From Rhodobiaceae bacterium (GTDB taxonomy: Bacteria; Pseudomonadota; Alphaproteobacteria; Parvibaculales; Parvibaculaceae): a stretch of 64,000 bases of DNA. Positions 1-64,000 of this stretch are shown in pieces. The DNA is taken from positions 372,001 through 436,000 of the forward strand of contig CP030277.1 of NCBI GenBank assembly GCA_003330885.1. The letters are read 5' to 3'. The notes beneath the pieces were generated by a model that worked only from the letters and a program-made list of their open reading frames with translations, ran no database searches and was not told the origin of the DNA. The stretch's first letter is position 1. The number at the start of each line of letters is the position of its first letter. A program made the position numbers and the translations under genes.

Positions 1-809
1 GCGTAGCGACCATCACGCTCAATCGTCCAGACAAGTTGAATGCCTGGACAGCCGCGATGGAGAACAGTGTACGCAGTGCCATTAATGAAGCAGCAGCAGA
101 CGACGGTGTTCGGGTGATTATCATTGCCGGCGCGGGGCGCGGTTTCTGCGCAGGTGCGGACATGGGCGGTTTGCAGAAAATCGACGCCAATGGCGATGGA
201 AGAAAGCGCATTGTTGAGCAGGGCGAGGAAGCGGCGGTCTCGTTCGATGATGATCTTGGGCCCTCTGTACTCGAGCACTTCGAAGGGCGATTTGGCTACA
301 TGTTCGAATGTCCCAAGCCGATCATTGCAGCGATCAATGGTCCTTGCGCGGGCATTGGGCTCGTCATGACGCTCTTTTGCGATATGCGGATTGCCAGTGA
401 TGTGGCGAAATTCACAACCGCCTTTGCTCAACGTGGCCTGGTGGCGGAGCATGGCATTGCCTGGCTGCTGCCACGTCTGATTGGGTCCGCAAACGCGCTC
501 GATATTTTAATGTCAGCGCGAAAGTTTACCGGTGAGGAGGCGGCGCGTTTGGGGCTGGTGAACCGCTCTGTGCCTGGAAACGCTCTGATGGGTGAGGTGG
601 CTGACTATGCAAAAGGCCTTGCGGAAACAGCATCGCCGCGGTCCATGACCGTGATGAAGCGTCAGGTCTACAAATCACTGTTCCAGGACTTCAACACATC
701 GACATCAATGGCGGACACAGAAATGCAATCCAGCTTCGCCAGTGAAGACTTTAAGGAAGGCGTTGCTCATTTCGTTGAAAAACGCGCACCAAACTTTTCG
801 GGGAGGTAG
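1..809 (+). CDS. Enoyl-CoA hydratase/isomerase family protein (5' end outside window)
   Basis: The reading frame is open from base 3 to the stop at 807-809, and the codons before the first in-frame start (TTG at 36) already encode the conserved crotonase start V-A-T-I-T-L-N-R-P-D-K. The true start therefore lies upstream of the window. Crotonase hallmarks are present: the first oxyanion-hole motif GRGFCAGAD, the second loop INGPCAGIGL, and the RGLVAEHGIAWLLPRLIG segment that carries the family's usual catalytic-loop Glu. The family hydrates or isomerises enoyl-CoA thioesters in beta-oxidation and related routes. The substrate cannot be told from sequence. A second, longer paralog lies at 60202-61107. 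The C-terminal end (EKRAPNFSGR) is typical of the family, so the 3' end is complete. Confidence 0.9.
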   Translation, partial: VATITLNRPDKLNAWTAAMENSVRSAINEAAADDGVRVIIIAGAGRGFCAGADMGGLQKIDANGDGRKRIVEQGEEAAVSFDDDLGPSVLEHFEGRFGYMFECPKPIIAAINGPCAGIGLVMTLFCDMRIASDVAKFTTAFAQRGLVAEHGIAWLLPRLIGSANALDILMSARKFTGEEAARLGLVNRSVPGNALMGEVADYAKGLAETASPRSMTVMKRQVYKSLFQDFNTSTSMADTEMQSSFASEDFKEGVAHFVEKRAPNFSGR

Positions 810-879
810 TACGCAAACCATGTGTGAAGGAACACCTTTGTGGTGCGTTGATTTAGGCCAGTGCCAAACCTAACCAGTG

Positions 880-956
880 TGGTCGGAGTGAGTGGACTCG
901 AACCACCGACCCCCTCGTTCCGAACGAGGTGCGCTACCAGGCTGCGCCATACGTTG
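880..956 (-). pseudogene. tRNA-Pro(CGG)-like sequence with unpaired acceptor stem
   Basis: On the minus strand a D arm (GCGC/GCGC, bases 931-947), an anticodon arm (CCTCG/CGAGG, 913-929, loop TTCGGAA, anticodon CGG), a five-base variable region, a T arm (GGTGG/CCACT with loop TTCGAGT, 891-907) and an encoded CCA (880-882) are all intact. The 3' acceptor strand is CACTCCG (884-890), as expected for tRNA-Pro. The 5' strand at 950-956 reads CAACGTA instead of the complement CGGAGTG, so only three of seven pairs form. Base 37 is A where tRNA-Pro normally has G. The sequence is most likely a decayed tRNA-Pro copy or the 3' part of a tRNA left by a rearrangement. A functional tRNA seems unlikely. 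Confidence 0.75.
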
Positions 957-987
957 CTATATGAATGACAATCCAAAACGAATTGTA

Positions 988-1812
988 TTATCCGACTTTT
1001 GCCTCAGCAAGAGGTGGCAGAGTAACGCCTTTGCGTTCCGCCAGTTTCGCATGTCGCAAGCTGGCAGTTCTCTGTTTTGAGACCCGCCCACCCACAATAC
1101 CGTGCAGCATTTCTGCGAGGGCAGTTGGCTGTGAGAGGAAGGGCGAATGGGAACTGTCGAGCGTTAAGACCTCTTTGAAAGGAGCATGAGCTTGCATTTG
1201 TTTTTGCAGTTCTGGCGAGATAACTCGGTCTTGAAGGCATTCAATATAGGTCATCGGTCGACTGGCGGCGCCATCACTGGTGATCCGCGCAAATTCCAAA
1301 ATCGGCAGGCCTGATTGGCTGCAGAGTCGTTCGACCGCTTGATCTGCGATATCCTTTGGGCAGTCGTGATAGAAAACTTCGCTGGCACGCTCTGTCCTGA
1401 TATGTGCTCGAAATCTCAGCCAGTCTGTTTGGACGGCAGGCCAGAGCTGTGTTTTTTCGTCGCTGAGAGCCAATGAACGCATCCGCGTCCACTTGTTCAA
1501 CCGAGGAAGATAGGCCGTCAAATAGACGAGCTGATCAAACAGCTTTGGTTGCATCTCCGCGGCACGAGAGATTGCCATGCCACCCATTGAATGCCCAACC
1601 AGGGTAACTGGTTCGCCAATTTGCTGAGCAGCGGCGCAGATGGCGTTTCCATACCGTCGAAGAGAAATCTGGTAGCTGGGAAGAGCCCTGTTCCAATGGC
1701 CAGGGAGCGTGAGCGTGTGCACGGCGTGGCCCCGAGCGGCGAGCTCGGGAACAAGTAATTCCCAACACCGTTCGTCATGCCACGCACCGTGAATCAGCAA
1801 AAACGCTGCCAT
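988..1812 (-). CDS. Alpha/beta hydrolase (methyl-esterase-like)
   Basis: 274 aa. The start is taken at ATG 1812 because an AGGACC Shine-Dalgarno lies just upstream and the family's N-terminal strand FLLIHGAWH follows directly; a longer frame to 1860 adds residues of no family likeness. The fold is shown by the oxyanion motif HGAWH (residues 8-12), nucleophile Ser75 in GHSMGG, Asp195 in CLQDRVISPE, and His222 in DSSHSPFLSQP. These are the features of the AB-hydrolase group that includes plant salicylate methyl esterases, pheophorbidases and EstC-type esterases. It is cytoplasmic, with no signal peptide. The gene is divergent from the strictosidine-synthase-like gene at 1924. Its substrate is unknown. 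Confidence 0.85.
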   Translation of the reverse strand: MAAFLLIHGAWHDERCWELLVPELAARGHAVHTLTLPGHWNRALPSYQISLRRYGNAICAAAQQIGEPVTLVGHSMGGMAISRAAEMQPKLFDQLVYLTAYLPRLNKWTRMRSLALSDEKTQLWPAVQTDWLRFRAHIRTERASEVFYHDCPKDIADQAVERLCSQSGLPILEFARITSDGAASRPMTYIECLQDRVISPELQKQMQAHAPFKEVLTLDSSHSPFLSQPTALAEMLHGIVGGRVSKQRTASLRHAKLAERKGVTLPPLAEAKVG

Positions 1813-1923
1813 AAGGTCCTCAAATACTGCGCTATACGTTCCCCACGCCCGATGCGCCAAGTATTTGACGCTCAGACTTAAGGTCTACAAGATGAGGTAA
1901 GGGTCTTAACGGGGGGATAAAGG

Positions 1924-2997
1924 ATGGCAAAATTCTTTGGTTTTTTGGCTGTTCTACTGGGCATTTTGGCGGCCTACCTATCATTTTGGCCGGTGCAGAT
2001 TGACCCGATCGCCTGGACGCCTCCTGAGGATGTAGGGAAAACAGGTCCCTTTGCCGCCAATGATGCACTCACGTCTTTAGTTCGCATCGCTGAAGGGAAG
2101 GGGATTGGTCCAGAGGATACGGTGATTGGGCCTGCAGGCTGGCTTTATACCGGTTACGCCGATGGCCGCATCGTTCGAATCAATCCGATCGAAGGGGCAG
2201 AAGCGGAAGCTACAGAAATTGCAAACACAGACGGCCGGCCGCTCGGAATGCAGTTCGACGCCTCAGGCAATTTAATCATCGCCGATGCCGTAAAAGGACT
2301 GCTGTCTCTATCACCAGAGGGCGAGCTCAGCCTATTAACCGATAGTGTTGACGGTAAAAAAATGATCTTCGTCGATGATCTAGACATTGCCAGCGACGGG
2401 ACAATCTGGTTCTCGGATGCTTCTATCCGCTTTGACCTTCATGACAATTTGCTAGATGCAGTGGAAAGCAGAAAGACGGGCCGCTTGCTGACCTATGATC
2501 CCTCCACAGGTGTCACCAAAGTTGAGCTAGACGAGTTGGGGTTTGCCAATGGTGTTGCCTTGGCTGCTGACGAGAGCTTCGTTTTGGTCAACGAGACATT
2601 CCGCTATCGTGTGACGCGCCTCTGGCTGACTGGCTCCAAAGCGGGGCAGGCAGACACATTCATTGAAAACCTGCCTGCGCATCCAGACAATCTGTCCAGA
2701 GCGCCTGACGGCACGTTTTGGATCGCCCTGGTGGCACCGCGTTCTGCTGATCTGGACGGTCTCATGCCCACACCGTTCTGGCGAAAGGTCGTCATGCGTC
2801 TTCCAGAAGCGATGCGGGGCGCACTGATTCAGCCGTTCGGCTGGGTTATCGCCGTCAATGAGACTGGGGAAGTGATCGGAAACTTACAGGATCCCAACGG
2901 ACACTTTGGAACAATCACCAGCGTCAATGAGCGCTCAGGGCAGCTCTATCTGGGCAGTCTCACTGAGGCGGCAGTTGGCCGCCTTCCAGCGCCGTGA
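1924..2997 (+). CDS. Strictosidine-synthase/SMP-30-like beta-propeller protein, membrane anchored
   Basis: 357 aa. An N-terminal hydrophobic stretch (about residues 4-21) looks like an uncleaved signal anchor, so the propeller should face the periplasm. The body carries the six-bladed propeller features of the strictosidine synthase-like group (PF03088 and relatives of APMAP): a segment FVDDLDIASDGTIWFSDAS near residues 142-160 and LAADESFVLVNETFRYRVTR near 222-241, followed by HPDNLSRAPDGTFWIAL. Bacterial members are often lactonases or arylesterases needing a metal ion; actual activity here is unknown. The start has an AAAGG Shine-Dalgarno. It is divergent from the hydrolase at 988-1812 and may share its control region. 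Confidence 0.8.
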   Translation: MAKFFGFLAVLLGILAAYLSFWPVQIDPIAWTPPEDVGKTGPFAANDALTSLVRIAEGKGIGPEDTVIGPAGWLYTGYADGRIVRINPIEGAEAEATEIANTDGRPLGMQFDASGNLIIADAVKGLLSLSPEGELSLLTDSVDGKKMIFVDDLDIASDGTIWFSDASIRFDLHDNLLDAVESRKTGRLLTYDPSTGVTKVELDELGFANGVALAADESFVLVNETFRYRVTRLWLTGSKAGQADTFIENLPAHPDNLSRAPDGTFWIALVAPRSADLDGLMPTPFWRKVVMRLPEAMRGALIQPFGWVIAVNETGEVIGNLQDPNGHFGTITSVNERSGQLYLGSLTEAAVGRLPAP

Positions 2998-3008
2998 GAC
3001 CTCGGCGC

Positions 3009-3425
3009 TTAGTCCGTTGGCGGCCCTTTTAACTCAACAACATTGCCTTCAGGGTCTTTGATGTAGATCGAAGGGCCGTTGCCCTCTGCGCCATATCGGA
3101 TGCCGCTTTCCTCGACCAGAAGGCCGTATGGCCGCAGATAGGTAGCAATCGCTGCCTCGTCCCAAGGGTCAATTCGCAGGCAGAAATGGTCGACATTTCG
3201 TTCATTCTCCGCTGCTAGGGGAGCATCGACGCCAATGACGTCGATCAGCGAACGCCCAGCGCGCAGTTGTGTCAGTTGAAACTTGGGAATTTCCCGTTCA
3301 ACGATTGCGCCCAACACCTCCACATAGAAGCCAATCAGTGTGGCGGGGTCAGGGGTTCTCAGAACGATATGATCTAGTCCCATGAGGGAAAAGGGGCGGG
3401 CTGGAGTGTTGGATTGGGACGACAT
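3009..3425 (-). CDS. VOC family (glyoxalase/bleomycin-resistance fold) protein
   Basis: 138 aa. The start of the fold (LDHIVLRTPDPATLIGFYVE, about residues 18-37) and its end (IYIKDPEGNVVELKGP) are classic vicinal-oxygen-chelate modules, in beta-alpha-beta-beta-beta order. Candidate metal ligands are His20, His in VDHFCLRID and the Glu of VVELKG. Members include glyoxalase I, ring-cleavage dioxygenases and antibiotic-binding proteins; single-domain 130-140 aa forms are usually annotated only at family level. It ends 12 bases after the convergent strictosidine-synthase-like gene, with no clear terminator between. Function beyond the fold cannot be assigned. Confidence 0.85.
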   Translation of the reverse strand: MSSQSNTPARPFSLMGLDHIVLRTPDPATLIGFYVEVLGAIVEREIPKFQLTQLRAGRSLIDVIGVDAPLAAENERNVDHFCLRIDPWDEAAIATYLRPYGLLVEESGIRYGAEGNGPSIYIKDPEGNVVELKGPPTD

Positions 3426-3553
3426 GGGCGTGACCTGCGATCTGGATCAAAAAATACTTTAAAACCGGCAGAAATAGGCGAATAAGCTCAATATATATTG
3501 CACGCTGAGCCGCTTCGAGCTATGTGCATGTCCTGACAGTAAACGCTGTCTGT

Positions 3554-3628
3554 TGGGGCGTGGCCAAGTGGTAAGGCACCGGTTTTTGGTATCGGCATGC
3601 GCAGGTTCGAATCCTGCCGCCCCAGCCA
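3554..3628 (+). tRNA. tRNA-Gln (anticodon TTG)
   Basis: A complete 75-base cloverleaf: acceptor stem TGGGGCG/CGCCCCA, D arm with loop AAGTGGTAA, anticodon stem CCGGT/ATCGG with loop TTTTGGT giving anticodon TTG, T arm GCAGG/CCTGC with loop TTCGAAT, discriminator G and encoded CCA (3626-3628). It stands about 420 bases before the first polysaccharide gene, so it marks the left border of the low-GC locus. No integrase gene or 3' direct repeat was seen. Confidence 0.97.
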
Positions 3629-4047
3629 CATTCAAGAATCGTGAGGTGGCAGTGTTCCAAGTCACCTCTCAGGTTCGCCAGCTCCTCATCCAGACGTCCT
3701 TTTTAGAGAACGATCAACGCACTCAATTCGTTGCTGAACTTGAGTGAACTAAAAATTTTTCCAAAAAAAAGCTTAGGATATACTTAAGAAAATACTGGAT
3801 AGGCAAAGCTTTATCTTGGCAATGCTTAGGTTTTTTGGAGTCTGTTGCCTTTTCGGCGAATTTCGTCTTGGAAGGAAAGCATGCGATTGTTTGACGCCAT
3901 TAGGCGTAACTTGCTTTTTCCCTTGCTGAAGTTTTGACATCTTCTATAAACAGCGCCGGGATTTGAGGCAAAAACTACTCTCCAACCGATGCAAACCTGT
4001 TTTTACGGGCAAGGGCGGCGAGATGTTGGCTTTACAAACGAGGGGCT
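3629..4047. other. Non-coding gap between tRNA-Gln and polysaccharide locus
   Basis: This stretch of about 420 bases holds no convincing gene. It is AT-rich around 3750-3800. It contains a 7-bp inverted repeat CACTCAA...TTGAGTG at 3720-3746 just before an A/T run (possible weak tRNA-Gln terminator) and a small palindrome ACGCC-ATTA-GGCGT at 3894-3907. The likely promoter of the following operon is listed separately. Confidence 0.5.
3923..3950 (+). promoter_or_regulatory. Candidate sigma-70 promoter of the polysaccharide operon
   Basis: TTGCTG (3923-3928) and TATAAA (3945-3950) are separated by 16 bases, giving a leader of roughly 90 bases before the WbpA-like start at 4048. The match is by eye. 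The nearby ACGCC-ATTA-GGCGT palindrome at 3894-3907 lies upstream of the -35 box and could be a regulator site. Confidence 0.35.
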
Positions 4048-5349
4048 ATGAAAAACTTCAACGAAATAATAGCCGAACGGTCCGCCAAGGTCGGAATTAT
4101 CGGGGTTGGCTATGTCGGAATACCTTTGGCGCTCAGAATCAGCGAGGTTGGTTTCAGGGTTGTTGGTTTTGACGTTTCCGCCGAACGGGTCGATATGCTG
4201 AACAGCGGTCAAAGTCCAATCAAGCACTTTGATGCCGCTGAGATTCAGTCGATGGTTGACCGAGGCTTTGTTGCGACAAGCGACTTTTCTCGAGCTTCAG
4301 AATGCGACGCACTTATCATTTGCGTGCCTACTCCTCTCAATGCGGTGCGGGAACCTGATCTCAGTTATGTCGTAAATACGATGGAGTGGATCAAGCCTCA
4401 CCTCCGCTCAGGCCAGCTCATCTCATTGGAAAGCACAACTTGGCCTGGTACCACGGAAGAAATCCTGCAGCCCTACGTGGTAGATGCGGGGTTGAAGATC
4501 GGAGAAGACGTGTTCTTGGTGTATTCACCAGAAAGGGAAGACCCAGGCAATCCTTCATTCACGACTCAAACAATTCCAAAAGTTCTAGGTGGAATGACGG
4601 ATAATTGTCGTGATGCCGGCGTAGCTCTCTACGAAACGTTTATCGACCGCGTTGTTCCAGTCAGCTCGCCAAGAGCTGCGGAAATGGTGAAGTTAATCGA
4701 GAACATCCATCGTGCAGTAAACATCGGTCTTGTGAATGAGATTAAAGAAGTTGCTGACAAGATGGGTTTGGACATCTTCGAAGTGATTGATGCAGCAGGA
4801 ACGAAACCTTTTGGGTTCACCAAATATTATCCGGGGCCTGGCATCGGGGGACACTGTATTCCAATTGACCCATTCTATTTGACCTGGAAAGCGCGGGAGT
4901 ACGGACTTCACACCCGGTTTATCGAGTTGGCTGGAGAGATCAATGCGCGCATGCCAAGGTATGTGGTTGACAAGCTGCTTCTCGCCCTGAACGAAAAAGG
5001 GAAGGCCATATCTAAATCAAAGATCTTGGCTCTAGGCATTGCATATAAGCGCGATGTCGATGACATGAGAGAAAGTCCATCAGTGTTTGTGATGGAGATG
5101 ATGCGAGATCTGGGTGCGGATGTATCTTACTCGGACCCCAATGTCCCTGTATTTCCCGAAATGCGAGAACACAGTTTTGATTTGTCTTCGGTCACTTTGA
5201 CACCCGAAACGGTCAGTTCTTACGACGCCGTAGTGTTGCTCACCGATCATACTGATTTTGACTATGAAATGATTGCAAGCAACGCAGATATTCTGATCGA
5301 TACCCGCGGGAAATACAGAGTGCGAACTCCGAACATAACGCCAGCGTAA
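4048..5349 (+). CDS. wbpA: UDP-GlcNAc 6-dehydrogenase, WbpA type
   Basis: 433 aa, the usual length for nucleotide-sugar dehydrogenases. It should oxidise C6 of UDP-GlcNAc to the uronic acid in two NAD-dependent steps. Visible features are the Rossmann motif GVGYVG (residues 19-24), a long central helix region, catalytic Cys270 in [14 protein letters not shown], and the C-terminal UDP-binding part with DMRESPS. The presence of HCIPIDP places it with the WbpA/TviB/WbpO UDP-HexNAc dehydrogenases. GAGG lies just before the ATG. It starts a gene run of WbpA, B, D, E and I types, the whole UDP-ManNAc3NAcA route known from Pseudomonas aeruginosa O5, which supports the substrate call. Confidence 0.88.
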
Positions 5350-5363
5350 AGTGAGTTAAGTGA

Positions 5364-6335
5364 ATGGCTAAGATAGCTCAAATCGGATGTGGGCACTGGG
5401 GAAAGAATTTGACCCGGAATTTTGCTCAGCTCGGAGCATTGGCGTGTGTCGTGGAGGGCAACGCAGAAACCGCCCAAGCGATGAGTGCTGAGTATGACGT
5501 GCCCGCTAAGTCCTTCGAAGATGTGTTGGCGGATCCGAGCATCGATGCGGTAGCACTGGCAACACCTGCGGAAACACATGCCGCGCTGGCGACCAAGGCT
5601 CTGGAGGCGGGAAAGCATGCATATGTGGAAAAGCCCATAGCTCTCTCGGTAGAGGACGCCGTGGCGTTAGTGAAACTAGCGGAGCAACGCGATCGCCGCC
5701 TAATGGTTGGGCACCTACTTCAATACCATCCCATATTTATGAAGCTCCGGAGTTTAGTTGCTCAGGGCAAGGTTGGTGAGGTGCTTTATGTGTACTCTAA
5801 TCGCTTGAGCCTGGGCAAATTCCGAACGGAAGAAAACGTTCTGTGGTCATTTGCACCGCACGATCTCTCAATGCTGTTGAGTGTGGCTGGCGAAGAGCCA
5901 TCACATGTGAATGCACAGGGAGCATCCTACTTTACGTCCGGCATTGCCGATTGGTGTACAGCGAGTTTGACTTTTCCATCGGGTGTTCGTGGGCATCTAA
6001 ACGTGTCTTGGATGCACCCGTTTAAGGAGCAGCGGTTCGTAGTTTGCGGCAAGAAAGGCGCCCTGGTTTTCGAAGACAGCAAAGCTGAATGGTCGGAAAA
6101 GTTAGCGTTTTATCCGCATACGGTTGATGTCACCACCCCTGCGCCCCTTCCGACCAAAGGGGATGTCGAGTTGATAGACGTAGACCATGGTGAGCCGCTG
6201 AAAGCAGAGTGCCAGCATTTTATTGATTGCATCGACAATGGTACGGATCCACGCACGAATGGCGCCGAGGGATTGGCGGTTCTTCGCGTGTTGAGCTCGA
6301 TGGAAAAATCTTTGGCTGAGAGCTTGGAGGGATGA
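5364..6335 (+). CDS. wbpB: Gfo/Idh/MocA oxidoreductase, WbpB type (C3 oxidation)
   Basis: 323 aa. It has the N-terminal NAD-binding motif GCGHWG (residues 8-13) and the family's EKP motif at residues 89-91, with a C-terminal alpha/beta substrate domain containing APHDLSMLL. In the WbpA-WbpE pathway the enzyme oxidises C3 of UDP-GlcNAcA, making the 3-keto intermediate used by the aminotransferase. The match to WbpB rests on fold and, strongly, on the gene order. It follows WbpA by 14 bases and ends just at the start of the acetyltransferase gene. Confidence 0.83.
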   Translation: MAKIAQIGCGHWGKNLTRNFAQLGALACVVEGNAETAQAMSAEYDVPAKSFEDVLADPSIDAVALATPAETHAALATKALEAGKHAYVEKPIALSVEDAVALVKLAEQRDRRLMVGHLLQYHPIFMKLRSLVAQGKVGEVLYVYSNRLSLGKFRTEENVLWSFAPHDLSMLLSVAGEEPSHVNAQGASYFTSGIADWCTASLTFPSGVRGHLNVSWMHPFKEQRFVVCGKKGALVFEDSKAEWSEKLAFYPHTVDVTTPAPLPTKGDVELIDVDHGEPLKAECQHFIDCIDNGTDPRTNGAEGLAVLRVLSSMEKSLAESLEG

Positions 6336-6340
6336 GTGCC

Positions 6341-6919
6341 ATGGCTACAGAACAGGACTATTTCGTTCATGAAAGCTCTTATGTTGACGATGGTGTGACC
6401 ATTGGACAGGGAACCAAGGTGTGGCATTTTGTGCACTTGCTCTCGGGCACCTCAATCGGACGGAACTGCTCGCTTGGTCAAAATGTGATGGTCGGTCCTG
6501 ATGTCTCAGTAGGCGATGGATGTAAAATTCAGAATAACGTAGCGCTGTATGCGGGTGTTACCCTCGCGGACAACGTCTTTTGTGGGCCGTCATGTGTTTT
6601 TACAAATGTCTTGACCCCTCGCGGCCACGTTGAACGCAAAGATGAGTTCGCTGAAACCAAGGTCGGCGAGGCAGCGACGATTGGGGCGAACGCAACCATC
6701 GTATGCGGAAACTCTTTGGGTGAGTATTGCATGGTTGCTGCGGGCGCAGTCGTTACGCGAGATGTGCTACCTCATGCCCTGGTTGCTGGCGTTCCGGCAA
6801 GGCAAATCGGATGGGTCTCTCGATCTGGAGAGCGACTAGATGCCTCTTTGGTCTGTCCCAGAACCGGCGAAGAATACATCGAGACAGACGGCAAATTGTC
6901 TATTGTGGAGAGCAAATAA
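6341..6919 (+). CDS. wbpD: Left-handed beta-helix N-acetyltransferase, WbpD type
   Basis: 192 aa from ATG 6341. This start is preferred over the ATG at 6332 because the GGAGG at 6326-6330 is only one base from 6332 but ten from 6341. The protein is built from hexapeptide repeats (for example VTIGQGTKVWHFVHL, SIGRNCSLGQNVMVGP, TIGANATIVCGNSLGEYCMV) that form a left-handed parallel beta helix, with a typical trimeric CoA-binding arrangement. In this pathway it acetylates the 3-amino group of UDP-GlcNAc3NA using acetyl-CoA. GVPARQIGWV near the C-terminus is typical of sugar N-acetyltransferases of this branch. Confidence 0.87.
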   Translation: MATEQDYFVHESSYVDDGVTIGQGTKVWHFVHLLSGTSIGRNCSLGQNVMVGPDVSVGDGCKIQNNVALYAGVTLADNVFCGPSCVFTNVLTPRGHVERKDEFAETKVGEAATIGANATIVCGNSLGEYCMVAAGAVVTRDVLPHALVAGVPARQIGWVSRSGERLDASLVCPRTGEEYIETDGKLSIVESK

Positions 6920-6920
6920 A

Positions 6921-8048
6921 ATGTCGATCCAGTTCATTGATCTAGCGGCACAACAGTCTCGAATTAGAGAAAAACTAGACAAAAGAATCGCAGATGTTTT
7001 GGACCATGGAAAGTACATCATGGGTCCTGAAGTCGCTGAGCTTGAACAACAGCTGTCCGCATTCAGCGGCGCGAAACATGCCATCACGTGTGCCAACGGA
7101 ACCGATGCGTTGCAGATCGCGCTGATGGCGATTGGGGTGAAGGCTGGAGACGCAGTCTTTTGCCCAAGTTTTACGTTTGCAGCTACCGCTGAGATTGTGC
7201 CGCTGCTGGGCGCCACGCCAGTATTTGTAGATGTTAATGCGTCTGACTTTAACATTGATACAGAGAGTCTCATCAACGCTATTGCCGAGGCGAAGGCGCT
7301 AGGGTTGCGTCCGGCTGGCGTGATCCCCGTGGATCTTTTTGGTCTACCAGCATCGTACAATGAAATTCAGAAGATCGCCGACGAACACAATCTGTGGGTG
7401 TTGTCAGATAGCGCGCAGGGTTTTGGGTCTACCTACAACGGACAGCGGGCTGGAAGTTTGGGTGATGTAGCAACAACTTCCTTTTTTCCTGCAAAGCCTC
7501 TCGGTTGTTATGGGGATGGCGGTGCGGTCTTTACGTCTAGTGACGAATTGGCTGCTCTTATCAAGTCGTTTCGAGTACATGGGAAAGGTACTCATAAGTA
7601 CGACAATGAGCGGATCGGCGTGAACTCAAGGCTCGATACGCTACAGGCGGCCATTCTACTAGAGAAACTGGCTGTTTACGACGCCGAAATCGATGCGCGT
7701 CAAGCTGTTGCGCTGAGATATAATGAGGGTCTGAGTGATCTGATCGAGACCCCGTATGTATCGAACGACAAGGTCTCGGTTTGGGCTCAGTATACGCTGA
7801 AGACACCTGAAGGAATGGACCGTGCGAAAATCATGGATGGATTGAAAAATAAGGGTGTGCCGAGCGTCGTCTATTATCCAATGCCATTGCACCAACAAAC
7901 GGCGTTTCAATCAGGCATTGTACCGTCAAAAGGGCTTCCAGTGTCTGAGGCGTTGTCTCAATCGGTGTTTAGTCTCCCCATGCACCCCTACCTCGAAAAG
8001 GAGGAGCAAGACGTCATTATCGAAGCCCTGCGTTCTGAGCTGCGATGA
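6921..8048 (+). CDS. wbpE: PLP-dependent sugar aminotransferase, WbpE type (DegT/DnrJ/EryC1)
   Basis: 375 aa from ATG 6921, one base after the WbpD stop; a longer frame reaching back to 6840 overlaps WbpD and lacks family likeness. Its fold-type I features are TCANGTDALQIALMA (cofactor phosphate binding), the Asp of LWVLSDSAQGFGS (pyridine nitrogen) and Lys192 in FFPAKPLGCYGDGGA (Schiff base). It would transaminate the 3-keto sugar acid made by WbpB, using glutamate. It is one of three DegT-family aminotransferases in the locus; the others lie at 18371 and 29965 and serve different sugars. Confidence 0.9.
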   Translation: MSIQFIDLAAQQSRIREKLDKRIADVLDHGKYIMGPEVAELEQQLSAFSGAKHAITCANGTDALQIALMAIGVKAGDAVFCPSFTFAATAEIVPLLGATPVFVDVNASDFNIDTESLINAIAEAKALGLRPAGVIPVDLFGLPASYNEIQKIADEHNLWVLSDSAQGFGSTYNGQRAGSLGDVATTSFFPAKPLGCYGDGGAVFTSSDELAALIKSFRVHGKGTHKYDNERIGVNSRLDTLQAAILLEKLAVYDAEIDARQAVALRYNEGLSDLIETPYVSNDKVSVWAQYTLKTPEGMDRAKIMDGLKNKGVPSVVYYPMPLHQQTAFQSGIVPSKGLPVSEALSQSVFSLPMHPYLEKEEQDVIIEALRSELR

Positions 8049-8144
8049 TGGGTTCACGCGATCATTCTTCCGCCGACGGATCGCTCTGCTCTTTTATTCA
8101 ACTTTTGCAACCCAAGATGGCCACGGCCAAAGCTGAGGGGAACT

Positions 8145-9236
8145 ATGTCGCTTAAAATACTCACTGTCGTCGGTGCGCGTCCTCAGTTCATCAAGGCAGC
8201 TGGTCTGTCGCGCTACATTCGAAATCATGCAAGTGCCGACGTCGAAGAAAAAATTATTCACACCGGCCAGCACTATGACTCGAACATGTCTGATGTATTC
8301 TTTGATGAGTTGGATATTCCGCGCCCGGACTTCCAGTTGAGCGCCAGATCGTCACTGCATGGCGCCAGCACGGGACAGATGTTAGAGGGTGTCGAGGAAA
8401 TTATGCTCTCTGAGAGACCCGATTGGGTGCTGATCTATGGAGACACCAATTCCACTTTAGCAGGCGCGCTTGCTGCTGCTAAGCTTCATATACCAGTGGC
8501 ACATGTAGAAGCTGGTTTGAGATCATTTAATAAGCGGATGCCCGAAGAAGTGAATCGGGTGATGTCTGACCATGTTTCGTCGCGTCTCTATTGTCCGACG
8601 GACACAGCAGTCAGAAACCTTAAGAATGAGGGGATCACTGATGGTGTGATGAACGTCGGTGACATCATGCTTGAAGTTACTCAGATGTACTCTGATGCCG
8701 CTTTGGCAAACTCCGAGATTCTACAGAAGCTCCAACTGGAACCAAAACAGTTTGCACTGGTGACGATCCACAGGGCAGAGAATACGGATTCGCCTCAGCG
8801 CCTCGCAGCAATTTGTGAATCCCTCGGCGCTGCTGCTAAGAAAATGACAGTTGTTTTTCCTCTACATCCACGAACAAGGAAGTGTATTGAGCAACAATCT
8901 CTTTGGGGCAGCTTGGAGGGCGTTCAGATTTTGGAGCCGCTGCCCTATCTAGACCTGCAGGCTCTTCAAAGGCAGGCGCGGCTTGTTCTGACAGACTCAG
9001 GAGGAGTGCAGAAGGAGGCATTCTTTTGCCGCACACCCTGCATAACTGTTAGGGATGAAACTGAATGGTCTGAAACGCTGCAAGCAGGCTGGAATCAGCT
9101 TGTCGATGCATCGGCTGAGAAAATCGGAACTGCGATCGAACAGTCGACAGTGCCACAAAGCCCTCAGTCTGAGGTGTTTGGCGCAGGCAACACTGCTGAG
9201 TTGATCATTAAAGATCTCATTTCTGAGGAGTGCTAA
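8145..9236 (+). CDS. wbpI: UDP-sugar 2-epimerase, WbpI type (WecB family)
   Basis: 363 aa, the usual length of non-hydrolysing UDP-GlcNAc 2-epimerases. Family motifs are VGARPQFIKAA at the N-terminus, HTGQHYDSNMSDVFF, YGDTNSTLAGALAA, HVEAGLRSFNKRMPEEVNR, VTIHRAENTD and DSGGVQKEAFF. In the WbpA-B-E-D setting the substrate should be UDP-GlcNAc3NAcA, giving UDP-ManNAc3NAcA, the last step before transfer. A plain WecB giving UDP-ManNAc is the alternative. A 96-base gap without a gene precedes it. The ATG follows GAGGGG closely. Confidence 0.87.
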   Translation: MSLKILTVVGARPQFIKAAGLSRYIRNHASADVEEKIIHTGQHYDSNMSDVFFDELDIPRPDFQLSARSSLHGASTGQMLEGVEEIMLSERPDWVLIYGDTNSTLAGALAAAKLHIPVAHVEAGLRSFNKRMPEEVNRVMSDHVSSRLYCPTDTAVRNLKNEGITDGVMNVGDIMLEVTQMYSDAALANSEILQKLQLEPKQFALVTIHRAENTDSPQRLAAICESLGAAAKKMTVVFPLHPRTRKCIEQQSLWGSLEGVQILEPLPYLDLQALQRQARLVLTDSGGVQKEAFFCRTPCITVRDETEWSETLQAGWNQLVDASAEKIGTAIEQSTVPQSPQSEVFGAGNTAELIIKDLISEEC

Positions 9237-9240
9237 TCAG

Positions 9241-10011
9241 ATGGCGATCATCGCCAAAAGCGATTTGGCCCAGTTCGGGTATTGGTCAAAGTTGGGCTAC
9301 CTTGACATTGTGAGCCGATATCGGCGGACCGTCTTGGGCCCATTGTGGATTAGCATGGTCAATGGGTTCACAATATTCGCTATTGGGGTGGTTTATGGCA
9401 GTCTTTTCCGACTTCCATTGGCAGAGTATTTCCCCTTTATCGTAACCGGATATATCTTCTGGCTCTGGATCAGTTCTACGGTGTTAGAGATGTCTAGCGC
9501 GCTGGTTAGCTATCGCTTTATTGTCCATAATATTCCCGTACACCCTGTCTCTGTTTTGGTGCGGGTATTTGTGAGAAACACGATTGTCCTCATGCACAAT
9601 GTCCCGATCATACTCATTGTGTTGCTCTACTTTGGTGTGTTTCCGGGCTGGGAAATCATTTGGCTGATACCTGGGCTTTTTGTCGCGAGCATCTTCATAT
9701 TTTTTGGGTCGGGCTCAATTGCGTTTATCAGTGCTCGTTTCCATGATTTCCAGCTTCTAACGACAGCGGTCGTAGGGGTGCTTTTTCTTGTGACACCGAT
9801 TATCTGGTCACCCGACATTCTGGTAGAGCGTGCCTATATCGCCACCTTCAATCCTCTGACCCACATTGTGGAGATTCTGCGCCAGCCTTTCCTGGGCGCC
9901 GGCCCCTCTGAATTGAACTACGCGGTTAGCCTGGGGCTCTCCGTTCTTGCAGCAGCGGTTTTTGTTCTTTCGTTGAGAATAAGTCGATATCGATATTTGT
10001 TCTGGATTTGA
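9241..10011 (+). CDS. wzm: ABC-2 type polysaccharide exporter, membrane subunit (Wzm/KpsM type)
   Basis: 256 aa with six predicted membrane segments and the family start DIVSRYRRTVLGPLWISM, then TLLPVxGG-like hydrophobic stretches and a conserved ITPIIWSPDI-like VTPIIWSPDI near residue 183. It forms the inner-membrane channel that moves undecaprenol-linked polysaccharide across the membrane, with the ATPase encoded three bases downstream. Its place after the sugar-nucleotide genes and before glycosyltransferases is typical of ABC-dependent O-antigen or capsule loci. Confidence 0.9.
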   Translation: MAIIAKSDLAQFGYWSKLGYLDIVSRYRRTVLGPLWISMVNGFTIFAIGVVYGSLFRLPLAEYFPFIVTGYIFWLWISSTVLEMSSALVSYRFIVHNIPVHPVSVLVRVFVRNTIVLMHNVPIILIVLLYFGVFPGWEIIWLIPGLFVASIFIFFGSGSIAFISARFHDFQLLTTAVVGVLFLVTPIIWSPDILVERAYIATFNPLTHIVEILRQPFLGAGPSELNYAVSLGLSVLAAAVFVLSLRISRYRYLFWI

Positions 10012-10014
10012 CTG

Positions 10015-10746
10015 ATGATGAAGCTCGACGAGGTAAGCCTCCGCATTCCGCAGACACGTGTTAAATCTTTGAGGCAGGCGCTCGCAAGTGCGTTAAAACC
10101 TGCAGGCGGAGATGACACCGTTTGCATACTTGACGCTGTGAATCTAGACCTGCCAGATGGTACGCGCCTTGGGCTATTGGGGCGCAATGGTGCCGGGAAG
10201 TCTACGCTTCTGCGCGTAATGGCCCGCGTCTTCGAGCCGACCTCTGGAAGTGTTGTGTGCTCCGGACGCGCAGTTTCCCTATTTGACCTTCACTTTGGAA
10301 TGGACGAAGAAGCCAGTGGGCATGCAAATCTTCAGATTGCTGGGGCATTACTGGGGATAAGTGGTGATCAAATTGAAAAACTGCGCGCAGACATTGTCGA
10401 GTTTTCCGAACTTGGTGACGCGCTTAACCGGCCTCTGAAAACATATTCTTCGGGGATGAGGGTCCGTTTGGCGTTTGCGCTTGTTACCTCCATTGAAGCA
10501 GACAATTTGCTGATCGATGAGATTATCGGCGTAGGCGATGCCGCGTTTCTCGACAAGGCCCGTCGACGGATTCAGAGGCAGATCCAGAGTTCTAGCGTAT
10601 TTGTCCTTGCATCACATTCGGACGCTATGCTTCGGGATTTTTGTACGACTGGACTGGTCATGGAAGCTGGGAAGATCGTTTTCCATGGGCCGATTGAAGA
10701 CGCTATATCGCATTACAATGGAATGTACGCTGGGAGTGAAGGCTGA
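10015..10746 (+). CDS. wzt: ABC transporter ATPase for polysaccharide export (Wzt/KpsT type, short)
   Basis: 243 aa. Walker A is GRNGAGKST (residues 56-64), the signature is YSSGMRVRLAFA, and Walker B is LLIDEIIGVGD. The IGVGD and SSGM patterns are typical of polysaccharide exporters rather than peptide or drug ABC proteins. The chain ends right after the nucleotide-binding domain, so it lacks the C-terminal carbohydrate-binding domain found in Wzt proteins of about 400 aa. This suggests export without recognition of a modified non-reducing end, as in the KpsT or short-Wzt type. It overlaps the next gene by one base (TGATG). Confidence 0.9.
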   Translation: MMKLDEVSLRIPQTRVKSLRQALASALKPAGGDDTVCILDAVNLDLPDGTRLGLLGRNGAGKSTLLRVMARVFEPTSGSVVCSGRAVSLFDLHFGMDEEASGHANLQIAGALLGISGDQIEKLRADIVEFSELGDALNRPLKTYSSGMRVRLAFALVTSIEADNLLIDEIIGVGDAAFLDKARRRIQRQIQSSSVFVLASHSDAMLRDFCTTGLVMEAGKIVFHGPIEDAISHYNGMYAGSEG

Positions 10747-12047
10747 TGAAAGTGCTCTTGCTATGTGACTACAGATGGTCCCATGCTCCAACGATTACCG
10801 ATCATATCAATTCGTTGCTGCGGTATTCTGAAAACAGTGTTTATCGTTACAGCGGTCTTGTGGAAAACAATGGTGATCTGCCTGACTGGCTGAACCTTGA
10901 TGTATTTGATGCGGTCATCGTTCACTATTCAATCTTTGTCGCCGTAGAGCATTACCTGTCGGACAAGTCCAAGGCGCGGCTTGCACAGTATCAGGGTGTC
11001 AAAGCTGTGTTTCTTCAGGACGAATATCGGTTCGTCAACAAGAGTATTGAGGGAATAAACACAGTTGGGGCAGATATCATCTTCACCTGTGTGCCCGAAA
11101 AGGGAATTCCGCAGGTGTATCCGCCCGAACAAGTCGGCGGTGCGAAAGCGGTCAACGTCCTGACGGGTTATGTTTCTGATGCGTTGAAAAACGTTCCGCC
11201 CAAAGAGTTGGGTGAGAGAAAATACGACGTTTCGTACCGGGGAAGAAAGTACCCGGCATGGCATGGGCGGTTGGGGCGCGAAAAATGGGAAATAGCGAAA
11301 CAGTTCAAGAAAAAAACTCGTTGGAAGGGGCTTAAGACCAACATTAGTTACCGCGAAAAAGATCGCGTCCATGGAGCAAACTGGGTAGAACTTATTCGGA
11401 ATTCTCGCTCTGTATTGGGTGTTGAAAGTGGAGCGAGTGTCTTTGATTTCACCGGCGAGATATCGACGAGTGTAGAAACCATCAGTTATCTCCTGGGGGA
11501 AAAGAGGTTCGACTATGATCGGGTCCGAGAAGACTATTTTGCCGATCTCGAGGACAAAATAGGCCTCGAACAGATTTCTCCCCGTGTCTTCGAGGCTATA
11601 TCATTGAGGACACTTTGTATTTTGTATGAAGGCGACTATTCTGGTGTAGTAAAGGCAAATGAACACTACCTACCATTGAAAAAAGACTTCAGTAATATTG
11701 ATGAAGTCTGCAAAAAGTTGAAAGATGACTACTACGTAGCGGAAATAGTAAAAAACGCCTACGTTGAACTGGTGCATTCAGAAACGTATTCTTATCAGTC
11801 ATTTGTCAAACTTTTCGACGCAGAGCTATCAGCTGCGCAAGCAAAAAAGACCTTGGCTGGGGACGCCAAAAGAAAGGGTCTTGGGGGCCGGGTAATCGCT
11901 GAGCTGGAGAAGAGCAATCCACCAATGATGCAGTTCCCTTACTCGTATGCACCAAGTCGAGCTGCAGGTATGGTTGCGCGCGCCCGCAGTGTGTTGCCGC
12001 AGGGGCTGAATATTAAATTGAAAAACCTTGTTCGAGGGAATGGGTGA
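10746..12047 (+). CDS. Glycosyltransferase-like protein, paralog of 13043-14338
   Basis: 433 aa. The N-terminal half has a Rossmann-like start (KVLLLCDYRWSHAPTITDHI), and the C-terminal half resembles glycosyltransferase family 1-type domains of the CgeB/YkvP group (PF13524): VESGASVFDF near residue 230, then SPRVFEAISLRTLCILYEGD and HYLPLKKDFSNIDE. The EG.Y/DFSN blocks are shared with the paralog at 13043. It probably transfers a sugar from a nucleotide donor on the cytoplasmic face. Donor and acceptor are unknown. The start overlaps the Wzt stop, so the two are translationally coupled. Confidence 0.72.
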   Translation: MKVLLLCDYRWSHAPTITDHINSLLRYSENSVYRYSGLVENNGDLPDWLNLDVFDAVIVHYSIFVAVEHYLSDKSKARLAQYQGVKAVFLQDEYRFVNKSIEGINTVGADIIFTCVPEKGIPQVYPPEQVGGAKAVNVLTGYVSDALKNVPPKELGERKYDVSYRGRKYPAWHGRLGREKWEIAKQFKKKTRWKGLKTNISYREKDRVHGANWVELIRNSRSVLGVESGASVFDFTGEISTSVETISYLLGEKRFDYDRVREDYFADLEDKIGLEQISPRVFEAISLRTLCILYEGDYSGVVKANEHYLPLKKDFSNIDEVCKKLKDDYYVAEIVKNAYVELVHSETYSYQSFVKLFDAELSAAQAKKTLAGDAKRKGLGGRVIAELEKSNPPMMQFPYSYAPSRAAGMVARARSVLPQGLNIKLKNLVRGNG

Positions 12048-12057
12048 GAAAGAAGAA

Positions 12058-12972
12058 ATGAAAAAAACAAAAGCATTGGTTACAGGCTCGGAAGGCAACA
12101 TCGGCAAACCGCTCATCCAGTATTTGCTGCAGAACGGATATGAAGTTCTTGCAACTGATATCCGCCCAGCTTGGCGTGAAAACTATATCATGGCGGATAT
12201 CCGCAACATCGGAGATCTGGTCCCAGCATTTGATTGGGGCCCCGATGTTGTATTCCACCTCGGCGCTATGGTTAGTCGTGTAACCTGCGAACAAGCGTCC
12301 TCACTGGCCATTGATACCAATATGGGCGGTGTTCAGAATGTTTTGGACATGACGAAAAGGTGTGGGGCTCGGCTGGTCTATTTCTCTACGTCGGAGGTTT
12401 ATGGTCCGAGCATCGACATTATGTCTGAGGAGGTAACGCCAAAACCAAACAATCGGTATGGCCTTTCTAAACTCCTGAGCGAGTCTTTAGTGGAGTACGA
12501 AGTCGAGCAGTATGGCTTGAAGGCCGTAACACTTAGACCGTTTATGATGTATGACGAGGATGAAGATCTGGGAGACCATCGCTCTGCGATGATCCGTTTT
12601 GCCACCAATTTGGCGTTAGGTGAACCGATCGAAGTACACAAAGGATCAGCGCGCGGGTGGTTCCACGTTACAGACGCAGTGCGATCTGTTGAGGCTGCTG
12701 CGAGAGTGGACGACTATTCGGTTATCAATATTGGCAGTCCCGACATCCGCCCCATCGAAGAACTTGCGATGATGATCTGCGACGAGTATGGCGCAGACAA
12801 AAACCTCGTGAACATTGTGGATCTGCCAAATCGTATGACGCTTGCAAAACGTCCAACTCTTGATCGACAGGAAAATATCTTGGGCGTGACACCCAAAGTG
12901 GACCTGGAAGAAGGTGTTAAGCGGGTTTGTGAGCGCGTTAAAACGCGATTACGTCACGCAGGTCGCCTGTAG
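12058..12972 (+). CDS. NAD-dependent epimerase/dehydratase (extended SDR)
   Basis: 304 aa from ATG 12058. This start is chosen because the Rossmann fold begins immediately (KALVTGSEGNIGKPLI, GxxGxxG) and a purine-rich GAAAGAAG precedes it; earlier starts at 12040 and 12028 lie inside or next to the upstream stop. YGLSK at about residue 138 gives the catalytic Tyr and Lys, with FSTSEVYGPS before it. It would change C4, or C2, of a nucleotide sugar or reduce a keto group. The relatively long gap (about 70 bases) to the next gene is unusual in this operon. The precise sugar is not evident, and it is not a UDP-GlcNAc 4,6-dehydratase of the large PglF type. Confidence 0.78.
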   Translation: MKKTKALVTGSEGNIGKPLIQYLLQNGYEVLATDIRPAWRENYIMADIRNIGDLVPAFDWGPDVVFHLGAMVSRVTCEQASSLAIDTNMGGVQNVLDMTKRCGARLVYFSTSEVYGPSIDIMSEEVTPKPNNRYGLSKLLSESLVEYEVEQYGLKAVTLRPFMMYDEDEDLGDHRSAMIRFATNLALGEPIEVHKGSARGWFHVTDAVRSVEAAARVDDYSVINIGSPDIRPIEELAMMICDEYGADKNLVNIVDLPNRMTLAKRPTLDRQENILGVTPKVDLEEGVKRVCERVKTRLRHAGRL

Positions 12973-13042
12973 GGTATTGTTAGGAGCAAACATCGGTGGC
13001 TCACTGTTTTCAGCAGCGCTGTGACGAGGGGTTGTGTGCGCG

Positions 13043-14338
13043 ATGAAACACATGCTTTTGTTGAGCAACAGGCCAGCGGTGGGGTCGAACGCGACGACGA
13101 TTCTTGACCATCTGAATGCAATTCACAGAATGCCAGGGTTTCGTGTTTGGGAAGTCTCCATGGTTGGAGATTTTCCCTCCACGATAGACTTAAATAAGTT
13201 TGACGCAATTGGCATTCATTACACGCTCCATCTGAGTGATGAAAGAAATCACTTTTTTAGTGAAGACTCGATAGACAGAGTTTCGAAGTTTCAGGGTGCC
13301 AAATGCACTTGGATGCACGACGAGTATCGCAATGTAGATGCCACCCTGGAGAGACTACGCCGATTGAAGGTGGACACAGTTTTTAGTGTCGTTCCAGACA
13401 GCATCGTCAAGGATATCTACGCAGAAGAGAAGCTCCCGGCCACTTCTGTTGAGACTGTGCTGACTGGGTATGTCGACAATGGTCTGAAGGATCAAAGTTG
13501 GCCACCATACTCAGAGAGGAAGATCGACGTTGGGTACAGAGCGCGGCCAACGCCATTTTGGCTTGGCTCTCTAGCACAGGAAAAAACGACCATTGGAAAA
13601 CGCTTCGCCAAGGAGTCGCAAGGGAGTGGCTTAGCGCTGGACATTTCCACCGACGAAGAAGATAGGCTTTACGGGAGAAGGTGGATCAAGTTTCTGCGCA
13701 ACTCCAAAGCGATGCTGTGCGTAGAAAGTGGCGCGAGTATTTTCGATTTTGATGGGTCGATCGAACAACAGGTCGACCGGTTTGTAAGAAGAAATCCTGA
13801 TGCGTCCTTTGAGGATGTAGATCATATTGTAGGTGAAGCAGACCGAAAGTTCGTCGCCAATTGTCTGTCCCCGAAAATATTTGAGGCGGCGGCGTGCGGA
13901 ACGCTTATTGTTGCCTACCCAGGTGAATACTCAAAAGTCCTTACGCCATGGGTCCACTACGTCCCCTTGGAGAAAGACTTTAGCAATCTGAGTGAAGTAA
14001 TTTCCTATGTGAAAGACAGTGAACTCGCAACCCCAATCATTCAGCGCGCTTATGATGATTTGGTTGCATCGGGCGACTATTGCTATGATCAGTTCGCGGC
14101 TTTCTGCGCGGGCAAGCTACCGGACCGAGTCGCCCGCGTTGGCACCTACACGGCGATGTCATTTTGGATAGATGCACACCGCTCGCCGTCTTACATCGTC
14201 AGAAATTATATTGCCTATGGCCTGCAGAAAATTCTGCTGTCTCAGCAACTTCGCAAAAAGCTGCTCAGGGTCTGGTTTTCTCTGCCAGAAGGTGTTCAGA
14301 AAGTCGTGCGTCCCGCATTCAAAATTATCGGGCGTTGA
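13043..14338 (+). CDS. Glycosyltransferase-like protein, paralog of 10746-12047
   Basis: 431 aa. ATG 13043 is preferred to GTG 13034 because the GAGGGG at 13026-13031 is 11 bases from it and only two from the GTG. It matches the earlier gene along its whole length: LTGYVDNGLKD against LTGYVSDALKN, LCVESGASIFDF against LGVESGASVFDF, SPKIFEAAACGTLIVAYPGE against SPRVFEAISLRTLCILYEGD, and VPLEKDFSNLSE against LPLKKDFSNIDE. The FEAAACGT form is closer to active CgeB/GT4-like transferases. Donor and acceptor are unknown. The pair encloses the SDR gene at 12058. Confidence 0.72.
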   Translation: MKHMLLLSNRPAVGSNATTILDHLNAIHRMPGFRVWEVSMVGDFPSTIDLNKFDAIGIHYTLHLSDERNHFFSEDSIDRVSKFQGAKCTWMHDEYRNVDATLERLRRLKVDTVFSVVPDSIVKDIYAEEKLPATSVETVLTGYVDNGLKDQSWPPYSERKIDVGYRARPTPFWLGSLAQEKTTIGKRFAKESQGSGLALDISTDEEDRLYGRRWIKFLRNSKAMLCVESGASIFDFDGSIEQQVDRFVRRNPDASFEDVDHIVGEADRKFVANCLSPKIFEAAACGTLIVAYPGEYSKVLTPWVHYVPLEKDFSNLSEVISYVKDSELATPIIQRAYDDLVASGDYCYDQFAAFCAGKLPDRVARVGTYTAMSFWIDAHRSPSYIVRNYIAYGLQKILLSQQLRKKLLRVWFSLPEGVQKVVRPAFKIIGR

Positions 14339-14672
14339 TGAATTGGGCAAATGAGACCGTGGCTCGCGAATTCAAGCAAGGCACCCGATAAACAATTGTT
14401 AGAATCCCACTGAGCTATTTCAATGCTCATTCTTGCTACGGGTCCCCAAACTCCTATGAGAGCACTCGCGGTACCGCCGTGGAGATTACAAATAGGTTAA
14501 GAGTGAAAACATGCACTTGGATTAACTGCAACTTCACGAAAAGAAATATTCTTCTCCCTACAGTTTATGTTTGAGTTTTCATTGTTCATTTAAGTTGGAA
14601 GAAGTTGATTTCGATTGTTTCTGTACTAACTGGACCGGCGGTATCGTACCGCGAACTTGTAAGAGGTGGGTA
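14339..14672 (+). other. Non-coding gap with two GCGGTA palindromes
   Basis: About 330 bases without a credible gene before the long glycosyltransferase. It holds a perfect palindrome GCGGTACCGC at 14468-14477 and a related inverted repeat GCGGTA-TCG-TACCGC at 14638-14652, the second only ten bases before the AGAGGT Shine-Dalgarno. The repeats may be operators or a leader hairpin. The stretch is otherwise AT-rich. Confidence 0.4.
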
Positions 14673-16616
14673 ATGGGTGAGAATTTGACGATAGTGTTGC
14701 CCACTCGAAATCGACCGGGCTTGCTCCGCCGATCATTGGATTTCTACGCGCGCCATGGGTTTTCCTACAAAATCGCCGTAGCAGATAGTAGTGACAGTGC
14801 TTTCCATGATGAAATGGACGGTCTTGCGCGTGAGTTTCCTGAGTTGTCGCTGGAAATCAAACGGTTCCCAGCGGAATTCAACTCCTGGCTCAAAATCATT
14901 GAAGTGATGGAAGAACAAGATACGGATTATATCGGCTTGTCCGGCGATGATGATATTTTGCTTAATGCGGGCGTCGCTGAAGGCATCGACTTCCTTGACG
15001 CTAACCCATCTGTTTCAGTAGTTGATGGGCGCGAATTTAGGGTCGCGTTGTCAAGTCCGCTGCTTTTAACTTACTGGGGTTTCTCGGTAATTGGACATCA
15101 GCAGAATTCAGCAGTTTCAGTAGATCCGATGAATCGTTTGGTCGAGTATTTTCAATCATATTGGCCGACCTTTTATGGAATTCACCGTAGGGCAAGTGTG
15201 ATAGAGGCGTTCCGTACAGCATATGAGATGAATACTGAAAATCTCGCCTCAGAACTGATGCAGGGCGCTGTTACTGTTCTGAACGGCGGTTACCATTGCA
15301 TCGACGCACCCTACATTATACGGCAGGTGTATCACAACCAATCCACTGCTTTTAGTAGTTGGAGCGAGATTGTCGAAAGTACTGAGTTCCAACAGCAAGT
15401 TGAGTACTTTCGCAAAAAGATTCAGGAAAAGTTTCCAAGTGATGAGCGTGTTCCGGGTGCTTGCGACCTTGCATTTGACCGATTTCTCAAATCAATGCTG
15501 CCAGAGTACGAATTCCTATCTTCAAAGGTCGCGGTAGACAATGGAAATGCCGCTGCAGACCTGCAGGTCAAGCTCATGCTTGATGATGACATGAGTAAAG
15601 AAGCGGCGCAGATATTAACGCCCGAAGATGTACGTCGCTTGGCGGCAGAGAACGATTTGCCGATCCTTTTGGAGGCGGTTCATCTCATGACAAAATGTCC
15701 CGATGGCATTGCGCAAGAAGTTACTGGCGCGGCATTGCAAGAGAGGATGATTACCAGTCTTTCAGATGATCAGAAGGAACTGATCAGTTGGCTTTGCTTT
15801 GATGGTTTTTCGGATGTGATTCTAGATTTGTTTAACTATGTATCGAAAAACCAACGACTTGTGACCTACCAAACCATCGACTTGTTGTTCGACAAAAATC
15901 ACTACACATTGCCAAGCATTAGCGCATGTGTCTTTGTCGCGAACATGGCGTTGCTGCGAGATAATGCTGACGCATGCATTGAGCAAATCAGGGTGATGGA
16001 TAATCCCAGAGCTAACATCATAGATTTGGTTCGGCCTCACAATGACAAGGTCAACCAAGGTGACAAACTAGACGAAGTTTGCCGACTGTTTCTGCACCAC
16101 GGGTCTGGTCAGAGTCAGGATCTTGCCGCGGTGTTGATGCAGGGTCTGAATGATGAAGAGGAAGATGCATCGCTTAATGCAGTGTTGCTAGTGGTGTTTT
16201 CGACCGTCGCTGCAGTAACTGATCAGGTCGGTGAAGTTGGCGACCTTTTTGCAGAGATAGTTCCTGATTTAGAGCTGCCAATTTGCCAACAGGTACCTCT
16301 TCTCGCTGAGTTTGCGCGCATTTCATTCAGCGAGCTACAAACTTCATTTTTGATTGAGACGGATTGGAGAAATCTACTTGAGGCAAGTGTTTTGGCGACT
16401 CCGGAAGGTATCTTTTGGGCCTCAAAATATGCTGCAGCTCTCTACGCAGCAGGAGAGAAAAAGGCAGCATTAGAAGTAAAGGACCTTTTAGAGGCGGTAT
16501 TGGTTGATTTCGAAGGTCTGTCCAATTCGGAAGGAAGTGCTGCGATTACCCGCAGTGAAGGCCATTGGCTACCACATAAGGAATGGATTGAAAAAAGCGA
16601 GAAGTCCTGGTGGTGA
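14673..16616 (+). CDS. TIGR00180-type glycosyltransferase with long helical C-terminal region
   Basis: 647 aa from ATG 14673, with AGAGGTGGG just upstream; an extension to 14571 has no family likeness. The first 280 residues are a GT2-like transferase: LTIVLPTRNRPGLLRRS at the N-terminus, a DSSDS turn, and the DxD-like block LSGDDDILLNAGV near residue 90, as in the TIGR00180 group. The last 350 residues are mainly short helices rich in Leu, Asp and Glu with no domain I recognise. They may bind a partner or acceptor. The protein at 26113 (415 aa) shares the GT part but not this tail. It is the last + strand gene before the convergent CDP-sugar operon. Confidence 0.75.
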   Translation: MGENLTIVLPTRNRPGLLRRSLDFYARHGFSYKIAVADSSDSAFHDEMDGLAREFPELSLEIKRFPAEFNSWLKIIEVMEEQDTDYIGLSGDDDILLNAGVAEGIDFLDANPSVSVVDGREFRVALSSPLLLTYWGFSVIGHQQNSAVSVDPMNRLVEYFQSYWPTFYGIHRRASVIEAFRTAYEMNTENLASELMQGAVTVLNGGYHCIDAPYIIRQVYHNQSTAFSSWSEIVESTEFQQQVEYFRKKIQEKFPSDERVPGACDLAFDRFLKSMLPEYEFLSSKVAVDNGNAAADLQVKLMLDDDMSKEAAQILTPEDVRRLAAENDLPILLEAVHLMTKCPDGIAQEVTGAALQERMITSLSDDQKELISWLCFDGFSDVILDLFNYVSKNQRLVTYQTIDLLFDKNHYTLPSISACVFVANMALLRDNADACIEQIRVMDNPRANIIDLVRPHNDKVNQGDKLDEVCRLFLHHGSGQSQDLAAVLMQGLNDEEEDASLNAVLLVVFSTVAAVTDQVGEVGDLFAEIVPDLELPICQQVPLLAEFARISFSELQTSFLIETDWRNLLEASVLATPEGIFWASKYAAALYAAGEKKAALEVKDLLEAVLVDFEGLSNSEGSAAITRSEGHWLPHKEWIEKSEKSWW

Positions 16617-17082
16617 CGTGATGCAGGAGCCAAACAGGCTCGTGTCTCCTCAATACTGCGATCGGATGACGAGCCTGATGCAAGGGATCCGAAGAAGCGC
16701 TCATTCAGACATACGTCTCTGATACGATCGTTTATCCGTTCGATAAAATTGTTAGTCTTGGAATCCCCTGGGGGGCATGAAGCAACTCCACACGACGATT
16801 GTGCCACAATATGAGAACCATATTGGGAGACAGGGCAGTTAGACTTTTATCAACGATCGTCAGGTCTTCTCTACCGAAGTTTTTGATGGCGTAAAAAATG
16901 GAAATCTTGTGCCCATATCCAGAGCTTCGGCGGCACATTAAGAGACTCCCAATCGATGAATTGCCACGCCTCTGATCCTGTTTCAGAGGCAAAGAGTCCT
17001 CGCTGAAAGCTAGCCTGTTGTTCTTTCTATATCCCAGTGGTCTGCTGTTCCCTGAGTGCGACTGATTGATGAAACTTTTTGG
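16617..17082. other. Convergent junction containing insertion-sequence debris
   Basis: This gap of about 465 bases separates the + strand glycosyltransferase from the - strand sugar operon. It contains a short decayed transposase fragment (see 16682-16771) and otherwise only broken frames. No intact inverted ends, target duplication or functional gene was seen. Confidence 0.5.
16682..16771 (-). pseudogene. IS3-type transposase (OrfB integrase core) remnant
   Basis: A minus-strand segment encodes PGDSKTNNFIERINDRIRDV followed by CLNERFFGSL. The blocks around NFIER..RIRD.CLNE..F match the C-terminal part of the IS3-family DDE integrase core, where FIESFNGRLRDECLN is typical; the Glu of FIER corresponds to the third catalytic acidic residue. 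Upstream bases give a related HAPQG block in a different frame, so the gene is frameshifted and truncated. The rest of the element is gone. It shows past IS activity at the boundary between two sugar gene blocks. Confidence 0.5.
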
Positions 17083-17637
17083 CTAGATGTTATCACTATC
17101 GATGTTTGGGTGCATGAGCTCTCTTTCCATGATGGCAACGCTCTGTGGATGCTCGCGTCCACGGTAGTGGTCAGACAAGATACCGACTTGGCGAAAGCCA
17201 AGGCTGCGATAGAGAGTGATCGCCCGTTGGTTCTTTTCAAGTACTTCCAAGAGTAGTTTTTTCAAGCCGAGTTCGGTTGAAGAAAATTGGAAGAGAGTAT
17301 TTAGGGCTCCCTTGCCAAAGCCGCTTCCTTGGTGTGCAGGATCTATAGCGATACCTAGCCATGCAAAGCGGCCCTTCTGGTGGATGCCCACAAGCTGAAC
17401 AAACCCAACACAATCGTCTTTCTGATCTGCGATAATCAGAAATCGACCCGAGGGGTCTGACGATCGTCGGTCCAGCCAATGCTGAACATCGGTGTCGCTT
17501 ACATGCTCGGAGGGGTACCCCATCAGAGAGTGTTGGACTTCTGTATCGCGCCGCAACTTGGCCAGCATGGAAAAGTCCTCAAGACGTCGCCCGCGAAGCT
17601 CAACACCATATTCTGGGAGTGTCACGGTTTCACACAC
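17083..17637 (-). CDS. GNAT family N-acetyltransferase (RimJ/RimL-like)
   Basis: 184 aa. The GNAT motif A is seen as WLGIAIDPAHQGSGFGKGAL (Q-x-x-G-x-G/A pattern, about residues 93-112), and motif B as LEVLEKNQRAITLYRSLGFR with the Asn and Tyr that sit beside acetyl-CoA. As the last gene of a seven-gene minus-strand operon whose aminotransferase makes an amino sugar, its likely substrate is the new amino group, as PseH and WecD acetylate 4-amino sugars. The sugar link is inference from context. It overlaps the CmcI-like gene by 16 bases. The C-terminus is short and acidic. Confidence 0.82.
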   Translation of the reverse strand: MCETVTLPEYGVELRGRRLEDFSMLAKLRRDTEVQHSLMGYPSEHVSDTDVQHWLDRRSSDPSGRFLIIADQKDDCVGFVQLVGIHQKGRFAWLGIAIDPAHQGSGFGKGALNTLFQFSSTELGLKKLLLEVLEKNQRAITLYRSLGFRQVGILSDHYRGREHPQSVAIMERELMHPNIDSDNI

Positions 17638-18374
17638 TTACAGTAGCCTTGAGGAGACGATGATAGAACCAGCTTGCCATTCAGGGCTTCGTCAACCTCA
17701 AAACGTTCGCTCTCCGAGAGATATTGCTGCGCTGCCGCCAAAGGCTCATTCCCCTTAAGCCAGGTGTGTGATCTCTTCTTCGGTGTTTGATCTTCTGAAA
17801 GGAAACCTAGCAGAGTGTCTGCGACAATCAGATATTGCCCCATGGTGACTAGCGGACCATAGGCTCTGCATTCTTTAAGAACGTGATCATATGAATGGTC
17901 ACTGTCCAAGACGACCATTACACTCGCACCATCTGGTATCTCCGCTTTTACACGGTCGAGGATCTCCGGATCAACAGATCCACCTTCAATAAGTGTAATC
18001 CGATCTGAAACCGGATTGCTTTCAATGCTGTCGCGATTGTGTGGTCTGATGTCAATATCAACTCCAATGACGCGTCCTTTGCCAATCAATTTCAGCATCG
18101 ATGCCATCATGAGAACAGAACCACCCCGCGCAACTCCGACTTCAATAATGATGTCAGGCTGTGTTTTCCAAATTACTTCTTGCGTGGCCATGATATCCGC
18201 CGGCATCTGGATGATAGGAACACCCATCCACGTCCACAGGTAGGAGTAGTCGTAGCGATCAAGTTGTGTGATCAAGTCAGTTGACTGGTCGAAGACGGAG
18301 CGGTCGCCGCCTAATGCGATCGCCTGAGCGGTCGTTGTTTCTGCGAACTCTTTACGGTCATCATTGGCCATCAT
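17622..18374 (-). CDS. CmcI-like methyltransferase (cephalosporin hydroxylase family)
   Basis: 250 aa. The CmcI family (PF04989) is shown by YDYSYLWTWMGVPIIQMPAD, IIIEVGVARGGSVLMMASML (SAM-binding loop, about residues 95-114), VIGVDIDIRPHNRD, and VVLDSDHSYDHVLKEC with the Asp and His that bind a divalent metal. Members include sugar O-methyltransferases such as rhamnosyl O-methyltransferases. Here it could add an O-methyl group to the CDP-linked amino sugar or to the glycan. It overlaps the aminotransferase stop (ATGA) and the acetyltransferase start. Confidence 0.82.
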   Translation of the reverse strand: MMANDDRKEFAETTTAQAIALGGDRSVFDQSTDLITQLDRYDYSYLWTWMGVPIIQMPADIMATQEVIWKTQPDIIIEVGVARGGSVLMMASMLKLIGKGRVIGVDIDIRPHNRDSIESNPVSDRITLIEGGSVDPEILDRVKAEIPDGASVMVVLDSDHSYDHVLKECRAYGPLVTMGQYLIVADTLLGFLSEDQTPKKRSHTWLKGNEPLAAAQQYLSESERFEVDEALNGKLVLSSSPQGYCKCVKP

Positions 18375-19504
18375 CTCTCTCCGTAGACTTTCATAATTAC
18401 TTGTTCGACACGGTCGATGTCATGGTCATCCATATCGTGGAAACTTGGTAGATTAACAGCTCGCTCCGGTATGGACCACGCGATGGGACGTCCTACATTT
18501 TCTCCCTCTCTGATCAGTGGGGGAAGGCTGCTCAAGGGGGGAAAGAACACGCGAGCGTCAATGTTGGCATTGGCAAAAGCGGTCAAAAGTGCTTCTTTTC
18601 TAATTCCCAGCTGTTCATCAAAGACGATTGTCGGCATCCATGCTCCCAATTTACATGACGGGGGTGCGGCATTGAGTGTCACCCCCTCCAGATGTGCGAA
18701 ACGTTCCTGATACAGATCCAGTATTTGTCTTTTTCTTTGAATTAGCTCTTCAATTCGTTCGGTCTGTGCAAGGCCTATTGCTGCTTGTACATTTGATATC
18801 TTGTATTTGAATCCTATGGCTTCGGGCCAGAACTGCTTCACCTGCGACCGTGAGCGTCCGTGGTTTGAAAGGGTTAGGACCTTTTCATACAAGTCTCCGT
18901 CATTGGTAACAAACATACCACCCTCGCCAGTGGTCATAGTTTTTGTTCCATGAAAGGAGAAGGCACCAAATACGCCCATGCTGCCTGCCGGTTCGCCCTT
19001 ATATTCAGACCCAATGGCTTCAGCGGCATCTTCTATCAGGTGGACGTCGTGACTCTTTGCAATCGCTCTGAGCGCGTCCATCTCGCATAAGTTTCCGTAC
19101 AGATGAACAGCCAGAATTGCTTTCGTCTTTGGTGTGATTGCTGCTTCGACAAGTGCCGGGTCGATACACCAGGTATCAGGGAGAATATCCACAAAGACTG
19201 GCGTTGCTGACAGATGAACAATTGGTGCAACAGAGGCGATCCAATTTGTATCGGCCAGAATGACCTCGTCCCCAGGACCAATCCCAAGGGCCGCCATCCC
19301 CATATGCAGACTACCAGTACAGCTTGAGGTCGCGATCGAAAATTCGGTGCCGAGATGTTCGCGAAAAGCCCCTTCAAACCTGTGTATGTAATCGTAACAA
19401 GCCTCACCCCAGCCGTTGGCTGCCGCGTCGGCGACATACGCCAGTTCATGCTTGGTGATTGACGGCTTGGTGTAAGGGATGCGCGGTTTGGGTTTTTCAG
19501 ACAT
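18371..19504 (-). CDS. PLP-dependent sugar aminotransferase (perosamine-synthase-like)
   Basis: 377 aa from ATG 19504; the frame continues upstream to 19600 but that part lies inside the methyltransferase gene. Key residues are Asp159 in HLIEDAAEAIGS and the Schiff-base Lys188 in AFSFHGTKTMTTGEGGM. The FHGTKTMTTGEGGM form is that of C4-specific sugar aminotransferases such as perosamine and viosamine synthases. With a CDP-4-keto-6-deoxy sugar made by the upstream genes, the likely product is a 4-amino-4,6-dideoxy hexose. The 1-base overlap with the C-methyltransferase gene (TGATG) implies coupling. Confidence 0.87.
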   Translation of the reverse strand: MSEKPKPRIPYTKPSITKHELAYVADAAANGWGEACYDYIHRFEGAFREHLGTEFSIATSSCTGSLHMGMAALGIGPGDEVILADTNWIASVAPIVHLSATPVFVDILPDTWCIDPALVEAAITPKTKAILAVHLYGNLCEMDALRAIAKSHDVHLIEDAAEAIGSEYKGEPAGSMGVFGAFSFHGTKTMTTGEGGMFVTNDGDLYEKVLTLSNHGRSRSQVKQFWPEAIGFKYKISNVQAAIGLAQTERIEELIQRKRQILDLYQERFAHLEGVTLNAAPPSCKLGAWMPTIVFDEQLGIRKEALLTAFANANIDARVFFPPLSSLPPLIREGENVGRPIAWSIPERAVNLPSFHDMDDHDIDRVEQVIMKVYGER

Positions 19505-20733
19505 CAGAAAACTTCCAGAGATGGGCTTGCCACGACAAAACGAGCGCCCCAAAGTCGAGCAGATTCCATCTGCGATGATATCTCTTCTCTCAAATTCCAA
19601 GGTAGGATGAGTATGTAGTCGGGCTGAGTCCGCTCGATTTCCTTTGGAGATAGGATAGGAATCCGGCTGCCGGGCATAAACTTTCCTTGTTTCGCCTCAG
19701 CATTGTCAACGATGTAGGAGATGAGATCGTTTCGGACGCCAGCATAGTTGAGGATTGTGTTGCCTTTGGCTGCCGCGCCATAACCAACAACAGTTTTACC
19801 CTCTTTTTGTGCTTCAATCAGAAATGAGACCAGATCATTTTTTAGGCGCCCGACGCGTGATTGGAAACCCTGGTAGAAAGCGTTGGTATTCATTCCCAGT
19901 CTGTGTTCTTCGGCAAGCATATTTTGTACCGAAGAGTTGATGCTTCGGTGGGGGGTATCCGCCCGTTGGGCAAACACACGAAGACTTCCACCATGAGTTG
20001 GTAGTGTGGAGACATCGAATATCTGCAACCCGTTTGCAGCGAAAATACTGCTTACGCTGGTGAGTGACAGGTACGAAAAATGTTCGTGGTAAACGGTATC
20101 AAATTGAACCTTATCCACCAGGGTTTTTAGCGAGGGAAACTCAAAGGTAGCTACGCCACTAGGTTTTAGTAGAATGGAAAAGCCTTTAACAAAGTCGTTG
20201 ATATCTGGAACATGCGCTAAGACGTTGTTTGCCGCGACTAGGTCGACGGTTCTCCCTTCTGCTGCCAGCACTTTCGCCAAACGTGTTCCAAAAAAGTCCT
20301 CGACGATTTCGAGACCGTGGACATCGCGAGCAGCTTTTGCTGTGCTAGCTGTTGGTTCGATTCCGTAACTAGGCACTCCGCGATGCTTGAAAAACTGGAG
20401 CAGGTATCCATCATTCGCTGCCACTTCAGATACCATTGATGATGACGAGATTTGAAATCTCTGAATCATATCAAGGGTGTATTGTTCAGCATGCCGAAGC
20501 CAGCTTTTCGATGTACTACTGAAATAGGCATAATCTTCACTGAAGAGCTGATCTGGTGCTGAAAAGTCTTCCGTTTGTACCAGCCAGCAGGAATCACACT
20601 GCAGTACCCGAAGGGGAAACCAGAGTTCAGGCGCAGACAATGCGTCAGCGCTCAGGTACGCATTCGAATGTGGTGAAGAGCCTAAATCCAAAAACAGATT
20701 GGACAGGCTGTTGTCGCAATGTCGACACTTCAT
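19504..20733 (-). CDS. Sugar C-methyltransferase (TylC3/NovU type)
   Basis: 409 aa with the three-part layout of NDP-sugar C-3 methyltransferases. A zinc-site N-terminus (C3, C6 and a second CxxC, LQCDSCWLVQ near 44-53) is followed by a SAM-binding domain with EVAANDGYLLQFF near 100. The C-terminal domain (PF08484) has VVGYGAAAKGNTILNYAG and SYIVDNAEAKQGKFMPGS. The enzyme adds a methyl group at C3 of an NDP-4-keto-6-deoxy sugar in known cases. It overlaps the epimerase stop by four bases (ATGA). This is the gene that makes the sugar branched. Confidence 0.85.
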   Translation of the reverse strand: MKCRHCDNSLSNLFLDLGSSPHSNAYLSADALSAPELWFPLRVLQCDSCWLVQTEDFSAPDQLFSEDYAYFSSTSKSWLRHAEQYTLDMIQRFQISSSSMVSEVAANDGYLLQFFKHRGVPSYGIEPTASTAKAARDVHGLEIVEDFFGTRLAKVLAAEGRTVDLVAANNVLAHVPDINDFVKGFSILLKPSGVATFEFPSLKTLVDKVQFDTVYHEHFSYLSLTSVSSIFAANGLQIFDVSTLPTHGGSLRVFAQRADTPHRSINSSVQNMLAEEHRLGMNTNAFYQGFQSRVGRLKNDLVSFLIEAQKEGKTVVGYGAAAKGNTILNYAGVRNDLISYIVDNAEAKQGKFMPGSRIPILSPKEIERTQPDYILILPWNLREEISSQMESARLWGARFVVASPSLEVF

Positions 20734-21290
20734 AGGGAAATGCCTCTAAAGTTACTGTCAATCAAGGCGAAAGACAGATCGCGTTCGGAAACACAGGAAA
20801 TCTCCAACGGGAGCTGGATGGAGAGGCGAGGGTCTTTGTAGTTAACGCCAGCTTCAGAAGAAGGCTCATGCATCGCTGAATGAAAGTAGAGCATTTCACA
20901 ATCGTCGCAGAGGCTCTGGAAACCATGAGCGAAACCTTTCGGAACAATGAGGCTTCGTTCATTCTCAGCTGAGAGGACGGTTGAAAAGTGTTTCAGGTAA
21001 GTCGCGGATCCAGCACGTAAATCAATAACGATGTCCTGCACCTCGCCGCGGATACAGGTGATCATCTTGATTTCCGAATGTGGTGGAACCTGATAGTGGA
21101 AACCACGAAAAGTACCGGCCTTCGCGGTGTGCGTCAGGTTTATTTGCGCAATGTCACTATCAAATCCCAACTCGCGAAGCTCCTCTTTACAAAAGAGGCG
21201 CGTGAGAGAACCGCGGCGGTCTGATAAGGCAGGGTGACTGACTTGGATTAAGCGGTCGAACCCGGTGTCCGTTGTACAAAAGCGTGCCAT
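20730..21290 (-). CDS. NDP-4-keto-6-deoxy sugar 3,5-epimerase (RmlC-like)
   Basis: 186 aa, RmlC cupin fold. Diagnostic stretches are SDRRGSLTRLFCKEEL, THTAKAGTFRGFHYQVPPH (with the catalytic His of RGFHYQ), VQDIVIDLRAGSATYLKH and PKGFAHGFQSLCDDCEMLYF. RmlC epimerises C3 and C5 of dTDP-4-keto-6-deoxyglucose; homologues in CDP-sugar clusters act at C3 or C5 before C-methylation. It follows RfbG by four bases and overlaps the C-methyltransferase. No RmlA, B or D genes are nearby, so it is not part of a rhamnose set. Confidence 0.88.
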   Translation of the reverse strand: MARFCTTDTGFDRLIQVSHPALSDRRGSLTRLFCKEELRELGFDSDIAQINLTHTAKAGTFRGFHYQVPPHSEIKMITCIRGEVQDIVIDLRAGSATYLKHFSTVLSAENERSLIVPKGFAHGFQSLCDDCEMLYFHSAMHEPSSEAGVNYKDPRLSIQLPLEISCVSERDLSFALIDSNFRGISL

Positions 21291-21294
21291 AGAC

Positions 21295-22386
21295 CTAGTC
21301 GCCCTCTGCCGGCAGGCCGCAATATCGTCTGATTTGATCTAAGGTATAGGCCCCCATGGGCGCACCCTTATTAAATGCATCCCGCCATTGGATGGTTGCC
21401 GTTAAGGCATCTGATAACGACCATCTGGAATGCCAACTTAAGCGTTGGTTCGATTTCGTACTAGACAGGTCGAGATAGATTGCTTCATGGGGCTGCGGCG
21501 TTTTCCCAATGGACCAGGCCAGGGGGCCATAATGTTGTGCAATCCAGTTTGTTATCCACTCCACAGAAGTGGCATCTTCCTTGTTTGGGCCAAAGTTCCA
21601 GCCCCCAGAAAAACCGCTGCCATCTGAGAACAAACGTTCAGCCAGGGTGAGGTATCCAGCCAACGGTTCCATAACATGTTGCCAGGGCCGCACAGCCGCG
21701 GGTGACCGAATTTCCAAGTGTGAACCATTGTCGCGTGCATTGAGGATGTCAGGAAGCAGTCGGTCCGCCGCCCAATCGCCACCACCTATTACGTTTCCGG
21801 CTCTCGCAGAGGCGATCGAGGTTTTTCCTTCTGAAAAAAAAGATCGGCGGTAAGCAGAGACCACTAACTCAGCGCAACCTTTAGAGTTTGAATATGGGTC
21901 ATGCCCTCCCATAGGTTCATCTTCACTATAACTCCACTCGGTTTCGCGATTTTCATAGCATTTGTCACTGGTAACAATCACAACCGCCTTGACAGAAGGG
22001 ACGTGGCGGACGGCTTCCAAAAGATTAACTGTGCCCATGACGTTGGTTGCATAGGTGTCAACAGGGTTTTGGTAAGATTCACGAACCAGCGATTGTGCTG
22101 CAAGATGAAAGACTATCTCAGGCTCAACTTCCATCATCCGAGTGCGCAATGCGTCCAGTTGGCGAATATCTCCAATTTTGTGCGAGGTCAGGGATGAAGA
22201 TACATCGGAGACATCGAAGAGATTGACATCACCTGTAGGAGCCAGCGCAAACCCGTGGACCTTGGCCTGCAAAGCGTGCAGCCAATGAGTGAGCCAGCCA
22301 CCTTTGAAGCCTGTGTGGCCAGTAACGAAGACGTTTCGTTGATGCCAAAAAGCACTGGGCCAGAAGTGGGAGGGGTTTACGTCCAT
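21295..22386 (-). CDS. rfbG: CDP-glucose 4,6-dehydratase
   Basis: 363 aa from ATG 22386, ten bases inside the RfbF gene; a TTG at 22416 is less likely. The SDR features are VFVTGHTGFKGGW (GHTGFKG is typical of CDP-glucose 4,6-dehydratases), VVIVTSDKCYENRETEWSYS, GHDPYSNSKGCAEL with the Tyr and Lys, and NVIGGGDWAADRLLPDI. It converts CDP-D-glucose to CDP-4-keto-6-deoxyglucose, the entry point to abequose, paratose, yersiniose and branched sugars. It is paired with the cytidylyltransferase gene and starts within it. Confidence 0.93.
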   Translation of the reverse strand: MDVNPSHFWPSAFWHQRNVFVTGHTGFKGGWLTHWLHALQAKVHGFALAPTGDVNLFDVSDVSSSLTSHKIGDIRQLDALRTRMMEVEPEIVFHLAAQSLVRESYQNPVDTYATNVMGTVNLLEAVRHVPSVKAVVIVTSDKCYENRETEWSYSEDEPMGGHDPYSNSKGCAELVVSAYRRSFFSEGKTSIASARAGNVIGGGDWAADRLLPDILNARDNGSHLEIRSPAAVRPWQHVMEPLAGYLTLAERLFSDGSGFSGGWNFGPNKEDATSVEWITNWIAQHYGPLAWSIGKTPQPHEAIYLDLSSTKSNQRLSWHSRWSLSDALTATIQWRDAFNKGAPMGAYTLDQIRRYCGLPAEGD

Positions 22387-23150
22387 GTTTTCCACGGAGC
22401 GCTCCCGGTATTCCAAAGGCTTTCTAGATGGTTCTTGTCGCGAAGGGTGTCCATCGGTTGCCAGAAACCTTCATGGAAATAGGCGTTGAGTTGGTTCTCT
22501 TCGGCCAATCTACTTAGTGGTTCCGCTTCCCAGGTGGTTGTATCATCAGAAATCAGGTTCAACACAGCAGGCGAAAGTACAAAAAACCCACCGTTGATCC
22601 ATCCAGCGTCGCCTTTTGGCTTCTCAATGAAGCCTTTGACATTGTTTCCATCAAGCTCCAGAGCGCCGTAGCGTCCTGGAGGTTGAACTGCGGTAATCGT
22701 CGCCATCTTACCAGCGTCGCGATGCTCTGATATTTGTTTAGAGATGTCGACATCACCCACGCCGTCACCGTATGTAAAACAGAATAATTCTTCATCCTTC
22801 AAGAATTCAGAAACTCGTTTCAAGCGACCGCCCGTCATTGAATCATCGCCAGTATCCACCAAGGTGACGTTCCACGGTTCGGCGTGTTTTTTGTGGATAG
22901 TGGTTGTATTGTTCCGGAGATCTACCGTGACATCTGACATTACGCTGGCATAGCTCTGGAAATATTCTTTAATGAGATTTCCCATGTACCCGCAGCAGAT
23001 AATGAAGTCGTTGACCCCATGGTCTGAGTAGATCTTCATTATATGCCAGAGTATTGGGCGCCCCCCGATCTCGACCATGGGTTTTGGACGAGAAATTGTT
23101 TCTTCGCTCAGCCGCGTTCCGCGGCCCCCGGCGAGGATGACAGCTTTCAA
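22377..23150 (-). CDS. rfbF: Glucose-1-phosphate cytidylyltransferase
   Basis: 257 aa, beginning at TTG 23150 with a good AAGGAG Shine-Dalgarno about seven bases before it. The start MKAVILAGGRGTRLSEET and the blocks RPKPMVEIGGRPILWHIM, FIICCGYMGNLIKEYF, FTYGDGVGDVDI and GFIEKPKGDAGWINGGFFVL are those of RfbF enzymes, which make CDP-glucose from CTP and glucose 1-phosphate. It is the first gene of the seven-gene minus-strand operon and so sets its flux. The divergent WbqC-like gene begins 184 bases away. Confidence 0.95.
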   Translation of the reverse strand: MKAVILAGGRGTRLSEETISRPKPMVEIGGRPILWHIMKIYSDHGVNDFIICCGYMGNLIKEYFQSYASVMSDVTVDLRNNTTTIHKKHAEPWNVTLVDTGDDSMTGGRLKRVSEFLKDEELFCFTYGDGVGDVDISKQISEHRDAGKMATITAVQPPGRYGALELDGNNVKGFIEKPKGDAGWINGGFFVLSPAVLNLISDDTTTWEAEPLSRLAEENQLNAYFHEGFWQPMDTLRDKNHLESLWNTGSAPWKTWT

Positions 23151-23250
23151 GATCTACTCCTTGATTATGTCAGTTTACTCCGCCACAAATTGTTGAACGG
23201 GTAGCTATTTCGGTGAATTCCAAACATCGTAAAGCTAACAGATTGCAGTA

Positions 23251-23277
23251 TTGGCGTCGAGTTGTTACGCCTATAAC
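23251..23277 (+). promoter_or_regulatory. Candidate promoter between rfbF and the WbqC-like gene
   Basis: TTGGCG (23251-23256) and TATAAC (23272-23277) stand 15 bases apart, reading toward the WbqC-like gene at 23334. A small inverted repeat TGTTA-CGCCTA-TAACA overlaps the -10 box. The spacing is short, so the call is weak. Confidence 0.25.
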
Positions 23278-23333
23278 AGGCTTTATCAGCGTTGTACAAG
23301 GACGAGCCTTCCCTAGACTCGCGGACCGGAATT

Positions 23334-24068
23334 ATGACTAAGCGTATCGTGGCGATTTCTCAGCCGATGTACTTTCCCTGGCCCGGATTCATGGAAATGA
23401 TGGCACTCGCAGACACATTTATCTGGCTGGATGATGCTCAGTTCTCAAAAGGGTCGTTTACCAACCGGATTCAAGTATGTTCCGACGTTGGGACGAATTG
23501 GATGACCATCCCTTTGGAAAACAAGGGGAGGTTCACGCCGATTCGAGATCTGAAGGCAAGCGGCGCCGATTGGGCAGCATCGCACCGATCTTTGTTGGCA
23601 AACAGCCTGCGCGGCTACAAACACAGCTCTGCAGCCCTCGATATTTTCGACAAAACATGCAATACCAATGAAAGTCTCTGCCACCTACTGATTGCCTCAA
23701 GTGAGGAGCTGGCGAAGTACATTGGTGTGGCACCCAAACACACAGTCCGGTCCAGTGAACTAGCTGTCGAGGGGGCGTCTTGGCGGCGGGTGCTGGATCT
23801 CGTAAAAGCAGTGGGCGGGGATACATATGTCAGCGGCGCAGGGGGGGCGTCATACTTGGATCACGACGCATTCAACGTTGAGGGAGTTTCCGTGGAATAC
23901 ATGTCTTACTCCCTGAACACATGGGATCAGGGGCGTGCTGAACCTACGCCCTTCGTAAGCAGTCTTGACCTCATTGCAGCTGAAGGAACTCGTGCATCGG
24001 AGTTCCTGTATCCCAAATCGGTCGGCTGGCGGGAGTTCTTGGCTCAGCGTAGCGAGGCGGATGAATGA
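23334..24068 (+). CDS. WbqC family protein
   Basis: 244 aa from ATG 23334; the upstream extension to 23292 lacks likeness to the family. The WbqC family (PF08889) begins with VAISQPMYFPWPGFMEMMAL and has TFIWLDDAQFSKGSFTNRIQ, WMTIPLENKG and a C-terminal YLDHDAFNVEGVSVEYMSYS; these are all present. WbqC-like proteins are found in O-antigen and glycan loci and their biochemical role is not settled. It overlaps the PhyH-like gene by four bases (ATGA) and probably works with that gene and the methyltransferase after it. Confidence 0.87.
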   Translation: MTKRIVAISQPMYFPWPGFMEMMALADTFIWLDDAQFSKGSFTNRIQVCSDVGTNWMTIPLENKGRFTPIRDLKASGADWAASHRSLLANSLRGYKHSSAALDIFDKTCNTNESLCHLLIASSEELAKYIGVAPKHTVRSSELAVEGASWRRVLDLVKAVGGDTYVSGAGGASYLDHDAFNVEGVSVEYMSYSLNTWDQGRAEPTPFVSSLDLIAAEGTRASEFLYPKSVGWREFLAQRSEADE

Positions 24069-24922
24069 CCGTGAAGTCCGAAGACAATACGCTTGGGGCG
24101 TCTAGCTCAACTGAGTTCTTCAAAGAGAACGGCTATCTGATAATTTCCGACTTCTATGATGTTGAGGCGGAAATTCGACCAATCCAAGAGAAAATTCAGG
24201 AGATTGTGGAAATTGTCTCTGCAAAATATGGACTCCCCGCAATGTTCAGAGATCCCGCTGAGGCAATGTCAGAGGGGATGCGGCGTTTGGTCGCCAAAAA
24301 CCGAGCGAGTGCAGGGGAAGTGTATGACGCAGTCAAACAGCTTCCGGCGTTCATGAGGCTGCTCGCGAGCAAGAAGAATGAGCAAGCGTACCAGGCGTTG
24401 AGGCAGAACTCTACGGTTGGGATCGCGAGTGGAGGTGCGGGTATTCGTATTGACCACCCGAATGAAGAAAAGTTTCGTGCACCTTGGCATCAAGAGTTTC
24501 CTGCGCAGCTGAGGAGCGTTGATGGAATAGTATTTTGGTCACCTTTGGTCGAGATGGAGCATCAGTTGGGGCCAGTAGAGTTGGCAGTAGGGTCTCACGC
24601 AGAGGGGATCATTCCGGTGTTGCGCGACACATCAACGGGACAAAGTGGAGCATACAGTTTGCGGTTGGACCGTGAGCAGGAACGGCTCGCGTCCTATTCA
24701 AAGGTTTCACCGCTTAGCAAACCGGGGGATCTGATATTGATCGATTTTCTGACACTTCACCGCTCCGGCGAAAATTGTTCAGACCGTGCGCGTTGGAGCA
24801 TGCAGTTTCGGTACTTCAATTTCGCTGATCCAACCGGACAAAAAATCGCGTGGGCTGGATCTTTCGCATCTGGAACTAGCTTCGAGACCGTCCTTCCTGA
24901 ATTGCTCGCGGAGAAAAAGTGA
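24065..24922 (+). CDS. Phytanoyl-CoA dioxygenase (PhyH)-family protein
   Basis: 285 aa. TEFFKENGYLIISDFYD near residue 16 is a typical PhyH start. The putative iron-binding region is APWHQEFPAQLRSVDGIVFW (His and Glu near residues 140-142), with the second His in LTLHRSGENCSDRARWSMQF about 100 residues later, followed by an Arg that could bind 2-oxoglutarate. The HxE rather than HxD form is a variation. PhyH-type Fe(II)/2-oxoglutarate enzymes hydroxylate small molecules, and several are found in sugar clusters. What is hydroxylated here is unknown. It overlaps the neighbours on both sides. Confidence 0.75.
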   Translation: MTVKSEDNTLGASSSTEFFKENGYLIISDFYDVEAEIRPIQEKIQEIVEIVSAKYGLPAMFRDPAEAMSEGMRRLVAKNRASAGEVYDAVKQLPAFMRLLASKKNEQAYQALRQNSTVGIASGGAGIRIDHPNEEKFRAPWHQEFPAQLRSVDGIVFWSPLVEMEHQLGPVELAVGSHAEGIIPVLRDTSTGQSGAYSLRLDREQERLASYSKVSPLSKPGDLILIDFLTLHRSGENCSDRARWSMQFRYFNFADPTGQKIAWAGSFASGTSFETVLPELLAEKK

Positions 24923-26061
24923 TGGAGTGCCGTATCTGTCAAAGTGTCTGCGGAGAGCCAATTTATCGCTCACAGTCTCCATCGATTACGTCTATGGCTA
25001 CGCCGATTGACGTAGATACAGAATGCTATTTCTGTTCCTCTTGTGGTCACCTGCAAAGTCCAGATCTATTCGATCTTAAAACTTACTACGATAGTGGATA
25101 CCGAATTTCGCTAGATGTTAGCGATCACGACCAGCTCTATGATTTCAAAGACGGTGAACCAGTCTATCGAACGGATCATCAGGCTGGGCTTGTGGACTCT
25201 ACTATCGGGTTGTCCGAGGGCGCTCGCGTGCTGGACTACGGCGCAGCAAAAGCCGAAACGTTGAAGAAGCTCACAAACAAACATCCGAGAATTGATCCTC
25301 ATGTCTTTGATGTAAGCGAGGATTACAAGTCCCATTGGGCTGAGTGGCTGCCGAAAGGTCGCCAGGCGTGCTATGCTCTGCCGGATGAATGGGACGGAAC
25401 TTTTGACTTGGTGACAGCGCACTTCGTTTTGGAGCATGTCGGTGAACCGTTATCGATGCTGCAGGATGTTGCGCGGCTGTTGAAGCCAACAGGGAAAGTA
25501 TTCCTGTCAGTGCCCAATGTTCTTGGGAACCCCGGCGACTTCCTTGTTGTCGACCATGTGAACCGTTTTACGCCACAGTCTCTTAGAGAAGTTTTTCGCC
25601 GTGCTGGAATGCAGATTGATGAGATACACACCAATCTTTTCCGGGGAGCGTTTGTTGTAGTTGGCAGCAACGCAATGTCTGATGAAGTCTCGCCCGAGAG
25701 CGTGGAATCCAGCGCCCCTGTCATTGAGCTCGCGGAGTTTTGGGAACAGGCCAGACGCAAGTTGGTTGCTGCGGCAGACGCAAACCCAGAAAAACCTTCT
25801 GTTATTTATGGTGCAGGTTTCTATGGAGCCTTCGTCGCGTCCCAACTGATCAACAAAATCAACCTGGTGGGTTTTGTCGATCGTAATCCACATGCTCAAT
25901 CCCAGAAATTTTTTGGTCTGCCAGTGTTCGAACCGGAGGGTCTCCCTGAAGATGTGGAGATGGTTTACGCAGGTCTAAATCCGACAGTTGCGCCTGAGAT
26001 TATTCGGCAGTGGCTGGAGCAGATTGATAGAAGTGATTTAGGTGTAACTCCGTTGGATTGA
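24922..26061 (+). CDS. Class I SAM-dependent methyltransferase with zinc-site N-terminus
   Basis: 379 aa from ATG 24922, overlapping the PhyH stop by one base (a GTG at 24919 is an alternative). C3, C6 and the CYFCSSCGHLQSPD pattern near residue 33 form a likely zinc site. The SAM-binding domain has ARVLDYGAAKAETLKKL near 98 and the motif FDLVTAHFVLEHVGEPLSML, typical of PF13489. A C-terminal Rossmann-like part (SVIYGAGFYGAFVASQL) resembles that of C-methyltransferases. It may methylate the sugar or the glycan chain end; the N-terminal domain is like that of the C-methyltransferase at 19504, but the two are not closely alike. Confidence 0.8.
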   Translation: MECRICQSVCGEPIYRSQSPSITSMATPIDVDTECYFCSSCGHLQSPDLFDLKTYYDSGYRISLDVSDHDQLYDFKDGEPVYRTDHQAGLVDSTIGLSEGARVLDYGAAKAETLKKLTNKHPRIDPHVFDVSEDYKSHWAEWLPKGRQACYALPDEWDGTFDLVTAHFVLEHVGEPLSMLQDVARLLKPTGKVFLSVPNVLGNPGDFLVVDHVNRFTPQSLREVFRRAGMQIDEIHTNLFRGAFVVVGSNAMSDEVSPESVESSAPVIELAEFWEQARRKLVAAADANPEKPSVIYGAGFYGAFVASQLINKINLVGFVDRNPHAQSQKFFGLPVFEPEGLPEDVEMVYAGLNPTVAPEIIRQWLEQIDRSDLGVTPLD

Positions 26062-26112
26062 GTGGGGCCGATCACTTGAGGTCGCCGTATTTTATAAAAG
26101 AAGGAAGTAGCA

Positions 26113-27360
26113 ATGCCCTCGACCGGCGTCTCATTTCTTGTTCCTACGTTCAATCGGTCTCACTATCTTGAGAGAAATTTTCGGCATCTTAAACCTCTGC
26201 TGGACAACCAAGAATGTGAGGTTTTGATCCTAGATGGTTCGACCGACGAGGAGCACCGGAAAAAGAATGAAGACTTGTCTCGTGTGGCTGGGTTTGATTA
26301 TCGGTTTTATCCGTCTAAGGAATATACCGGTTACCATCGTATGATAGAAGCCCTGGATCGGCGGGCTTATCCATTGGTGCAACTGTTGCCCGACGACGAT
26401 TTCGTAAATGTTCAGGGTGTATATGAGCTAGCGGAAATCGTTTCCGCGGATCCCAGTCTTGTGTCGGCATACGGCGACTATGTAAATTTCGTCGTCAAAG
26501 AAGACGAGTCAGAGCTGATGATCTTGTCCTTTCCGGATCTGAGTGCTCGAGATTACGTTCAAGATAGCCCTATTGATCGTCTCTTCTGGACCATGAACGA
26601 GGGGCCCATCACAAGTTTCTACGGTGTGATGAGAGGGGACGCGTTGCAGGCGGCTCTGAGAGGCGTTGTGGATGTGATCGAGCACTATGAAGACGAGCTG
26701 TTTGATTTTAGCTTTGGTGACCCTTTGCTCGTTTGTCTTTTACTTGCTCAAGGGAAAATGAGGCATTGCAGTCTGCCTTATTTCGGAAAGGAGTTAGGTC
26801 AGTCAATCGCTAAGTTCGTTTCGATGCCAGGGGTCGAAATTTTCTCCAACCAGAGTTTTGTAAAAAAATATGAGAAACTCCGGGGAAAAGTTCTGGAATT
26901 CTTTCCATCAGACATGCCTCAGGCAAACGCTATTGCGGCGATTGATGCCGCTTGGCATTCCTTTCTCGGTGGATTTAGCCTATCTGGCTACAACACATGG
27001 CACGGGCTGCAAGCATCAAGGATGGAACTCGGGCTCCCCTATGAAACGATTCCTGCACTAGAAATTCCACCACAAAATGTTCCTGGACTTGCGGCTGCCT
27101 ATTGGGCCCGCTATTCATACTTCGCCGACTATCTATGCGATGTGCATTCGCTTGAAAACGTCGAAGTCATCGAGGAATGGGGGTATCCCCACATTGAAGC
27201 CCGGCGGGCAATCCCGGCGGCTGCACTAGCTATGGCAAGTAGTTTCCCCGAAATTGCGGCTATGGTTGGTGACCCAGTTATTCCTAGATTTAGCGAGAAA
27301 AGCTCTGTCGGTAAGGTTCGTTCATTGAATGTGAACGCTGAGGGTAGAGTGTCTCTATAA
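26113..27360 (+). CDS. TIGR00180-type glycosyltransferase
   Basis: 415 aa. It starts with SFLVPTFNRSHYLERNFRHL, has VLILDGSTDEEH near residue 37 and the acidic block VQLLPDDDFVNVQGVYELA near 90, which lines up with LSGDDDILL in the 647-aa enzyme at 14673. This is the GT2-like TIGR00180 arrangement. The C-terminal 200 residues differ from that enzyme and are mixed helices. It is preceded by a 51-base gap from the methyltransferase with a GAAGGAAGTAG Shine-Dalgarno. Donor and acceptor are unknown. Confidence 0.78.
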   Translation: MPSTGVSFLVPTFNRSHYLERNFRHLKPLLDNQECEVLILDGSTDEEHRKKNEDLSRVAGFDYRFYPSKEYTGYHRMIEALDRRAYPLVQLLPDDDFVNVQGVYELAEIVSADPSLVSAYGDYVNFVVKEDESELMILSFPDLSARDYVQDSPIDRLFWTMNEGPITSFYGVMRGDALQAALRGVVDVIEHYEDELFDFSFGDPLLVCLLLAQGKMRHCSLPYFGKELGQSIAKFVSMPGVEIFSNQSFVKKYEKLRGKVLEFFPSDMPQANAIAAIDAAWHSFLGGFSLSGYNTWHGLQASRMELGLPYETIPALEIPPQNVPGLAAAYWARYSYFADYLCDVHSLENVEVIEEWGYPHIEARRAIPAAALAMASSFPEIAAMVGDPVIPRFSEKSSVGKVRSLNVNAEGRVSL

Positions 27361-27456
27361 CGTTTGGGATAGACGTGCTTCCTAGAGGCGTGCGGGCAGT
27401 GATTGAGCAGTGCAGGCGCCGCAACGAAGTTGCTCCGATAATTCGTGGGTTAGACA

Positions 27457-28647
27457 ATGGTGAGCCGAAATAACTTAGAGCAATATATTTGGATTGGGTT
27501 TGTAGCGTTCTTCCCAGTTGTCGGATTTGTCGCGCCACGCAGTGCGGCGGCTCTAGTTGCCGTCGCCACAATCGTTACATTAGGTTTGTTCTTGTGGAAT
27601 GAGAGGAGTTTCAGAGCACTTCGATCCCCAATCTGGATCCCTTTCGCAGTGTCCTTAGCGTTGCTTTTATTCGCCGGGCTGGTCGATGGTACTAGCTCCC
27701 ACGGCATCGATCGCTTCTCAAAACTCTCATTGTTTTTGCTGATTGGTGTACTTCTTCTCCTGCTTATAAAAAACCGCATGTCACAGAATGGCGGGTCGGT
27801 CGACGCTGCGCTACTAGTTGGCTATTCGGCCGGCCTTGTTTTGCTAGCCTTTCAACTAGCCACCCAGCACGGTCTGTACGGCTTGCTCAATCCAAACAAT
27901 GATCCACTAGACATCCTGCATGCCGCAAATCGTCCAAGCGTGGTGATGGTATTGTGTTTCTCCGCAGCCTTCCTGGCTGTGCGAAAGACCTGGAGTCCTG
28001 CGGCCGGTTGGGTACTGGGCGGTGTGTTAATCATGCTGGTGGCGATGTCTGAAAGTCAATCAGCTGGCGCGGGTATGGTGGTTTGGATGGTTGTGTATGG
28101 TGTTGCAGCCATAGCGCCAAATCTCGCCATCCAATTGGCGACCTGGGGCGGCGCGGGACTCATCCTATCTATGCCGTTCGTGTTTCTTGTCTTGCTTAAG
28201 ATTGACACAGAGCGGGCAATTGAAATTCCGGCAGCATCGGTTGGTGCCAGGCTAGATATCTGGTACGCGACGAGCTTGGAAGTGCTCCATTCCCCAATTT
28301 GGGGACATGGATTAGAGGCGTCGCGTTCGATCAAGGACTGGCAAATAGACTTCGTCTATTTCGTCGGCCCCAACATTCCCCATCCACATAACGGACCACT
28401 GCAGATCTGGTTGGATCTTGGCGCGATAGGGGCGGTCGTTGCGGCAGCTATATGGGTCTATTTGTCTCGGAAAATCCGATCTTATAGTCTGGACCAACAG
28501 CCCGCTCTTATCGCAGGCCTAGTGGCATTTTTGTGCATTTTGTCGATATCGCATGGGGTGTGGCAAAGCTGGTGGATTAGTGTTGTTTTTGGTGTGATCG
28601 GGATAACGTCCTGGATAGCGAAGCCTGAGATAACAGATACTAAGTGA
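27457..28647 (+). CDS. O-antigen ligase/polymerase family membrane protein (WaaL-like)
   Basis: 396 aa with about ten to twelve hydrophobic segments. The O-antigen ligase family (PF04932) region includes MSESQSAGAGMVVWMV, ARLDIWYATSLEVLHSPIWG and the periplasmic HGLEASRS...PHPHNGPLQIWLDLG, where R, G-x-G and H residues are typical. It would join the exported polysaccharide to lipid A-core (WaaL) or act as a polymerase (Wzy). Because export is by an ABC transporter, the ligase role is more likely. About 95 bases without a gene lie upstream. It is the last hydrophobic protein before the initiating transferase. Confidence 0.8.
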   Translation: MVSRNNLEQYIWIGFVAFFPVVGFVAPRSAAALVAVATIVTLGLFLWNERSFRALRSPIWIPFAVSLALLLFAGLVDGTSSHGIDRFSKLSLFLLIGVLLLLLIKNRMSQNGGSVDAALLVGYSAGLVLLAFQLATQHGLYGLLNPNNDPLDILHAANRPSVVMVLCFSAAFLAVRKTWSPAAGWVLGGVLIMLVAMSESQSAGAGMVVWMVVYGVAAIAPNLAIQLATWGGAGLILSMPFVFLVLLKIDTERAIEIPAASVGARLDIWYATSLEVLHSPIWGHGLEASRSIKDWQIDFVYFVGPNIPHPHNGPLQIWLDLGAIGAVVAAAIWVYLSRKIRSYSLDQQPALIAGLVAFLCILSISHGVWQSWWISVVFGVIGITSWIAKPEITDTK

Positions 28648-28699
28648 TAGCAAACCACGAGGGTATGTTCGCTACATGCGTGACGGTTAGCTCACTGGT

Positions 28700-28704
28700 G
28701 GAGG
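28700..28704 (+). promoter_or_regulatory. Shine-Dalgarno (GGAGG) supporting an ATT start at 28711
   Basis: GGAGG lies six bases before the ATT at 28711. No ATG, GTG or TTG is available in frame between the upstream stop at 28681-28683 and the ATT. The first ordinary start, TTG 28789, would remove the membrane anchor of the enzyme. Confidence 0.6.
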
Positions 28705-28710
28705 TGTGCG

Positions 28711-29355
28711 ATTTTCGATTGGAAACGAGCTCTCGACGTTGCAGTCGCGATTCTGGCGTTTGTTGTTGTATCGCCACTGCTCATCACATTGGCTGCATCG
28801 ATTTACTTGGGTATGGGACGACCAGTGCTTTTTTTGCAAAAGCGGACGGGGTTGAACGGAAATTTGTTTGAGATCATAAAGTTCCGGACGATGAGGGACG
28901 CAGTTGATGAGAAGGGGTCTCCGTTGCCAGACGAGCAACGCTCAACCCGTTTGGGGCGTTTCCTCCGGTCAACTAGTTTAGACGAGCTTCCTGAACTCTG
29001 GAACATCATTCGCGGTGACATGAGCTTCGTGGGTCCGCGGCCGTTGCTTCCGGAGTATCTTCCCTATTATACGGATGTTCAGGCGCAGAGGCACAATGTG
29101 CGCCCAGGCCTGACCGGTTGGGCGCAAGTAAATGGGCGCAATGCGCAAAGTTGGGACGACCGCCTTGCGTTCGATGTCGAGTACGTCAGTACGATGAGTT
29201 TCTTGGGAGACATGCGAATTTTGGCGCTCACAGTTTTGAGGGTGTTCTCTCGATCTGGCATCAGTGCGGCCGGGCACGAAACGATGCCGCGCTTCGATGA
29301 CCAGGTTCGCGCCGGGAAAGCGAAGGGCAAGTTGTTGGGAGATCAAGAGCAGTGA
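28711..29355 (+). CDS. pglC: Undecaprenyl-phosphate sugar-1-phosphate transferase (PglC type), ATT start
   Basis: 214 aa reading from ATT 28711. The N-terminus (I/M)FDWKRALDVAVAILAFVV is the conserved start of this family, with an amphipathic helix and a membrane hairpin. Then come PVLFLQKRTGLNG, IIKFRTMRD, STRLGRFLRSTSLDELPELW, GDMSFVGPRPLLPEYL and RPGLTGWAQVNGRN, the core of the bacterial sugar transferase domain (PF02397). The small PglC-like form transfers a phosphosugar, often from UDP-diNAcBac, to undecaprenyl phosphate to start the glycan. The start is unusual and is argued in the findings. It overlaps the acetyltransferase start by four bases (GTGA). Confidence 0.85.
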   Translation: MFDWKRALDVAVAILAFVVVSPLLITLAASIYLGMGRPVLFLQKRTGLNGNLFEIIKFRTMRDAVDEKGSPLPDEQRSTRLGRFLRSTSLDELPELWNIIRGDMSFVGPRPLLPEYLPYYTDVQAQRHNVRPGLTGWAQVNGRNAQSWDDRLAFDVEYVSTMSFLGDMRILALTVLRVFSRSGISAAGHETMPRFDDQVRAGKAKGKLLGDQEQ

Positions 29356-29972
29356 ACGAAGAGGTCTGGATCTTAGGAGGAGGTGGGCATGCAAAGGTTG
29401 TTGTTGCGACGCTGCAGTCAATGGGAAAGACAATTGGTACCATTTTTGATGACACGCCCGCCAAAATCGGCCAGCAAGTACTCGGTGTTGAAATAGGGAG
29501 CATCACACCGTCGCCAAACTGGTGGCGGGAAGAAAATCGTCATGCTTTCATTGCAATTGGCGACAACGCGATCCGGTCGCAGTTAAGCTCCTTAGACGCT
29601 GAATGGATAGTTGCAAAGCACACCAAGAGCGTCGTGCATCAGAGTGTTGAGATCGGTGAAGGGACACTGATCTGTGCGGGTGTGGTGATCCAGCCTGATA
29701 CAGGACTTGGTTGTCATGTCATCGCCAATACATCCTGCAGCATCGATCACGATTGCACGGTGGGAGACTTCGCACATGTTGGGCCCGGTGCTGTGCTTGC
29801 AGGTGGCGTGCAGGTGGGGGCGGCTGCATTCGTTGGCGCTGGCGCAACGATCATGCCGGGATTGAGCATCGGTTCAGGAGCTGTCATTGGCGCTGGTGCT
29901 GTGGTGACAAGAGATGTTGCTGCGGGACAGAAGGTTGCGGGTGTGCCGGCAAGGGAGTTGAAGAGTGACTGA
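29352..29972 (+). CDS. pglD: Sugar O/N-acetyltransferase (PglD/NeuD type)
   Basis: 206 aa, GTG start at 29352. VWILGGGGHAKVVVATLQ is the N-terminal nucleotide-sugar binding Rossmann part typical of PglD and NeuD, and the rest is a left-handed beta helix (TVGDFAHVGPGAVLAGGVQV, AAAFVGAGATIMPGLSIGSG, GAGAVVTRDVAAGQ). His in CSIDHDCTVGD is the likely catalytic base. In the PglC-PglD-PglE setting it should acetylate the 4-amino group of UDP-4-amino-4,6-dideoxy-GlcNAc with acetyl-CoA. It overlaps the following aminotransferase by eight bases. Confidence 0.87.
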   Translation: MNEEVWILGGGGHAKVVVATLQSMGKTIGTIFDDTPAKIGQQVLGVEIGSITPSPNWWREENRHAFIAIGDNAIRSQLSSLDAEWIVAKHTKSVVHQSVEIGEGTLICAGVVIQPDTGLGCHVIANTSCSIDHDCTVGDFAHVGPGAVLAGGVQVGAAAFVGAGATIMPGLSIGSGAVIGAGAVVTRDVAAGQKVAGVPARELKSD

Positions 29973-31104
29973 ACATTCAAAAATCTTCTTGTCGCCACCG
30001 CATATGTCGGGGCGCGAGCGAGAGCTTGTCATGGAGGTGTTTGACAGCAACTTCGTGGCGCCTGCGGGCCCGATGATTGACAGGTTTGAGGAGGAGTTCT
30101 GCGCGTTTACCGGTCATAAAGCTGCTGTGGCTCTATCAAGCGGTACTGCAGCGATGGATATTGCTCTTCGATTGTTAGATGTCGGAGAAAATGATGAAGT
30201 TTGGGTCTCTGATCTGACCTTTATTGGCGGCGTTTCTCCAATACTTTACCGAGGGGCGAAGCCGGTATTTCTGGATGTCTCGAAGGATACGTGGACTCTT
30301 GATGTAGCGCTTTTGACGGCTGAGCTGGAAAGAGCAAATCAATCTGGACGCTTACCTAAGGCGGTTATACCAGTCGATTTATACGGCCAGTCTTGCGATC
30401 TCGATCCTATCGTAAGTATTTGTGCCCAATATGGCGTTCCCGTGGTTGTCGATTCTGCTGAGTCCATGGGCGCCACGTACGAGGGGCGCCATGCCGGCGT
30501 TGGTGCGGCTCTGGCTGTGTATTCATTCAACGGCAACAAGATAATGACGACTGCTGGCGGTGGTATGCTGGCCGGTGCAGACGAAGAAATGTTGAGCCGT
30601 GCGCGCTACCTAGCCCAACAAGCACGTCAGCCTGTAATTCACTACGAACATACCGAGACAGGCTACAATTACCGCATGCCGAGTCTCTGCGCCGCTGTGG
30701 GTGTAGGGCAATTGGAAGTGTTGACCGATCGAGTAGCTCGACGCCGGGAAATATTTGAGGTGTATACGGATACCCTCGGCAGATATGAGGGTATCGAAAT
30801 GATGCCAGAGGCCTCATATGGGTGTGCAAATCGATGGTTATCGGTTTTGACTATGTCGCCGTCTGATATTTCCATTTCTCCAGCCGACGTGTGTGAAGTT
30901 GCAGCGCGTCAAGGCGTCGAGTGTCGCCCCGTCTGGAAACCCATGAGCCACCAGCCAGTTTTCGGAAACGCGCGGTCTGTTTTAACCGGCGTAGGTGAAA
31001 GGTTGTTCAAGACAGGACTATGCCTTCCTTCCGGGTCGGCAATGTCCGACGTAGATCTTGAGCGTGCTATCTCGGTGATAAAGAGTGCGATGGGACTACA
31101 CTGA
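29965..31104 (+). CDS. pglE: UDP-4-amino-sugar aminotransferase (PglE type)
   Basis: 379 aa, DegT/DnrJ/EryC1 family. KIFLSPPHMSGRERELVMEV at the N-terminus and the block FNGNKIMTTAGGGM with Schiff-base Lys192 are typical of PglE/bacillosamine aminotransferases; Asp163 in VVDSAESMGATY binds the cofactor. The substrate would be UDP-4-keto-6-deoxy-GlcNAc. It sits after PglC and PglD, giving two of the three steps to UDP-diNAcBac. The first step (PglF-type 4,6-dehydratase) has no candidate in the window. It ends ten bases before the convergent ABC transporter stop. Confidence 0.88.
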   Translation: MTEHSKIFLSPPHMSGRERELVMEVFDSNFVAPAGPMIDRFEEEFCAFTGHKAAVALSSGTAAMDIALRLLDVGENDEVWVSDLTFIGGVSPILYRGAKPVFLDVSKDTWTLDVALLTAELERANQSGRLPKAVIPVDLYGQSCDLDPIVSICAQYGVPVVVDSAESMGATYEGRHAGVGAALAVYSFNGNKIMTTAGGGMLAGADEEMLSRARYLAQQARQPVIHYEHTETGYNYRMPSLCAAVGVGQLEVLTDRVARRREIFEVYTDTLGRYEGIEMMPEASYGCANRWLSVLTMSPSDISISPADVCEVAARQGVECRPVWKPMSHQPVFGNARSVLTGVGERLFKTGLCLPSGSAMSDVDLERAISVIKSAMGLH

Positions 31105-31113
31105 CTTCATCGC

Positions 31114-32979
31114 TCAATCCGTTTCCTGAACCTGCAGCTCATAGAGTGTTGCATAGAGCCCTCCTTGAGCCATCAGCGCGTCATGGGGGCCTATTTCCCG
31201 AACTTCACCTTGAACCAGAACGACAATTCGATCCGCTTCTCGAATGGTCTGCAATCGATGGGCAATGATGATTGAGGTACGGCCCTCTGTGAGTTTCCGC
31301 AGCGCATCCTGAATAACGAGTTCGGTTTCTGTGTCCACACTGGCCGTTGCTTCATCCAGAATGAGGATGTCCGGGTCCACAGCGAGTACCCGTGCGAAGG
31401 CCAGCAGCTGTCTTTGGCCGTGGCTCAGGTTCCGTCCACGCTCAACAAGTGGTGTGTCATACCCCAATGGCAATTGGCGAATGAACGAGTCTGCATTCAC
31501 CGTCTTCGCCGCCTCAATGGCCGCCTCTCGTGAGATGGTCGGGTCGCCCAAGGCAATATTGTCATAGATGCTGCCCGAGAAAATATGAAAGTCTTGCAAC
31601 ACGACGCCGACTTTCCGGCGAACCTCAGACGGCGCCACATCCATGATGTCGACACCATCAATGGTAATGTCACCCGGTGTCACGTCATAGAAGCGACAGA
31701 GGAGACGGATAAGGGTCGTTTTGCCAGACCCCGTTGGGCCCACAATCGCGATCTTCTCACCGGGGGCGATGTCGAAGCTGACATCTTTAAGAATCGGATT
31801 TCCCGATCTGTACTCAAAGTTGAGCTTGTTGAAAGCGACCGCACCACTGAGCTGTGCAGGCAACGGTTTCGGGGCCGTGGGTTCGGTCAGCGCCTCTTTC
31901 CAATCAAGCGCCTGGAAGATCCGTTCACAGCTTGCCATAGCGCGAAAGAGGACATTCCACTGTTCACCCATAGCTACAATCGGACGGAAGAGCATCTCCG
32001 TGAAGCTCGCAAACAGGATGATGCTGCCGAGCGTCACGTCCGCGCCCACTACCTGTGCGCCACCAAACCAGATGATGGTTGCCATGGCGAGGAAGATCAG
32101 GCTGTCCATTGCTGGGCCATACAGGCTTTCTATGACAATGGCCCTGTTCTCCTGATGACGGTTCTCCGAGTTGACGTCTGAATAGCGCTTGAAGTTGATC
32201 TCTTCGCGTTGATAGAGCTGGACGACTTCCATGCCAGACAGGTTTTCTTGCAGGTTTTCATTGAGCCGCGACAGGCTGGAACGGATATCGCGATAAATCT
32301 TGCGGCTCGCCATGCGGAAGATGTAGGTGGCCACCGCCGCGATAGGCATGAGCAATAACAGCATGCCCGTCAATTCCGGGTTGATGGAGACCATGATGGT
32401 GATGGCAACAAAGAAGGGAACAAACTCTCCCATCAGAACACCAAAGCCAGACAGAAGTTCGAATAGTGTCTCGATATCATTGGTGACGCGGGTCATGACC
32501 CGACCCACTGCCACACGGTCGTAGAATGTCGCAGGTAGCCTTTCCAGATGCGCGAACACATCACGTCTCAGATCCTTGAGACCGGAGAGAACCGATCCCG
32601 CCAGGAGGATGCGAAACAGGTGCGCGAACATGCCGGCCATCAACACCCAGACACCATAAATCACACAGGCAGCAATAAGCGCGTCAAGCGAAGCAGCATC
32701 TGCAAACCAGGTGACCAGTGCGGTTTGCCCCATGTCAGGGGCTTCCATGCCTTCGCCCGGCAGTAGCATCCCGTCAATGACCACCCGAGTGACAATGACG
32801 GGTGCGAGCACAGTCGCCGTCGCTGCGAGCAGGACGCAGGCAACGGCAAGCAACGCCCGCGCTCGGTAAGGCTTCAGCCAGCTGAAGAGGCGGCGCAAAA
32901 GCTGAAAGTCAAAGCGCTTCCCCTCAATGTCATTGTCGAAGACTGTATAGTCCCGTTCTTCTGCCAGGCGGTCGCTCAT
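31114..32979 (-). CDS. Heterodimeric ABC exporter, subunit with active ATP-site Glu
   Basis: 621 aa: a membrane domain of six helices (first 330 residues) fused to an ATPase domain. Walker A GPTGSGKTT is near residue 415, the signature is LSHGQRQLLAF near 516, and Walker B with catalytic Glu is LILDEATASVD near 541. LSHGQ rather than LSGGQ is a mild departure. It overlaps the upstream partner gene by four bases (ATGA), which fits an obligate heterodimer of the BmrCD/TM287-288 kind. The substrate may be drugs, lipids or peptides; nothing in sequence decides. It converges on pglE. Confidence 0.9.
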   Translation of the reverse strand: MSDRLAEERDYTVFDNDIEGKRFDFQLLRRLFSWLKPYRARALLAVACVLLAATATVLAPVIVTRVVIDGMLLPGEGMEAPDMGQTALVTWFADAASLDALIAACVIYGVWVLMAGMFAHLFRILLAGSVLSGLKDLRRDVFAHLERLPATFYDRVAVGRVMTRVTNDIETLFELLSGFGVLMGEFVPFFVAITIMVSINPELTGMLLLLMPIAAVATYIFRMASRKIYRDIRSSLSRLNENLQENLSGMEVVQLYQREEINFKRYSDVNSENRHQENRAIVIESLYGPAMDSLIFLAMATIIWFGGAQVVGADVTLGSIILFASFTEMLFRPIVAMGEQWNVLFRAMASCERIFQALDWKEALTEPTAPKPLPAQLSGAVAFNKLNFEYRSGNPILKDVSFDIAPGEKIAIVGPTGSGKTTLIRLLCRFYDVTPGDITIDGVDIMDVAPSEVRRKVGVVLQDFHIFSGSIYDNIALGDPTISREAAIEAAKTVNADSFIRQLPLGYDTPLVERGRNLSHGQRQLLAFARVLAVDPDILILDEATASVDTETELVIQDALRKLTEGRTSIIIAHRLQTIREADRIVVLVQGEVREIGPHDALMAQGGLYATLYELQVQETD

Positions 32980-34796
32980 GCTGCACCTCCCGATACGTTC
33001 TGTGCGTCGAGGTCTGACTTAAGGGCATCCCGACGGCTCTGCAGGTGGGCGAGTTCTGCATACGAGCCACCCGCTGCCATCAACTCAGCGTGAGTGCCCG
33101 CTTCGACAATCCGCCCCTGGTCCAGCATGAAAATCCTGTCTGCATGCTGCGCTGTCGAAACTCGGTGCGAGACGAGCAAGGTGGTGCGTCCAGCGCGAAG
33201 CATCCTGAGTTGCTTGAGAATCTTGTCTTCTGTTTCTGTATCCACAGCCGAAAAGCAATCGTCCAGCAACAGGACAGGCGCGCCGCGGATGAGGCCGCGC
33301 GCAAGGCTCGTGCGCTGTTTTTGGCCGCCCGACAGAGTGACACCGCGTTCACCAACAGCTGTATCGAGTTGAGCAGGGAACGTTCCAATGGTTTCGCCAA
33401 GATCAGCTGCTTCTGCAGCGTCCCAGACTTCTTCGACGGTGCGGTCCGGATTATCGTAAGTGATGTTCTGCCCCAGGCGGTCCGCGAACAGGAACGGGTC
33501 TTGCGGCACAAAAGAGATTTCTTGCCGCACCTGCGCAAGTGGCAACATCCGCACGTCTTGGCCGTCGAGATAGACCGTGCCTGGCGGCGGGTCGAGCAGT
33601 CGAACCAGCAATCGAAGCAGAGTGGATTTCCCGGAACCCACACGCCCTAGTATGGCGACGGTCTGTCCTTTCTCGACATTAAAGGTCACGTCATCAAGAG
33701 CGGGCCAGGCATCTTCAGCATCCTCTTGTTCAGGATGCAGATAGGAAAGATGTTTGATGGTCAGCGCCCCGCCAACTCCGGCCAAAGGTGCAGCGTCGTC
33801 TGCATCGCGGATCTCCGGCTCATGGTCCAGGATCGCGTGGATGCGGGCAGAAGCAGAAGCCGCCCTTTGGAAAAGAGTGACCATGACGCCCGCTTCTTTG
33901 ACCGGCGACAGCATCATGGCCAGGTAAAAGATGAATGCTGTAAAAGTACCAATGCTGATCTCGCCAGCCATGACGAGGGATCCGCCGAACCCGACAATGA
34001 TGATTGTCGCAGCGCCGGTCATCACAAACATGGTGGAGGTGAGCGCTGAGTTGAAAAACATGAGGCGCTGGAACTCACCGGCATAGTCGCTGCTTTTCTT
34101 CTCAAGCCGATCAATCTCGCGCGCTTCTTGCGCATGGGTCTGGATGGTCCGGATCCCATTCAGGTTTTCTTGAACTTGCGCTGAGAGATCTGAAAAGCCT
34201 TCCTGAACGGCGGTCGACTGGATGAATATCTTTCGAGCGATCAACCAGCCAAAAAACGCAATGAAAGGCAAAAGAGGCAGAAGCATCAATGCAAGTTTGG
34301 ACGAAAGTGTTAGCATCACACCAAAGGCGATGATCCCAGACGCACCCAACACCAACAGCAGGCGCGATCCCAGCCCAATCATCATTCGGATGAGCTGCAG
34401 GTCGTTGATGGCCCGTGCCATCAGGTCGCCGGTGGAATATTGGGCAAAGAAGCGTGGCCCCTGCAGTTGAAGATGCCAATAGAGTTTTTGGCGTAGGTCA
34501 AAGGCCACTTCCACGCCCACCTGCCGAACAAAACGGCGCCCAAAGGAGAAAGAAACATACCGCGCGCACATGAGCCCGAGGATGCCAAGGGCAGGCCAAA
34601 CGAGGTTGGGCGCGTCGGTATTGAGTGAATCAACCGCAATCGCGAGCAGTAAAGGCATGCCCGCTTCGAGGAACCGGCCATTGATGATCAGTATCATCCC
34701 ACCCCAGAACTTCCGGGCGTGCGCGTGGATCAGGGGCACTAACCGCCAAAGAGGACCTTGGCGTCGGACTCCGGGGCTAGAGGCTCCGGTCGACAT
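32976..34796 (-). CDS. Heterodimeric ABC exporter, subunit with degenerate ATP site
   Basis: 606 aa from ATG 34796; the earlier TTG at 34865 is preceded by no better signal and the added residues are atypical. The membrane domain occupies roughly residues 30-330. Walker A is GRVGSGKST near 385, the signature LSGGQKQRTSLARGL, and Walker B reads LLLDDCFSAVD near 511, with Asp in place of the catalytic Glu. In heterodimeric exporters this is the mark of the non-catalytic site, while the partner provides the active one. It is the first gene of the two-gene unit, after the hairpin at 34868. Confidence 0.88.
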   Translation of the reverse strand: MSTGASSPGVRRQGPLWRLVPLIHAHARKFWGGMILIINGRFLEAGMPLLLAIAVDSLNTDAPNLVWPALGILGLMCARYVSFSFGRRFVRQVGVEVAFDLRQKLYWHLQLQGPRFFAQYSTGDLMARAINDLQLIRMMIGLGSRLLLVLGASGIIAFGVMLTLSSKLALMLLPLLPFIAFFGWLIARKIFIQSTAVQEGFSDLSAQVQENLNGIRTIQTHAQEAREIDRLEKKSSDYAGEFQRLMFFNSALTSTMFVMTGAATIIIVGFGGSLVMAGEISIGTFTAFIFYLAMMLSPVKEAGVMVTLFQRAASASARIHAILDHEPEIRDADDAAPLAGVGGALTIKHLSYLHPEQEDAEDAWPALDDVTFNVEKGQTVAILGRVGSGKSTLLRLLVRLLDPPPGTVYLDGQDVRMLPLAQVRQEISFVPQDPFLFADRLGQNITYDNPDRTVEEVWDAAEAADLGETIGTFPAQLDTAVGERGVTLSGGQKQRTSLARGLIRGAPVLLLDDCFSAVDTETEDKILKQLRMLRAGRTTLLVSHRVSTAQHADRIFMLDQGRIVEAGTHAELMAAGGSYAELAHLQSRRDALKSDLDAQNVSGGAA

Positions 34797-34867
34797 ACGT
34801 TTAAACCTTTGGGTCAGCGGCCTCGAGCTCTCCTCCCCAAACGACACCTGGGACCAGAGGCGCAAAC

Positions 34868-34898
34868 GGCGCGACCCGGAGTTTTTCCGGGCCGCGCC
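34868..34898 (-). terminator. Rho-independent-like hairpin downstream of comB-like gene
   Basis: GGCGCG-A-CCCGG (34868-34879) pairs with CCGGG-C-CGCGCC (34887-34898) around an AGTTTTT loop, an 11-bp stem with one mismatch. The T-run after the stem on the minus strand is weak (GTTTG), so termination may be partial. It separates comB from the exporter genes. Confidence 0.45.
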
Positions 34899-34945
34899 TG
34901 AGTCGTTTGAAAAGTCTAAACCTGTCCCACGAGCGGCGGAAGGGG

Positions 34946-35662
34946 TCAGACGTTTTTCAGGGTGGTTTTTCTGACAGTCGGGACGTCTGCCTCAAGCGCC
35001 ACCCGCATCGCATAGGCTGGAGGGTCCATGGCAAGAACATGAACCAGATCGGTTGCAGCATAATCAGGCTGTGCGGGATCGAGAAATTTTTCCGCAGCCT
35101 CTGATGCCTGGGTCCGATCAAAAGCCTGATCAGGAGTGATGCCACCTTCCTGGCCAAGCAGCGACAGCAGCAGATCACCACAGGCGACATCCTCATCACC
35201 AGTTGGGTGGGTTGCGACCAGAAGCAGTTTCTTTGCACCATTCTCTGCAAGGTTCGCCACTTCCTTGGCTGTAGCTTGGGCGTTGCTGAGGCCAGTCACG
35301 AGGACATGAGACGCACATTCCAACGCTTTGATGGCCATCTGCGTACCGTTGGAGGTGCGGTGCACGATCGTACAGTCCATCAGGTCTAGTCCTGCGATCT
35401 GTGCAGGCGAGTTGCCGAAATCAAATCCGTCAATCGGCAGCGTATCCACTTCACCCGCAAGCAGGCTATTTGGATTGGCTGCTGCAAGGGCGCGGGCGGT
35501 ATCAACTTCCTTTGCAAGCAAAAGACGCTCAGCCCCATTGTCGAATGCGGTCTTTGCAAACGTAAAAGCGCGAATGACGTCGATCACGACGGCTATGTCG
35601 TGGGTGCCATCAATCGCACCATGGCCTTTGTGGCGGGAGACGGTGAGATTAGGCGCGACCAT
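34946..35662 (-). CDS. comB: 2-phosphosulfolactate phosphatase family protein (ComB-like)
   Basis: 238 aa. The ComB fold (PF04029) is recognised by AVVIDVIRAFTFAKTAFDNG near residue 23, LLAGEVDTLPIDGFDFGNSP, the IVHRTSNGTQMAIKALE block and a C-terminal GDLLLSLLG. In methanogens ComB makes sulfolactate for coenzyme M; bacterial homologues exist where coenzyme M is not expected, so the actual substrate is open. It starts six bases after the glutaryl-CoA dehydrogenase stop and so is probably co-transcribed with it, though a metabolic link is not obvious. Confidence 0.82.
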   Translation of the reverse strand: MVAPNLTVSRHKGHGAIDGTHDIAVVIDVIRAFTFAKTAFDNGAERLLLAKEVDTARALAAANPNSLLAGEVDTLPIDGFDFGNSPAQIAGLDLMDCTIVHRTSNGTQMAIKALECASHVLVTGLSNAQATAKEVANLAENGAKKLLLVATHPTGDEDVACGDLLLSLLGQEGGITPDQAFDRTQASEAAEKFLDPAQPDYAATDLVHVLAMDPPAYAMRVALEADVPTVRKTTLKNV

Positions 35663-35668
35663 CGGGGC

Positions 35669-36892
35669 TTAGAAGAATGCCTGAATGCCGGTCTGTGCAC
35701 GGCCCAGGATCAGTGCATGAATATCGTGCGTGCCTTCATAGGTGTTCACCGTTTCCAGGTTCATCACATGGCGGATCACGTGATACTCGTCTGAAATGCC
35801 GTTCCCTCCATGCATGTCGCGGGCAACGCGGGCAATGTCGAGCGCTTTGCCACAATTGTTCCGCTTCATCAGGGAAATAGACTCTGGTGCAGCCGTATTC
35901 GCGTCAAAGTTCCGGCCGAGTTGCAGGCAGGAATGCAGCCCCAACGTGATCTCCGTCTGCATGTCCGCAAGCTTCTTCTGAATAAGCTGATTGGCGGCGA
36001 GGGGTCTTCCAAACTGATTGCGCTCTAATGTATAGGTCCGGGCCGCATGCCAGCAGAATTCGGCGGCACCAAGGACGCCCCAGGCGATCCCGTAGCGCGC
36101 CCGATTGAGACAGCCAAACGGGCCGGCAAGACCGCGAACGTTCGGGAGCAGGTTCTCTTCCGGCACAAAACATTCATCAAGCATGATGCCGCCAGTGATA
36201 GAGGCCCGGAGAGACATTTTGCCTTCGATCTTCGGTGTTTCGAAGCCCTTAAAGTCGCGCTCCACAATGAAGCCGCGAATGACATCATCTTCTGTCTTTG
36301 CCCAGACAACGGCGAGGTCCGCGATAGGGGAGTTCGTTATCCAGAGCTTGGAGCCCGAGAGGGAATATCCACCATCGACTTTTTTGGCGCGGGTCTTCAT
36401 CGAGCCTGGGTCCGACCCATGGTCTGGCTCGGTGAGACCAAAGCAACCAACCCATTCACCGGTCGCGAGCTTAGGGAGATATTTCATCCGCTGTTCTTCT
36501 GATCCGTAAGCATAGATCGGATGCATAACGAGGCTCGACTGCACACTCATGGCGGAGCGATAGCCGCTGTCGACCCGCTCAACTTCGCGGGCAACGAGGC
36601 CGTAGCAGACATAGTTCAGGCCCGCGCAGCCATATTTCTCTGGAATGGTTGACCCGAGCAGACCCTGCTCGCCCATCTGGTTCATGATCGAGCGGTCAAA
36701 TTTTTCGTGCCGGTTGGCCTCAATAATGCCGGGCATCAGCTTGTCTTGGGCAAAAGCGGCAGCGCTATCGCGCACCAGGCGTTCTTCTTCACTCAGCTGG
36801 TCATCAAAGCCCAGGGCGTCCTCCCAGTTAAAAGGGGGAAGCTTTGGGTTAGCAACGGGCTGGGTGTCACCGGAGGCGGCGGCCTGAGACAT
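35669..36892 (-). CDS. gcdH: Glutaryl-CoA dehydrogenase-type acyl-CoA dehydrogenase
   Basis: 407 aa from ATG 36892, which has GGAG eight bases before it; an upstream start at 36955 is less likely. Family features are [17 protein letters not shown] for [39 protein letters not shown], and Glu386 in [18 protein letters not shown] as catalytic base. The [15 protein letters not shown] segment carries the Arg that binds the gamma-carboxylate of glutaryl-CoA in GCDH. It would oxidise and decarboxylate glutaryl-CoA to crotonyl-CoA in lysine/tryptophan or dicarboxylate breakdown. A LysR gene stands just upstream on the same strand. Confidence 0.92.
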
Positions 36893-37016
36893 GGGGAGGC
36901 TCCAATCAATAAAGAATATTGAGGGTGATATAGCACTTTGAGCGCTCAGGACCAAAGTGCGGCCAGGAAAAGTGCCAAATCAGACTTGGCGGTTTTCCGT
37001 CCGGATGCGCGTTCGG

Positions 37017-37919
37017 CTAAAGGGCGTTTTCCGCTGCGTAGCCTTGAAGTTCAGCCGCCAGGAAGTCGACCAGAAGCCGCACTCGGCGGCTAGCCCTCAG
37101 ATCTTCGTGGTAGGCGAGCCACATTTCCATGGTGAACTCAAACTGGCCGTGAAAAACAGGCAACAGATCAGCGTCCCGACGCGCTATCCCGGCCTGGCAC
37201 CCTCCAATGCCCGCACCCGCTCTCAAAAGGGCCAGCTGCGCCAGTTCAGAATCACTGCGGAGCGTAAATGTGTTTGGCGGTATAGAGAGCTGCCCGATCC
37301 GGATGAGATCCAGAATCCTCGAATTGTCGTCATATCCGATGACGGACATGCCAGGAATGTCTGACAAAGAGCCGGGCAGGGGGTGTTTGGCAAGATAGGA
37401 CCTGTGGGCGTAGAGATTGACCCGCGCGTTCCCGACATGTTTCGCCACCAATGCGGTCTGGGTGGGCCGTGCCATTCGAAGCGCCACATCAGCGTCACGC
37501 CGAAGCAGGTCTTGCTGGCGATCATCCAGGTTGAGCTCAATATCAATATGGGGGTATTGCGCATGGAAGCGGGCGAGCATGGGAGGCAGCACTTCTGCGC
37601 CCATGATCTCGCTGGACGTCAGCCGGACGGTGCCGCGTTCCTCCGCCGCCTCGCCGCTGGAGGTGCGTAGAAGGGCAGCGGCGGCGGCCTCCATCACTTG
37701 CACGTGGGGCAAAAGCTCGAGAGCCGCGTCTGTTGGCGCCAGCCCCATCCGCGAGCGGGTGAAGAGCGGGGTTCCAAGCGCTGCCTCGAGCCCGTCAATA
37801 TGGCGTCCGAGGGTCGGCTGGGTGAGCTTCAGCGAGGCCGCGGCCGCAGAAAGACTGCCCTCGCGCATAACGGCGAGAAAGGAGCGATAAAGGGCCCAGT
37901 CCGGTTCAACTTCATTCAT
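37017..37919 (-). CDS. LysR family transcriptional regulator
   Basis: 300 aa. The helix-turn-helix occupies about residues 12-60: SFLAVMREGSLSAAAASLKL, TQPTLGRHIDGLEAALG and PLFTRSRMG. The rest is the LysR effector-binding fold. It lies 124 bases upstream of gcdH on the same strand and divergent from the oxidoreductase gene at 38013, so either could be its target. An inverted repeat ATAAAT-AGGCA-ATTTAT in the divergent gap (37943-37959) may be its site. The C-terminus (LQGYAAENAL) is complete. Confidence 0.92.
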   Translation of the reverse strand: MNEVEPDWALYRSFLAVMREGSLSAAAASLKLTQPTLGRHIDGLEAALGTPLFTRSRMGLAPTDAALELLPHVQVMEAAAAALLRTSSGEAAEERGTVRLTSSEIMGAEVLPPMLARFHAQYPHIDIELNLDDRQQDLLRRDADVALRMARPTQTALVAKHVGNARVNLYAHRSYLAKHPLPGSLSDIPGMSVIGYDDNSRILDLIRIGQLSIPPNTFTLRSDSELAQLALLRAGAGIGGCQAGIARRDADLLPVFHGQFEFTMEMWLAYHEDLRASRRVRLLVDFLAAELQGYAAENAL

Positions 37920-37942
37920 ACAAAAAAGTATAGATAAGACAC

Positions 37943-37959
37943 ATAAATAGGCAATTTAT
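37943..37959. promoter_or_regulatory. Inverted repeat in LysR/oxidoreductase divergent gap
   Basis: ATAAAT-AGGCA-ATTTAT, a six-base-arm inverted repeat in an AT-rich 93-base gap between the LysR gene (37919) and the oxidoreductase gene (38013). The layout is as expected for a LysR operator, but the exact T-N11-A form is not met. Confidence 0.35.
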
Positions 37960-38012
37960 ATTCATGAACGTTTGATGCATATCAGGAGGGCACTTGAAAC
38001 GGAGCCTGTCTG

Positions 38013-39026
38013 ATGACCCAAATGAACTCTTCCCCCTCAAAGACCCTTCTCATCATTGGTGCCACTGGCGGCATTGGTGGTGAAGTCGCAAGAAGCTTTG
38101 CCCGCGGCGGCTGGACCGTCCGCGCCCTGGCCCGGACACCTAAGGAAGCCACAAAACGGTTCAGTCACCTGGGTGTTGCCGAATGGCGGAAGGGTGATGC
38201 TTTGAAATCGAAAGATGTGCTGAAGGCTGCCAGAGGCGTGGACGCGATCTTCCATGGCGCCAATCCACCCGGCTATCAGAAGTGGCGCGAGCGAGCGGTG
38301 CCGATGCTTGCCAACGCGATTGCTGCAGCTAAAGCAGAAAATGTGCGGCTACTCTTTCCTGGCAATGTCTACAATTTTGGTCCTGATGCCTGGCCTGTGC
38401 TGTCCGAGGCGTCGCCACAAAACCCTCGAACCAAAAAAGGCGCCATCCGTGTTGAGATGGAACAGATGATGGTCGATGCCGGGATCAAATCGCTAACCGT
38501 CCGGGCAGGTGACTTTTTTGGCGCGCACGCGCCGGGCTCTTGGCTGCAGAATGCGTTGGTAAAACCCGGTAAGGAGATTAAGTCGGTGACATACCCTGGC
38601 GTACACGACAAAGGCCATGCCTGGGCCTATCTGCCAGACCTTGCCGAAACGTTTCGTCAGTTGGTTGAGCAGGAAGACCGCTTGGCAGAGAATGACACGT
38701 TCCATTTCCGCGGGCATTTCTTGGAGAGAGGCGTGGATATGGCAAAAGCGATCGCCCGTGTCGCTGGAGATGAGACCATGAATGTGAAGAAAATGCCCTG
38801 GGGTGTCATCCGAATGGCATCGCCATTTGTTCGCATGCTGCGCGAACTGCTGGAGATGCGTTACCTGTGGCAGGAAACGGTCGAGCTCGACAACGAGAAA
38901 CTCATCACATTCTTGGGCGAAGAGCCTCATACGCACCTAGAAGCGGCGCTCGCGCAATCGCTTGAAGGAATGGGCTCTATCAAAAGCACGGTGTCTCAAG
39001 TCACCGCACAGGAAGTTCCTGTCTAG
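38013..39026 (+). CDS. NAD(P)-binding oxidoreductase (NmrA/atypical SDR type)
   Basis: 337 aa. LLIIGATGGIGGEVARSF at residues 12-29 is a GxxGxxG dinucleotide-binding site; the protein then reads as an SDR-like fold without a clear YxxxK pair in the usual place. ARTPKEATKRF suggests NADP preference through the Arg. Its later part (HAWAYLPDLAETFRQLV) is like the NAD-dependent epimerase group. It is divergent from the LysR gene, with the AACGGAG Shine-Dalgarno about ten bases before ATG 38013. It ends nine bases from the convergent cyclase gene. No specific substrate can be named. Confidence 0.8.
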   Translation: MTQMNSSPSKTLLIIGATGGIGGEVARSFARGGWTVRALARTPKEATKRFSHLGVAEWRKGDALKSKDVLKAARGVDAIFHGANPPGYQKWRERAVPMLANAIAAAKAENVRLLFPGNVYNFGPDAWPVLSEASPQNPRTKKGAIRVEMEQMMVDAGIKSLTVRAGDFFGAHAPGSWLQNALVKPGKEIKSVTYPGVHDKGHAWAYLPDLAETFRQLVEQEDRLAENDTFHFRGHFLERGVDMAKAIARVAGDETMNVKKMPWGVIRMASPFVRMLRELLEMRYLWQETVELDNEKLITFLGEEPHTHLEAALAQSLEGMGSIKSTVSQVTAQEVPV

Positions 39027-39034
39027 ATCGAAAC

Positions 39035-40216
39035 TCAGCCCGCTTCGCTGTGCAGAGCTTGGTCTTCCTGCGCCTCGCTGTCTCCATCGTCGGAAGAGAG
39101 CAGGGGATTATCGATGCACACGAGGCCGGGCTTGCCGCCTTTGTTACGCTGTTTGGCCTTGTACATACTCTGATCTGCCTGGCTGACAAGATCTTCGACT
39201 GTGCAAAATTGCGTTGGGCCAGTCGTCGCAACGCCAACGCTGGCACCACACGGCGAACTGGCTTCTTCGTACATCAGTTCTGCAAATCGCTCTGCGATAT
39301 TGAGGGCGGCAGAGGCCGGTGCGTCTGGCATGAGAACGCAGAACTCATCGCCACCTAGACGGCAGACAATATCGCTCTCGCGCGAGGCGCCTTTAAGGTG
39401 GCGGGCGACCTTGACCAGCAGATCGTCACCGACCTGGTGTCCAAGTGTGTCGTTGAGCAATTTGAAATCGTTGATATCAATATAGAGAAGGGAGAGCTCG
39501 CGGTTGGCGCGTTGCGCGCCAGCCATCTCACGCTTGGCATGTTCACCAAACGCGCGCTTATTGCTGACCCCGGTGAGATCATCCGTGAGGGTTAGCTCTT
39601 TCATCTGTTGGGTGCGGAGAGCGACTTGTTCTTCCAGGCCCCGCGCATAGGCGGCTGTTTCGTCTTTCGCCGCGGTGACTTCGGTGCTGAGCGCATTGAT
39701 GTAGGTGTCAAATACAAGCTGGGAGTCGAAGAAGAGGATTTTTTGGATAGCCTCTTTGCGGGCGTGAAGTTCGATTGGCGTATCAGAGATTTCGTCCATG
39801 ATGGCGCACAGAACTACATTCAGGCGTCGAAGAGCAGACAGGAAGAACTTTGGCGTTACACCGATGCGCCAATGGACCTTGCCGACTCGCAGACGGGAGT
39901 TCACATAGTCATTGTCATAAACACCACCAAACAGTTCGACGATGTAATTCCGCATGGCGCCCTTGAGACGCGAGAGTGTTTCAGAATCGCCAATAATCAG
40001 GGCAATTTCCGGATCATCAATTTGCCGGGCGTAGAATTCGTCGATTGCCCAATCCAAACGTTCAACAACCGCAGATTTGCAGGAAAGTAAGGTTGCAATA
40101 TCCTCACCCCGGAGGTCGAACAGCTGTTTGCGCTTTTCGATCTCACGGTCGGAGAACTTCATCTGCTCAGCGAGCGTTTGCTCCACAATCCTCATGCCAC
40201 TAGTCCCCAAGTTCAT
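39035..40216 (-). CDS. Globin-coupled sensor diguanylate cyclase
   Basis: 393 aa. The first 180 residues are a sensor globin (protoglobin type): LRVGKVHWRIGVTPKFF places the proximal haem ligand at His115, as in DosC/GReg-like globins. Residues 180-205 look like a short coiled linker. The GGDEF domain covers about 206-372: LTDDLTGVSNKRAF, LSLLYIDINDFKLLND and RLGGDEFCVLMPD with GGDEF at 288-292. The inhibitory site RESD is at 279-282, five residues before it, so product feedback should operate. It should make cyclic di-GMP in response to O2 or NO. Start ATG 40216 has GAGGGACC just before it. Confidence 0.9.
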   Translation of the reverse strand: MNLGTSGMRIVEQTLAEQMKFSDREIEKRKQLFDLRGEDIATLLSCKSAVVERLDWAIDEFYARQIDDPEIALIIGDSETLSRLKGAMRNYIVELFGGVYDNDYVNSRLRVGKVHWRIGVTPKFFLSALRRLNVVLCAIMDEISDTPIELHARKEAIQKILFFDSQLVFDTYINALSTEVTAAKDETAAYARGLEEQVALRTQQMKELTLTDDLTGVSNKRAFGEHAKREMAGAQRANRELSLLYIDINDFKLLNDTLGHQVGDDLLVKVARHLKGASRESDIVCRLGGDEFCVLMPDAPASAALNIAERFAELMYEEASSPCGASVGVATTGPTQFCTVEDLVSQADQSMYKAKQRNKGGKPGLVCIDNPLLSSDDGDSEAQEDQALHSEAG

Positions 40217-40369
40217 GGTCCCTCTGGTCTGAAGGAAAAGCCTAGTCCGATAGTCTTAAGAGAAATAAAAGCTCTGTTTCACAAAGTGGGTTCAGGCTGC
40301 GGTGGTACGCCGAGTATGGCGGGCGGGTGCGATCATGGTTAATTTTTGGTTGCGGAATCCTTTCATTCA

Positions 40370-40405
40370 CAAAAAAGGCCCCGCGAATTCACTCCGCGAG
40401 GCCCT
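40370..40405 (-). terminator. Rho-independent terminator of the nitronate monooxygenase gene
   Basis: On the minus strand a stem GGCCTCGCG/CGCGGGGCC with one mismatch and an AATTC-containing loop is followed by TTTTTT. It lies about 25-60 bases downstream of the 40430 stop, in the usual place for a strong terminator. Nothing else of note was seen in 40217-40429. Confidence 0.75.
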
Positions 40406-40429
40406 GATATTCACGACATGTGAAAGCGG

Positions 40430-41401
40430 TTAGCTTGCCTTGGCGTTGAACTGCTCACGAGCTTCATCAAATTCCGCTTTCATGCGCGCAACAAGGTCAG
40501 CCACTGGTGGTGCATCGTCAATAAGGCCGATGCCCTGGCCGCAGCCCCAAATGTCTTTCCAGGCTTTCTGCTTCATATTGCCGCCGGAACCAAAATTCAT
40601 TTTGGATTTGTCCGCCGTGGGCAGATTGTTCGGGTCGAGACCTGAATCTGCGATCGACGGTGCGAGGTAGTTCCCGTGCACGCCGGTGAAGAGGTTGGAA
40701 TAGATGATGTCATCAGCAGCATATTTCTGCAGGGCATCTTTGTAAGCCTGATCTGCATTTGCTTCTTCCGTCGAGATGAAGCGTGATCCGATATAGGCGA
40801 GGTCTGCACCGAGCGCCAAAGCTGAGGCGACTGAAAAACCATCAGAGATTGCGCCGGACAAGAGGATTGTGCCGTCGAACCATTCCTTCACTTCACGAAC
40901 GAGCGCGAAGGGGGAAAGCGTGCCTGCGTGACCGCCCGCGCCAGCGCAAACCAGGATCAACCCATCGACGCCTTGTTCAGCTGCCTTCTTGGCGTGCTTC
41001 ACATTGATGACGTCGTGGAACACTTTGCCGCCATAAGAGTGCGCAGCTTCAACAATCTCCGCAGGGGGACGAAGTGACGTAATGATGATCGGCACTTCGT
41101 GCTTTGTGCAGACCTCCATGTCGTGCATCAGACGGTTGTTGGAGGAATGACAGATTTGGTTGACCGCAAACGGCGCGACCTTCTTGTCCGGGTTCGCGGC
41201 CTGGTATTCCGCAAGCTCAGTTTTGATGCGAATGATCCACTCTTCCAGAACTGGTTCCGGACGCGCGTTCAACGCTGGGAAGGACCCGACAATCCCCGCC
41301 TTACATTGAGCGATAACAAGTTCTGGCCCCGACACGATGAAGAGTGGGGAGCCCACCACTGGGATTTCCAGTGAATTCTGTAGGACGGGAGGTAGCGACA
41401 T
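40430..41401 (-). CDS. Nitronate monooxygenase (NMO/2-nitropropane dioxygenase family)
   Basis: 323 aa. FMN-binding features are SPLFIVSGPELVIAQCKAGI near the N-terminus, APFAVNQICHSSNNRLMHDM, DGLILVCAGAGGHAGTLSPF (with the His that is catalytic in class I NMOs) and LALGADLAYIGSRFISTEEA. NMOs oxidise alkyl nitronates such as propionate-3-nitronate; annotation as an enoyl-ACP reductase of FabK type is a common alternative, but the AGGHAG pattern favours NMO. It is separate from the paralog at 42654. A terminator lies downstream, and the LysR gene at 41530 is upstream on the same strand. Confidence 0.86.
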   Translation of the reverse strand: MSLPPVLQNSLEIPVVGSPLFIVSGPELVIAQCKAGIVGSFPALNARPEPVLEEWIIRIKTELAEYQAANPDKKVAPFAVNQICHSSNNRLMHDMEVCTKHEVPIIITSLRPPAEIVEAAHSYGGKVFHDVINVKHAKKAAEQGVDGLILVCAGAGGHAGTLSPFALVREVKEWFDGTILLSGAISDGFSVASALALGADLAYIGSRFISTEEANADQAYKDALQKYAADDIIYSNLFTGVHGNYLAPSIADSGLDPNNLPTADKSKMNFGSGGNMKQKAWKDIWGCGQGIGLIDDAPPVADLVARMKAEFDEAREQFNAKAS

Positions 41402-41529
41402 GGATCAGTCTCCGAGCGATCTGGTTCAACTTTGTTGAGCGGGAATATAGAGCGGTTCCAGGGCAGTGACAGGTTCGTTTATGATCAAGAAGGCGTTCTT
41501 TTTTGAACAGGCCCTGTCTGACGCTCTTC

Positions 41530-42438
41530 TTAGGAGACCCGACCAAGCAGGTGATCCCGGTCCTGTTTGCCCCGCTGAGCGATAAAGTCGAAAACCGTTG
41601 AGACAGGTTCCGTCTGGCGAAGATCTGGATGGGCAAGCAGCCAGACATCTGTCGAGCTGAACAGCTTGTCAGGCGCAATGCGCACAAGGTCGGGATGTTG
41701 GTCGCCAATAAGGCAGGTGAGGACCGTAATACCGACACCATTCCGCACAGCGCGAAGCTGATCGGCGATCGACGAGCAGCGCAGCCACGTAGGCGCGTCG
41801 CGGGTTACATGGTTCGACCATTTGTGAAGCTCGGTTTCCGCAGCTGCACCCGCAAACCCGATGACAGTATGTGATGCCCATTCTTCCCTGGAAGAGGGCA
41901 CCCCATGCGCCTCCACATAGTCCTTGGAGGCGTAGAAAGCGACACCGACGCGGGCGATCTTCTTTCCCACAAGGTTTTCCTGCCCCGGACCATAAAGCCG
42001 AATGACGATATCTGCCTCACGGCGCCGGACGCTGGCAGGCCAGGCGTCGGTCATATATTCAATTTCGATGTCCGGGAATGTTGCATGGAAGTCCTTCATG
42101 TGCGGCATCAGCCAATATCCAGCCAGGGTTGCAGCGGTGGAAACCCGCACGACCCCCTTGGGGCTTTCCCCCTCTGCTGCTGCGATGCGTTCAGCGCGCA
42201 GCGCTGCAGAGGCCATGAGATCTGCTTCATGCTTCAAATGCTCACCGGCGGGTGTAAGGGCATAGCCGTCTGTGTCACGAACGAAGAGTTTCTGGCCGAG
42301 ATGCCGTTCCAGCTCAGCAATATGTCGTCCCACCGTGGCATGGCTGAGCTTCAGCCGCCGACCGGCAGCCGAGTGCGATCCCGCGTCGGCGACAGCAAGG
42401 AAGGTGCGAAAGAGGTTCCAATCGGCGCCCGTGTTCAT
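41530..42438 (-). CDS. LysR family transcriptional regulator
   Basis: 302 aa from ATG 42438; TTG 42459 is an alternative start. Helix-turn-helix: LFRTFLAVADAGSHSAAGRR, SHATVGRHIAELERHLGQ, LFVRDTDGYALTPAGE. The effector domain follows. It lies between two nitronate monooxygenase genes: on the same strand as the one at 40430 and divergent from that at 42654. This arrangement suggests control of nitronate metabolism. The divergent gap has an inverted repeat at 42560-42581. Confidence 0.92.
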   Translation of the reverse strand: MNTGADWNLFRTFLAVADAGSHSAAGRRLKLSHATVGRHIAELERHLGQKLFVRDTDGYALTPAGEHLKHEADLMASAALRAERIAAAEGESPKGVVRVSTAATLAGYWLMPHMKDFHATFPDIEIEYMTDAWPASVRRREADIVIRLYGPGQENLVGKKIARVGVAFYASKDYVEAHGVPSSREEWASHTVIGFAGAAAETELHKWSNHVTRDAPTWLRCSSIADQLRAVRNGVGITVLTCLIGDQHPDLVRIAPDKLFSSTDVWLLAHPDLRQTEPVSTVFDFIAQRGKQDRDHLLGRVS

Positions 42439-42559
42439 ATGCGATCTCTTCTTGTGCAATTATGAACGGTAATGTGGAACGCCCCGGCGGAAAATTCAAG
42501 GTGCAGCCGTCTAGAAGACCCAGGAATGGGAAGGAAAATGAGGAGGGATGCATGAGCGG

Positions 42560-42581
42560 CCTCGATTTGCTAAATCTGAGG
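42560..42581. promoter_or_regulatory. Inverted repeat in LysR/NMO divergent gap
   Basis: CCTC-GATTT-GCT-AAATC-TGAGG is a near-perfect inverted repeat (one bulged base) 120 bases from the LysR start and 72 bases before the NMO start at 42654. It is a plausible LysR operator. Confidence 0.35.
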
Positions 42582-42617
42582 CATCGATTTTTATGGGGCG
42601 ACCCGAAACGGACATAG

Positions 42618-43652
<1,035 letters not shown>

Positions 43653-43674
43653 TTTAGGCGAAATGATTGTTGAC

Positions 43675-43702
43675 GGGCTCGGCAGAAATGCCGGGCCCTT
43701 TA
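43675..43702 (+). terminator. Rho-independent terminator after NMO gene
   Basis: GGGCTCGGCA-GAAA-TGCCGGGCCC forms a ten-pair stem (one G-T pair) with a GNRA-type loop, followed by TTTAT. It ends at the stop codon of the convergent AraC gene, so it may act for both. Confidence 0.75.
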
Positions 43703-44725
43703 TGATGCGCTGACGAGAGCCATTGTTTTTTGGCGCAGGGCTGACGGGCGCATGCCGTACCAATTGAAGATGGCACGCGAAAAGGAGCTGGGTTCTGAAT
43801 ATCCAAGTCGGTGGGCAATTTCAGTGACGGCCATGTCTGTCTGTTGAAGAAGACGCTCCGCTTCTTCCATGGATGCTTCCTCACAAAGGCGTCGAAACGT
43901 GGTGCCTGCCTCCGCGAGGCGGCGTTGCAAGGTACGCACGCCAAGGCCCAGGTCATCTGCCACCTCAGCGCAGGTCACGCGATGGGAACCCCGCGCGGTG
44001 ATCGCGGTGCGGACGGTGAATCCCAGCTGATCGAGCCTCTGTTGTGCTTTGAGAAGCGTGTCCCCATGCGCTTGCAGCGCTGCCAGTAAAGCGGCGTCCG
44101 CGTGGGGGACCTCGCGTTTGAGGTTTGTGTTGGACAAGACATAGCCAGGCTCGTCACTGCCCATTTCAACCGGACAGCGGAAGAAGGTCTCATAGGCAGA
44201 TTGAAGCGAGGGATCGGGCGCCGTGACGCGAACAAATTCTGGACGAATGTCGGGAAGGCCAGCGTGATGCATAAGAGACAGGGTGACGGACAGAATTGAG
44301 TCTATTTGAAGAGGGTGTGAGAGGATCGCTGCAGGTTCTGCTCGGTAAACCGTATCAAGTCCGACTTTGACTGTGCGGGCCGAATAGAATCCGTTATTGC
44401 TCACCAATCCCTGATAGGTGCGCGCGTTGCGGATCATGTCCGTCACTGTTGGGCTGTGCAGCATCACCAGGGAGACGATGTTGGTTGCTTGCAGCGGAAG
44501 TGCAGCGCCCACTTTCAGGCCGAGCAACGGATCATCGTTGAGATCTGCCACAAGGTGCCAAAGACGGCGCGCAAGGATCAGCTGCAATTGCCGGTTCGGC
44601 AGGCCGGTTGCTGTGGGAAGGTCGCCTAATTCTGCAACAAGGGCATTTCGGTCGAGACCGTGGGCGACCAGTTGATCAATCGCCGCACTCATCCACCCGA
44701 CAGAGATTGTTTGAGGGTTCACCAT
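43700..44725 (-). CDS. AraC family transcriptional regulator with arabinose-binding-like N-terminus
   Basis: 341 aa. The N-terminal 200 residues match the PF12625-type domain (SNNGFYSARTVKVGLDTVYR, QATNIVSLVMLHSPTV). The C-terminal AraC helix-turn-helix pair is ADDLGLGVRTLQRRLAEAGT and VTEIAHRLGYSEPSSFSRAI with FNWYGMRPSALR. Such regulators often control alkane, fatty-acid or dioxygenase genes. It is divergent from the TauD-like gene (44855), its likely target. An inverted repeat ACGTCA-N7-TGACGT lies 28 bases upstream of its start. Confidence 0.93.
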   Translation of the reverse strand: MVNPQTISVGWMSAAIDQLVAHGLDRNALVAELGDLPTATGLPNRQLQLILARRLWHLVADLNDDPLLGLKVGAALPLQATNIVSLVMLHSPTVTDMIRNARTYQGLVSNNGFYSARTVKVGLDTVYRAEPAAILSHPLQIDSILSVTLSLMHHAGLPDIRPEFVRVTAPDPSLQSAYETFFRCPVEMGSDEPGYVLSNTNLKREVPHADAALLAALQAHGDTLLKAQQRLDQLGFTVRTAITARGSHRVTCAEVADDLGLGVRTLQRRLAEAGTTFRRLCEEASMEEAERLLQQTDMAVTEIAHRLGYSEPSSFSRAIFNWYGMRPSALRQKTMALVSAS

Positions 44726-44753
44726 GGACCTACTGAACAGGCAGGAACAAAAT

Positions 44754-44772
44754 ACGTCAAGATAAATGACGT
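44754..44772. promoter_or_regulatory. Inverted repeat ACGTCA-N7-TGACGT in AraC/TauD gap
   Basis: Perfect six-base arms with a seven-base spacer AGATAAA, 28 bases upstream of the AraC start and about 83 before the dioxygenase start. It could be an operator. AraC proteins more often bind direct repeats, so the call is tentative. Confidence 0.35.
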
Positions 44773-44854
44773 TTCATGTCACAATCTTGGCGCGCTTTGT
44801 CACTGACCATATCGTCTGAACGTGCACACTGGCGGGATCAAGAGGGAGGGTCTT

Positions 44855-45727
44855 ATGGCGCAAACACAGGTTTCAGATTTTCAATCGATCCGGGTAGAAG
44901 CAAAGCCAGATGGGTTTGGCGCTGGTATCACAGACCTTGATATCTCAAAGCCCCTGCCGCCGGAGACGCTGCAGGAGGTGAAAGATGCCTGGGCAGCCCA
45001 CGGGGTGATCTATTTTCCTGATCAGCCCCTCACCTTGGATGAGCTGGAAGCCTTTACGCTGCAGTTAGGCGAGTTCGGTGAAGACCCGTTCATCAAGTCC
45101 ATGGAAGGCCGTCCCCACGTGTTGGAGTTGCGCCGCGAGCCAGATGAAAAGGCGACAAATTTTGGCGCCGGTTGGCATTCGGATTGGAGCTTCCAGGAAA
45201 CACCACCCGCAGGCACGATCCTCCATTCTGAAGTAACACCACCTGTTGGCGGCGACACGCTCTATGCAGATGGCAGGCGCGCCTATGACGATTTGTCCGA
45301 CGAGATGAAAGCGCGGCTTGAGGGTCTGATGGCCATCCATAGTGCGATCCTCCCGTACGGTTCGAAGGGGCTCTTCGCCCAGGAGACCGAAAAGCGCACG
45401 ATGAAAATCATTTCATCGACCAAGGCGGAAACGAAGCAGCTTCATCCCCTGGTGCGTACACACCCTGTGACAGGCCGGAAGGCACTCTTTGTCAGCCCCA
45501 CCTATACAATCGGTATTGACGGAATGGACGAGGCTGAGGCACAGAAACTGCTGGGCGAGCTTTTTGTCCATATGGTTCAAGACAAATATGTCTACCGTCA
45601 CAAGTGGCAACAAAACATGCTCACGCTTTGGGATAACCGGTGTTGTCTGCACCTGGCTGACGGTGGATATGACGGCCATTTGCGGGTCATGCATCGCACG
45701 ACCATTGCAGGTGACGTGCCCGCATAG
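44855..45727 (+). CDS. TauD/TfdA family Fe(II)/2-oxoglutarate dioxygenase
   Basis: 290 aa from ATG 44855, with GAGGGAGGG before it. The iron ligands His108 and Asp110 lie in GAGWHSDWSFQE, the distal His in LWDNRCCLHLADGGY and the 2-oxoglutarate-binding Arg in MHRTTIAGD. RTHPVTGRKALFVSPTYTIG is a conserved stretch of this family. Members hydroxylate taurine, 2,4-D and other small acids; the substrate is not clear. It is divergent from the AraC gene. It shares the family with the protein at 53204, but the two are not tandem copies. Confidence 0.9.
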   Translation: MAQTQVSDFQSIRVEAKPDGFGAGITDLDISKPLPPETLQEVKDAWAAHGVIYFPDQPLTLDELEAFTLQLGEFGEDPFIKSMEGRPHVLELRREPDEKATNFGAGWHSDWSFQETPPAGTILHSEVTPPVGGDTLYADGRRAYDDLSDEMKARLEGLMAIHSAILPYGSKGLFAQETEKRTMKIISSTKAETKQLHPLVRTHPVTGRKALFVSPTYTIGIDGMDEAEAQKLLGELFVHMVQDKYVYRHKWQQNMLTLWDNRCCLHLADGGYDGHLRVMHRTTIAGDVPA

Positions 45728-45766
45728 GGTCGAACACAGTTCGAAGTCGGCGAATGCTTGGGTGGG

Positions 45767-46282
45767 CTATTCAGCGGGGTATTCGTCACCAAATGCAGGT
45801 GCGAACTTAAGCTCGCCGTGTGGCGTAGGGCCGGAAAAGACAAGCCACTGAATGAATTGCCTGTTTAAAGTTCCGTAGCTGACATTGCCATCGCTCTGGA
45901 ATCCCAGTCGACTGTAAATCTCGGGGTTGCCGGTGAGAACGCAGCCGGTTGCCCCACGGTCTTCCAGCATTTTCAGGCCTGTTTCTACCAGGGCACGTGC
46001 AATCCCTTGTTTTTGAACATCTGGGTGAACGGAGACGGGACCGAGGCCAAACCAGCCATCGTGACGCCCGTTGATGGTTGCGGGAGAGAACGCGATATGC
46101 CCGACAATTTCGCCACCTTTCTCCGCAACTAGGGAGATTGTGAGATCTTCGTCGTTGCGTAACCGGCCGACAAGGGGAGCTTCAGAACCGTCGCTGAAAA
46201 ACATAGGCTCAAAGGCAATGCGCGTCAGCTGATAGATGGCATCTTCGTCACAGGCGCTTTCAGGGCGTATGTCCATTGGCAT
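45767..46282 (-). CDS. GNAT family N-acetyltransferase
   Basis: 171 aa from ATG 46282 (46276 is a close alternative). The GNAT motif A reads LGPVSVHPDVQKQGIARALV (Q-x-x-G-x-A), with IVGHIAFSP before it and NPEIYSRLGFQS as motif B. It is of the small YhbS type. It is the last of four minus-strand genes (GrpB-like, DMT transporter, this one) with short gaps and may be co-transcribed. The acceptor is unknown. Confidence 0.85.
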   Translation of the reverse strand: MPMDIRPESACDEDAIYQLTRIAFEPMFFSDGSEAPLVGRLRNDEDLTISLVAEKGGEIVGHIAFSPATINGRHDGWFGLGPVSVHPDVQKQGIARALVETGLKMLEDRGATGCVLTGNPEIYSRLGFQSDGNVSYGTLNRQFIQWLVFSGPTPHGELKFAPAFGDEYPAE

Positions 46283-46289
46283 GCTCTCT

Positions 46290-47195
46290 CTACGTTCCAA
46301 GTACAAGGACGACTAGTCCGCCAATAATGAGCAGGACACCTGCGACTTCCTTGGCGTTCGCCTGCTCCCGAAACCAGAACCAGGACACGGCAAAGGTGAA
46401 GACCAACTCAATCTGTCCGAGTGCCCGCACATAGGCGGCGTTCTGAAGTGTCATCGCGGTGAACCAGCCAATGGAGCCGAGCGCGCCTGCAACCCCAATG
46501 GCGAGCGAGGCAGGCCAGTTTTGAAGCGTTGCAACGAGGGACTTCCTGTCTTTCCACAAAAGCCAGCCAGTCATGAGCAGTGTTTGAATTGTGAGAACCA
46601 CCGCAAGGGTGATTGCGGCAGGAACCAGAAACCCATCCATGCCAAGAGACAGCGAACCCGCGCGATAGCAGACTGCAGCAATACCATAGGCGGCGCCTGA
46701 CCCGATCCCCATCAGCGCAGCGCGTTCGGTGAGCGAGGTGATCAGCGCCGCCGGAGTTGCCTCTGTGCGCGCCATCGATATCGCGATCACACCGACCAGG
46801 CTCACAGCGATCCCGATACCTGCGCCAACGGTGATCACCTCCCCAAACACAAAAATCCCGAAGAGGGCAGTCTGCACAGTTTCTGTTTTTGAATAGGTCG
46901 TCCCAACCACAAAATTGCGATGTGCGAAAAGCGCCACGAGCAACACCGTGCCGATGATTTGCGCAATACCGCCAACGAAGGAATAAACGTAGAATTCCGA
47001 GGGTGGTGCGTTGATCTCAACATCAAATGTTACGAGCAATATCCAAAGGTAGATGATTGCGACCGGCAGTCCGAATAGGAAACGGACATAGGTGGCGCTG
47101 GTGGCCGTGAGGTTCTGTGCCAGCTGTCGCTGTAGAGCCGACCGCAGATTCTGCAGAAAGGCTGCGGCAATGGTGATGGGGATCCACAAAGGCAT
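46290..47195 (-). CDS. DMT superfamily transporter (EamA type)
   Basis: 301 aa, with ten hydrophobic segments arranged as two EamA repeats: one from LWIPITIAAAFLQNLRSALQ to about residue 135, and one from MGIGSGAAYGIAAVCYRAGS to the end (VAGVLLIIGGLVVLVLG). The inner-membrane protein could export amino acids or other metabolites. Its start overlaps the GrpB-like stop by one base (TAATG). The function within this set is not known. Confidence 0.87.
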   Translation of the reverse strand: MPLWIPITIAAAFLQNLRSALQRQLAQNLTATSATYVRFLFGLPVAIIYLWILLVTFDVEINAPPSEFYVYSFVGGIAQIIGTVLLVALFAHRNFVVGTTYSKTETVQTALFGIFVFGEVITVGAGIGIAVSLVGVIAISMARTEATPAALITSLTERAALMGIGSGAAYGIAAVCYRAGSLSLGMDGFLVPAAITLAVVLTIQTLLMTGWLLWKDRKSLVATLQNWPASLAIGVAGALGSIGWFTAMTLQNAAYVRALGQIELVFTFAVSWFWFREQANAKEVAGVLLIIGGLVVLVLGT

Positions 47196-47794
47196 TAGTT
47201 GTCGGGGCCGCCCATACCTTCTAGCGAACGGGGACGTTCCGGCGCACCCAGATCTCGCAGCACACCTTCAATGAAGTCACTTTTTGAGCGGGCATAGCTG
47301 TCCACATCATTGGGAAAGCGGGAGGCCAGATCTTCTTTCAAGGATTGGTAGGCCGCCAGCAGTTTTGCGTTTGATCTCAGCGCATCACGAAAGACCACAT
47401 GGCGTTCGATCTCAATGTGACCCGTCTCGAACATATGCACATTCACGTCCACCCCGCCTTTGCGGCGAAAAAAGTGCCGTCCATCGATGCCATATGCACC
47501 GAAATAGACAAAGCCAAGCGGTTCCAGGAGCGGTGCGAGGCCAGGCCCGTCATCATGGTGACGAAGCTCCGGCATCATATCGATCAGCGGCTTGGCGGCG
47601 AGCCCCGGCACGCTCGTGCTGCCAATATGATGGATGGTGACAAGCCTGTCGCCACAGACGGCCTTCATTTTTTCCGCCAGTTCCTTGAACTGCTCTCCCC
47701 ATGCGCTGTTATGCGGCGCAAGAACCACAGGGTCGGCCGCATGTTTTTTGAGCGATGCCTGCGCGGCATCGCTTAAAGGCTCGTCTGTCATCAT
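47195..47794 (-). CDS. GrpB family protein (nucleotidyltransferase fold)
   Basis: 199 aa. GrpB/UPF0157 (PF04229) is recognised by VVLAPHNSAWGEQFKELAEK, IHHIGSTSVPGLAAKPLIDM, the metal-binding PLIDM, GFVYFGAYGIDGRHFFRRKG and VDVNVHMFETGHIEIERHV. The fold is that of minimal nucleotidyltransferases, often fused to dephospho-CoA kinase elsewhere; here it stands alone. The biochemical role is not established. It is translationally coupled to the DMT transporter. Confidence 0.87.
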   Translation of the reverse strand: MMTDEPLSDAAQASLKKHAADPVVLAPHNSAWGEQFKELAEKMKAVCGDRLVTIHHIGSTSVPGLAAKPLIDMMPELRHHDDGPGLAPLLEPLGFVYFGAYGIDGRHFFRRKGGVDVNVHMFETGHIEIERHVVFRDALRSNAKLLAAYQSLKEDLASRFPNDVDSYARSKSDFIEGVLRDLGAPERPRSLEGMGGPDN

Positions 47795-47812
47795 ACCTCG
47801 CTTGGCATGGAA

Positions 47813-49057
47813 CTAGTCGACCAGCGCGCCATAGACCAGCTGTTGCATCTGCGGCCGCAGCGGGTAGGCCCGTGACGGCATGAGTTGGGTCATCAGGATA
47901 CCAATCAGATCCTCTTGGGGGTCAATCCAGAAATAGGTGGATGCCGCCCCGCCCCAGGAGTGATTGCCCTCTGAGGTCACAGCTTGCGCTTCGGCGGCAT
48001 CGATGATGACTGAGAAACCAAGGCCAAAGCCTGTACCTTCTGAACCCGTCTCTGAGAAAGCGGACTGGTCCATCTCCGGCATGGTCTTGCCGCCAGGCAG
48101 ATGGTTGAGGGTCATGTAATCGACCGTTTTGGGCGAGAGAACACGCACACCGTCCAGTTCGCCCCCGTTCAGGAACATCTGACAGAAGCGCCAATAATCC
48201 GTCATCGTCGACGTAAGCCCACCACCGCCGGAGAAGAAGGGCTTTGGAGTCGCATAGGTGCTTTTTTCGCTGCCCGGATCAAAGAGCCGAACTTCTTTGG
48301 TCTTTGGATCCTTCTCATAGTTCGCTGCGAAGCGGGAGAGCTTGTCAGCGGGCACCATGAAGCCCGTGTCCACCATGCCAAGCGGATCAAAAATGTTTTC
48401 CTGCAGGAACTTGTCGAGGGGCTGGCCAGATAGGACCTCGACTAATCGACCGCAGACGTCGGTTGCAACGGAATAACTCCACTGCGTGCCTGGTGAGAAG
48501 AGCAGGGGAATGTCCGCGAGCGCGTCGCAGAATTCTTCCAGGTTCATGCCGTTCGCAGTGGCGGCGCCTTCAATGCCGCTCTTGCGATAAATCTTGTCGA
48601 CAGGATGCACATGCATAAAGCCATAAGTGAGGCCAGACGTGTGCGTGAGCAGGTCCCGGATTGTCATCGCCCGCTCGCAGGGCTTAGTGCGATAATCGTC
48701 AAACGTGCCGCCATCCCAGACCTGCAGTTTCTTGAAGGAGGGAATGTAGCGATGCACTTCATGTGAGAGCTGAAAGAGGCCGCGCTCATGGAGCATCATC
48801 AGAGCGACAGAAGTGATGGGCTTCGACATGGAGTAGATGCGGAAGATCGTGTCTTTTTCCAGCGGAAGGGAATTCTCCCTGTCGCGCTCGCCCACTGTTT
48901 CGAAGTGGGCGATCTTGCCGCCACGTGCGACCAGCGTGGAGACACCTGCCAGCTTGCCCCTGTCGACATAGGAACCAAAATAGCCAGAAATATTCGAGAG
49001 CTTGGAGCTGTCGAGTCCGACATCTTCAGGCGTCGTAAATGGTGTTTCCGCGTTCAT
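47813..49057 (-). CDS. Class C beta-lactamase-fold serine hydrolase (esterase)
   Basis: 414 aa from ATG 49057, with GGGGGA before it; the frame to TTG 49072 is less likely. SxxK is SMSK at residues 76-79 in IFRIYSMSKPITSVAL, the YSV motif is in QWSYSVATDVCGRLVEVLSG and HTSGL is in DLLTHTSGLTYGFMHVHP. No signal peptide is seen, so it is cytoplasmic. EstB-type esterases and 1,4-butanediol diacrylate esterases have this make-up. It is separated by 72 bases from a related gene at 49130, and the two are divergent in sequence. Confidence 0.88.
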   Translation of the reverse strand: MNAETPFTTPEDVGLDSSKLSNISGYFGSYVDRGKLAGVSTLVARGGKIAHFETVGERDRENSLPLEKDTIFRIYSMSKPITSVALMMLHERGLFQLSHEVHRYIPSFKKLQVWDGGTFDDYRTKPCERAMTIRDLLTHTSGLTYGFMHVHPVDKIYRKSGIEGAATANGMNLEEFCDALADIPLLFSPGTQWSYSVATDVCGRLVEVLSGQPLDKFLQENIFDPLGMVDTGFMVPADKLSRFAANYEKDPKTKEVRLFDPGSEKSTYATPKPFFSGGGGLTSTMTDYWRFCQMFLNGGELDGVRVLSPKTVDYMTLNHLPGGKTMPEMDQSAFSETGSEGTGFGLGFSVIIDAAEAQAVTSEGNHSWGGAASTYFWIDPQEDLIGILMTQLMPSRAYPLRPQMQQLVYGALVD

Positions 49058-49129
49058 GGAGATCCCCCGCAAATGAATTTCTGTTGGGGTGATCTTAAAC
49101 GTTTGCAGCGCCAGGGGAAGCCCGACGGC

Positions 49130-50185
49130 TCACACCCGAAAACAATCGACCACGTTTGCCATCCAGGCTTTCATGTTGGGGCCAAGGCTCGCATCTGTTT
49201 TGCCGTGCCGTATCATCACCAGATCGCAATCAGGGACCACAATAGTGAATTGGCCCTCAAAACCATTGGCGGAAAAGCTCCCAGGTCCGCCCCGTTCAAG
49301 CCACCAGTGAGCGCCATAGGGGCCGTCATCTATCAGCATTTGCGGCGTTTGGGCGGTGGGTGCGCGCGCATAATCGACCCAGCCTTCTGGCAGAATGCGT
49401 TTTCCCTCCCAGAGGCCATCTCGCAGATAAAGCGTGCCGAACTTTGCAAAATCGCGGGCGGTAGCAAAACAAAATGACGAACCGATAAATGTGCCCGCGT
49501 CATCAAATTTCGGGTCAGCGCTCTTCATCCCAATAGGGTCCAACAATTCTTCGCGCATGAATTTCTCGAACTCCGGCCCAGTTGCGCCAAGCGCTCGTGC
49601 GGCACAGCGCGCAACAATATTGGTCGTACCACTTGAGTAAGACCAGTAGGAATCAACGGGATGTTCGAGGTCGAATGAAGCGGCGAACGCGCCCGTATCT
49701 TCTTTACCAGCACCCCAAAGCATCTCGATCACATCGGATGGCGCTTGGTCCGTATATTCTTCTCGAAATGCCAAACCGCTCGACATGCGCAGCAACTGAT
49801 CCAATGTGATCGCGTGACGGGGATCCGCCGGGTCTTCCCACTCCGGCACATCCGCGCGCGCATGAATGTCGATCTTGCCCTCACGTACAAGAATGCCGAT
49901 CAGCGCCTGCGTAATACTTTTAGCTTTAGACCAGGAGGGGAAGGTCGAGGCGGCAGTGAAGTCGTCCCGGTAATGTTCGGCGACAATCTTTCCATGTTGG
50001 ACGACGAACAGCGCATGAGTCTCGCCCATGTCAGGCCCGTTTTGGGCACCGAAACCATCATCAACGAGCGCATCAAGCCTTTCCCGATCCACTCCCGCCT
50101 TTGGTTCCGCTGTCTCCCAACCATCGGTGGGCCAGGCAACACCGTCAGGGTGTGTGGGCAAGGGAAGAAGGGATGCGTTGCTCAT
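49130..50185 (-). CDS. Class C beta-lactamase-fold serine hydrolase
   Basis: 351 aa from ATG 50185, with AGGTGG about six bases upstream; the long frame to 50311 lacks likeness to the family. SxxK is SWSK at residues 84-87 in TFPSWSKAKSITQALIGILV, the second motif is YWSYSSGTTNIVAR, and the third is near GGPGSFSANGFEGQFTIVVP. It is nearest to 6-aminohexanoate-dimer hydrolase (NylB)-like enzymes. It is divergent from the GH5 gene at 50330. Substrate unknown. Confidence 0.86.
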   Translation of the reverse strand: MSNASLLPLPTHPDGVAWPTDGWETAEPKAGVDRERLDALVDDGFGAQNGPDMGETHALFVVQHGKIVAEHYRDDFTAASTFPSWSKAKSITQALIGILVREGKIDIHARADVPEWEDPADPRHAITLDQLLRMSSGLAFREEYTDQAPSDVIEMLWGAGKEDTGAFAASFDLEHPVDSYWSYSSGTTNIVARCAARALGATGPEFEKFMREELLDPIGMKSADPKFDDAGTFIGSSFCFATARDFAKFGTLYLRDGLWEGKRILPEGWVDYARAPTAQTPQMLIDDGPYGAHWWLERGGPGSFSANGFEGQFTIVVPDCDLVMIRHGKTDASLGPNMKAWMANVVDCFRV

Positions 50186-50329
50186 GGAAAACCACCTGCT
50201 GAAATAGTAAGAGCCGCAGAATGGGTGACTGGCGCGCGAATGACAAGTCACGGTTACGATTGCAGCGCGAGCTTCTTTCCTGTTTGATGCACCCCAACAA
50301 AACAAACACATGAACCGGGGAGAGACAGG

Positions 50330-52309
50330 GTGGCATTACCAAGAATCGGCATTGACGGGTCATGGTTCGTTGACGCGGAAGGTCGCAAAACCATTTTGCG
50401 CGGGGTCAATCTCGGCGGCGATTGCAAAATGCCTTACCCCGATGGCGGCACCAACCACCCAACAGATTTTTCCGATCACCGCACCGTGTCCTTTATCGGT
50501 CGGCCGTTCCCCTTGGAAGAAGCCGACGAACATTTCTCGCGGCTAGCAGCGTGGGGGTTTAACTGCCTGCGGTTGCTGACCACCTGGGAAGCTGTCGAGC
50601 ATGCTGGTCCGCGCGACTATGACACGGATTATCTTGACTATTATGCAGAGCTCTGCCGCCGGGCAGGGGAATACGGTCTCTATGTCTTTGTGGATTTTCA
50701 TCAGGATGTTTGGAGTCGGATGACAGGCGGCGACGGTGCGCCAGCCTGGATCTTCGAGAAGGTCGGCCTTGATTTCACAAAGTTCCACGAGTCAGGTGCC
50801 GCCCATGTCATGCAATACAAATATGACTATGCGCGCGGTGGCCGTCAGGAAGACAATTACCCCACCATGACCTGGGCACAGAACTATCGTCTGCCTGCCA
50901 ATGGCATCATGTGGACGCTGTTCTTTGCAGGCCGCGACTTCGCGCCCGATATGATCATTGACGGTCAGAATGTGCAGGACTATCTCCAAGACCATTATGC
51001 GGGCTGTCTGGTAGAGATCGCGAAACGGGTAAATGACCTGCCCAACGTGATCGGCTTTGATACATTGAATGAACCGGGGACCGGCTTTGTTGGTCAGCGT
51101 CTGTCCTATCAACATGTTGGAAAGTCAGAAGAAAATCCCCGCATCGCAACACCTGGACCCGCCTGGTCAGCACTAGATGGTCTGGCTGTCGCCCGCGGCG
51201 TCACCCGGTCAGTCCCACAGCTCGAATTCTCGCTGGAACATATGGCCTCTGTCGTGACAGAGGACAGGCAGGTCAATCCCAATAATGTGGATTGCTGGCT
51301 TCCAGGGGCACAAGACCCGTTTGAAAAAGCAGGGGCCTATCGCAGGACGAACGAAGGTGTTGAGCCTCTCCGAGAAGATTTCTTCCAGTCGGTCGAGGGG
51401 CGCAAGGTTGACCTCGAAGATGACTACATGGCGCCATTCTTTGACAAGGTTGCGAAGAAGGTCCGGGCGGTTCGTGATGACTGGCTGATCTTTGCCGAGC
51501 TCGATCCATTCACGGGTCTGCTGGGGGGCGCTTTTCCTGAAGAGACGCCTGATCGCACGGTGAATGCCTCGCACTGGTATGACATCGCACTGCTTTCAAC
51601 CAAAGAGTTTATGTTTCCGACCGCCGTCAACCCATTCTCCGGCAAGACCCTGAATGGACGCGAAGAGATCGAAGCGCATTACCGCCGCCAGCTCTCCAAC
51701 ATCCACAATGCTGGCCGCACATTGAATGGTGGCACAGGCGCGCCAACGCTTATCGGCGAATGTGGCACTCCCTACGACCTGGCAGGTGCAGCAGCTTACA
51801 AAGCCTGGGCAGACGGGGATCGCTCAGACGAGCCGTGGAAGCCTCACACGATGGCGCTGGAGTTTCTTTACAATGCGCTAGATGCGATGCATCTGAGCTC
51901 AACCCAGTGGAACTACACGGCATCAAATTCAAACGATCTTGCGGTAGGCGATGGATGGAACCAGGAAGACCTGTCGATCTTCAGTCGCGACCAGCAGGAT
52001 GATCCGTCCGACATCAATTCTGGTGGGCGCGCGCTGAAAGGCTTCGTGCGACCCTACCTTCAGGCATGCAAGGGCACGCCGCTCGAAACAAAATTCACGT
52101 TGGAGACGGGAGAGTTCGTATCACGCTATCAGCCCGAGGGAAGCGGTGAGGCGACCTTGTTTGTGCCAGTGCTGCAATATCCTGGCGGCTACAGCCTGTC
52201 GATTGACGGTGGCACAGCCGACTATGACGCCATCGCTCAGAAAGTCACTGTGACACCTGAAGGAACAGGTGAAGTGGTCATCACTATCACACCGGTTGAA
52301 GAAGACTAG
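50330..52309 (+). CDS. Glycoside hydrolase family 5 (glucosylceramidase/endoglycoceramidase-like)
   Basis: 659 aa, GTG start at 50330 with GGGGAGA six to ten bases before it. The TIM barrel begins at RGVNLGGDCKMPYPDGGTN and holds the general acid/base Glu248 in GFDTLNEPGTGF and the nucleophile Glu477 in PTLIGECGTPYDLAG. The C-terminal 85 residues (LFVPVLQYPGGYSLSIDGGT) look like the beta-sandwich GH5_C domain. This two-part form is found in GH5 enzymes acting on glucosylceramide or steryl glucosides. There is no signal peptide, so the substrate should be inside the cell. It ends six bases before the convergent IclR gene. Confidence 0.86.
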   Translation: MALPRIGIDGSWFVDAEGRKTILRGVNLGGDCKMPYPDGGTNHPTDFSDHRTVSFIGRPFPLEEADEHFSRLAAWGFNCLRLLTTWEAVEHAGPRDYDTDYLDYYAELCRRAGEYGLYVFVDFHQDVWSRMTGGDGAPAWIFEKVGLDFTKFHESGAAHVMQYKYDYARGGRQEDNYPTMTWAQNYRLPANGIMWTLFFAGRDFAPDMIIDGQNVQDYLQDHYAGCLVEIAKRVNDLPNVIGFDTLNEPGTGFVGQRLSYQHVGKSEENPRIATPGPAWSALDGLAVARGVTRSVPQLEFSLEHMASVVTEDRQVNPNNVDCWLPGAQDPFEKAGAYRRTNEGVEPLREDFFQSVEGRKVDLEDDYMAPFFDKVAKKVRAVRDDWLIFAELDPFTGLLGGAFPEETPDRTVNASHWYDIALLSTKEFMFPTAVNPFSGKTLNGREEIEAHYRRQLSNIHNAGRTLNGGTGAPTLIGECGTPYDLAGAAAYKAWADGDRSDEPWKPHTMALEFLYNALDAMHLSSTQWNYTASNSNDLAVGDGWNQEDLSIFSRDQQDDPSDINSGGRALKGFVRPYLQACKGTPLETKFTLETGEFVSRYQPEGSGEATLFVPVLQYPGGYSLSIDGGTADYDAIAQKVTVTPEGTGEVVITITPVEED

Positions 52310-52315
52310 TCGGCG

Positions 52316-53071
52316 TCAAATCTCTGCAGCGATGTCCCTGGCAGTGTCCTGCAATATGGGGATGAACTGTTGTGCGGCATCTGCTGGACTGATCGCGGAG
52401 CGGATAAATCGCATCGTGATGGCGGCTTGTGCTTCCCCGTCTTTTAACACCGGTACCGCGAGACCGAAGGCTCTGTCGTCTTGAACCGGACCAGATACTG
52501 CGTAACCGTCGCTGCGAACGGTGTCGATTAATCGTTCGATGTATTTTTCGTCCAGTGCCGCGCGATCTGTTTCACGACCTGTCCCCTGTAATGTCGCAAG
52601 CAACAGCGCCCGTGTTTCGTCGGATGAGAAGGCGAAGTAGGCCCGACCCATGGCGGAGATGAGGAGCGGAATGCGCCGCCCAATATAGATACGATCAAGC
52701 GCGAAGGGAGAGTGGGAAAGCGTGCTGTAGCGCGCCTGCATGGCATCCCCGTCGAGAGTGGCAATGGCAAGCGGCCATTTGTGGTCCCGTGTCACAGCTC
52801 TGAGATGAGCGCGCGACGCCTCCACGAGCTGATCGGAGCTTTGAAACCCTCCGGCGAGCAGCGTAACCCGGTCCGTCAGGCAATAGCCTGCACTTCTGGA
52901 TATCCGGCGGGCATAACCCGCTGAGATGAGCGTATCGAGCAGGCGAACGAGGGTGGATTTTGGCAGACCGGTATCCTCATAAAGATCAGCAAGGGTCGTG
53001 TAGGCGCGCCGGTTGAGCGCCTCAACAACAGCGAGGCCGCGCGTCAGTGATTCAATATTTCTTTCTGCCAT
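52316..53071 (-). CDS. IclR family transcriptional regulator
   Basis: 251 aa. Winged helix: SLTRGLAVVEALNRRAYTTL, ADLYEDTGLPKSTLVRLLDT and GYARRISRSAGYCLTDRVTL. The effector domain includes RIYIGRRIPLLISAMGRAYF and DRAFGLAVPVLKDGEAQAAI. It is divergent from the TauD-type gene at 53204 and convergent with GH5. A 19-base palindrome (53088-53106) in the divergent gap is a good candidate for its operator. IclR proteins often regulate aromatic or small-acid degradation. Confidence 0.93.
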   Translation of the reverse strand: MAERNIESLTRGLAVVEALNRRAYTTLADLYEDTGLPKSTLVRLLDTLISAGYARRISRSAGYCLTDRVTLLAGGFQSSDQLVEASRAHLRAVTRDHKWPLAIATLDGDAMQARYSTLSHSPFALDRIYIGRRIPLLISAMGRAYFAFSSDETRALLLATLQGTGRETDRAALDEKYIERLIDTVRSDGYAVSGPVQDDRAFGLAVPVLKDGEAQAAITMRFIRSAISPADAAQQFIPILQDTARDIAAEI

Positions 53072-53087
53072 GTGTGCTCAGCTTCTG

Positions 53088-53106
53088 AATTCCACTATGT
53101 GGAATT
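53088..53106. promoter_or_regulatory. Palindromic operator candidate AATTCCAC-TAT-GTGGAATT
   Basis: Eight-base perfect arms around TAT, 16 bases upstream of the IclR start and about 97 before the dioxygenase start. The TTCCAC/GTGGAA cores fit the pattern of IclR-type boxes. It would let the regulator control both itself and the dioxygenase. Confidence 0.55.
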
Positions 53107-53203
53107 AGTAAATCATTTTGGAGCGGCCCTCGTCAACGCACGGCAGACTGAGATTAGAAATTGGAAAGTGCCAATTCGCTAGATCCTGGGGAGGACACCG
53201 GCA

Positions 53204-54067
53204 ATGAATGCACCAGCAGCGATTAAAGACGCAGACGCCTTAGGGCTGACATTTGACGCGTTGAGCCCAAACATCGGCGCCACCGTTTATGGCATCGATC
53301 TGAAGAAGCCTGTCAGCGCCGAAGTGGCAGCAGCGCTCCGTGCGGCACTTGTCGACTACAAGGTGCTCTTTTTCCGCGATCAGGAGATTACGACCGACCA
53401 GCATCTGGATTTCGCCCGGAAGTTCGGCGATCTGGAAGTGCACCCTTTCGGACCACAGAACGCGGAGAACCCGGAAGTTCTGAAGATCTTCCACAACAAA
53501 GACAATAAGGGCCGCGAAAACACGTGGCACTCAGATGTGACCTGGCGTCTGGAGCCGTCACTTGGGTCCATTCTGCGTGCCCGCGAAGTTCCCGAGAAAG
53601 GCGGAGACACACTCTTTGCAAATATGGAAATGGCCTATGACGATCTGTCCGATGAGCTGAAAGAAAAACTCGATGGTGCCATTGCCGTGCATGATTTTGC
53701 GAATTTCCGAGCAGGGCTTCGAAAGAAGGGGCTCTCTGACGAAGAGATCGAGGTCTACAACAAGAAATATCCAAACCCTCATCACCCGGTGATCCGCACG
53801 CACCCGGAAAGTGGCCGCAAGTCCATCTATGTGAACATCGCCTTCACTCAATATATTGAAGGGTGGGACCGCGCTGAGTCGGACGCGATGCTGCAATTCC
53901 TCTATTCCCGTGCTGCCATCCCGGAATATCAATGCCGCTTCAAATGGGAAAACAATTCCATTGCCTTTTGGGATAATCGGTCTGCGCAGCACTATGCCGT
54001 GTCCGACTATTGGCCGGCTGAGCGCCGCATGGAACGGGTGACGGTGATTGGCGACAAGCCTGTCTGA
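53204..54067 (+). CDS. TauD/TfdA family Fe(II)/2-oxoglutarate dioxygenase
   Basis: 287 aa. The iron site is TWHSDVTWRLEPSLGSI (HxD), with the distal His in FWDNRSAQHYAVSDYWPAER and the 2-oxoglutarate Arg in RRMERVTVIGD. GITxGxT-like HPVIRTHPESGRKSIYVNIA is a conserved family stretch. The family oxidises taurine, aryloxyalkanoates or similar compounds. IclR next door is the likely regulator. GGGGAGG lies about 10 bases before ATG 53204. It is the second TauD-type gene in the window, about 7.5 kb from the first. Confidence 0.92.
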   Translation: MNAPAAIKDADALGLTFDALSPNIGATVYGIDLKKPVSAEVAAALRAALVDYKVLFFRDQEITTDQHLDFARKFGDLEVHPFGPQNAENPEVLKIFHNKDNKGRENTWHSDVTWRLEPSLGSILRAREVPEKGGDTLFANMEMAYDDLSDELKEKLDGAIAVHDFANFRAGLRKKGLSDEEIEVYNKKYPNPHHPVIRTHPESGRKSIYVNIAFTQYIEGWDRAESDAMLQFLYSRAAIPEYQCRFKWENNSIAFWDNRSAQHYAVSDYWPAERRMERVTVIGDKPV

Positions 54068-54137
54068 CCGTCTAACAAACGCTCAGCAGAAATCAGGTTC
54101 TCTCTTGCTCAGCAGGGGAGGACTTTTCTTTGGGGCA

Positions 54138-56237
54138 CTAGGCGAGGTCGTGAATGGCCAACGCGAATGCATAGACAAGAGCGGTTTCTTTGAGCCGCTC
54201 GAAGCGTCCAGCCGCACCCCCATGACCTGCATCCATATTGGTTTTGAAAAGAATCGCATGGCCGCTGGTTGAATGTGCGCGCAGTTTCGCAACCCATTTG
54301 GCCGGTTCCCAATAAGTCACACGTGGGTCTGTGAGGCCTGCAAGTGCCAGAATGTTTGGGTAGGCTTGGGTCGTGACATTGTCATAGGGCGAGTAGTCCG
54401 CAATCACCTCATAGGCGGATTTGTCTTCAATGGGGTTGCCCCATTCCAGCCATTCCGGTGGGGTGAGCGGCAATGTGTCATCCAGCATTGTGTTGAGCAC
54501 ATCAACAAACGCGACTTCCGCAACAATGCCTTTGAAAAGATCCGGCGCGAGATTTGCGACCGCCCCCATCAGCATGCCGCCCGCACTTCCGCCATGGACG
54601 GTAATGTTACCTCTGGACGTGTAGCCTTGCGCGGCAAGGTGCTCACCTGCGGCAATAAAGTCGGTGAATGTATTTTGTTTCTTGTCGAGCTTGCCGTCCT
54701 TGTACCAGCCATAGCCGCGTTCTTTGCCGCCGCGGATATGGGCAATGGCATAGATGAAGCCCCGGTCGACGAGACTCAATCGGCTCACAGAGAAAGACGC
54801 GGGCATGGAGATGCCGTAGGCCCCATAGCCATAGAGAAGGCAGGGCGCTGTTCCGTCGAGCTTGGTGCCCACCCGATAGACAAGGGAGATGGGAACCTTC
54901 GTGCCGTCCTTGGCCGTTGCGAAAATGCGCTCCGTTACATAGTCAGATGAATTATGACCGCTGGGCACTTCCTGTTCTTTCAGGAGCGTTCGTTCCCGCG
55001 TATTCATATCGTAGTCGAAAATCTGTTCCGGTGTGGTCATGGAAGAATAGGCGAAGCGCACTTGAGACGTGTCATACTCAAGCCCTGACATAAAGCCCAG
55101 ATCAAAAGCCTCTTCCTTAAAAGAGATTGCATGTTCGCTTTCATCGCCAAGTGCGCGCACAATGATCTTGTTCAACCCGTCCTGGCGCTCTAGACGCACA
55201 TGAAAGTCTTTGTACGCGCAATGATCGAGCAATAACGTGCCCGGACGGTGTGGGACGACGTCACGCCAGTTGCTGCGATCTTGCGAACCCGTTGGTGTTT
55301 CAACCAGTTTGAAGTCTTCGGCATCGTCCGCATTAGTGATGATGAGAAACCTGTCCCGCGGCGCGTCATGCTCCAGATCATATTCAACTCCAGGTTCGCG
55401 CGCGGCCACCAGCACGGGCTGAGCATCTGGCGTAGCGGCATCGATCAGATGGCTTTCACTGGTCTGGTGATCGTGCGCGCTGATCACGATATAGCGCCCG
55501 CTTTGCACAGTCCCCACGCCTACAAAAAATCCTGGGTCCGTTTCTTCATAGACACAAACGTCCTTTGCCGGGTCTTCGCCCAACCGGTGGCGGAACACTT
55601 TGCTGGGCCGATGGTTCTCATCAACCCTCACATAGAAGAAAGTGGCATTGTCGAGCGCCCAGGCTGCACCGCCACTTGTGTCAGAGACCGTGTCTGCAAG
55701 GTCAGCTCCCGTCTTTATGTCCCGGATCTTAAGGGTGAAATATTCCGAGCCTTTAACGTCGCTGCTCCAGGCGAACAGAGCATCATCGGGACTGCGCGCC
55801 GCGCCACCTATCTTGAAATAGGCTTGGGCTTCGGCTTCCTTGTTCCCATCGAGAATGATGGTCTCAGTTTCATTGCCCGTGCGGGGCTTCCGACAAAAGA
55901 GCGGATGCTGCGACCCGGTCTCATATTTAGAATAATAGAGCCAGTCCCCATGGGGAGCGGGCACAGAGCTATCATCTTCTTTTATCCGCCCTTTGATTTC
56001 CTCAAAGAGGGTCGTACGAAGGTCCTCAAGCGGCTCGAAGGCGGCATCCGCATAGGTGTTTTCCGCTTCCAGATAGGCCCGAATATCTGGCTGCAGGACA
56101 CTTGGGTCCTTCATCAGCGTCTGCCAGTCCGGGTCTCTGAGCCAGTCATAACGGTCAGAGCGGGTGATGCCGTGGCGTGTGTCTGTAATAGAGCGCTCAT
56201 CAGCAATGGGAGCGGTAGGCGGAAGCGTGAGGGGCAT
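54138..56237 (-). CDS. ptrB: Oligopeptidase B (S9A prolyl oligopeptidase family)
   Basis: 699 aa, a typical length. The first 400 residues form a seven-bladed propeller (first blade region DTRHGITRSDRYDWLRDP). The catalytic domain has Ser551 in HGGSAGGMLMGAVANL, Asp637 in LAGLTDPRVTYWEPAKW and His672 in MDAGHGGAAGRF. This is the S9A triad, and the group is trypsin-like, cutting after Arg and Lys in short peptides in the cytoplasm or periplasm. No signal peptide. It ends 70 bases from the convergent dioxygenase gene and is preceded by a strong terminator at 56256. Confidence 0.94.
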   Translation of the reverse strand: MPLTLPPTAPIADERSITDTRHGITRSDRYDWLRDPDWQTLMKDPSVLQPDIRAYLEAENTYADAAFEPLEDLRTTLFEEIKGRIKEDDSSVPAPHGDWLYYSKYETGSQHPLFCRKPRTGNETETIILDGNKEAEAQAYFKIGGAARSPDDALFAWSSDVKGSEYFTLKIRDIKTGADLADTVSDTSGGAAWALDNATFFYVRVDENHRPSKVFRHRLGEDPAKDVCVYEETDPGFFVGVGTVQSGRYIVISAHDHQTSESHLIDAATPDAQPVLVAAREPGVEYDLEHDAPRDRFLIITNADDAEDFKLVETPTGSQDRSNWRDVVPHRPGTLLLDHCAYKDFHVRLERQDGLNKIIVRALGDESEHAISFKEEAFDLGFMSGLEYDTSQVRFAYSSMTTPEQIFDYDMNTRERTLLKEQEVPSGHNSSDYVTERIFATAKDGTKVPISLVYRVGTKLDGTAPCLLYGYGAYGISMPASFSVSRLSLVDRGFIYAIAHIRGGKERGYGWYKDGKLDKKQNTFTDFIAAGEHLAAQGYTSRGNITVHGGSAGGMLMGAVANLAPDLFKGIVAEVAFVDVLNTMLDDTLPLTPPEWLEWGNPIEDKSAYEVIADYSPYDNVTTQAYPNILALAGLTDPRVTYWEPAKWVAKLRAHSTSGHAILFKTNMDAGHGGAAGRFERLKETALVYAFALAIHDLA

Positions 56238-56255
56238 AGCAGACTTTCAAATAAG

Positions 56256-56290
56256 AAAAAGCCTCCGGCGGGGGACCCCGCCGGAGGCTT
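56256..56290 (-). terminator. Rho-independent terminator of MaoC-type hydratase gene
   Basis: GCCTCCGGCGGG pairs with CCCGCCGGAGGC (56261-56288) to give a 12-13 bp GC-rich stem with a very short loop. On the minus strand it is followed by TTTTTCTTATT, a good T-run. It ends the hydratase transcript before oligopeptidase B. Confidence 0.85.
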
Positions 56291-56311
56291 GATAAGATAG
56301 GGGCGAAAGGC

Positions 56312-56764
56312 CTATTCGAAAAGAAGCGTGATCGTTTCAGCGATCAGTGCTGGACGTTCCTGGCCTTCAATCTCAATCGACACTTCATTGATGATCTGCG
56401 TGCCGCCGCTTTTTGGCGAGGTGTCTTTGAGCGTCAGGCGTCCTCGAACGCGAGAGCCAACAGGCACCATGTTCGTAAAGCGGACGCTGTTGGAGCCGTA
56501 ATTGATGCCACGGGTCACGCTTTTAACGCCGCTGATTTCCCCCATGAGCTTTGGCAGCAAGGAAAGGGTCAGATAACCGTGAGCGATTGTGGGCATGCCC
56601 AACTCTTTTTGGGTCCGCTCTGGATCGATATGGATCCACTGATGGTCACCAGTCGCCTCGGCAAACATATTGATCCGCTCCTGATCAATTTCGACCCAGT
56701 CGCTGACGCCGATTTCTTTTCCTTTTTCCGCCGCGTAGTCAGCAACGGTGTCAAAAATGCGCAT
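56312..56764 (-). CDS. MaoC-like (R)-specific enoyl-CoA hydratase
   Basis: 150 aa from ATG 56764, with GGAGGC six bases upstream; a longer frame to 56983 has no family likeness. The hydratase-2 motif appears as ATGDHQWIHIDPERTQ with catalytic Asp near residue 39 and His at 44, then GMPTIAHGYLTLSLLPKLMG. It is a hot-dog fold. The family hydrates trans-2-enoyl-CoA to (R)-3-hydroxyacyl-CoA, linking beta-oxidation to polyhydroxyalkanoates or other routes. It is a single-gene unit with its own terminator. Confidence 0.9.
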   Translation of the reverse strand: MRIFDTVADYAAEKGKEIGVSDWVEIDQERINMFAEATGDHQWIHIDPERTQKELGMPTIAHGYLTLSLLPKLMGEISGVKSVTRGINYGSNSVRFTNMVPVGSRVRGRLTLKDTSPKSGGTQIINEVSIEIEGQERPALIAETITLLFE

Positions 56765-56820
56765 AAAAATGCCTCCAGTTGTGTTTTTGATATTGGGGAG
56801 TAATCCCTGAGAAAGTTGGG

Positions 56821-57138
56821 CTAAAGGTAACGGCCTCGTTCGAGAATCTCCAAGACATAATCGCGATAGGAAACGCCAAGCTCCTGTGCTTTTTTGAACC
56901 GCCGCAGCGCGGTTTCCTGGCTGGGACCTGCCCAGGCCGCCGAATGAGCTTCTTTCATCTGGCGGCGCTCCAATCGGTCCCAATCGAAAAGCCCTGGCCC
57001 TAGATTATGTCCAATCATTGGGTGAAATGGGATCACATAGCCCAAAAACTCTAGCCGTTCTGTCTGTTGCGACCGCATTTTGGCAAGCCGTTCTCCCGGC
57101 TTTGCGCGGCGTTTTCTGACAGGGCGGGCAGCGAGCAT
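56821..57138 (-). CDS. Conserved-looking hypothetical protein
   Basis: 105 aa, no recognised domain. It is basic at the N-terminus (LAARPVRKRRAKPGERLAKM), with HNLGPGLFDWDRLERRQMKE in the middle and a helical end (YRDYVLEILERGRYL). No signal peptide or membrane segment. It lies 17 bases after the OmpA-like gene on the same strand and has an ordinary codon use, which supports it as a real gene. No function can be offered. Confidence 0.6.
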   Translation of the reverse strand: MLAARPVRKRRAKPGERLAKMRSQQTERLEFLGYVIPFHPMIGHNLGPGLFDWDRLERRQMKEAHSAAWAGPSQETALRRFKKAQELGVSYRDYVLEILERGRYL

Positions 57139-57155
57139 CTAATGGCGTTCCTGTT

Positions 57156-57620
57156 TTAGAGGGAAAGGCGAATGCGGACGCGTCGGTCTTCACCCGCCTC
57201 CCAGGTAAGGTCTTCAAGCCAGCCCCAGGTCTCACCCTCTGGCTCAATCGCTATGCGCCCACGTTCCCAGCCCAGACGCCTGAGCTCAGTGGCAACAGCT
57301 TCTGAACGTCCTCTGGCCAAGGCAGCGTTCGAGGCTGGATTGCCTGTCTTGCTGGCTTTACCGAAAAGACAAATTTGCGCAGCATGCTGTCCTTCTGCAC
57401 GCTCATAGACTTCGCGGATGATCGCTTTGTCTTCATTGTCCAGCGCCGTGGAGCCGGTATCGAAGTAGACGAAAAACTCTCGGTCGAATTTGCCACCCAC
57501 ACCCTGATTGCTGCTGCACGTCTTGCCAGACGAATGGGTTTCAACGGCTTGAGAAGGCATCGCGAAGGCAGCGACTAGGATTACGGTGGTGCTAAGAAGA
57601 GCTGGACGAAGAAAAGACAT
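57156..57620 (-). CDS. OmpA-family periplasmic protein
   Basis: 154 aa with a signal peptide (about residues 1-25, ending near PSQA). The rest is one OmpA/MotB-like peptidoglycan-binding domain: FFVYFDTGSTALDNEDKAII as the N-terminal strand, then ALARGRSEAVATELRRLGWE where Arg residues bind the peptide. The short size and lack of beta barrel suggest a periplasmic, peptidoglycan-associated role. It is the first gene of a small unit with the hypothetical protein at 56821. Confidence 0.87.
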   Translation of the reverse strand: MSFLRPALLSTTVILVAAFAMPSQAVETHSSGKTCSSNQGVGGKFDREFFVYFDTGSTALDNEDKAIIREVYERAEGQHAAQICLFGKASKTGNPASNAALARGRSEAVATELRRLGWERGRIAIEPEGETWGWLEDLTWEAGEDRRVRIRLSL

Positions 57621-57684
57621 GGGTTGACCTTTGGTTTCGAACGTACCCCGTTCGCGGCCAATTCTAGCCTGATTTTTGGCTAAT

Positions 57685-58425
57685 TTAAAGGTCTCCGGCC
57701 CGTTCTCTCACGGCGCGTTCGAGCTCGTGGAGGGGGCCTTCTGCTAGCCCAAATTCATTGAGATGGGCGATTGTACGGTAGAGATAGTCTCTGTTCGTTC
57801 CAATATCGCCCTCTGCGCTTGCCATGCGACGCACCGCCTTTTTGAACGGAATGCGCCCGGCATATCGCTTGCTTTCTCGGTTGGCGACGAAAGTAAGCCC
57901 CTGAACCCGTTTCGCTCCCATCTGCAACTGAACCGTCTTGGGGACGTATCCTGTGCCCACCATCTCGCGCAGCCAGAGGATCTCTGTTTCGCTTTCCACA
58001 TGTTCCGGCGCGATGCGATGAGCAAGGCCGACACAAGAACCGCCCGTATCAAGCCCCAACATAAGGCCAGGCTTTTTGGGGCTGCCGCGGCCAATGACCA
58101 GATGCAGGCAGAAGGCGCGGTGATATCCAAAAAGCGTGGACCGCGCGGTTTGCGCGACATGAATGGCCGGGTTCCACATAAGCGAGCCATAGCCAAACAC
58201 CCAGAGGCTCTGATTCTTGCGACGGCCGGACAGAAATGCCTGTCGGGAGGCTTCACGTTCTTCGTGGGAGATGAGCGAATAGTTCGGCAGACTTGCGACC
58301 TGGCGCTCTAACCGATCGATAAAGGCCGGTGTAATATCTTCACGGCGAATGGTCCCGTCGCCCGGAAGAGAACCCGGGCGACCGGATGGTTTGCGTGTCT
58401 GTTGATCAGACGATTTTCGAGTCAT
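57685..58425 (-). CDS. Gamma-glutamylcyclotransferase (ChaC-like)
   Basis: 246 aa from ATG 58425; the extension to 58500 overlaps the acyl-CoA synthetase gene. The ChaC family (PF04752) is shown by LWVFGYGSLMWNPAIHVAQT with the substrate-binding YGSL loop at residues 79-82, FGYHRAFCLHLVIGRGSPKK, and Glu154 in WLREMVGTGYVPKTV as the likely catalytic residue. It splits glutathione or gamma-glutamyl compounds to 5-oxoproline and the free amine in the cytoplasm. Its start overlaps the stop of the synthetase gene by 20 bases. Confidence 0.9.
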   Translation of the reverse strand: MTRKSSDQQTRKPSGRPGSLPGDGTIRREDITPAFIDRLERQVASLPNYSLISHEEREASRQAFLSGRRKNQSLWVFGYGSLMWNPAIHVAQTARSTLFGYHRAFCLHLVIGRGSPKKPGLMLGLDTGGSCVGLAHRIAPEHVESETEILWLREMVGTGYVPKTVQLQMGAKRVQGLTFVANRESKRYAGRIPFKKAVRRMASAEGDIGTNRDYLYRTIAHLNEFGLAEGPLHELERAVRERAGDL

Positions 58426-59980
58426 GATTGCCCCAATAGCGATCCCGCACGAGACGCTTATAGAGCTTTCCGGTCGGATGCCGGGGAAGTTCTTCGTCAA
58501 AGTCGACGGAGCGCGGGCACTTAATCTGTGCCAACTGCTCTTTGCAGAAATCCATCAGTTCTGCTTCGAGGTCCGGTCCCGCTTCGTTCCAGTCCACCGG
58601 CTGCACGACGGCTTTTACTTCTTCACCAAAGTCTTCATTCGGCACGCCGATGACAGCAACGTCTGCCACTTTCGGATGGGTGATGAGAATGTTCTCTGCT
58701 TCCTGCGGATAGATATTCACCCCGCCGGAAATGATCATGAAGGCTTTGCGGTCCGTGAGATAGAGATAGCCGTCTTCATCGACGCGGCCCACATCCCCCA
58801 ATGTGGACCAGCCGCGTTTGGACGGGTGGCGGGAGTCCTTCGTTTTGTCCGGATCGTTGTGGTACTCGAACATGTCGTCCGGGTCGGCATCCTCTGCTGG
58901 TGCGAAATAAATTGTGCCTGCTTCACCAACAGGCAGTTCGTTGCCATCTTCGTCGCAAATGTGAACAGACCCAAGCAGCGGTTTGCCGACGGAACCTTTA
59001 TGCGCCATCCACTCGTCCGAATTGAGCTGGCAGAACCCGTTGCCCTCAGAGCCTGCATAATATTCATAGATGACAGGGCCCCACCATTCGATCATCTGTT
59101 GTTTCACTGGGACCGGGCAGGGAGCCGCAGCGTGAATGGCAACCTTGTGTGTTGAAATATCATATTGCCGAAGCTCTTCCTGCGGCATTTTCAGCATGCG
59201 CACAAACATGGTGGGTACCCATTGAGAGTGGGTGATCTTGTGCTTTTCAATGAGCTTAAGGGACTCTTCTGGATCAAAATGATCCATCACGATGCAGGTA
59301 CCGCCAATGCGCTGCACCGACATGTTGTAGCGGAGCGGTGCGGCGTGATAGAGCGGTGCAGGCGAGAGATACATCGTCTCTTCGGTCATGCCATAGAGCA
59401 AAGTCACCAGATTGAGCAGGCCTTCGCCCTCATCAATCGGTCCCCCTGAGAGCTTCCTGCGAATACCCTTTGGCCGTCCTGTTGTGCCAGAGGAGTAGAG
59501 CATGTCCGTGCCGGCTGTTTCGTCCGCAATGCGGTCTGTAGGCATCCGGTTACGGGCTTCTTCATAGCTGTCATAGCCGTCATCTTTGCCATTGATCATG
59601 AAGCGCTTTTGCACGCCTTTCATGAGACCTTGGCCGACAAGCTCGTTGGCGACAGCGCCGATTGCACTTGAAGTGAAAAAGAGCTTCGCACCACAATCGC
59701 CGACAATGTAGTCGACCTCCGGTGCGGTCAGGCGCGAGGAGATGGCTGTGAAGTAAAGACCGGCCCGCTGCGCTGCCCAGCAGAGTTCTAGAAAACGCGC
59801 ATTGTTCTCCATGAAAATGGCGATCGCATCGCCAGGTTTCAGGCCTTCAGCGCGGAACAGTTGAGCGGCTTGGTTGGTGCGGTCTTCCAGTTCGCCATAG
59901 GTCACAACTTCCCCGGTCGCCGACATAATATAGGCAGGCTTATCGGGGTTTTTGGCGGCGTGGTGGCATGGATGAAACAT
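58406..59980 (-). CDS. Acyl-CoA synthetase (AMP-binding family)
   Basis: 524 aa. ANL-family features are the phosphate loop YSSGTTGRPKGIRR at residues 162-175, GSEGNGFCQLNSDEW, TLGDVGRVDEDGYLYLTDRK, MIISGGVNIYPQEAENILIT, and the C-terminal Lys region ELPRHPTGKLYKRLVRD. It activates a carboxylic acid, probably medium or long chain, to acyl-CoA with ATP. It is divergent from the enoyl-CoA hydratase at 60202, and the two likely work in one breakdown route. The divergent gap of 221 bases contains two inverted repeats. Confidence 0.92.
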   Translation of the reverse strand: MFHPCHHAAKNPDKPAYIMSATGEVVTYGELEDRTNQAAQLFRAEGLKPGDAIAIFMENNARFLELCWAAQRAGLYFTAISSRLTAPEVDYIVGDCGAKLFFTSSAIGAVANELVGQGLMKGVQKRFMINGKDDGYDSYEEARNRMPTDRIADETAGTDMLYSSGTTGRPKGIRRKLSGGPIDEGEGLLNLVTLLYGMTEETMYLSPAPLYHAAPLRYNMSVQRIGGTCIVMDHFDPEESLKLIEKHKITHSQWVPTMFVRMLKMPQEELRQYDISTHKVAIHAAAPCPVPVKQQMIEWWGPVIYEYYAGSEGNGFCQLNSDEWMAHKGSVGKPLLGSVHICDEDGNELPVGEAGTIYFAPAEDADPDDMFEYHNDPDKTKDSRHPSKRGWSTLGDVGRVDEDGYLYLTDRKAFMIISGGVNIYPQEAENILITHPKVADVAVIGVPNEDFGEEVKAVVQPVDWNEAGPDLEAELMDFCKEQLAQIKCPRSVDFDEELPRHPTGKLYKRLVRDRYWGNHDSKIV

Positions 59981-60056
59981 CAGGTACGTCTCCCGGCGTG
60001 TCTTTGGTGGTCGGTCTGTTTGATCTTGCGAGACCCTTGCACAGGCTTTTCTACTG

Positions 60057-60104
60057 CAGCCTTTTCACGAAGGCTGTTATATCAGGTGCAGACATTTATG
60101 CACC
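60057..60104. promoter_or_regulatory. Two inverted repeats in acyl-CoA synthetase/hydratase divergent gap
   Basis: CAGCCTT-TTCACG-AAGGCTG at 60057-60076 (seven-base arms) and GGTGCA-GACATTTA-TGCACC at 60085-60104 (six-base arms) are both perfect. Either may be an operator, for example of a TetR- or FadR-type regulator located elsewhere. Confidence 0.45.
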
Positions 60105-60201
60105 GCTGAATTCGCGGGGGATCTGCGATTTACCTGTCTCCAAGGGTGACGCAGGGGAAACATATCCCTCGACACTTATGCGTTTGAACAGGGAGAAAAA
60201 C

Positions 60202-61107
60202 ATGAGCTACGAAACAATCAAATATGAGGTTGAGGACAATATCCTGACCATCACACTGCACCGTCCGGAGAAGATGAACGCGTTCACCGGGCAGATGATG
60301 CTCGACATGATTGACGCCTTTGACCGCGCAGATGCGGATGATGATGTCCGCGCAATCATTATTACCGGCGAAGGCAAAGCCTTCTGCGCAGGCGCTGACC
60401 TTTCTGCCGGTGCCAAAACGTTCGATTATGAAAAACGCGACGACCGGCCCGACAAAGGCGGCTCTGCCGCAACCGCGGATGGCGAGATTGATTGGAGTCA
60501 CCCATCTGTGCGTGACGGCGGTGGGCGTTTGACGCTGCGCATTTATGAAAGCCTGAAGCCTGTGATTGGGGCCATCAATGGCGCGGCTGTCGGCATCGGT
60601 GTCACCATGCAGCTGCCCATGGACATTCGCCTGGCATCTGAAAAAGCGCGCTTTGGTTTCGTCTTTGCCCGTCGCGGGATTGTTCCAGAAGCCTGTTCCA
60701 GCTGGTTCCTGCCCCGCGTTGTCGGCGTGAGCCAGGCGCTGGAGTGGATCTATTCAGGTAAGGTCTTCGATGCACAGGAAGCACTTCGCGGCGGCCTCGT
60801 GCGCGAGGTTCTCCCGGAAGATGAGCTCCTGCCAAAGGCACGTGAAATCGCTCGCGAGATTGCCGACAACACAGCGCCAGTGTCGATTGCGTTGTCGCGT
60901 CAGCTGATATGGCGCATGGCCGGTGCAGACCATCCAATGGAAGCCCATAAGATGGACAGCCGCTCTATCTTCTCGCGCGGTGCATCAGCAGACGCGAAGG
61001 AGGGTGTTATGTCCTTCCTGGAAAAACGTCCGGCGACATATCCCTGCAAAGTGTCAGAAGACATGCCCGTCTTCTTCCCTTGGTGGGACGAACGCGAATA
61101 CGAATAG
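60202..61107 (+). CDS. Enoyl-CoA hydratase/isomerase family protein
   Basis: 301 aa from ATG 60202, with AGGGAG before it; an open frame back to 59968 is not coding. Crotonase blocks are ITLHRPEKMNAFTGQMMLDM, IITGEGKAFCAGADLS as the first oxyanion hole, GAINGAAVGIGVTMQLPMDI as the second and FGFVFARRGIVPEACSSWFL with the Glu. An insert around residues 76-110 and a long C-terminal end (SEDMPVFFPWWDEREYE) set it apart from plain EchA. It is related to the truncated paralog at the start of the window. It is divergent from an acyl-CoA synthetase. Confidence 0.92.
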   Translation: MSYETIKYEVEDNILTITLHRPEKMNAFTGQMMLDMIDAFDRADADDDVRAIIITGEGKAFCAGADLSAGAKTFDYEKRDDRPDKGGSAATADGEIDWSHPSVRDGGGRLTLRIYESLKPVIGAINGAAVGIGVTMQLPMDIRLASEKARFGFVFARRGIVPEACSSWFLPRVVGVSQALEWIYSGKVFDAQEALRGGLVREVLPEDELLPKAREIAREIADNTAPVSIALSRQLIWRMAGADHPMEAHKMDSRSIFSRGASADAKEGVMSFLEKRPATYPCKVSEDMPVFFPWWDEREYE

Positions 61108-61186
61108 AGCCTATTCCCGAAAAGTTGCCCAATTCTGATTTGGCGTTTTCGGATGAAAATACGCGTTAGAAAAAGAGCACAGCGGG

Positions 61187-62482
61187 TCAGGTCTTCTCAG
61201 AGACCTGGCCCGTTCCTGCTTCGATCTTCCACATGTTGGTGAAAAAGAAGATCAGAAGCCAAAGCACAACCATGCAGGTTGACGGAACGAGAACCGCATT
61301 GAGTGGCCCCAGGGCCTCAATGACGAAACCTGCCCCAAAGGCGCCAATCGGCCCGCCCCCCATCATGCCCAGCTGAAACACCGACAGAACACGCGCCCGA
61401 TGACTGTCCACGGCGGCAATTTGCACAATCGCCCGGGATTGGCTCATGGACACGCCCGATGACAGGCCCCAGCAAAGCGCCAGGGTAAACACGGCCCAAA
61501 GCGGCGGATGAAAATGCACAAACACCATCATGATCGAGCCGGAACACATGGCAAGCATGATAGCGCGGCCTTGTCGTTTGATAGGCCGCAACCGCGTCTG
61601 CACCATCGATGACACACCGATCCCGCCGAAGAAGCAGATATTGATGAAGGCGATCTCGAAAGAATCGCCACCATAAATGTCGCGGATGAGGATCGGGAAG
61701 AGCACCATAAAGACGCCGATATAGAGAATACCGGCGAAAAACATCATCAGGATGACGGATCGCAGGCCTTCGTTCTGCCAGACAATATCAATACCTTCAC
61801 GGATCTGACTGAGCTGTGACGGCCTGTCCTCGTGAGGGGCATGGGTGACGGTTGGCGGGGCTTTGGGCAGGCGCATGGTTGTTACCGCTGCGACGATAAG
61901 CGAAGCCGATTGCGCCGCCATCAAAGGAACAGCGCCCACAACCGTTGCAAGCCCGCCGACGAGTAATCCTAGGACCTGTGACATGAACTGAGCACCCGTC
62001 GCCATGGAGACGGCCTGCTGAATGTTTCCCCCAAGACTTGAATTGGCAACTCTGTTCAGCAGGGAATCGCGGGCCGGCATAGTGAAGGCGCCAAGCGCTG
62101 CGAGAACAATCGCGTAGCCGATCAGGACTTCGTAGCTTAAGTAGCCGCCAAAATAGAGGACAGCCAGGGCGATGGGTGCGAGGCCGGCTGCCAGCTGTAG
62201 TCGCATCAAGTACCGACGAAGTTCTTTTCTGTCTGCGGTCGCACCGCCAAACAGACCCAGTATGAGCATGGGCAGCATGGCGAACATTTGTGCCACGCCG
62301 GTGAGTGCTGCGCTTTCGTTCAGGACAAAGACAAGCAGCCAGGGAAAGAGAACCGTCTGCACGCCACCGGAAAAGAAATAGGCGGAGACGCCGCCCATAT
62401 ACCAATGCAGGTCGGATCGCCCATGCGGCTCAGATTGATTGCTAGTTTCTGTCGACACAGGGGATTCCTTAGGCACGAACAC
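61187..62482 (-). CDS. MFS transporter, copy 1 of 3
   Basis: 431 aa, with twelve likely membrane segments. The first loop is LGLFGGATADRKELRRYLMR (the typical GGxxADRxxRR loop 2-3 motif) and the second-half block is ARVLSVFQLGMMGGGPIGAF. It belongs to the ENT/YybF-like MFS group annotated as drug:H+ efflux. The start is GTG 62482. It is the third in the order of transcription of three related genes (63782, 62547, 61187). Substrate unknown. Confidence 0.87.
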   Translation of the reverse strand: MFVPKESPVSTETSNQSEPHGRSDLHWYMGGVSAYFFSGGVQTVLFPWLLVFVLNESAALTGVAQMFAMLPMLILGLFGGATADRKELRRYLMRLQLAAGLAPIALAVLYFGGYLSYEVLIGYAIVLAALGAFTMPARDSLLNRVANSSLGGNIQQAVSMATGAQFMSQVLGLLVGGLATVVGAVPLMAAQSASLIVAAVTTMRLPKAPPTVTHAPHEDRPSQLSQIREGIDIVWQNEGLRSVILMMFFAGILYIGVFMVLFPILIRDIYGGDSFEIAFINICFFGGIGVSSMVQTRLRPIKRQGRAIMLAMCSGSIMMVFVHFHPPLWAVFTLALCWGLSSGVSMSQSRAIVQIAAVDSHRARVLSVFQLGMMGGGPIGAFGAGFVIEALGPLNAVLVPSTCMVVLWLLIFFFTNMWKIEAGTGQVSEKT

Positions 62483-62546
62483 TCTTCAAGGCCTATGCTG
62501 AATGGACGTTCAGCGCAAGGCTCAGCGACATCTTACGGATGAACAG

Positions 62547-63755
62547 TCACTCTGCCGCTGCGGAAACGACGGGCGAGCGCAAGCTCCAGATGGGGCTGAA
62601 CAGGCATGCCAGCAACAGCATGACAATCATACCCGCCGCCGGCAGCAGCACAGCATTTTGCGGCCCCCACAATTCGATCAGGAACCCCGAAATGAGAGCG
62701 CCGATGGGCCCGCCACCAAGCACACCCATCTGGAAGACAGCAAGAATGCGGCCGCGATGACTGGCAGGCGCTGATTCTTGAATGATGGTGCGGTTCATGG
62801 TCATGGCGACACCACCCCCGCAACCCCACGCAAAGGTTGCGAGCGACAGGGCCCAGAAAGTGGGAACGAAACCAAATGACGCCATCACAAAAGCACCGAA
62901 ACCCAAAGCCAGAACAAGAGCGCGTCCCTGCCGTTCAATCCCGCCAATGCGGCCAATGAGCATCGCCGTGAAAACAATGCCGCACATCATGAAGATGTTC
63001 ACGATTGCGATATCACGCGCAAGGTTTTCACCAGCCTCGAAAATATCCCGTACAATGAATGGCAGGACGACCTGGGCTGTTCCAAAAAACAAAACCCCAA
63101 TACCAAACACCATCGCTGTCGGGGTTAGAAGGCGTGGGTCACGGGCAACTTCTCGAAACCCGTCAATGATCGCAGCAAGAGACGGCGCCGTGGCACCTTC
63201 AGGTTCATGGGTCGGCAGGCGAAGGGCGAGCAAAGCCCCGGTCCACAAGAGAGCGATTTGAGACAGGAAAATAACCGCAATACCAATAAAAGGCTCAAGG
63301 GCAGCAAGCCCGAAGCCAAGCATCTGTGCGCCAAACTGACAGATGGTTGCGATCATCACGGCTTTTTGGATTTTCCCGTCAGCGATATGGGTGAGCAGAG
63401 AGTCACGCGCTGGAATGATAAAGGCACCTGCGACGCCCATGGCGAGCGCATAGATGATCAGGACTTCATAGGTGAGCGCACCCATGAGATGCGCTATCAA
63501 AATACCAAGTGCTGGAAGACCTGAGAGGAAATGCACCAGGATCAATATCCGGCGCCCATCCACATGATCCGCCGTCGCGCCACCAACCATGATCAACAAC
63601 ATGGTCGGAAGAAAGAGCGCCATCATGGCAAAGCCGAGTTCAGCTGGCCCCAAAGCCAACTGACCAGTGACCAGGAACGGAAACAGCACCGTTTGAATGC
63701 CAATGGCGCCAAACCAGGTGACAAGGCCGCCGAAATAGAGGTTCATCGGGCGCAT
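62547..63755 (-). CDS. MFS transporter, copy 2 of 3
   Basis: 402 aa from ATG 63755 (SD AGGA); the longer frame to 63872 overlaps the upstream gene. Twelve likely membrane segments with the loop MVGGATADHVDGRRILILVH and the block HRGRILAVFQMGVLGGGPIG. Close to the copy at 61187 by the same landmarks: RGRILAVFQMG and ELWGPQNAVLLPA against ARVLSVFQLGM and EALGPLNAVLVPS. Substrate unknown. Confidence 0.87.
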   Translation of the reverse strand: MRPMNLYFGGLVTWFGAIGIQTVLFPFLVTGQLALGPAELGFAMMALFLPTMLLIMVGGATADHVDGRRILILVHFLSGLPALGILIAHLMGALTYEVLIIYALAMGVAGAFIIPARDSLLTHIADGKIQKAVMIATICQFGAQMLGFGLAALEPFIGIAVIFLSQIALLWTGALLALRLPTHEPEGATAPSLAAIIDGFREVARDPRLLTPTAMVFGIGVLFFGTAQVVLPFIVRDIFEAGENLARDIAIVNIFMMCGIVFTAMLIGRIGGIERQGRALVLALGFGAFVMASFGFVPTFWALSLATFAWGCGGGVAMTMNRTIIQESAPASHRGRILAVFQMGVLGGGPIGALISGFLIELWGPQNAVLLPAAGMIVMLLLACLFSPIWSLRSPVVSAAAE

Positions 63756-63781
63756 TGCATCCTGTCCTTTCCGGATCTTAT

Positions 63782-64000
63782 TCAGGTGGCGTCGTGGGTA
63801 TGGACTGTCCACAGCCGAGATTTTAGCATAAGGCATGCCAAAACCAGTGTCATCCCGATGACGGAAAACCACATTGTTTGGTGGGGGCCAATAAGATCAG
63901 CAAGCACACCCATTATGAGTGAGCCCAAGGGGGCCCCTCCTGCGAACCCTAGCTGGAAGATTGATAATGCTCGTCCGCGGAACGCCTCTTCTGCTTCCGC
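63782..64000 (-). CDS. MFS transporter, copy 3 of 3 (5' end outside window)
   Basis: The minus strand is open from the window end to TGA at 63782-63784, 72 codons. It encodes EEAFRGRALSIFQLGFAGGA, PLGSLIMGVLADLIGPHQTM, then a hydrophobic last helix and a short polar tail. The landmarks RGRALSIFQLG and GPHQTMWFS match RGRILAVFQMG and GPQNAVLLP in the next gene, so this is a third related copy. It stops 26 bases before the next start at 63755. Confidence 0.85.
   Translation of the reverse strand, partial: AEAEEAFRGRALSIFQLGFAGGAPLGSLIMGVLADLIGPHQTMWFSVIGMTLVLACLMLKSRLWTVHTHDAT

Follow-up and report, generated by a model that had tools for sequence, protein, structure and literature searches.

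Evidence for an ATT start codon in a PglC-like phosphoglycosyl transferase gene, with ATT or ATC recurring at the aligned codon in its genus

Introduction

The codons ATT and ATC are read poorly by the initiator tRNA, and IF3 destabilises the complexes formed on them. In E. coli the AUU start of pcnB reportedly limits expression of the gene, as the title of a 2002 study by Binns and Masters has it. The infC gene starts with ATT in E. coli, with ATC in Streptomyces (PMC5472188) and with AUA in S. aureus (PMC13009471). Translation from AUU and AUA starts in S. aureus is given as about 10% of the AUG level, ccpN in rich medium reaching as much as 30%; the non-canonical start sites described there carry extended Shine-Dalgarno sequences (PMC13009471). 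In the case of Streptomyces sigR a GTG located in the ribosome site had been wrongly annotated; the real start is GTC, which is repressed by IF3 (PMC5472188). According to the same work experiments have characterised very few non-canonical bacterial starts, and prediction programs presume ATG, GTG or TTG (PMC5472188), so that a gene with a start of this kind is easily missed or truncated in annotation. For the phosphoglycosyl transferase PglC, PMC6133551 describes a reentrant membrane helix set by Lys7-Arg8 and Ser23-Pro24, the K7A variant being inactive. Undecaprenyl phosphate is portrayed as a scarce carrier (PMC11081497).

Here we analyse a PglC-like transferase gene with a probable ATT start, encoded in a stretch of 64,000 nucleotides from a Rhodobiaceae bacterium (the whole stretch is called the window). 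Its features are listed in Table 1. The transferase family is an ordinary one and the start-codon class is already known. In the open-licence literature no paper was found on a phosphoglycosyl transferase or glycosyltransferase with an ATT/AUU start, and a general query on bacterial non-canonical AUU/AUC starts retrieved none either. As far as this search reaches, an ATT/ATC start that recurs across a genus appears to be new for a phosphoglycosyl transferase.

Materials and Methods

The window genome (G000) was compared with six other genomes of its genus (G001 to G006), of which G002 has two transferase loci. The homologue search covered these 7 genus genomes, 40 genomes of the family (the order search also comprised 40) and 385 genomes of the class drawn evenly; 63 homologue loci came from named genome contigs. 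The survey of starts took in 114 loci, reduced to 106 distinct ones once repeated loci, loci lacking a match and matches starting after query residue 24 had been removed. Large or fused enzymes, recognised by more than 130 open codons upstream (62 of the 106), were set aside and 44 small loci were kept, of which 8 belong to the genus and 36 do not. In G036 the transferase domain forms the end of an open frame of 667 codons; the preceding stop lies 461 codons upstream, and the domain may be fused to another protein. For infC the candidates ATG, GTG, TTG, ATT, ATC and ATA were compared and the one with the best Shine-Dalgarno sequence was picked.

Results

Protein Family and Anatomy

The encoded protein matches the PF02397 (Bac_transf) domain over residues 5-179 (profile search, E 2.8e-61, 206.6 bits against a curated cut-off of 27). 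Its nearest solved structure, by sequence as well as by fold, is Campylobacter concisus PglC (8g1n). The sequence match has a phmmer E of 1.6e-61, and the predicted model has the PglC fold when compared by Foldseek with 8g1n_B (E 2.1e-19, TM 0.73/0.81); identity in the fold alignments with C. concisus PglC (8g1n, 8e37) is 48-49%. The alignment to C. concisus PglC begins at residue 5 of the window protein, whose K5, R6, S21 and P22 align with K7, R8, S23 and P24 of PglC. Across 19 aligned sequences (window protein included) Lys5 is invariant and Arg6 nearly invariant. We take Asp91-Glu92 to be the catalytic dyad of the family. The predicted activity is transfer of a sugar phosphate to undecaprenyl phosphate. 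In the predicted structure (mean pLDDT 88.3) a single membrane helix spans residues 4-35; a reentrant topology is putative, the model giving one helix over these residues. The Ser-Pro helix-break motif is absent in G001 and G006, a loss that might go with a changed reentrant topology.

Table 1. Positions of the transferase gene, its start region, its neighbours and the infC gene of the same genome.
Feature	Position	Strand	Basis or remark
Small monotopic phosphoglycosyl transferase gene (PglC-like, PF02397)	28711..29355	+	214 aa if ATT is the start
Upstream in-frame stop TGA	28681..28683	+	Direct reading
Shine-Dalgarno GGAGGTG	28700..28706	+	Inside GGTGGAGGTG (28697-28706); pairing energy -13.2 kcal/mol
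ATT, inferred start codon	28711..28713	+	No upstream ATG/GTG/TTG; aligned ATT/ATC in relatives
Lys5-Arg6 codons, membrane-helix topology motif (PglC Lys7-Arg8)	28723..28728	+	Alignment and PMC6133551
Ser21-Pro22 codons, helix-break motif (PglC Ser23-Pro24)	28771..28776	+	Alignment and PMC6133551
TTG, next in-frame standard start (codon 27)	28789..28791	+	Direct reading
Asp91-Glu92 codons	28981..28986	+	Invariant in alignment
Wzy/O-antigen-ligase-like gene (PF04932), upstream	27457..28647	+	Domain match
NeuD/PglD-like acetyltransferase gene	29352..29972	+	GTG start overlaps transferase stop (GTGA)
DegT/DnrJ/EryC1 aminotransferase gene (PglE/LegC-like)	29965..31104	+	Below NCBIfam LegC cut-off
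infC of the own genome	G000:C1:3577164-3577664		ATA, no standard start

The Start Region

A preliminary description of this DNA had proposed a sugar transferase starting at ATT 28711, with GGAGG six bases before it and no in-frame ATG, GTG or TTG back to the stop at 28681. The PF02397 match confirms the family, and direct reading confirms the arrangement. The stop is followed by CGG TTA GCT CAC TGG TGG AGG TGT GCG and then by ATT; no standard start codon occurs in frame between the stop and ATT, nor up to the Lys-Arg motif. GGAGG (28700-28704) lies exactly six bases 5′ of ATT and is part of a longer pairing stretch, GGAGGTG. Initiation at TTG 28789, correctly named as the next standard start, would remove the Lys-Arg and Ser-Pro motifs and most of the helix 4-35. 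The start must therefore sit near 28711, and the window gene has no ATG, GTG or TTG start compatible with the conserved protein. The description had also let the family N-terminus begin exactly at ATT. Family-wide conservation begins at Lys5-Arg6 and not at the first residue.

Pairing energies were computed for the bases 4-17 ahead of the codon with an assumed 16S tail (a 16S search of the own genome gave no match, Caulobacter not being one of the controls that it did detect); on this basis they are -13.2 kcal/mol for the ATT of G000, -8.3 and -10.1 for those of G001 and G006, and -9.3 and -9.5 for the ATC codons of G003 and G004. The value of -13.2 is reached by none of 1076 in-frame ATT, ATC or ATA codons (codon 21 onward in 56 window ORFs), and those of the other four by 0.8 to 3.5% of them. 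The non-standard codon of the window gene is thus preceded by a strong and properly spaced Shine-Dalgarno sequence.

RNA structure hiding the start was considered and rejected, as the fold of 28648-28760 is no stronger than that of its shuffles (z 0.71). An Rfam search of 28300-29000 returned one match (E 0.14), far below its gathering score and on the opposite strand, and the loci of six relatives contained three tRNAs at gathering score.

The Same Codon in the Genus

No ATG, GTG or TTG is found in frame before the Lys-Arg motif in 4 of the 8 genus loci (G000, G001, G003, G006), against 0 of the 36 small loci outside the genus (Fisher p 5e-4, with loci treated as independent and relatedness ignored). 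The aligned codon is ATT in G000, G001 and G006, ATC in G003 and G004, and ATA in G002; a non-standard start, ATT or ATC without an alternative in the four loci, is therefore conserved among relatives. G001 and G006 are assembled in 2 contigs and 1 contig, respectively, both with 100% completeness. G003 is a MAG, with some N in the locus downstream of the start. The stop TAG lies directly 5′ of ATT in G001 and G006, while in G000 and G003 a TGA is found further upstream. The first downstream standard codon is codon 12 in G001, 7 in G006, 8 in G003 and 27 in G000, in all cases past Lys-Arg. When G001 and G006 are compared, the printed alignment has gaps of 5 nt and 1 nt within about 60 nt upstream of ATT and none after it, and their differences over 205 codons are distributed as 22/18/79 among codon positions 1/2/3. 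Gaps confined to the upstream side, together with this pattern, indicate that protein selection seems to begin at or just after ATT.

The preliminary description had named ATG in the relatives, with ATT in the window genome alone, as an outcome that would speak against it. The relatives do not show this pattern. ATT/ATC recurs among them, but three relatives depart from the window gene. The relative nearest in sequence, G005 (67%), carries an ATG two codons and a GTG three codons after the aligned site, both with almost no Shine-Dalgarno sequence (-0.1 and 1.3). In G002 an ATG is found seven codons before the aligned ATA, and since this ATG has a good Shine-Dalgarno sequence (-8.3) and the ATA a weak one (-4.6), G002 is probably translated from the upstream ATG. 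In G004 a GTG lies three codons upstream of the aligned ATC; its energy of only -2.0, as compared to -9.5, makes the ATC the better start. Judged from these loci, not every member of the genus uses a non-AUG start, because G005 and G002 have standard starts: G005 does not show the trait, and both G002 loci probably lack it. In G005, as read by eye, the transferase GTG shares bases with the stop of a short upstream frame (18 codons, GGGAG ahead of its ATG), an arrangement that suggests a translationally coupled leader.

Rarity of Such Starts and the infC Control

In 464 kb, about 12% of the genome, all 429 ORFs with 120 codons or more were scanned without a coding-score filter for ATT, ATC or ATA with an energy of -7.5 or lower, at least 4 codons before any standard start. 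Three of the 429 ORFs passed. In two of the three, an ATG with a similarly good Shine-Dalgarno sequence (-6.3, -9.4) follows shortly, so that the transferase gene is the only convincing candidate among these ORFs.

The infC gene served as control. In the genus, each of the 7 genomes has ATA at infC and lacks a standard start there. In the class, among the best 30 loci of 56 matching genomes, 28 lie outside the genus, and in these the start with the best Shine-Dalgarno sequence is ATA in 23 and ATC in 5; in half of them (14/28) no ATG, GTG or TTG start occurs from the upstream stop to the conserved GPR motif. Overall the start picked is ATA or ATC in 35 of 35 infC loci (7 genus, 28 class), and in these predictions the Shine-Dalgarno method agrees with known infC biology. 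From the 28 loci outside the genus, an isoleucine-type infC start looks widespread in Alphaproteobacteria; no paper on an infC with an ATA start in this class was found in the open-licence literature.

Neighbourhood and Evolution

Within the compared region (27457-32979) the downstream ABC transporter gene is 81-97% identical in the regions of 5 of the 6 relatives and was not found in the G003 stretch. The transferase is found in all six with 59-67% identity and the Wzy-like protein in four with 40-42%. A diverged cassette beside a conserved transporter points to a fast-changing glycan cassette that occupies one common place in most genus members, and suggests cassette exchange at one chromosomal slot. 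The non-AUG start is present in strongly diverged alleles. The protein tree, from which one G002 locus was omitted, unites G000 with G002-G005 (support 87/69) and places G001/G006 elsewhere with weak support (89/81); the AU test does not reject a single clade for the genus (p-AU 0.19). The trait may be old and have been lost in G002 and G005, or it may have arisen more than once, for instance twice.

Discussion

Several explanations compete with initiation at ATT. An error in sequencing or in assembly, or an isolated mutation from ATG in the window genome only, was the simple alternative given in the preliminary description, ATT being one base away from ATG. We regard its probability as close to nil: the high-quality genomes G001 and G006 carry ATT, and the MAG G003 carries ATC, at the same aligned codon and with no standard start upstream. 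Relatives thus have the same trait and the error is rejected. A shorter protein initiated at TTG 28789 is what a gene finder restricted to ATG, GTG and TTG would choose, as in the ORF list, the codon being in frame. It is very unlikely, because the protein anatomy would be lost (both membrane motifs, Lys5-Arg6 and Ser-Pro, and the greater part of the helix), and the first standard codons of the relatives differ in position. Initiation could also occur out of frame upstream and reach the gene by ribosomal frameshift, or the upstream stop could be read through. Standard starts out of frame, between -120 and +12, do open frames overlapping the gene in G000, G001, G006 and G003. These frames differ (1 and 2 in G000, 1 in G001, 2 in G006 and G003), their Shine-Dalgarno sequences are weaker (the best, -6.2, belongs to a G000 GTG inside the Shine-Dalgarno region), and no common slippery site was seen by eye in the four loci. 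For readthrough, the stop would have to be a TAG adjoining ATT in two genomes and a more distant TGA in the other two. As the four loci share neither a frame nor a stop arrangement, we reject this explanation too, as extremely improbable.

A different objection accepts the non-AUG start and questions its meaning: an upstream ATG would have been lost and an isoleucine codon have taken over, the start persisting as a tolerated relic with no selection for low expression. The similar N-terminus of G002 (I-P-L-W-K-K), which stands behind an upstream ATG, is in its favour, as the isoleucine codon may once have been internal, and so is the fast evolution of the locus. On the other side, a single change would turn ATT into ATG, yet alleles diverged to 59-67% protein identity keep ATT or ATC, and the Shine-Dalgarno sequence stays aimed at this codon in several species. 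We consider a mere relic rather unlikely.

Taking the evidence jointly, we hold it to be highly probable that translation begins at ATT 28711, as a weak start compensated by its Shine-Dalgarno sequence; IF3 would discriminate against it, and it would hold back the step that commits the cell to glycan assembly. The position of the start is well supported by the comparisons above; the reduced yield, the IF3 dependence and the metabolic reason we infer. The strong Shine-Dalgarno sequence would place the ribosome at ATT and offset part of the poor codon-anticodon match with the initiator tRNA. ATT/ATC would then be a low-efficiency start of the IF3-discriminated class, kept in much of the genus, and would most likely hold the enzyme at a low level, whereby undecaprenyl phosphate is not tied up in the first lipid-linked step. 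The IF3-controlled lowering of translation proposed in the preliminary description, limiting the committed step, fits published cases. The acetyltransferase gene may be throttled too, because its GTG overlaps the transferase stop. If confirmed, the transferase would be a case of a weak start codon setting the dose of a committed glycan-assembly enzyme. A bolder idea, to which we give little credence, is that the genus has put its glycan-committing enzyme in the IF3-sensed class of infC, so that priming tracks the state of initiation and the start outlives allele replacement.

Among the known systems, E. coli pcnB shares with the transferase an AUU start, said in its case to limit expression (by title), and differs in gene, function and lineage. 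With C. concisus PglC the transferase shares the enzyme fold, the membrane helix and the K/R/S/P motif residues. S. aureus cvfC1 (AUU) and ccpN (AUA) are similar in having a non-canonical start kept among relatives and an extended Shine-Dalgarno sequence (PMC13009471); their starts come from start-site profiling and reporters, whereas that of the transferase comes from sequence comparison. Streptomyces sigR resembles the G004 locus, where a standard codon (seemingly the GTG) also lies within the Shine-Dalgarno region and the real start would be non-canonical. It differs from the transferase in starting with GTC and not ATT, and in that its repression by IF3 has been demonstrated. infC has, like the transferase, an isoleucine-type start, a good Shine-Dalgarno sequence and no standard start nearby. 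It controls itself, however, while the transferase is a glycan enzyme whose dependence on IF3 is putative.
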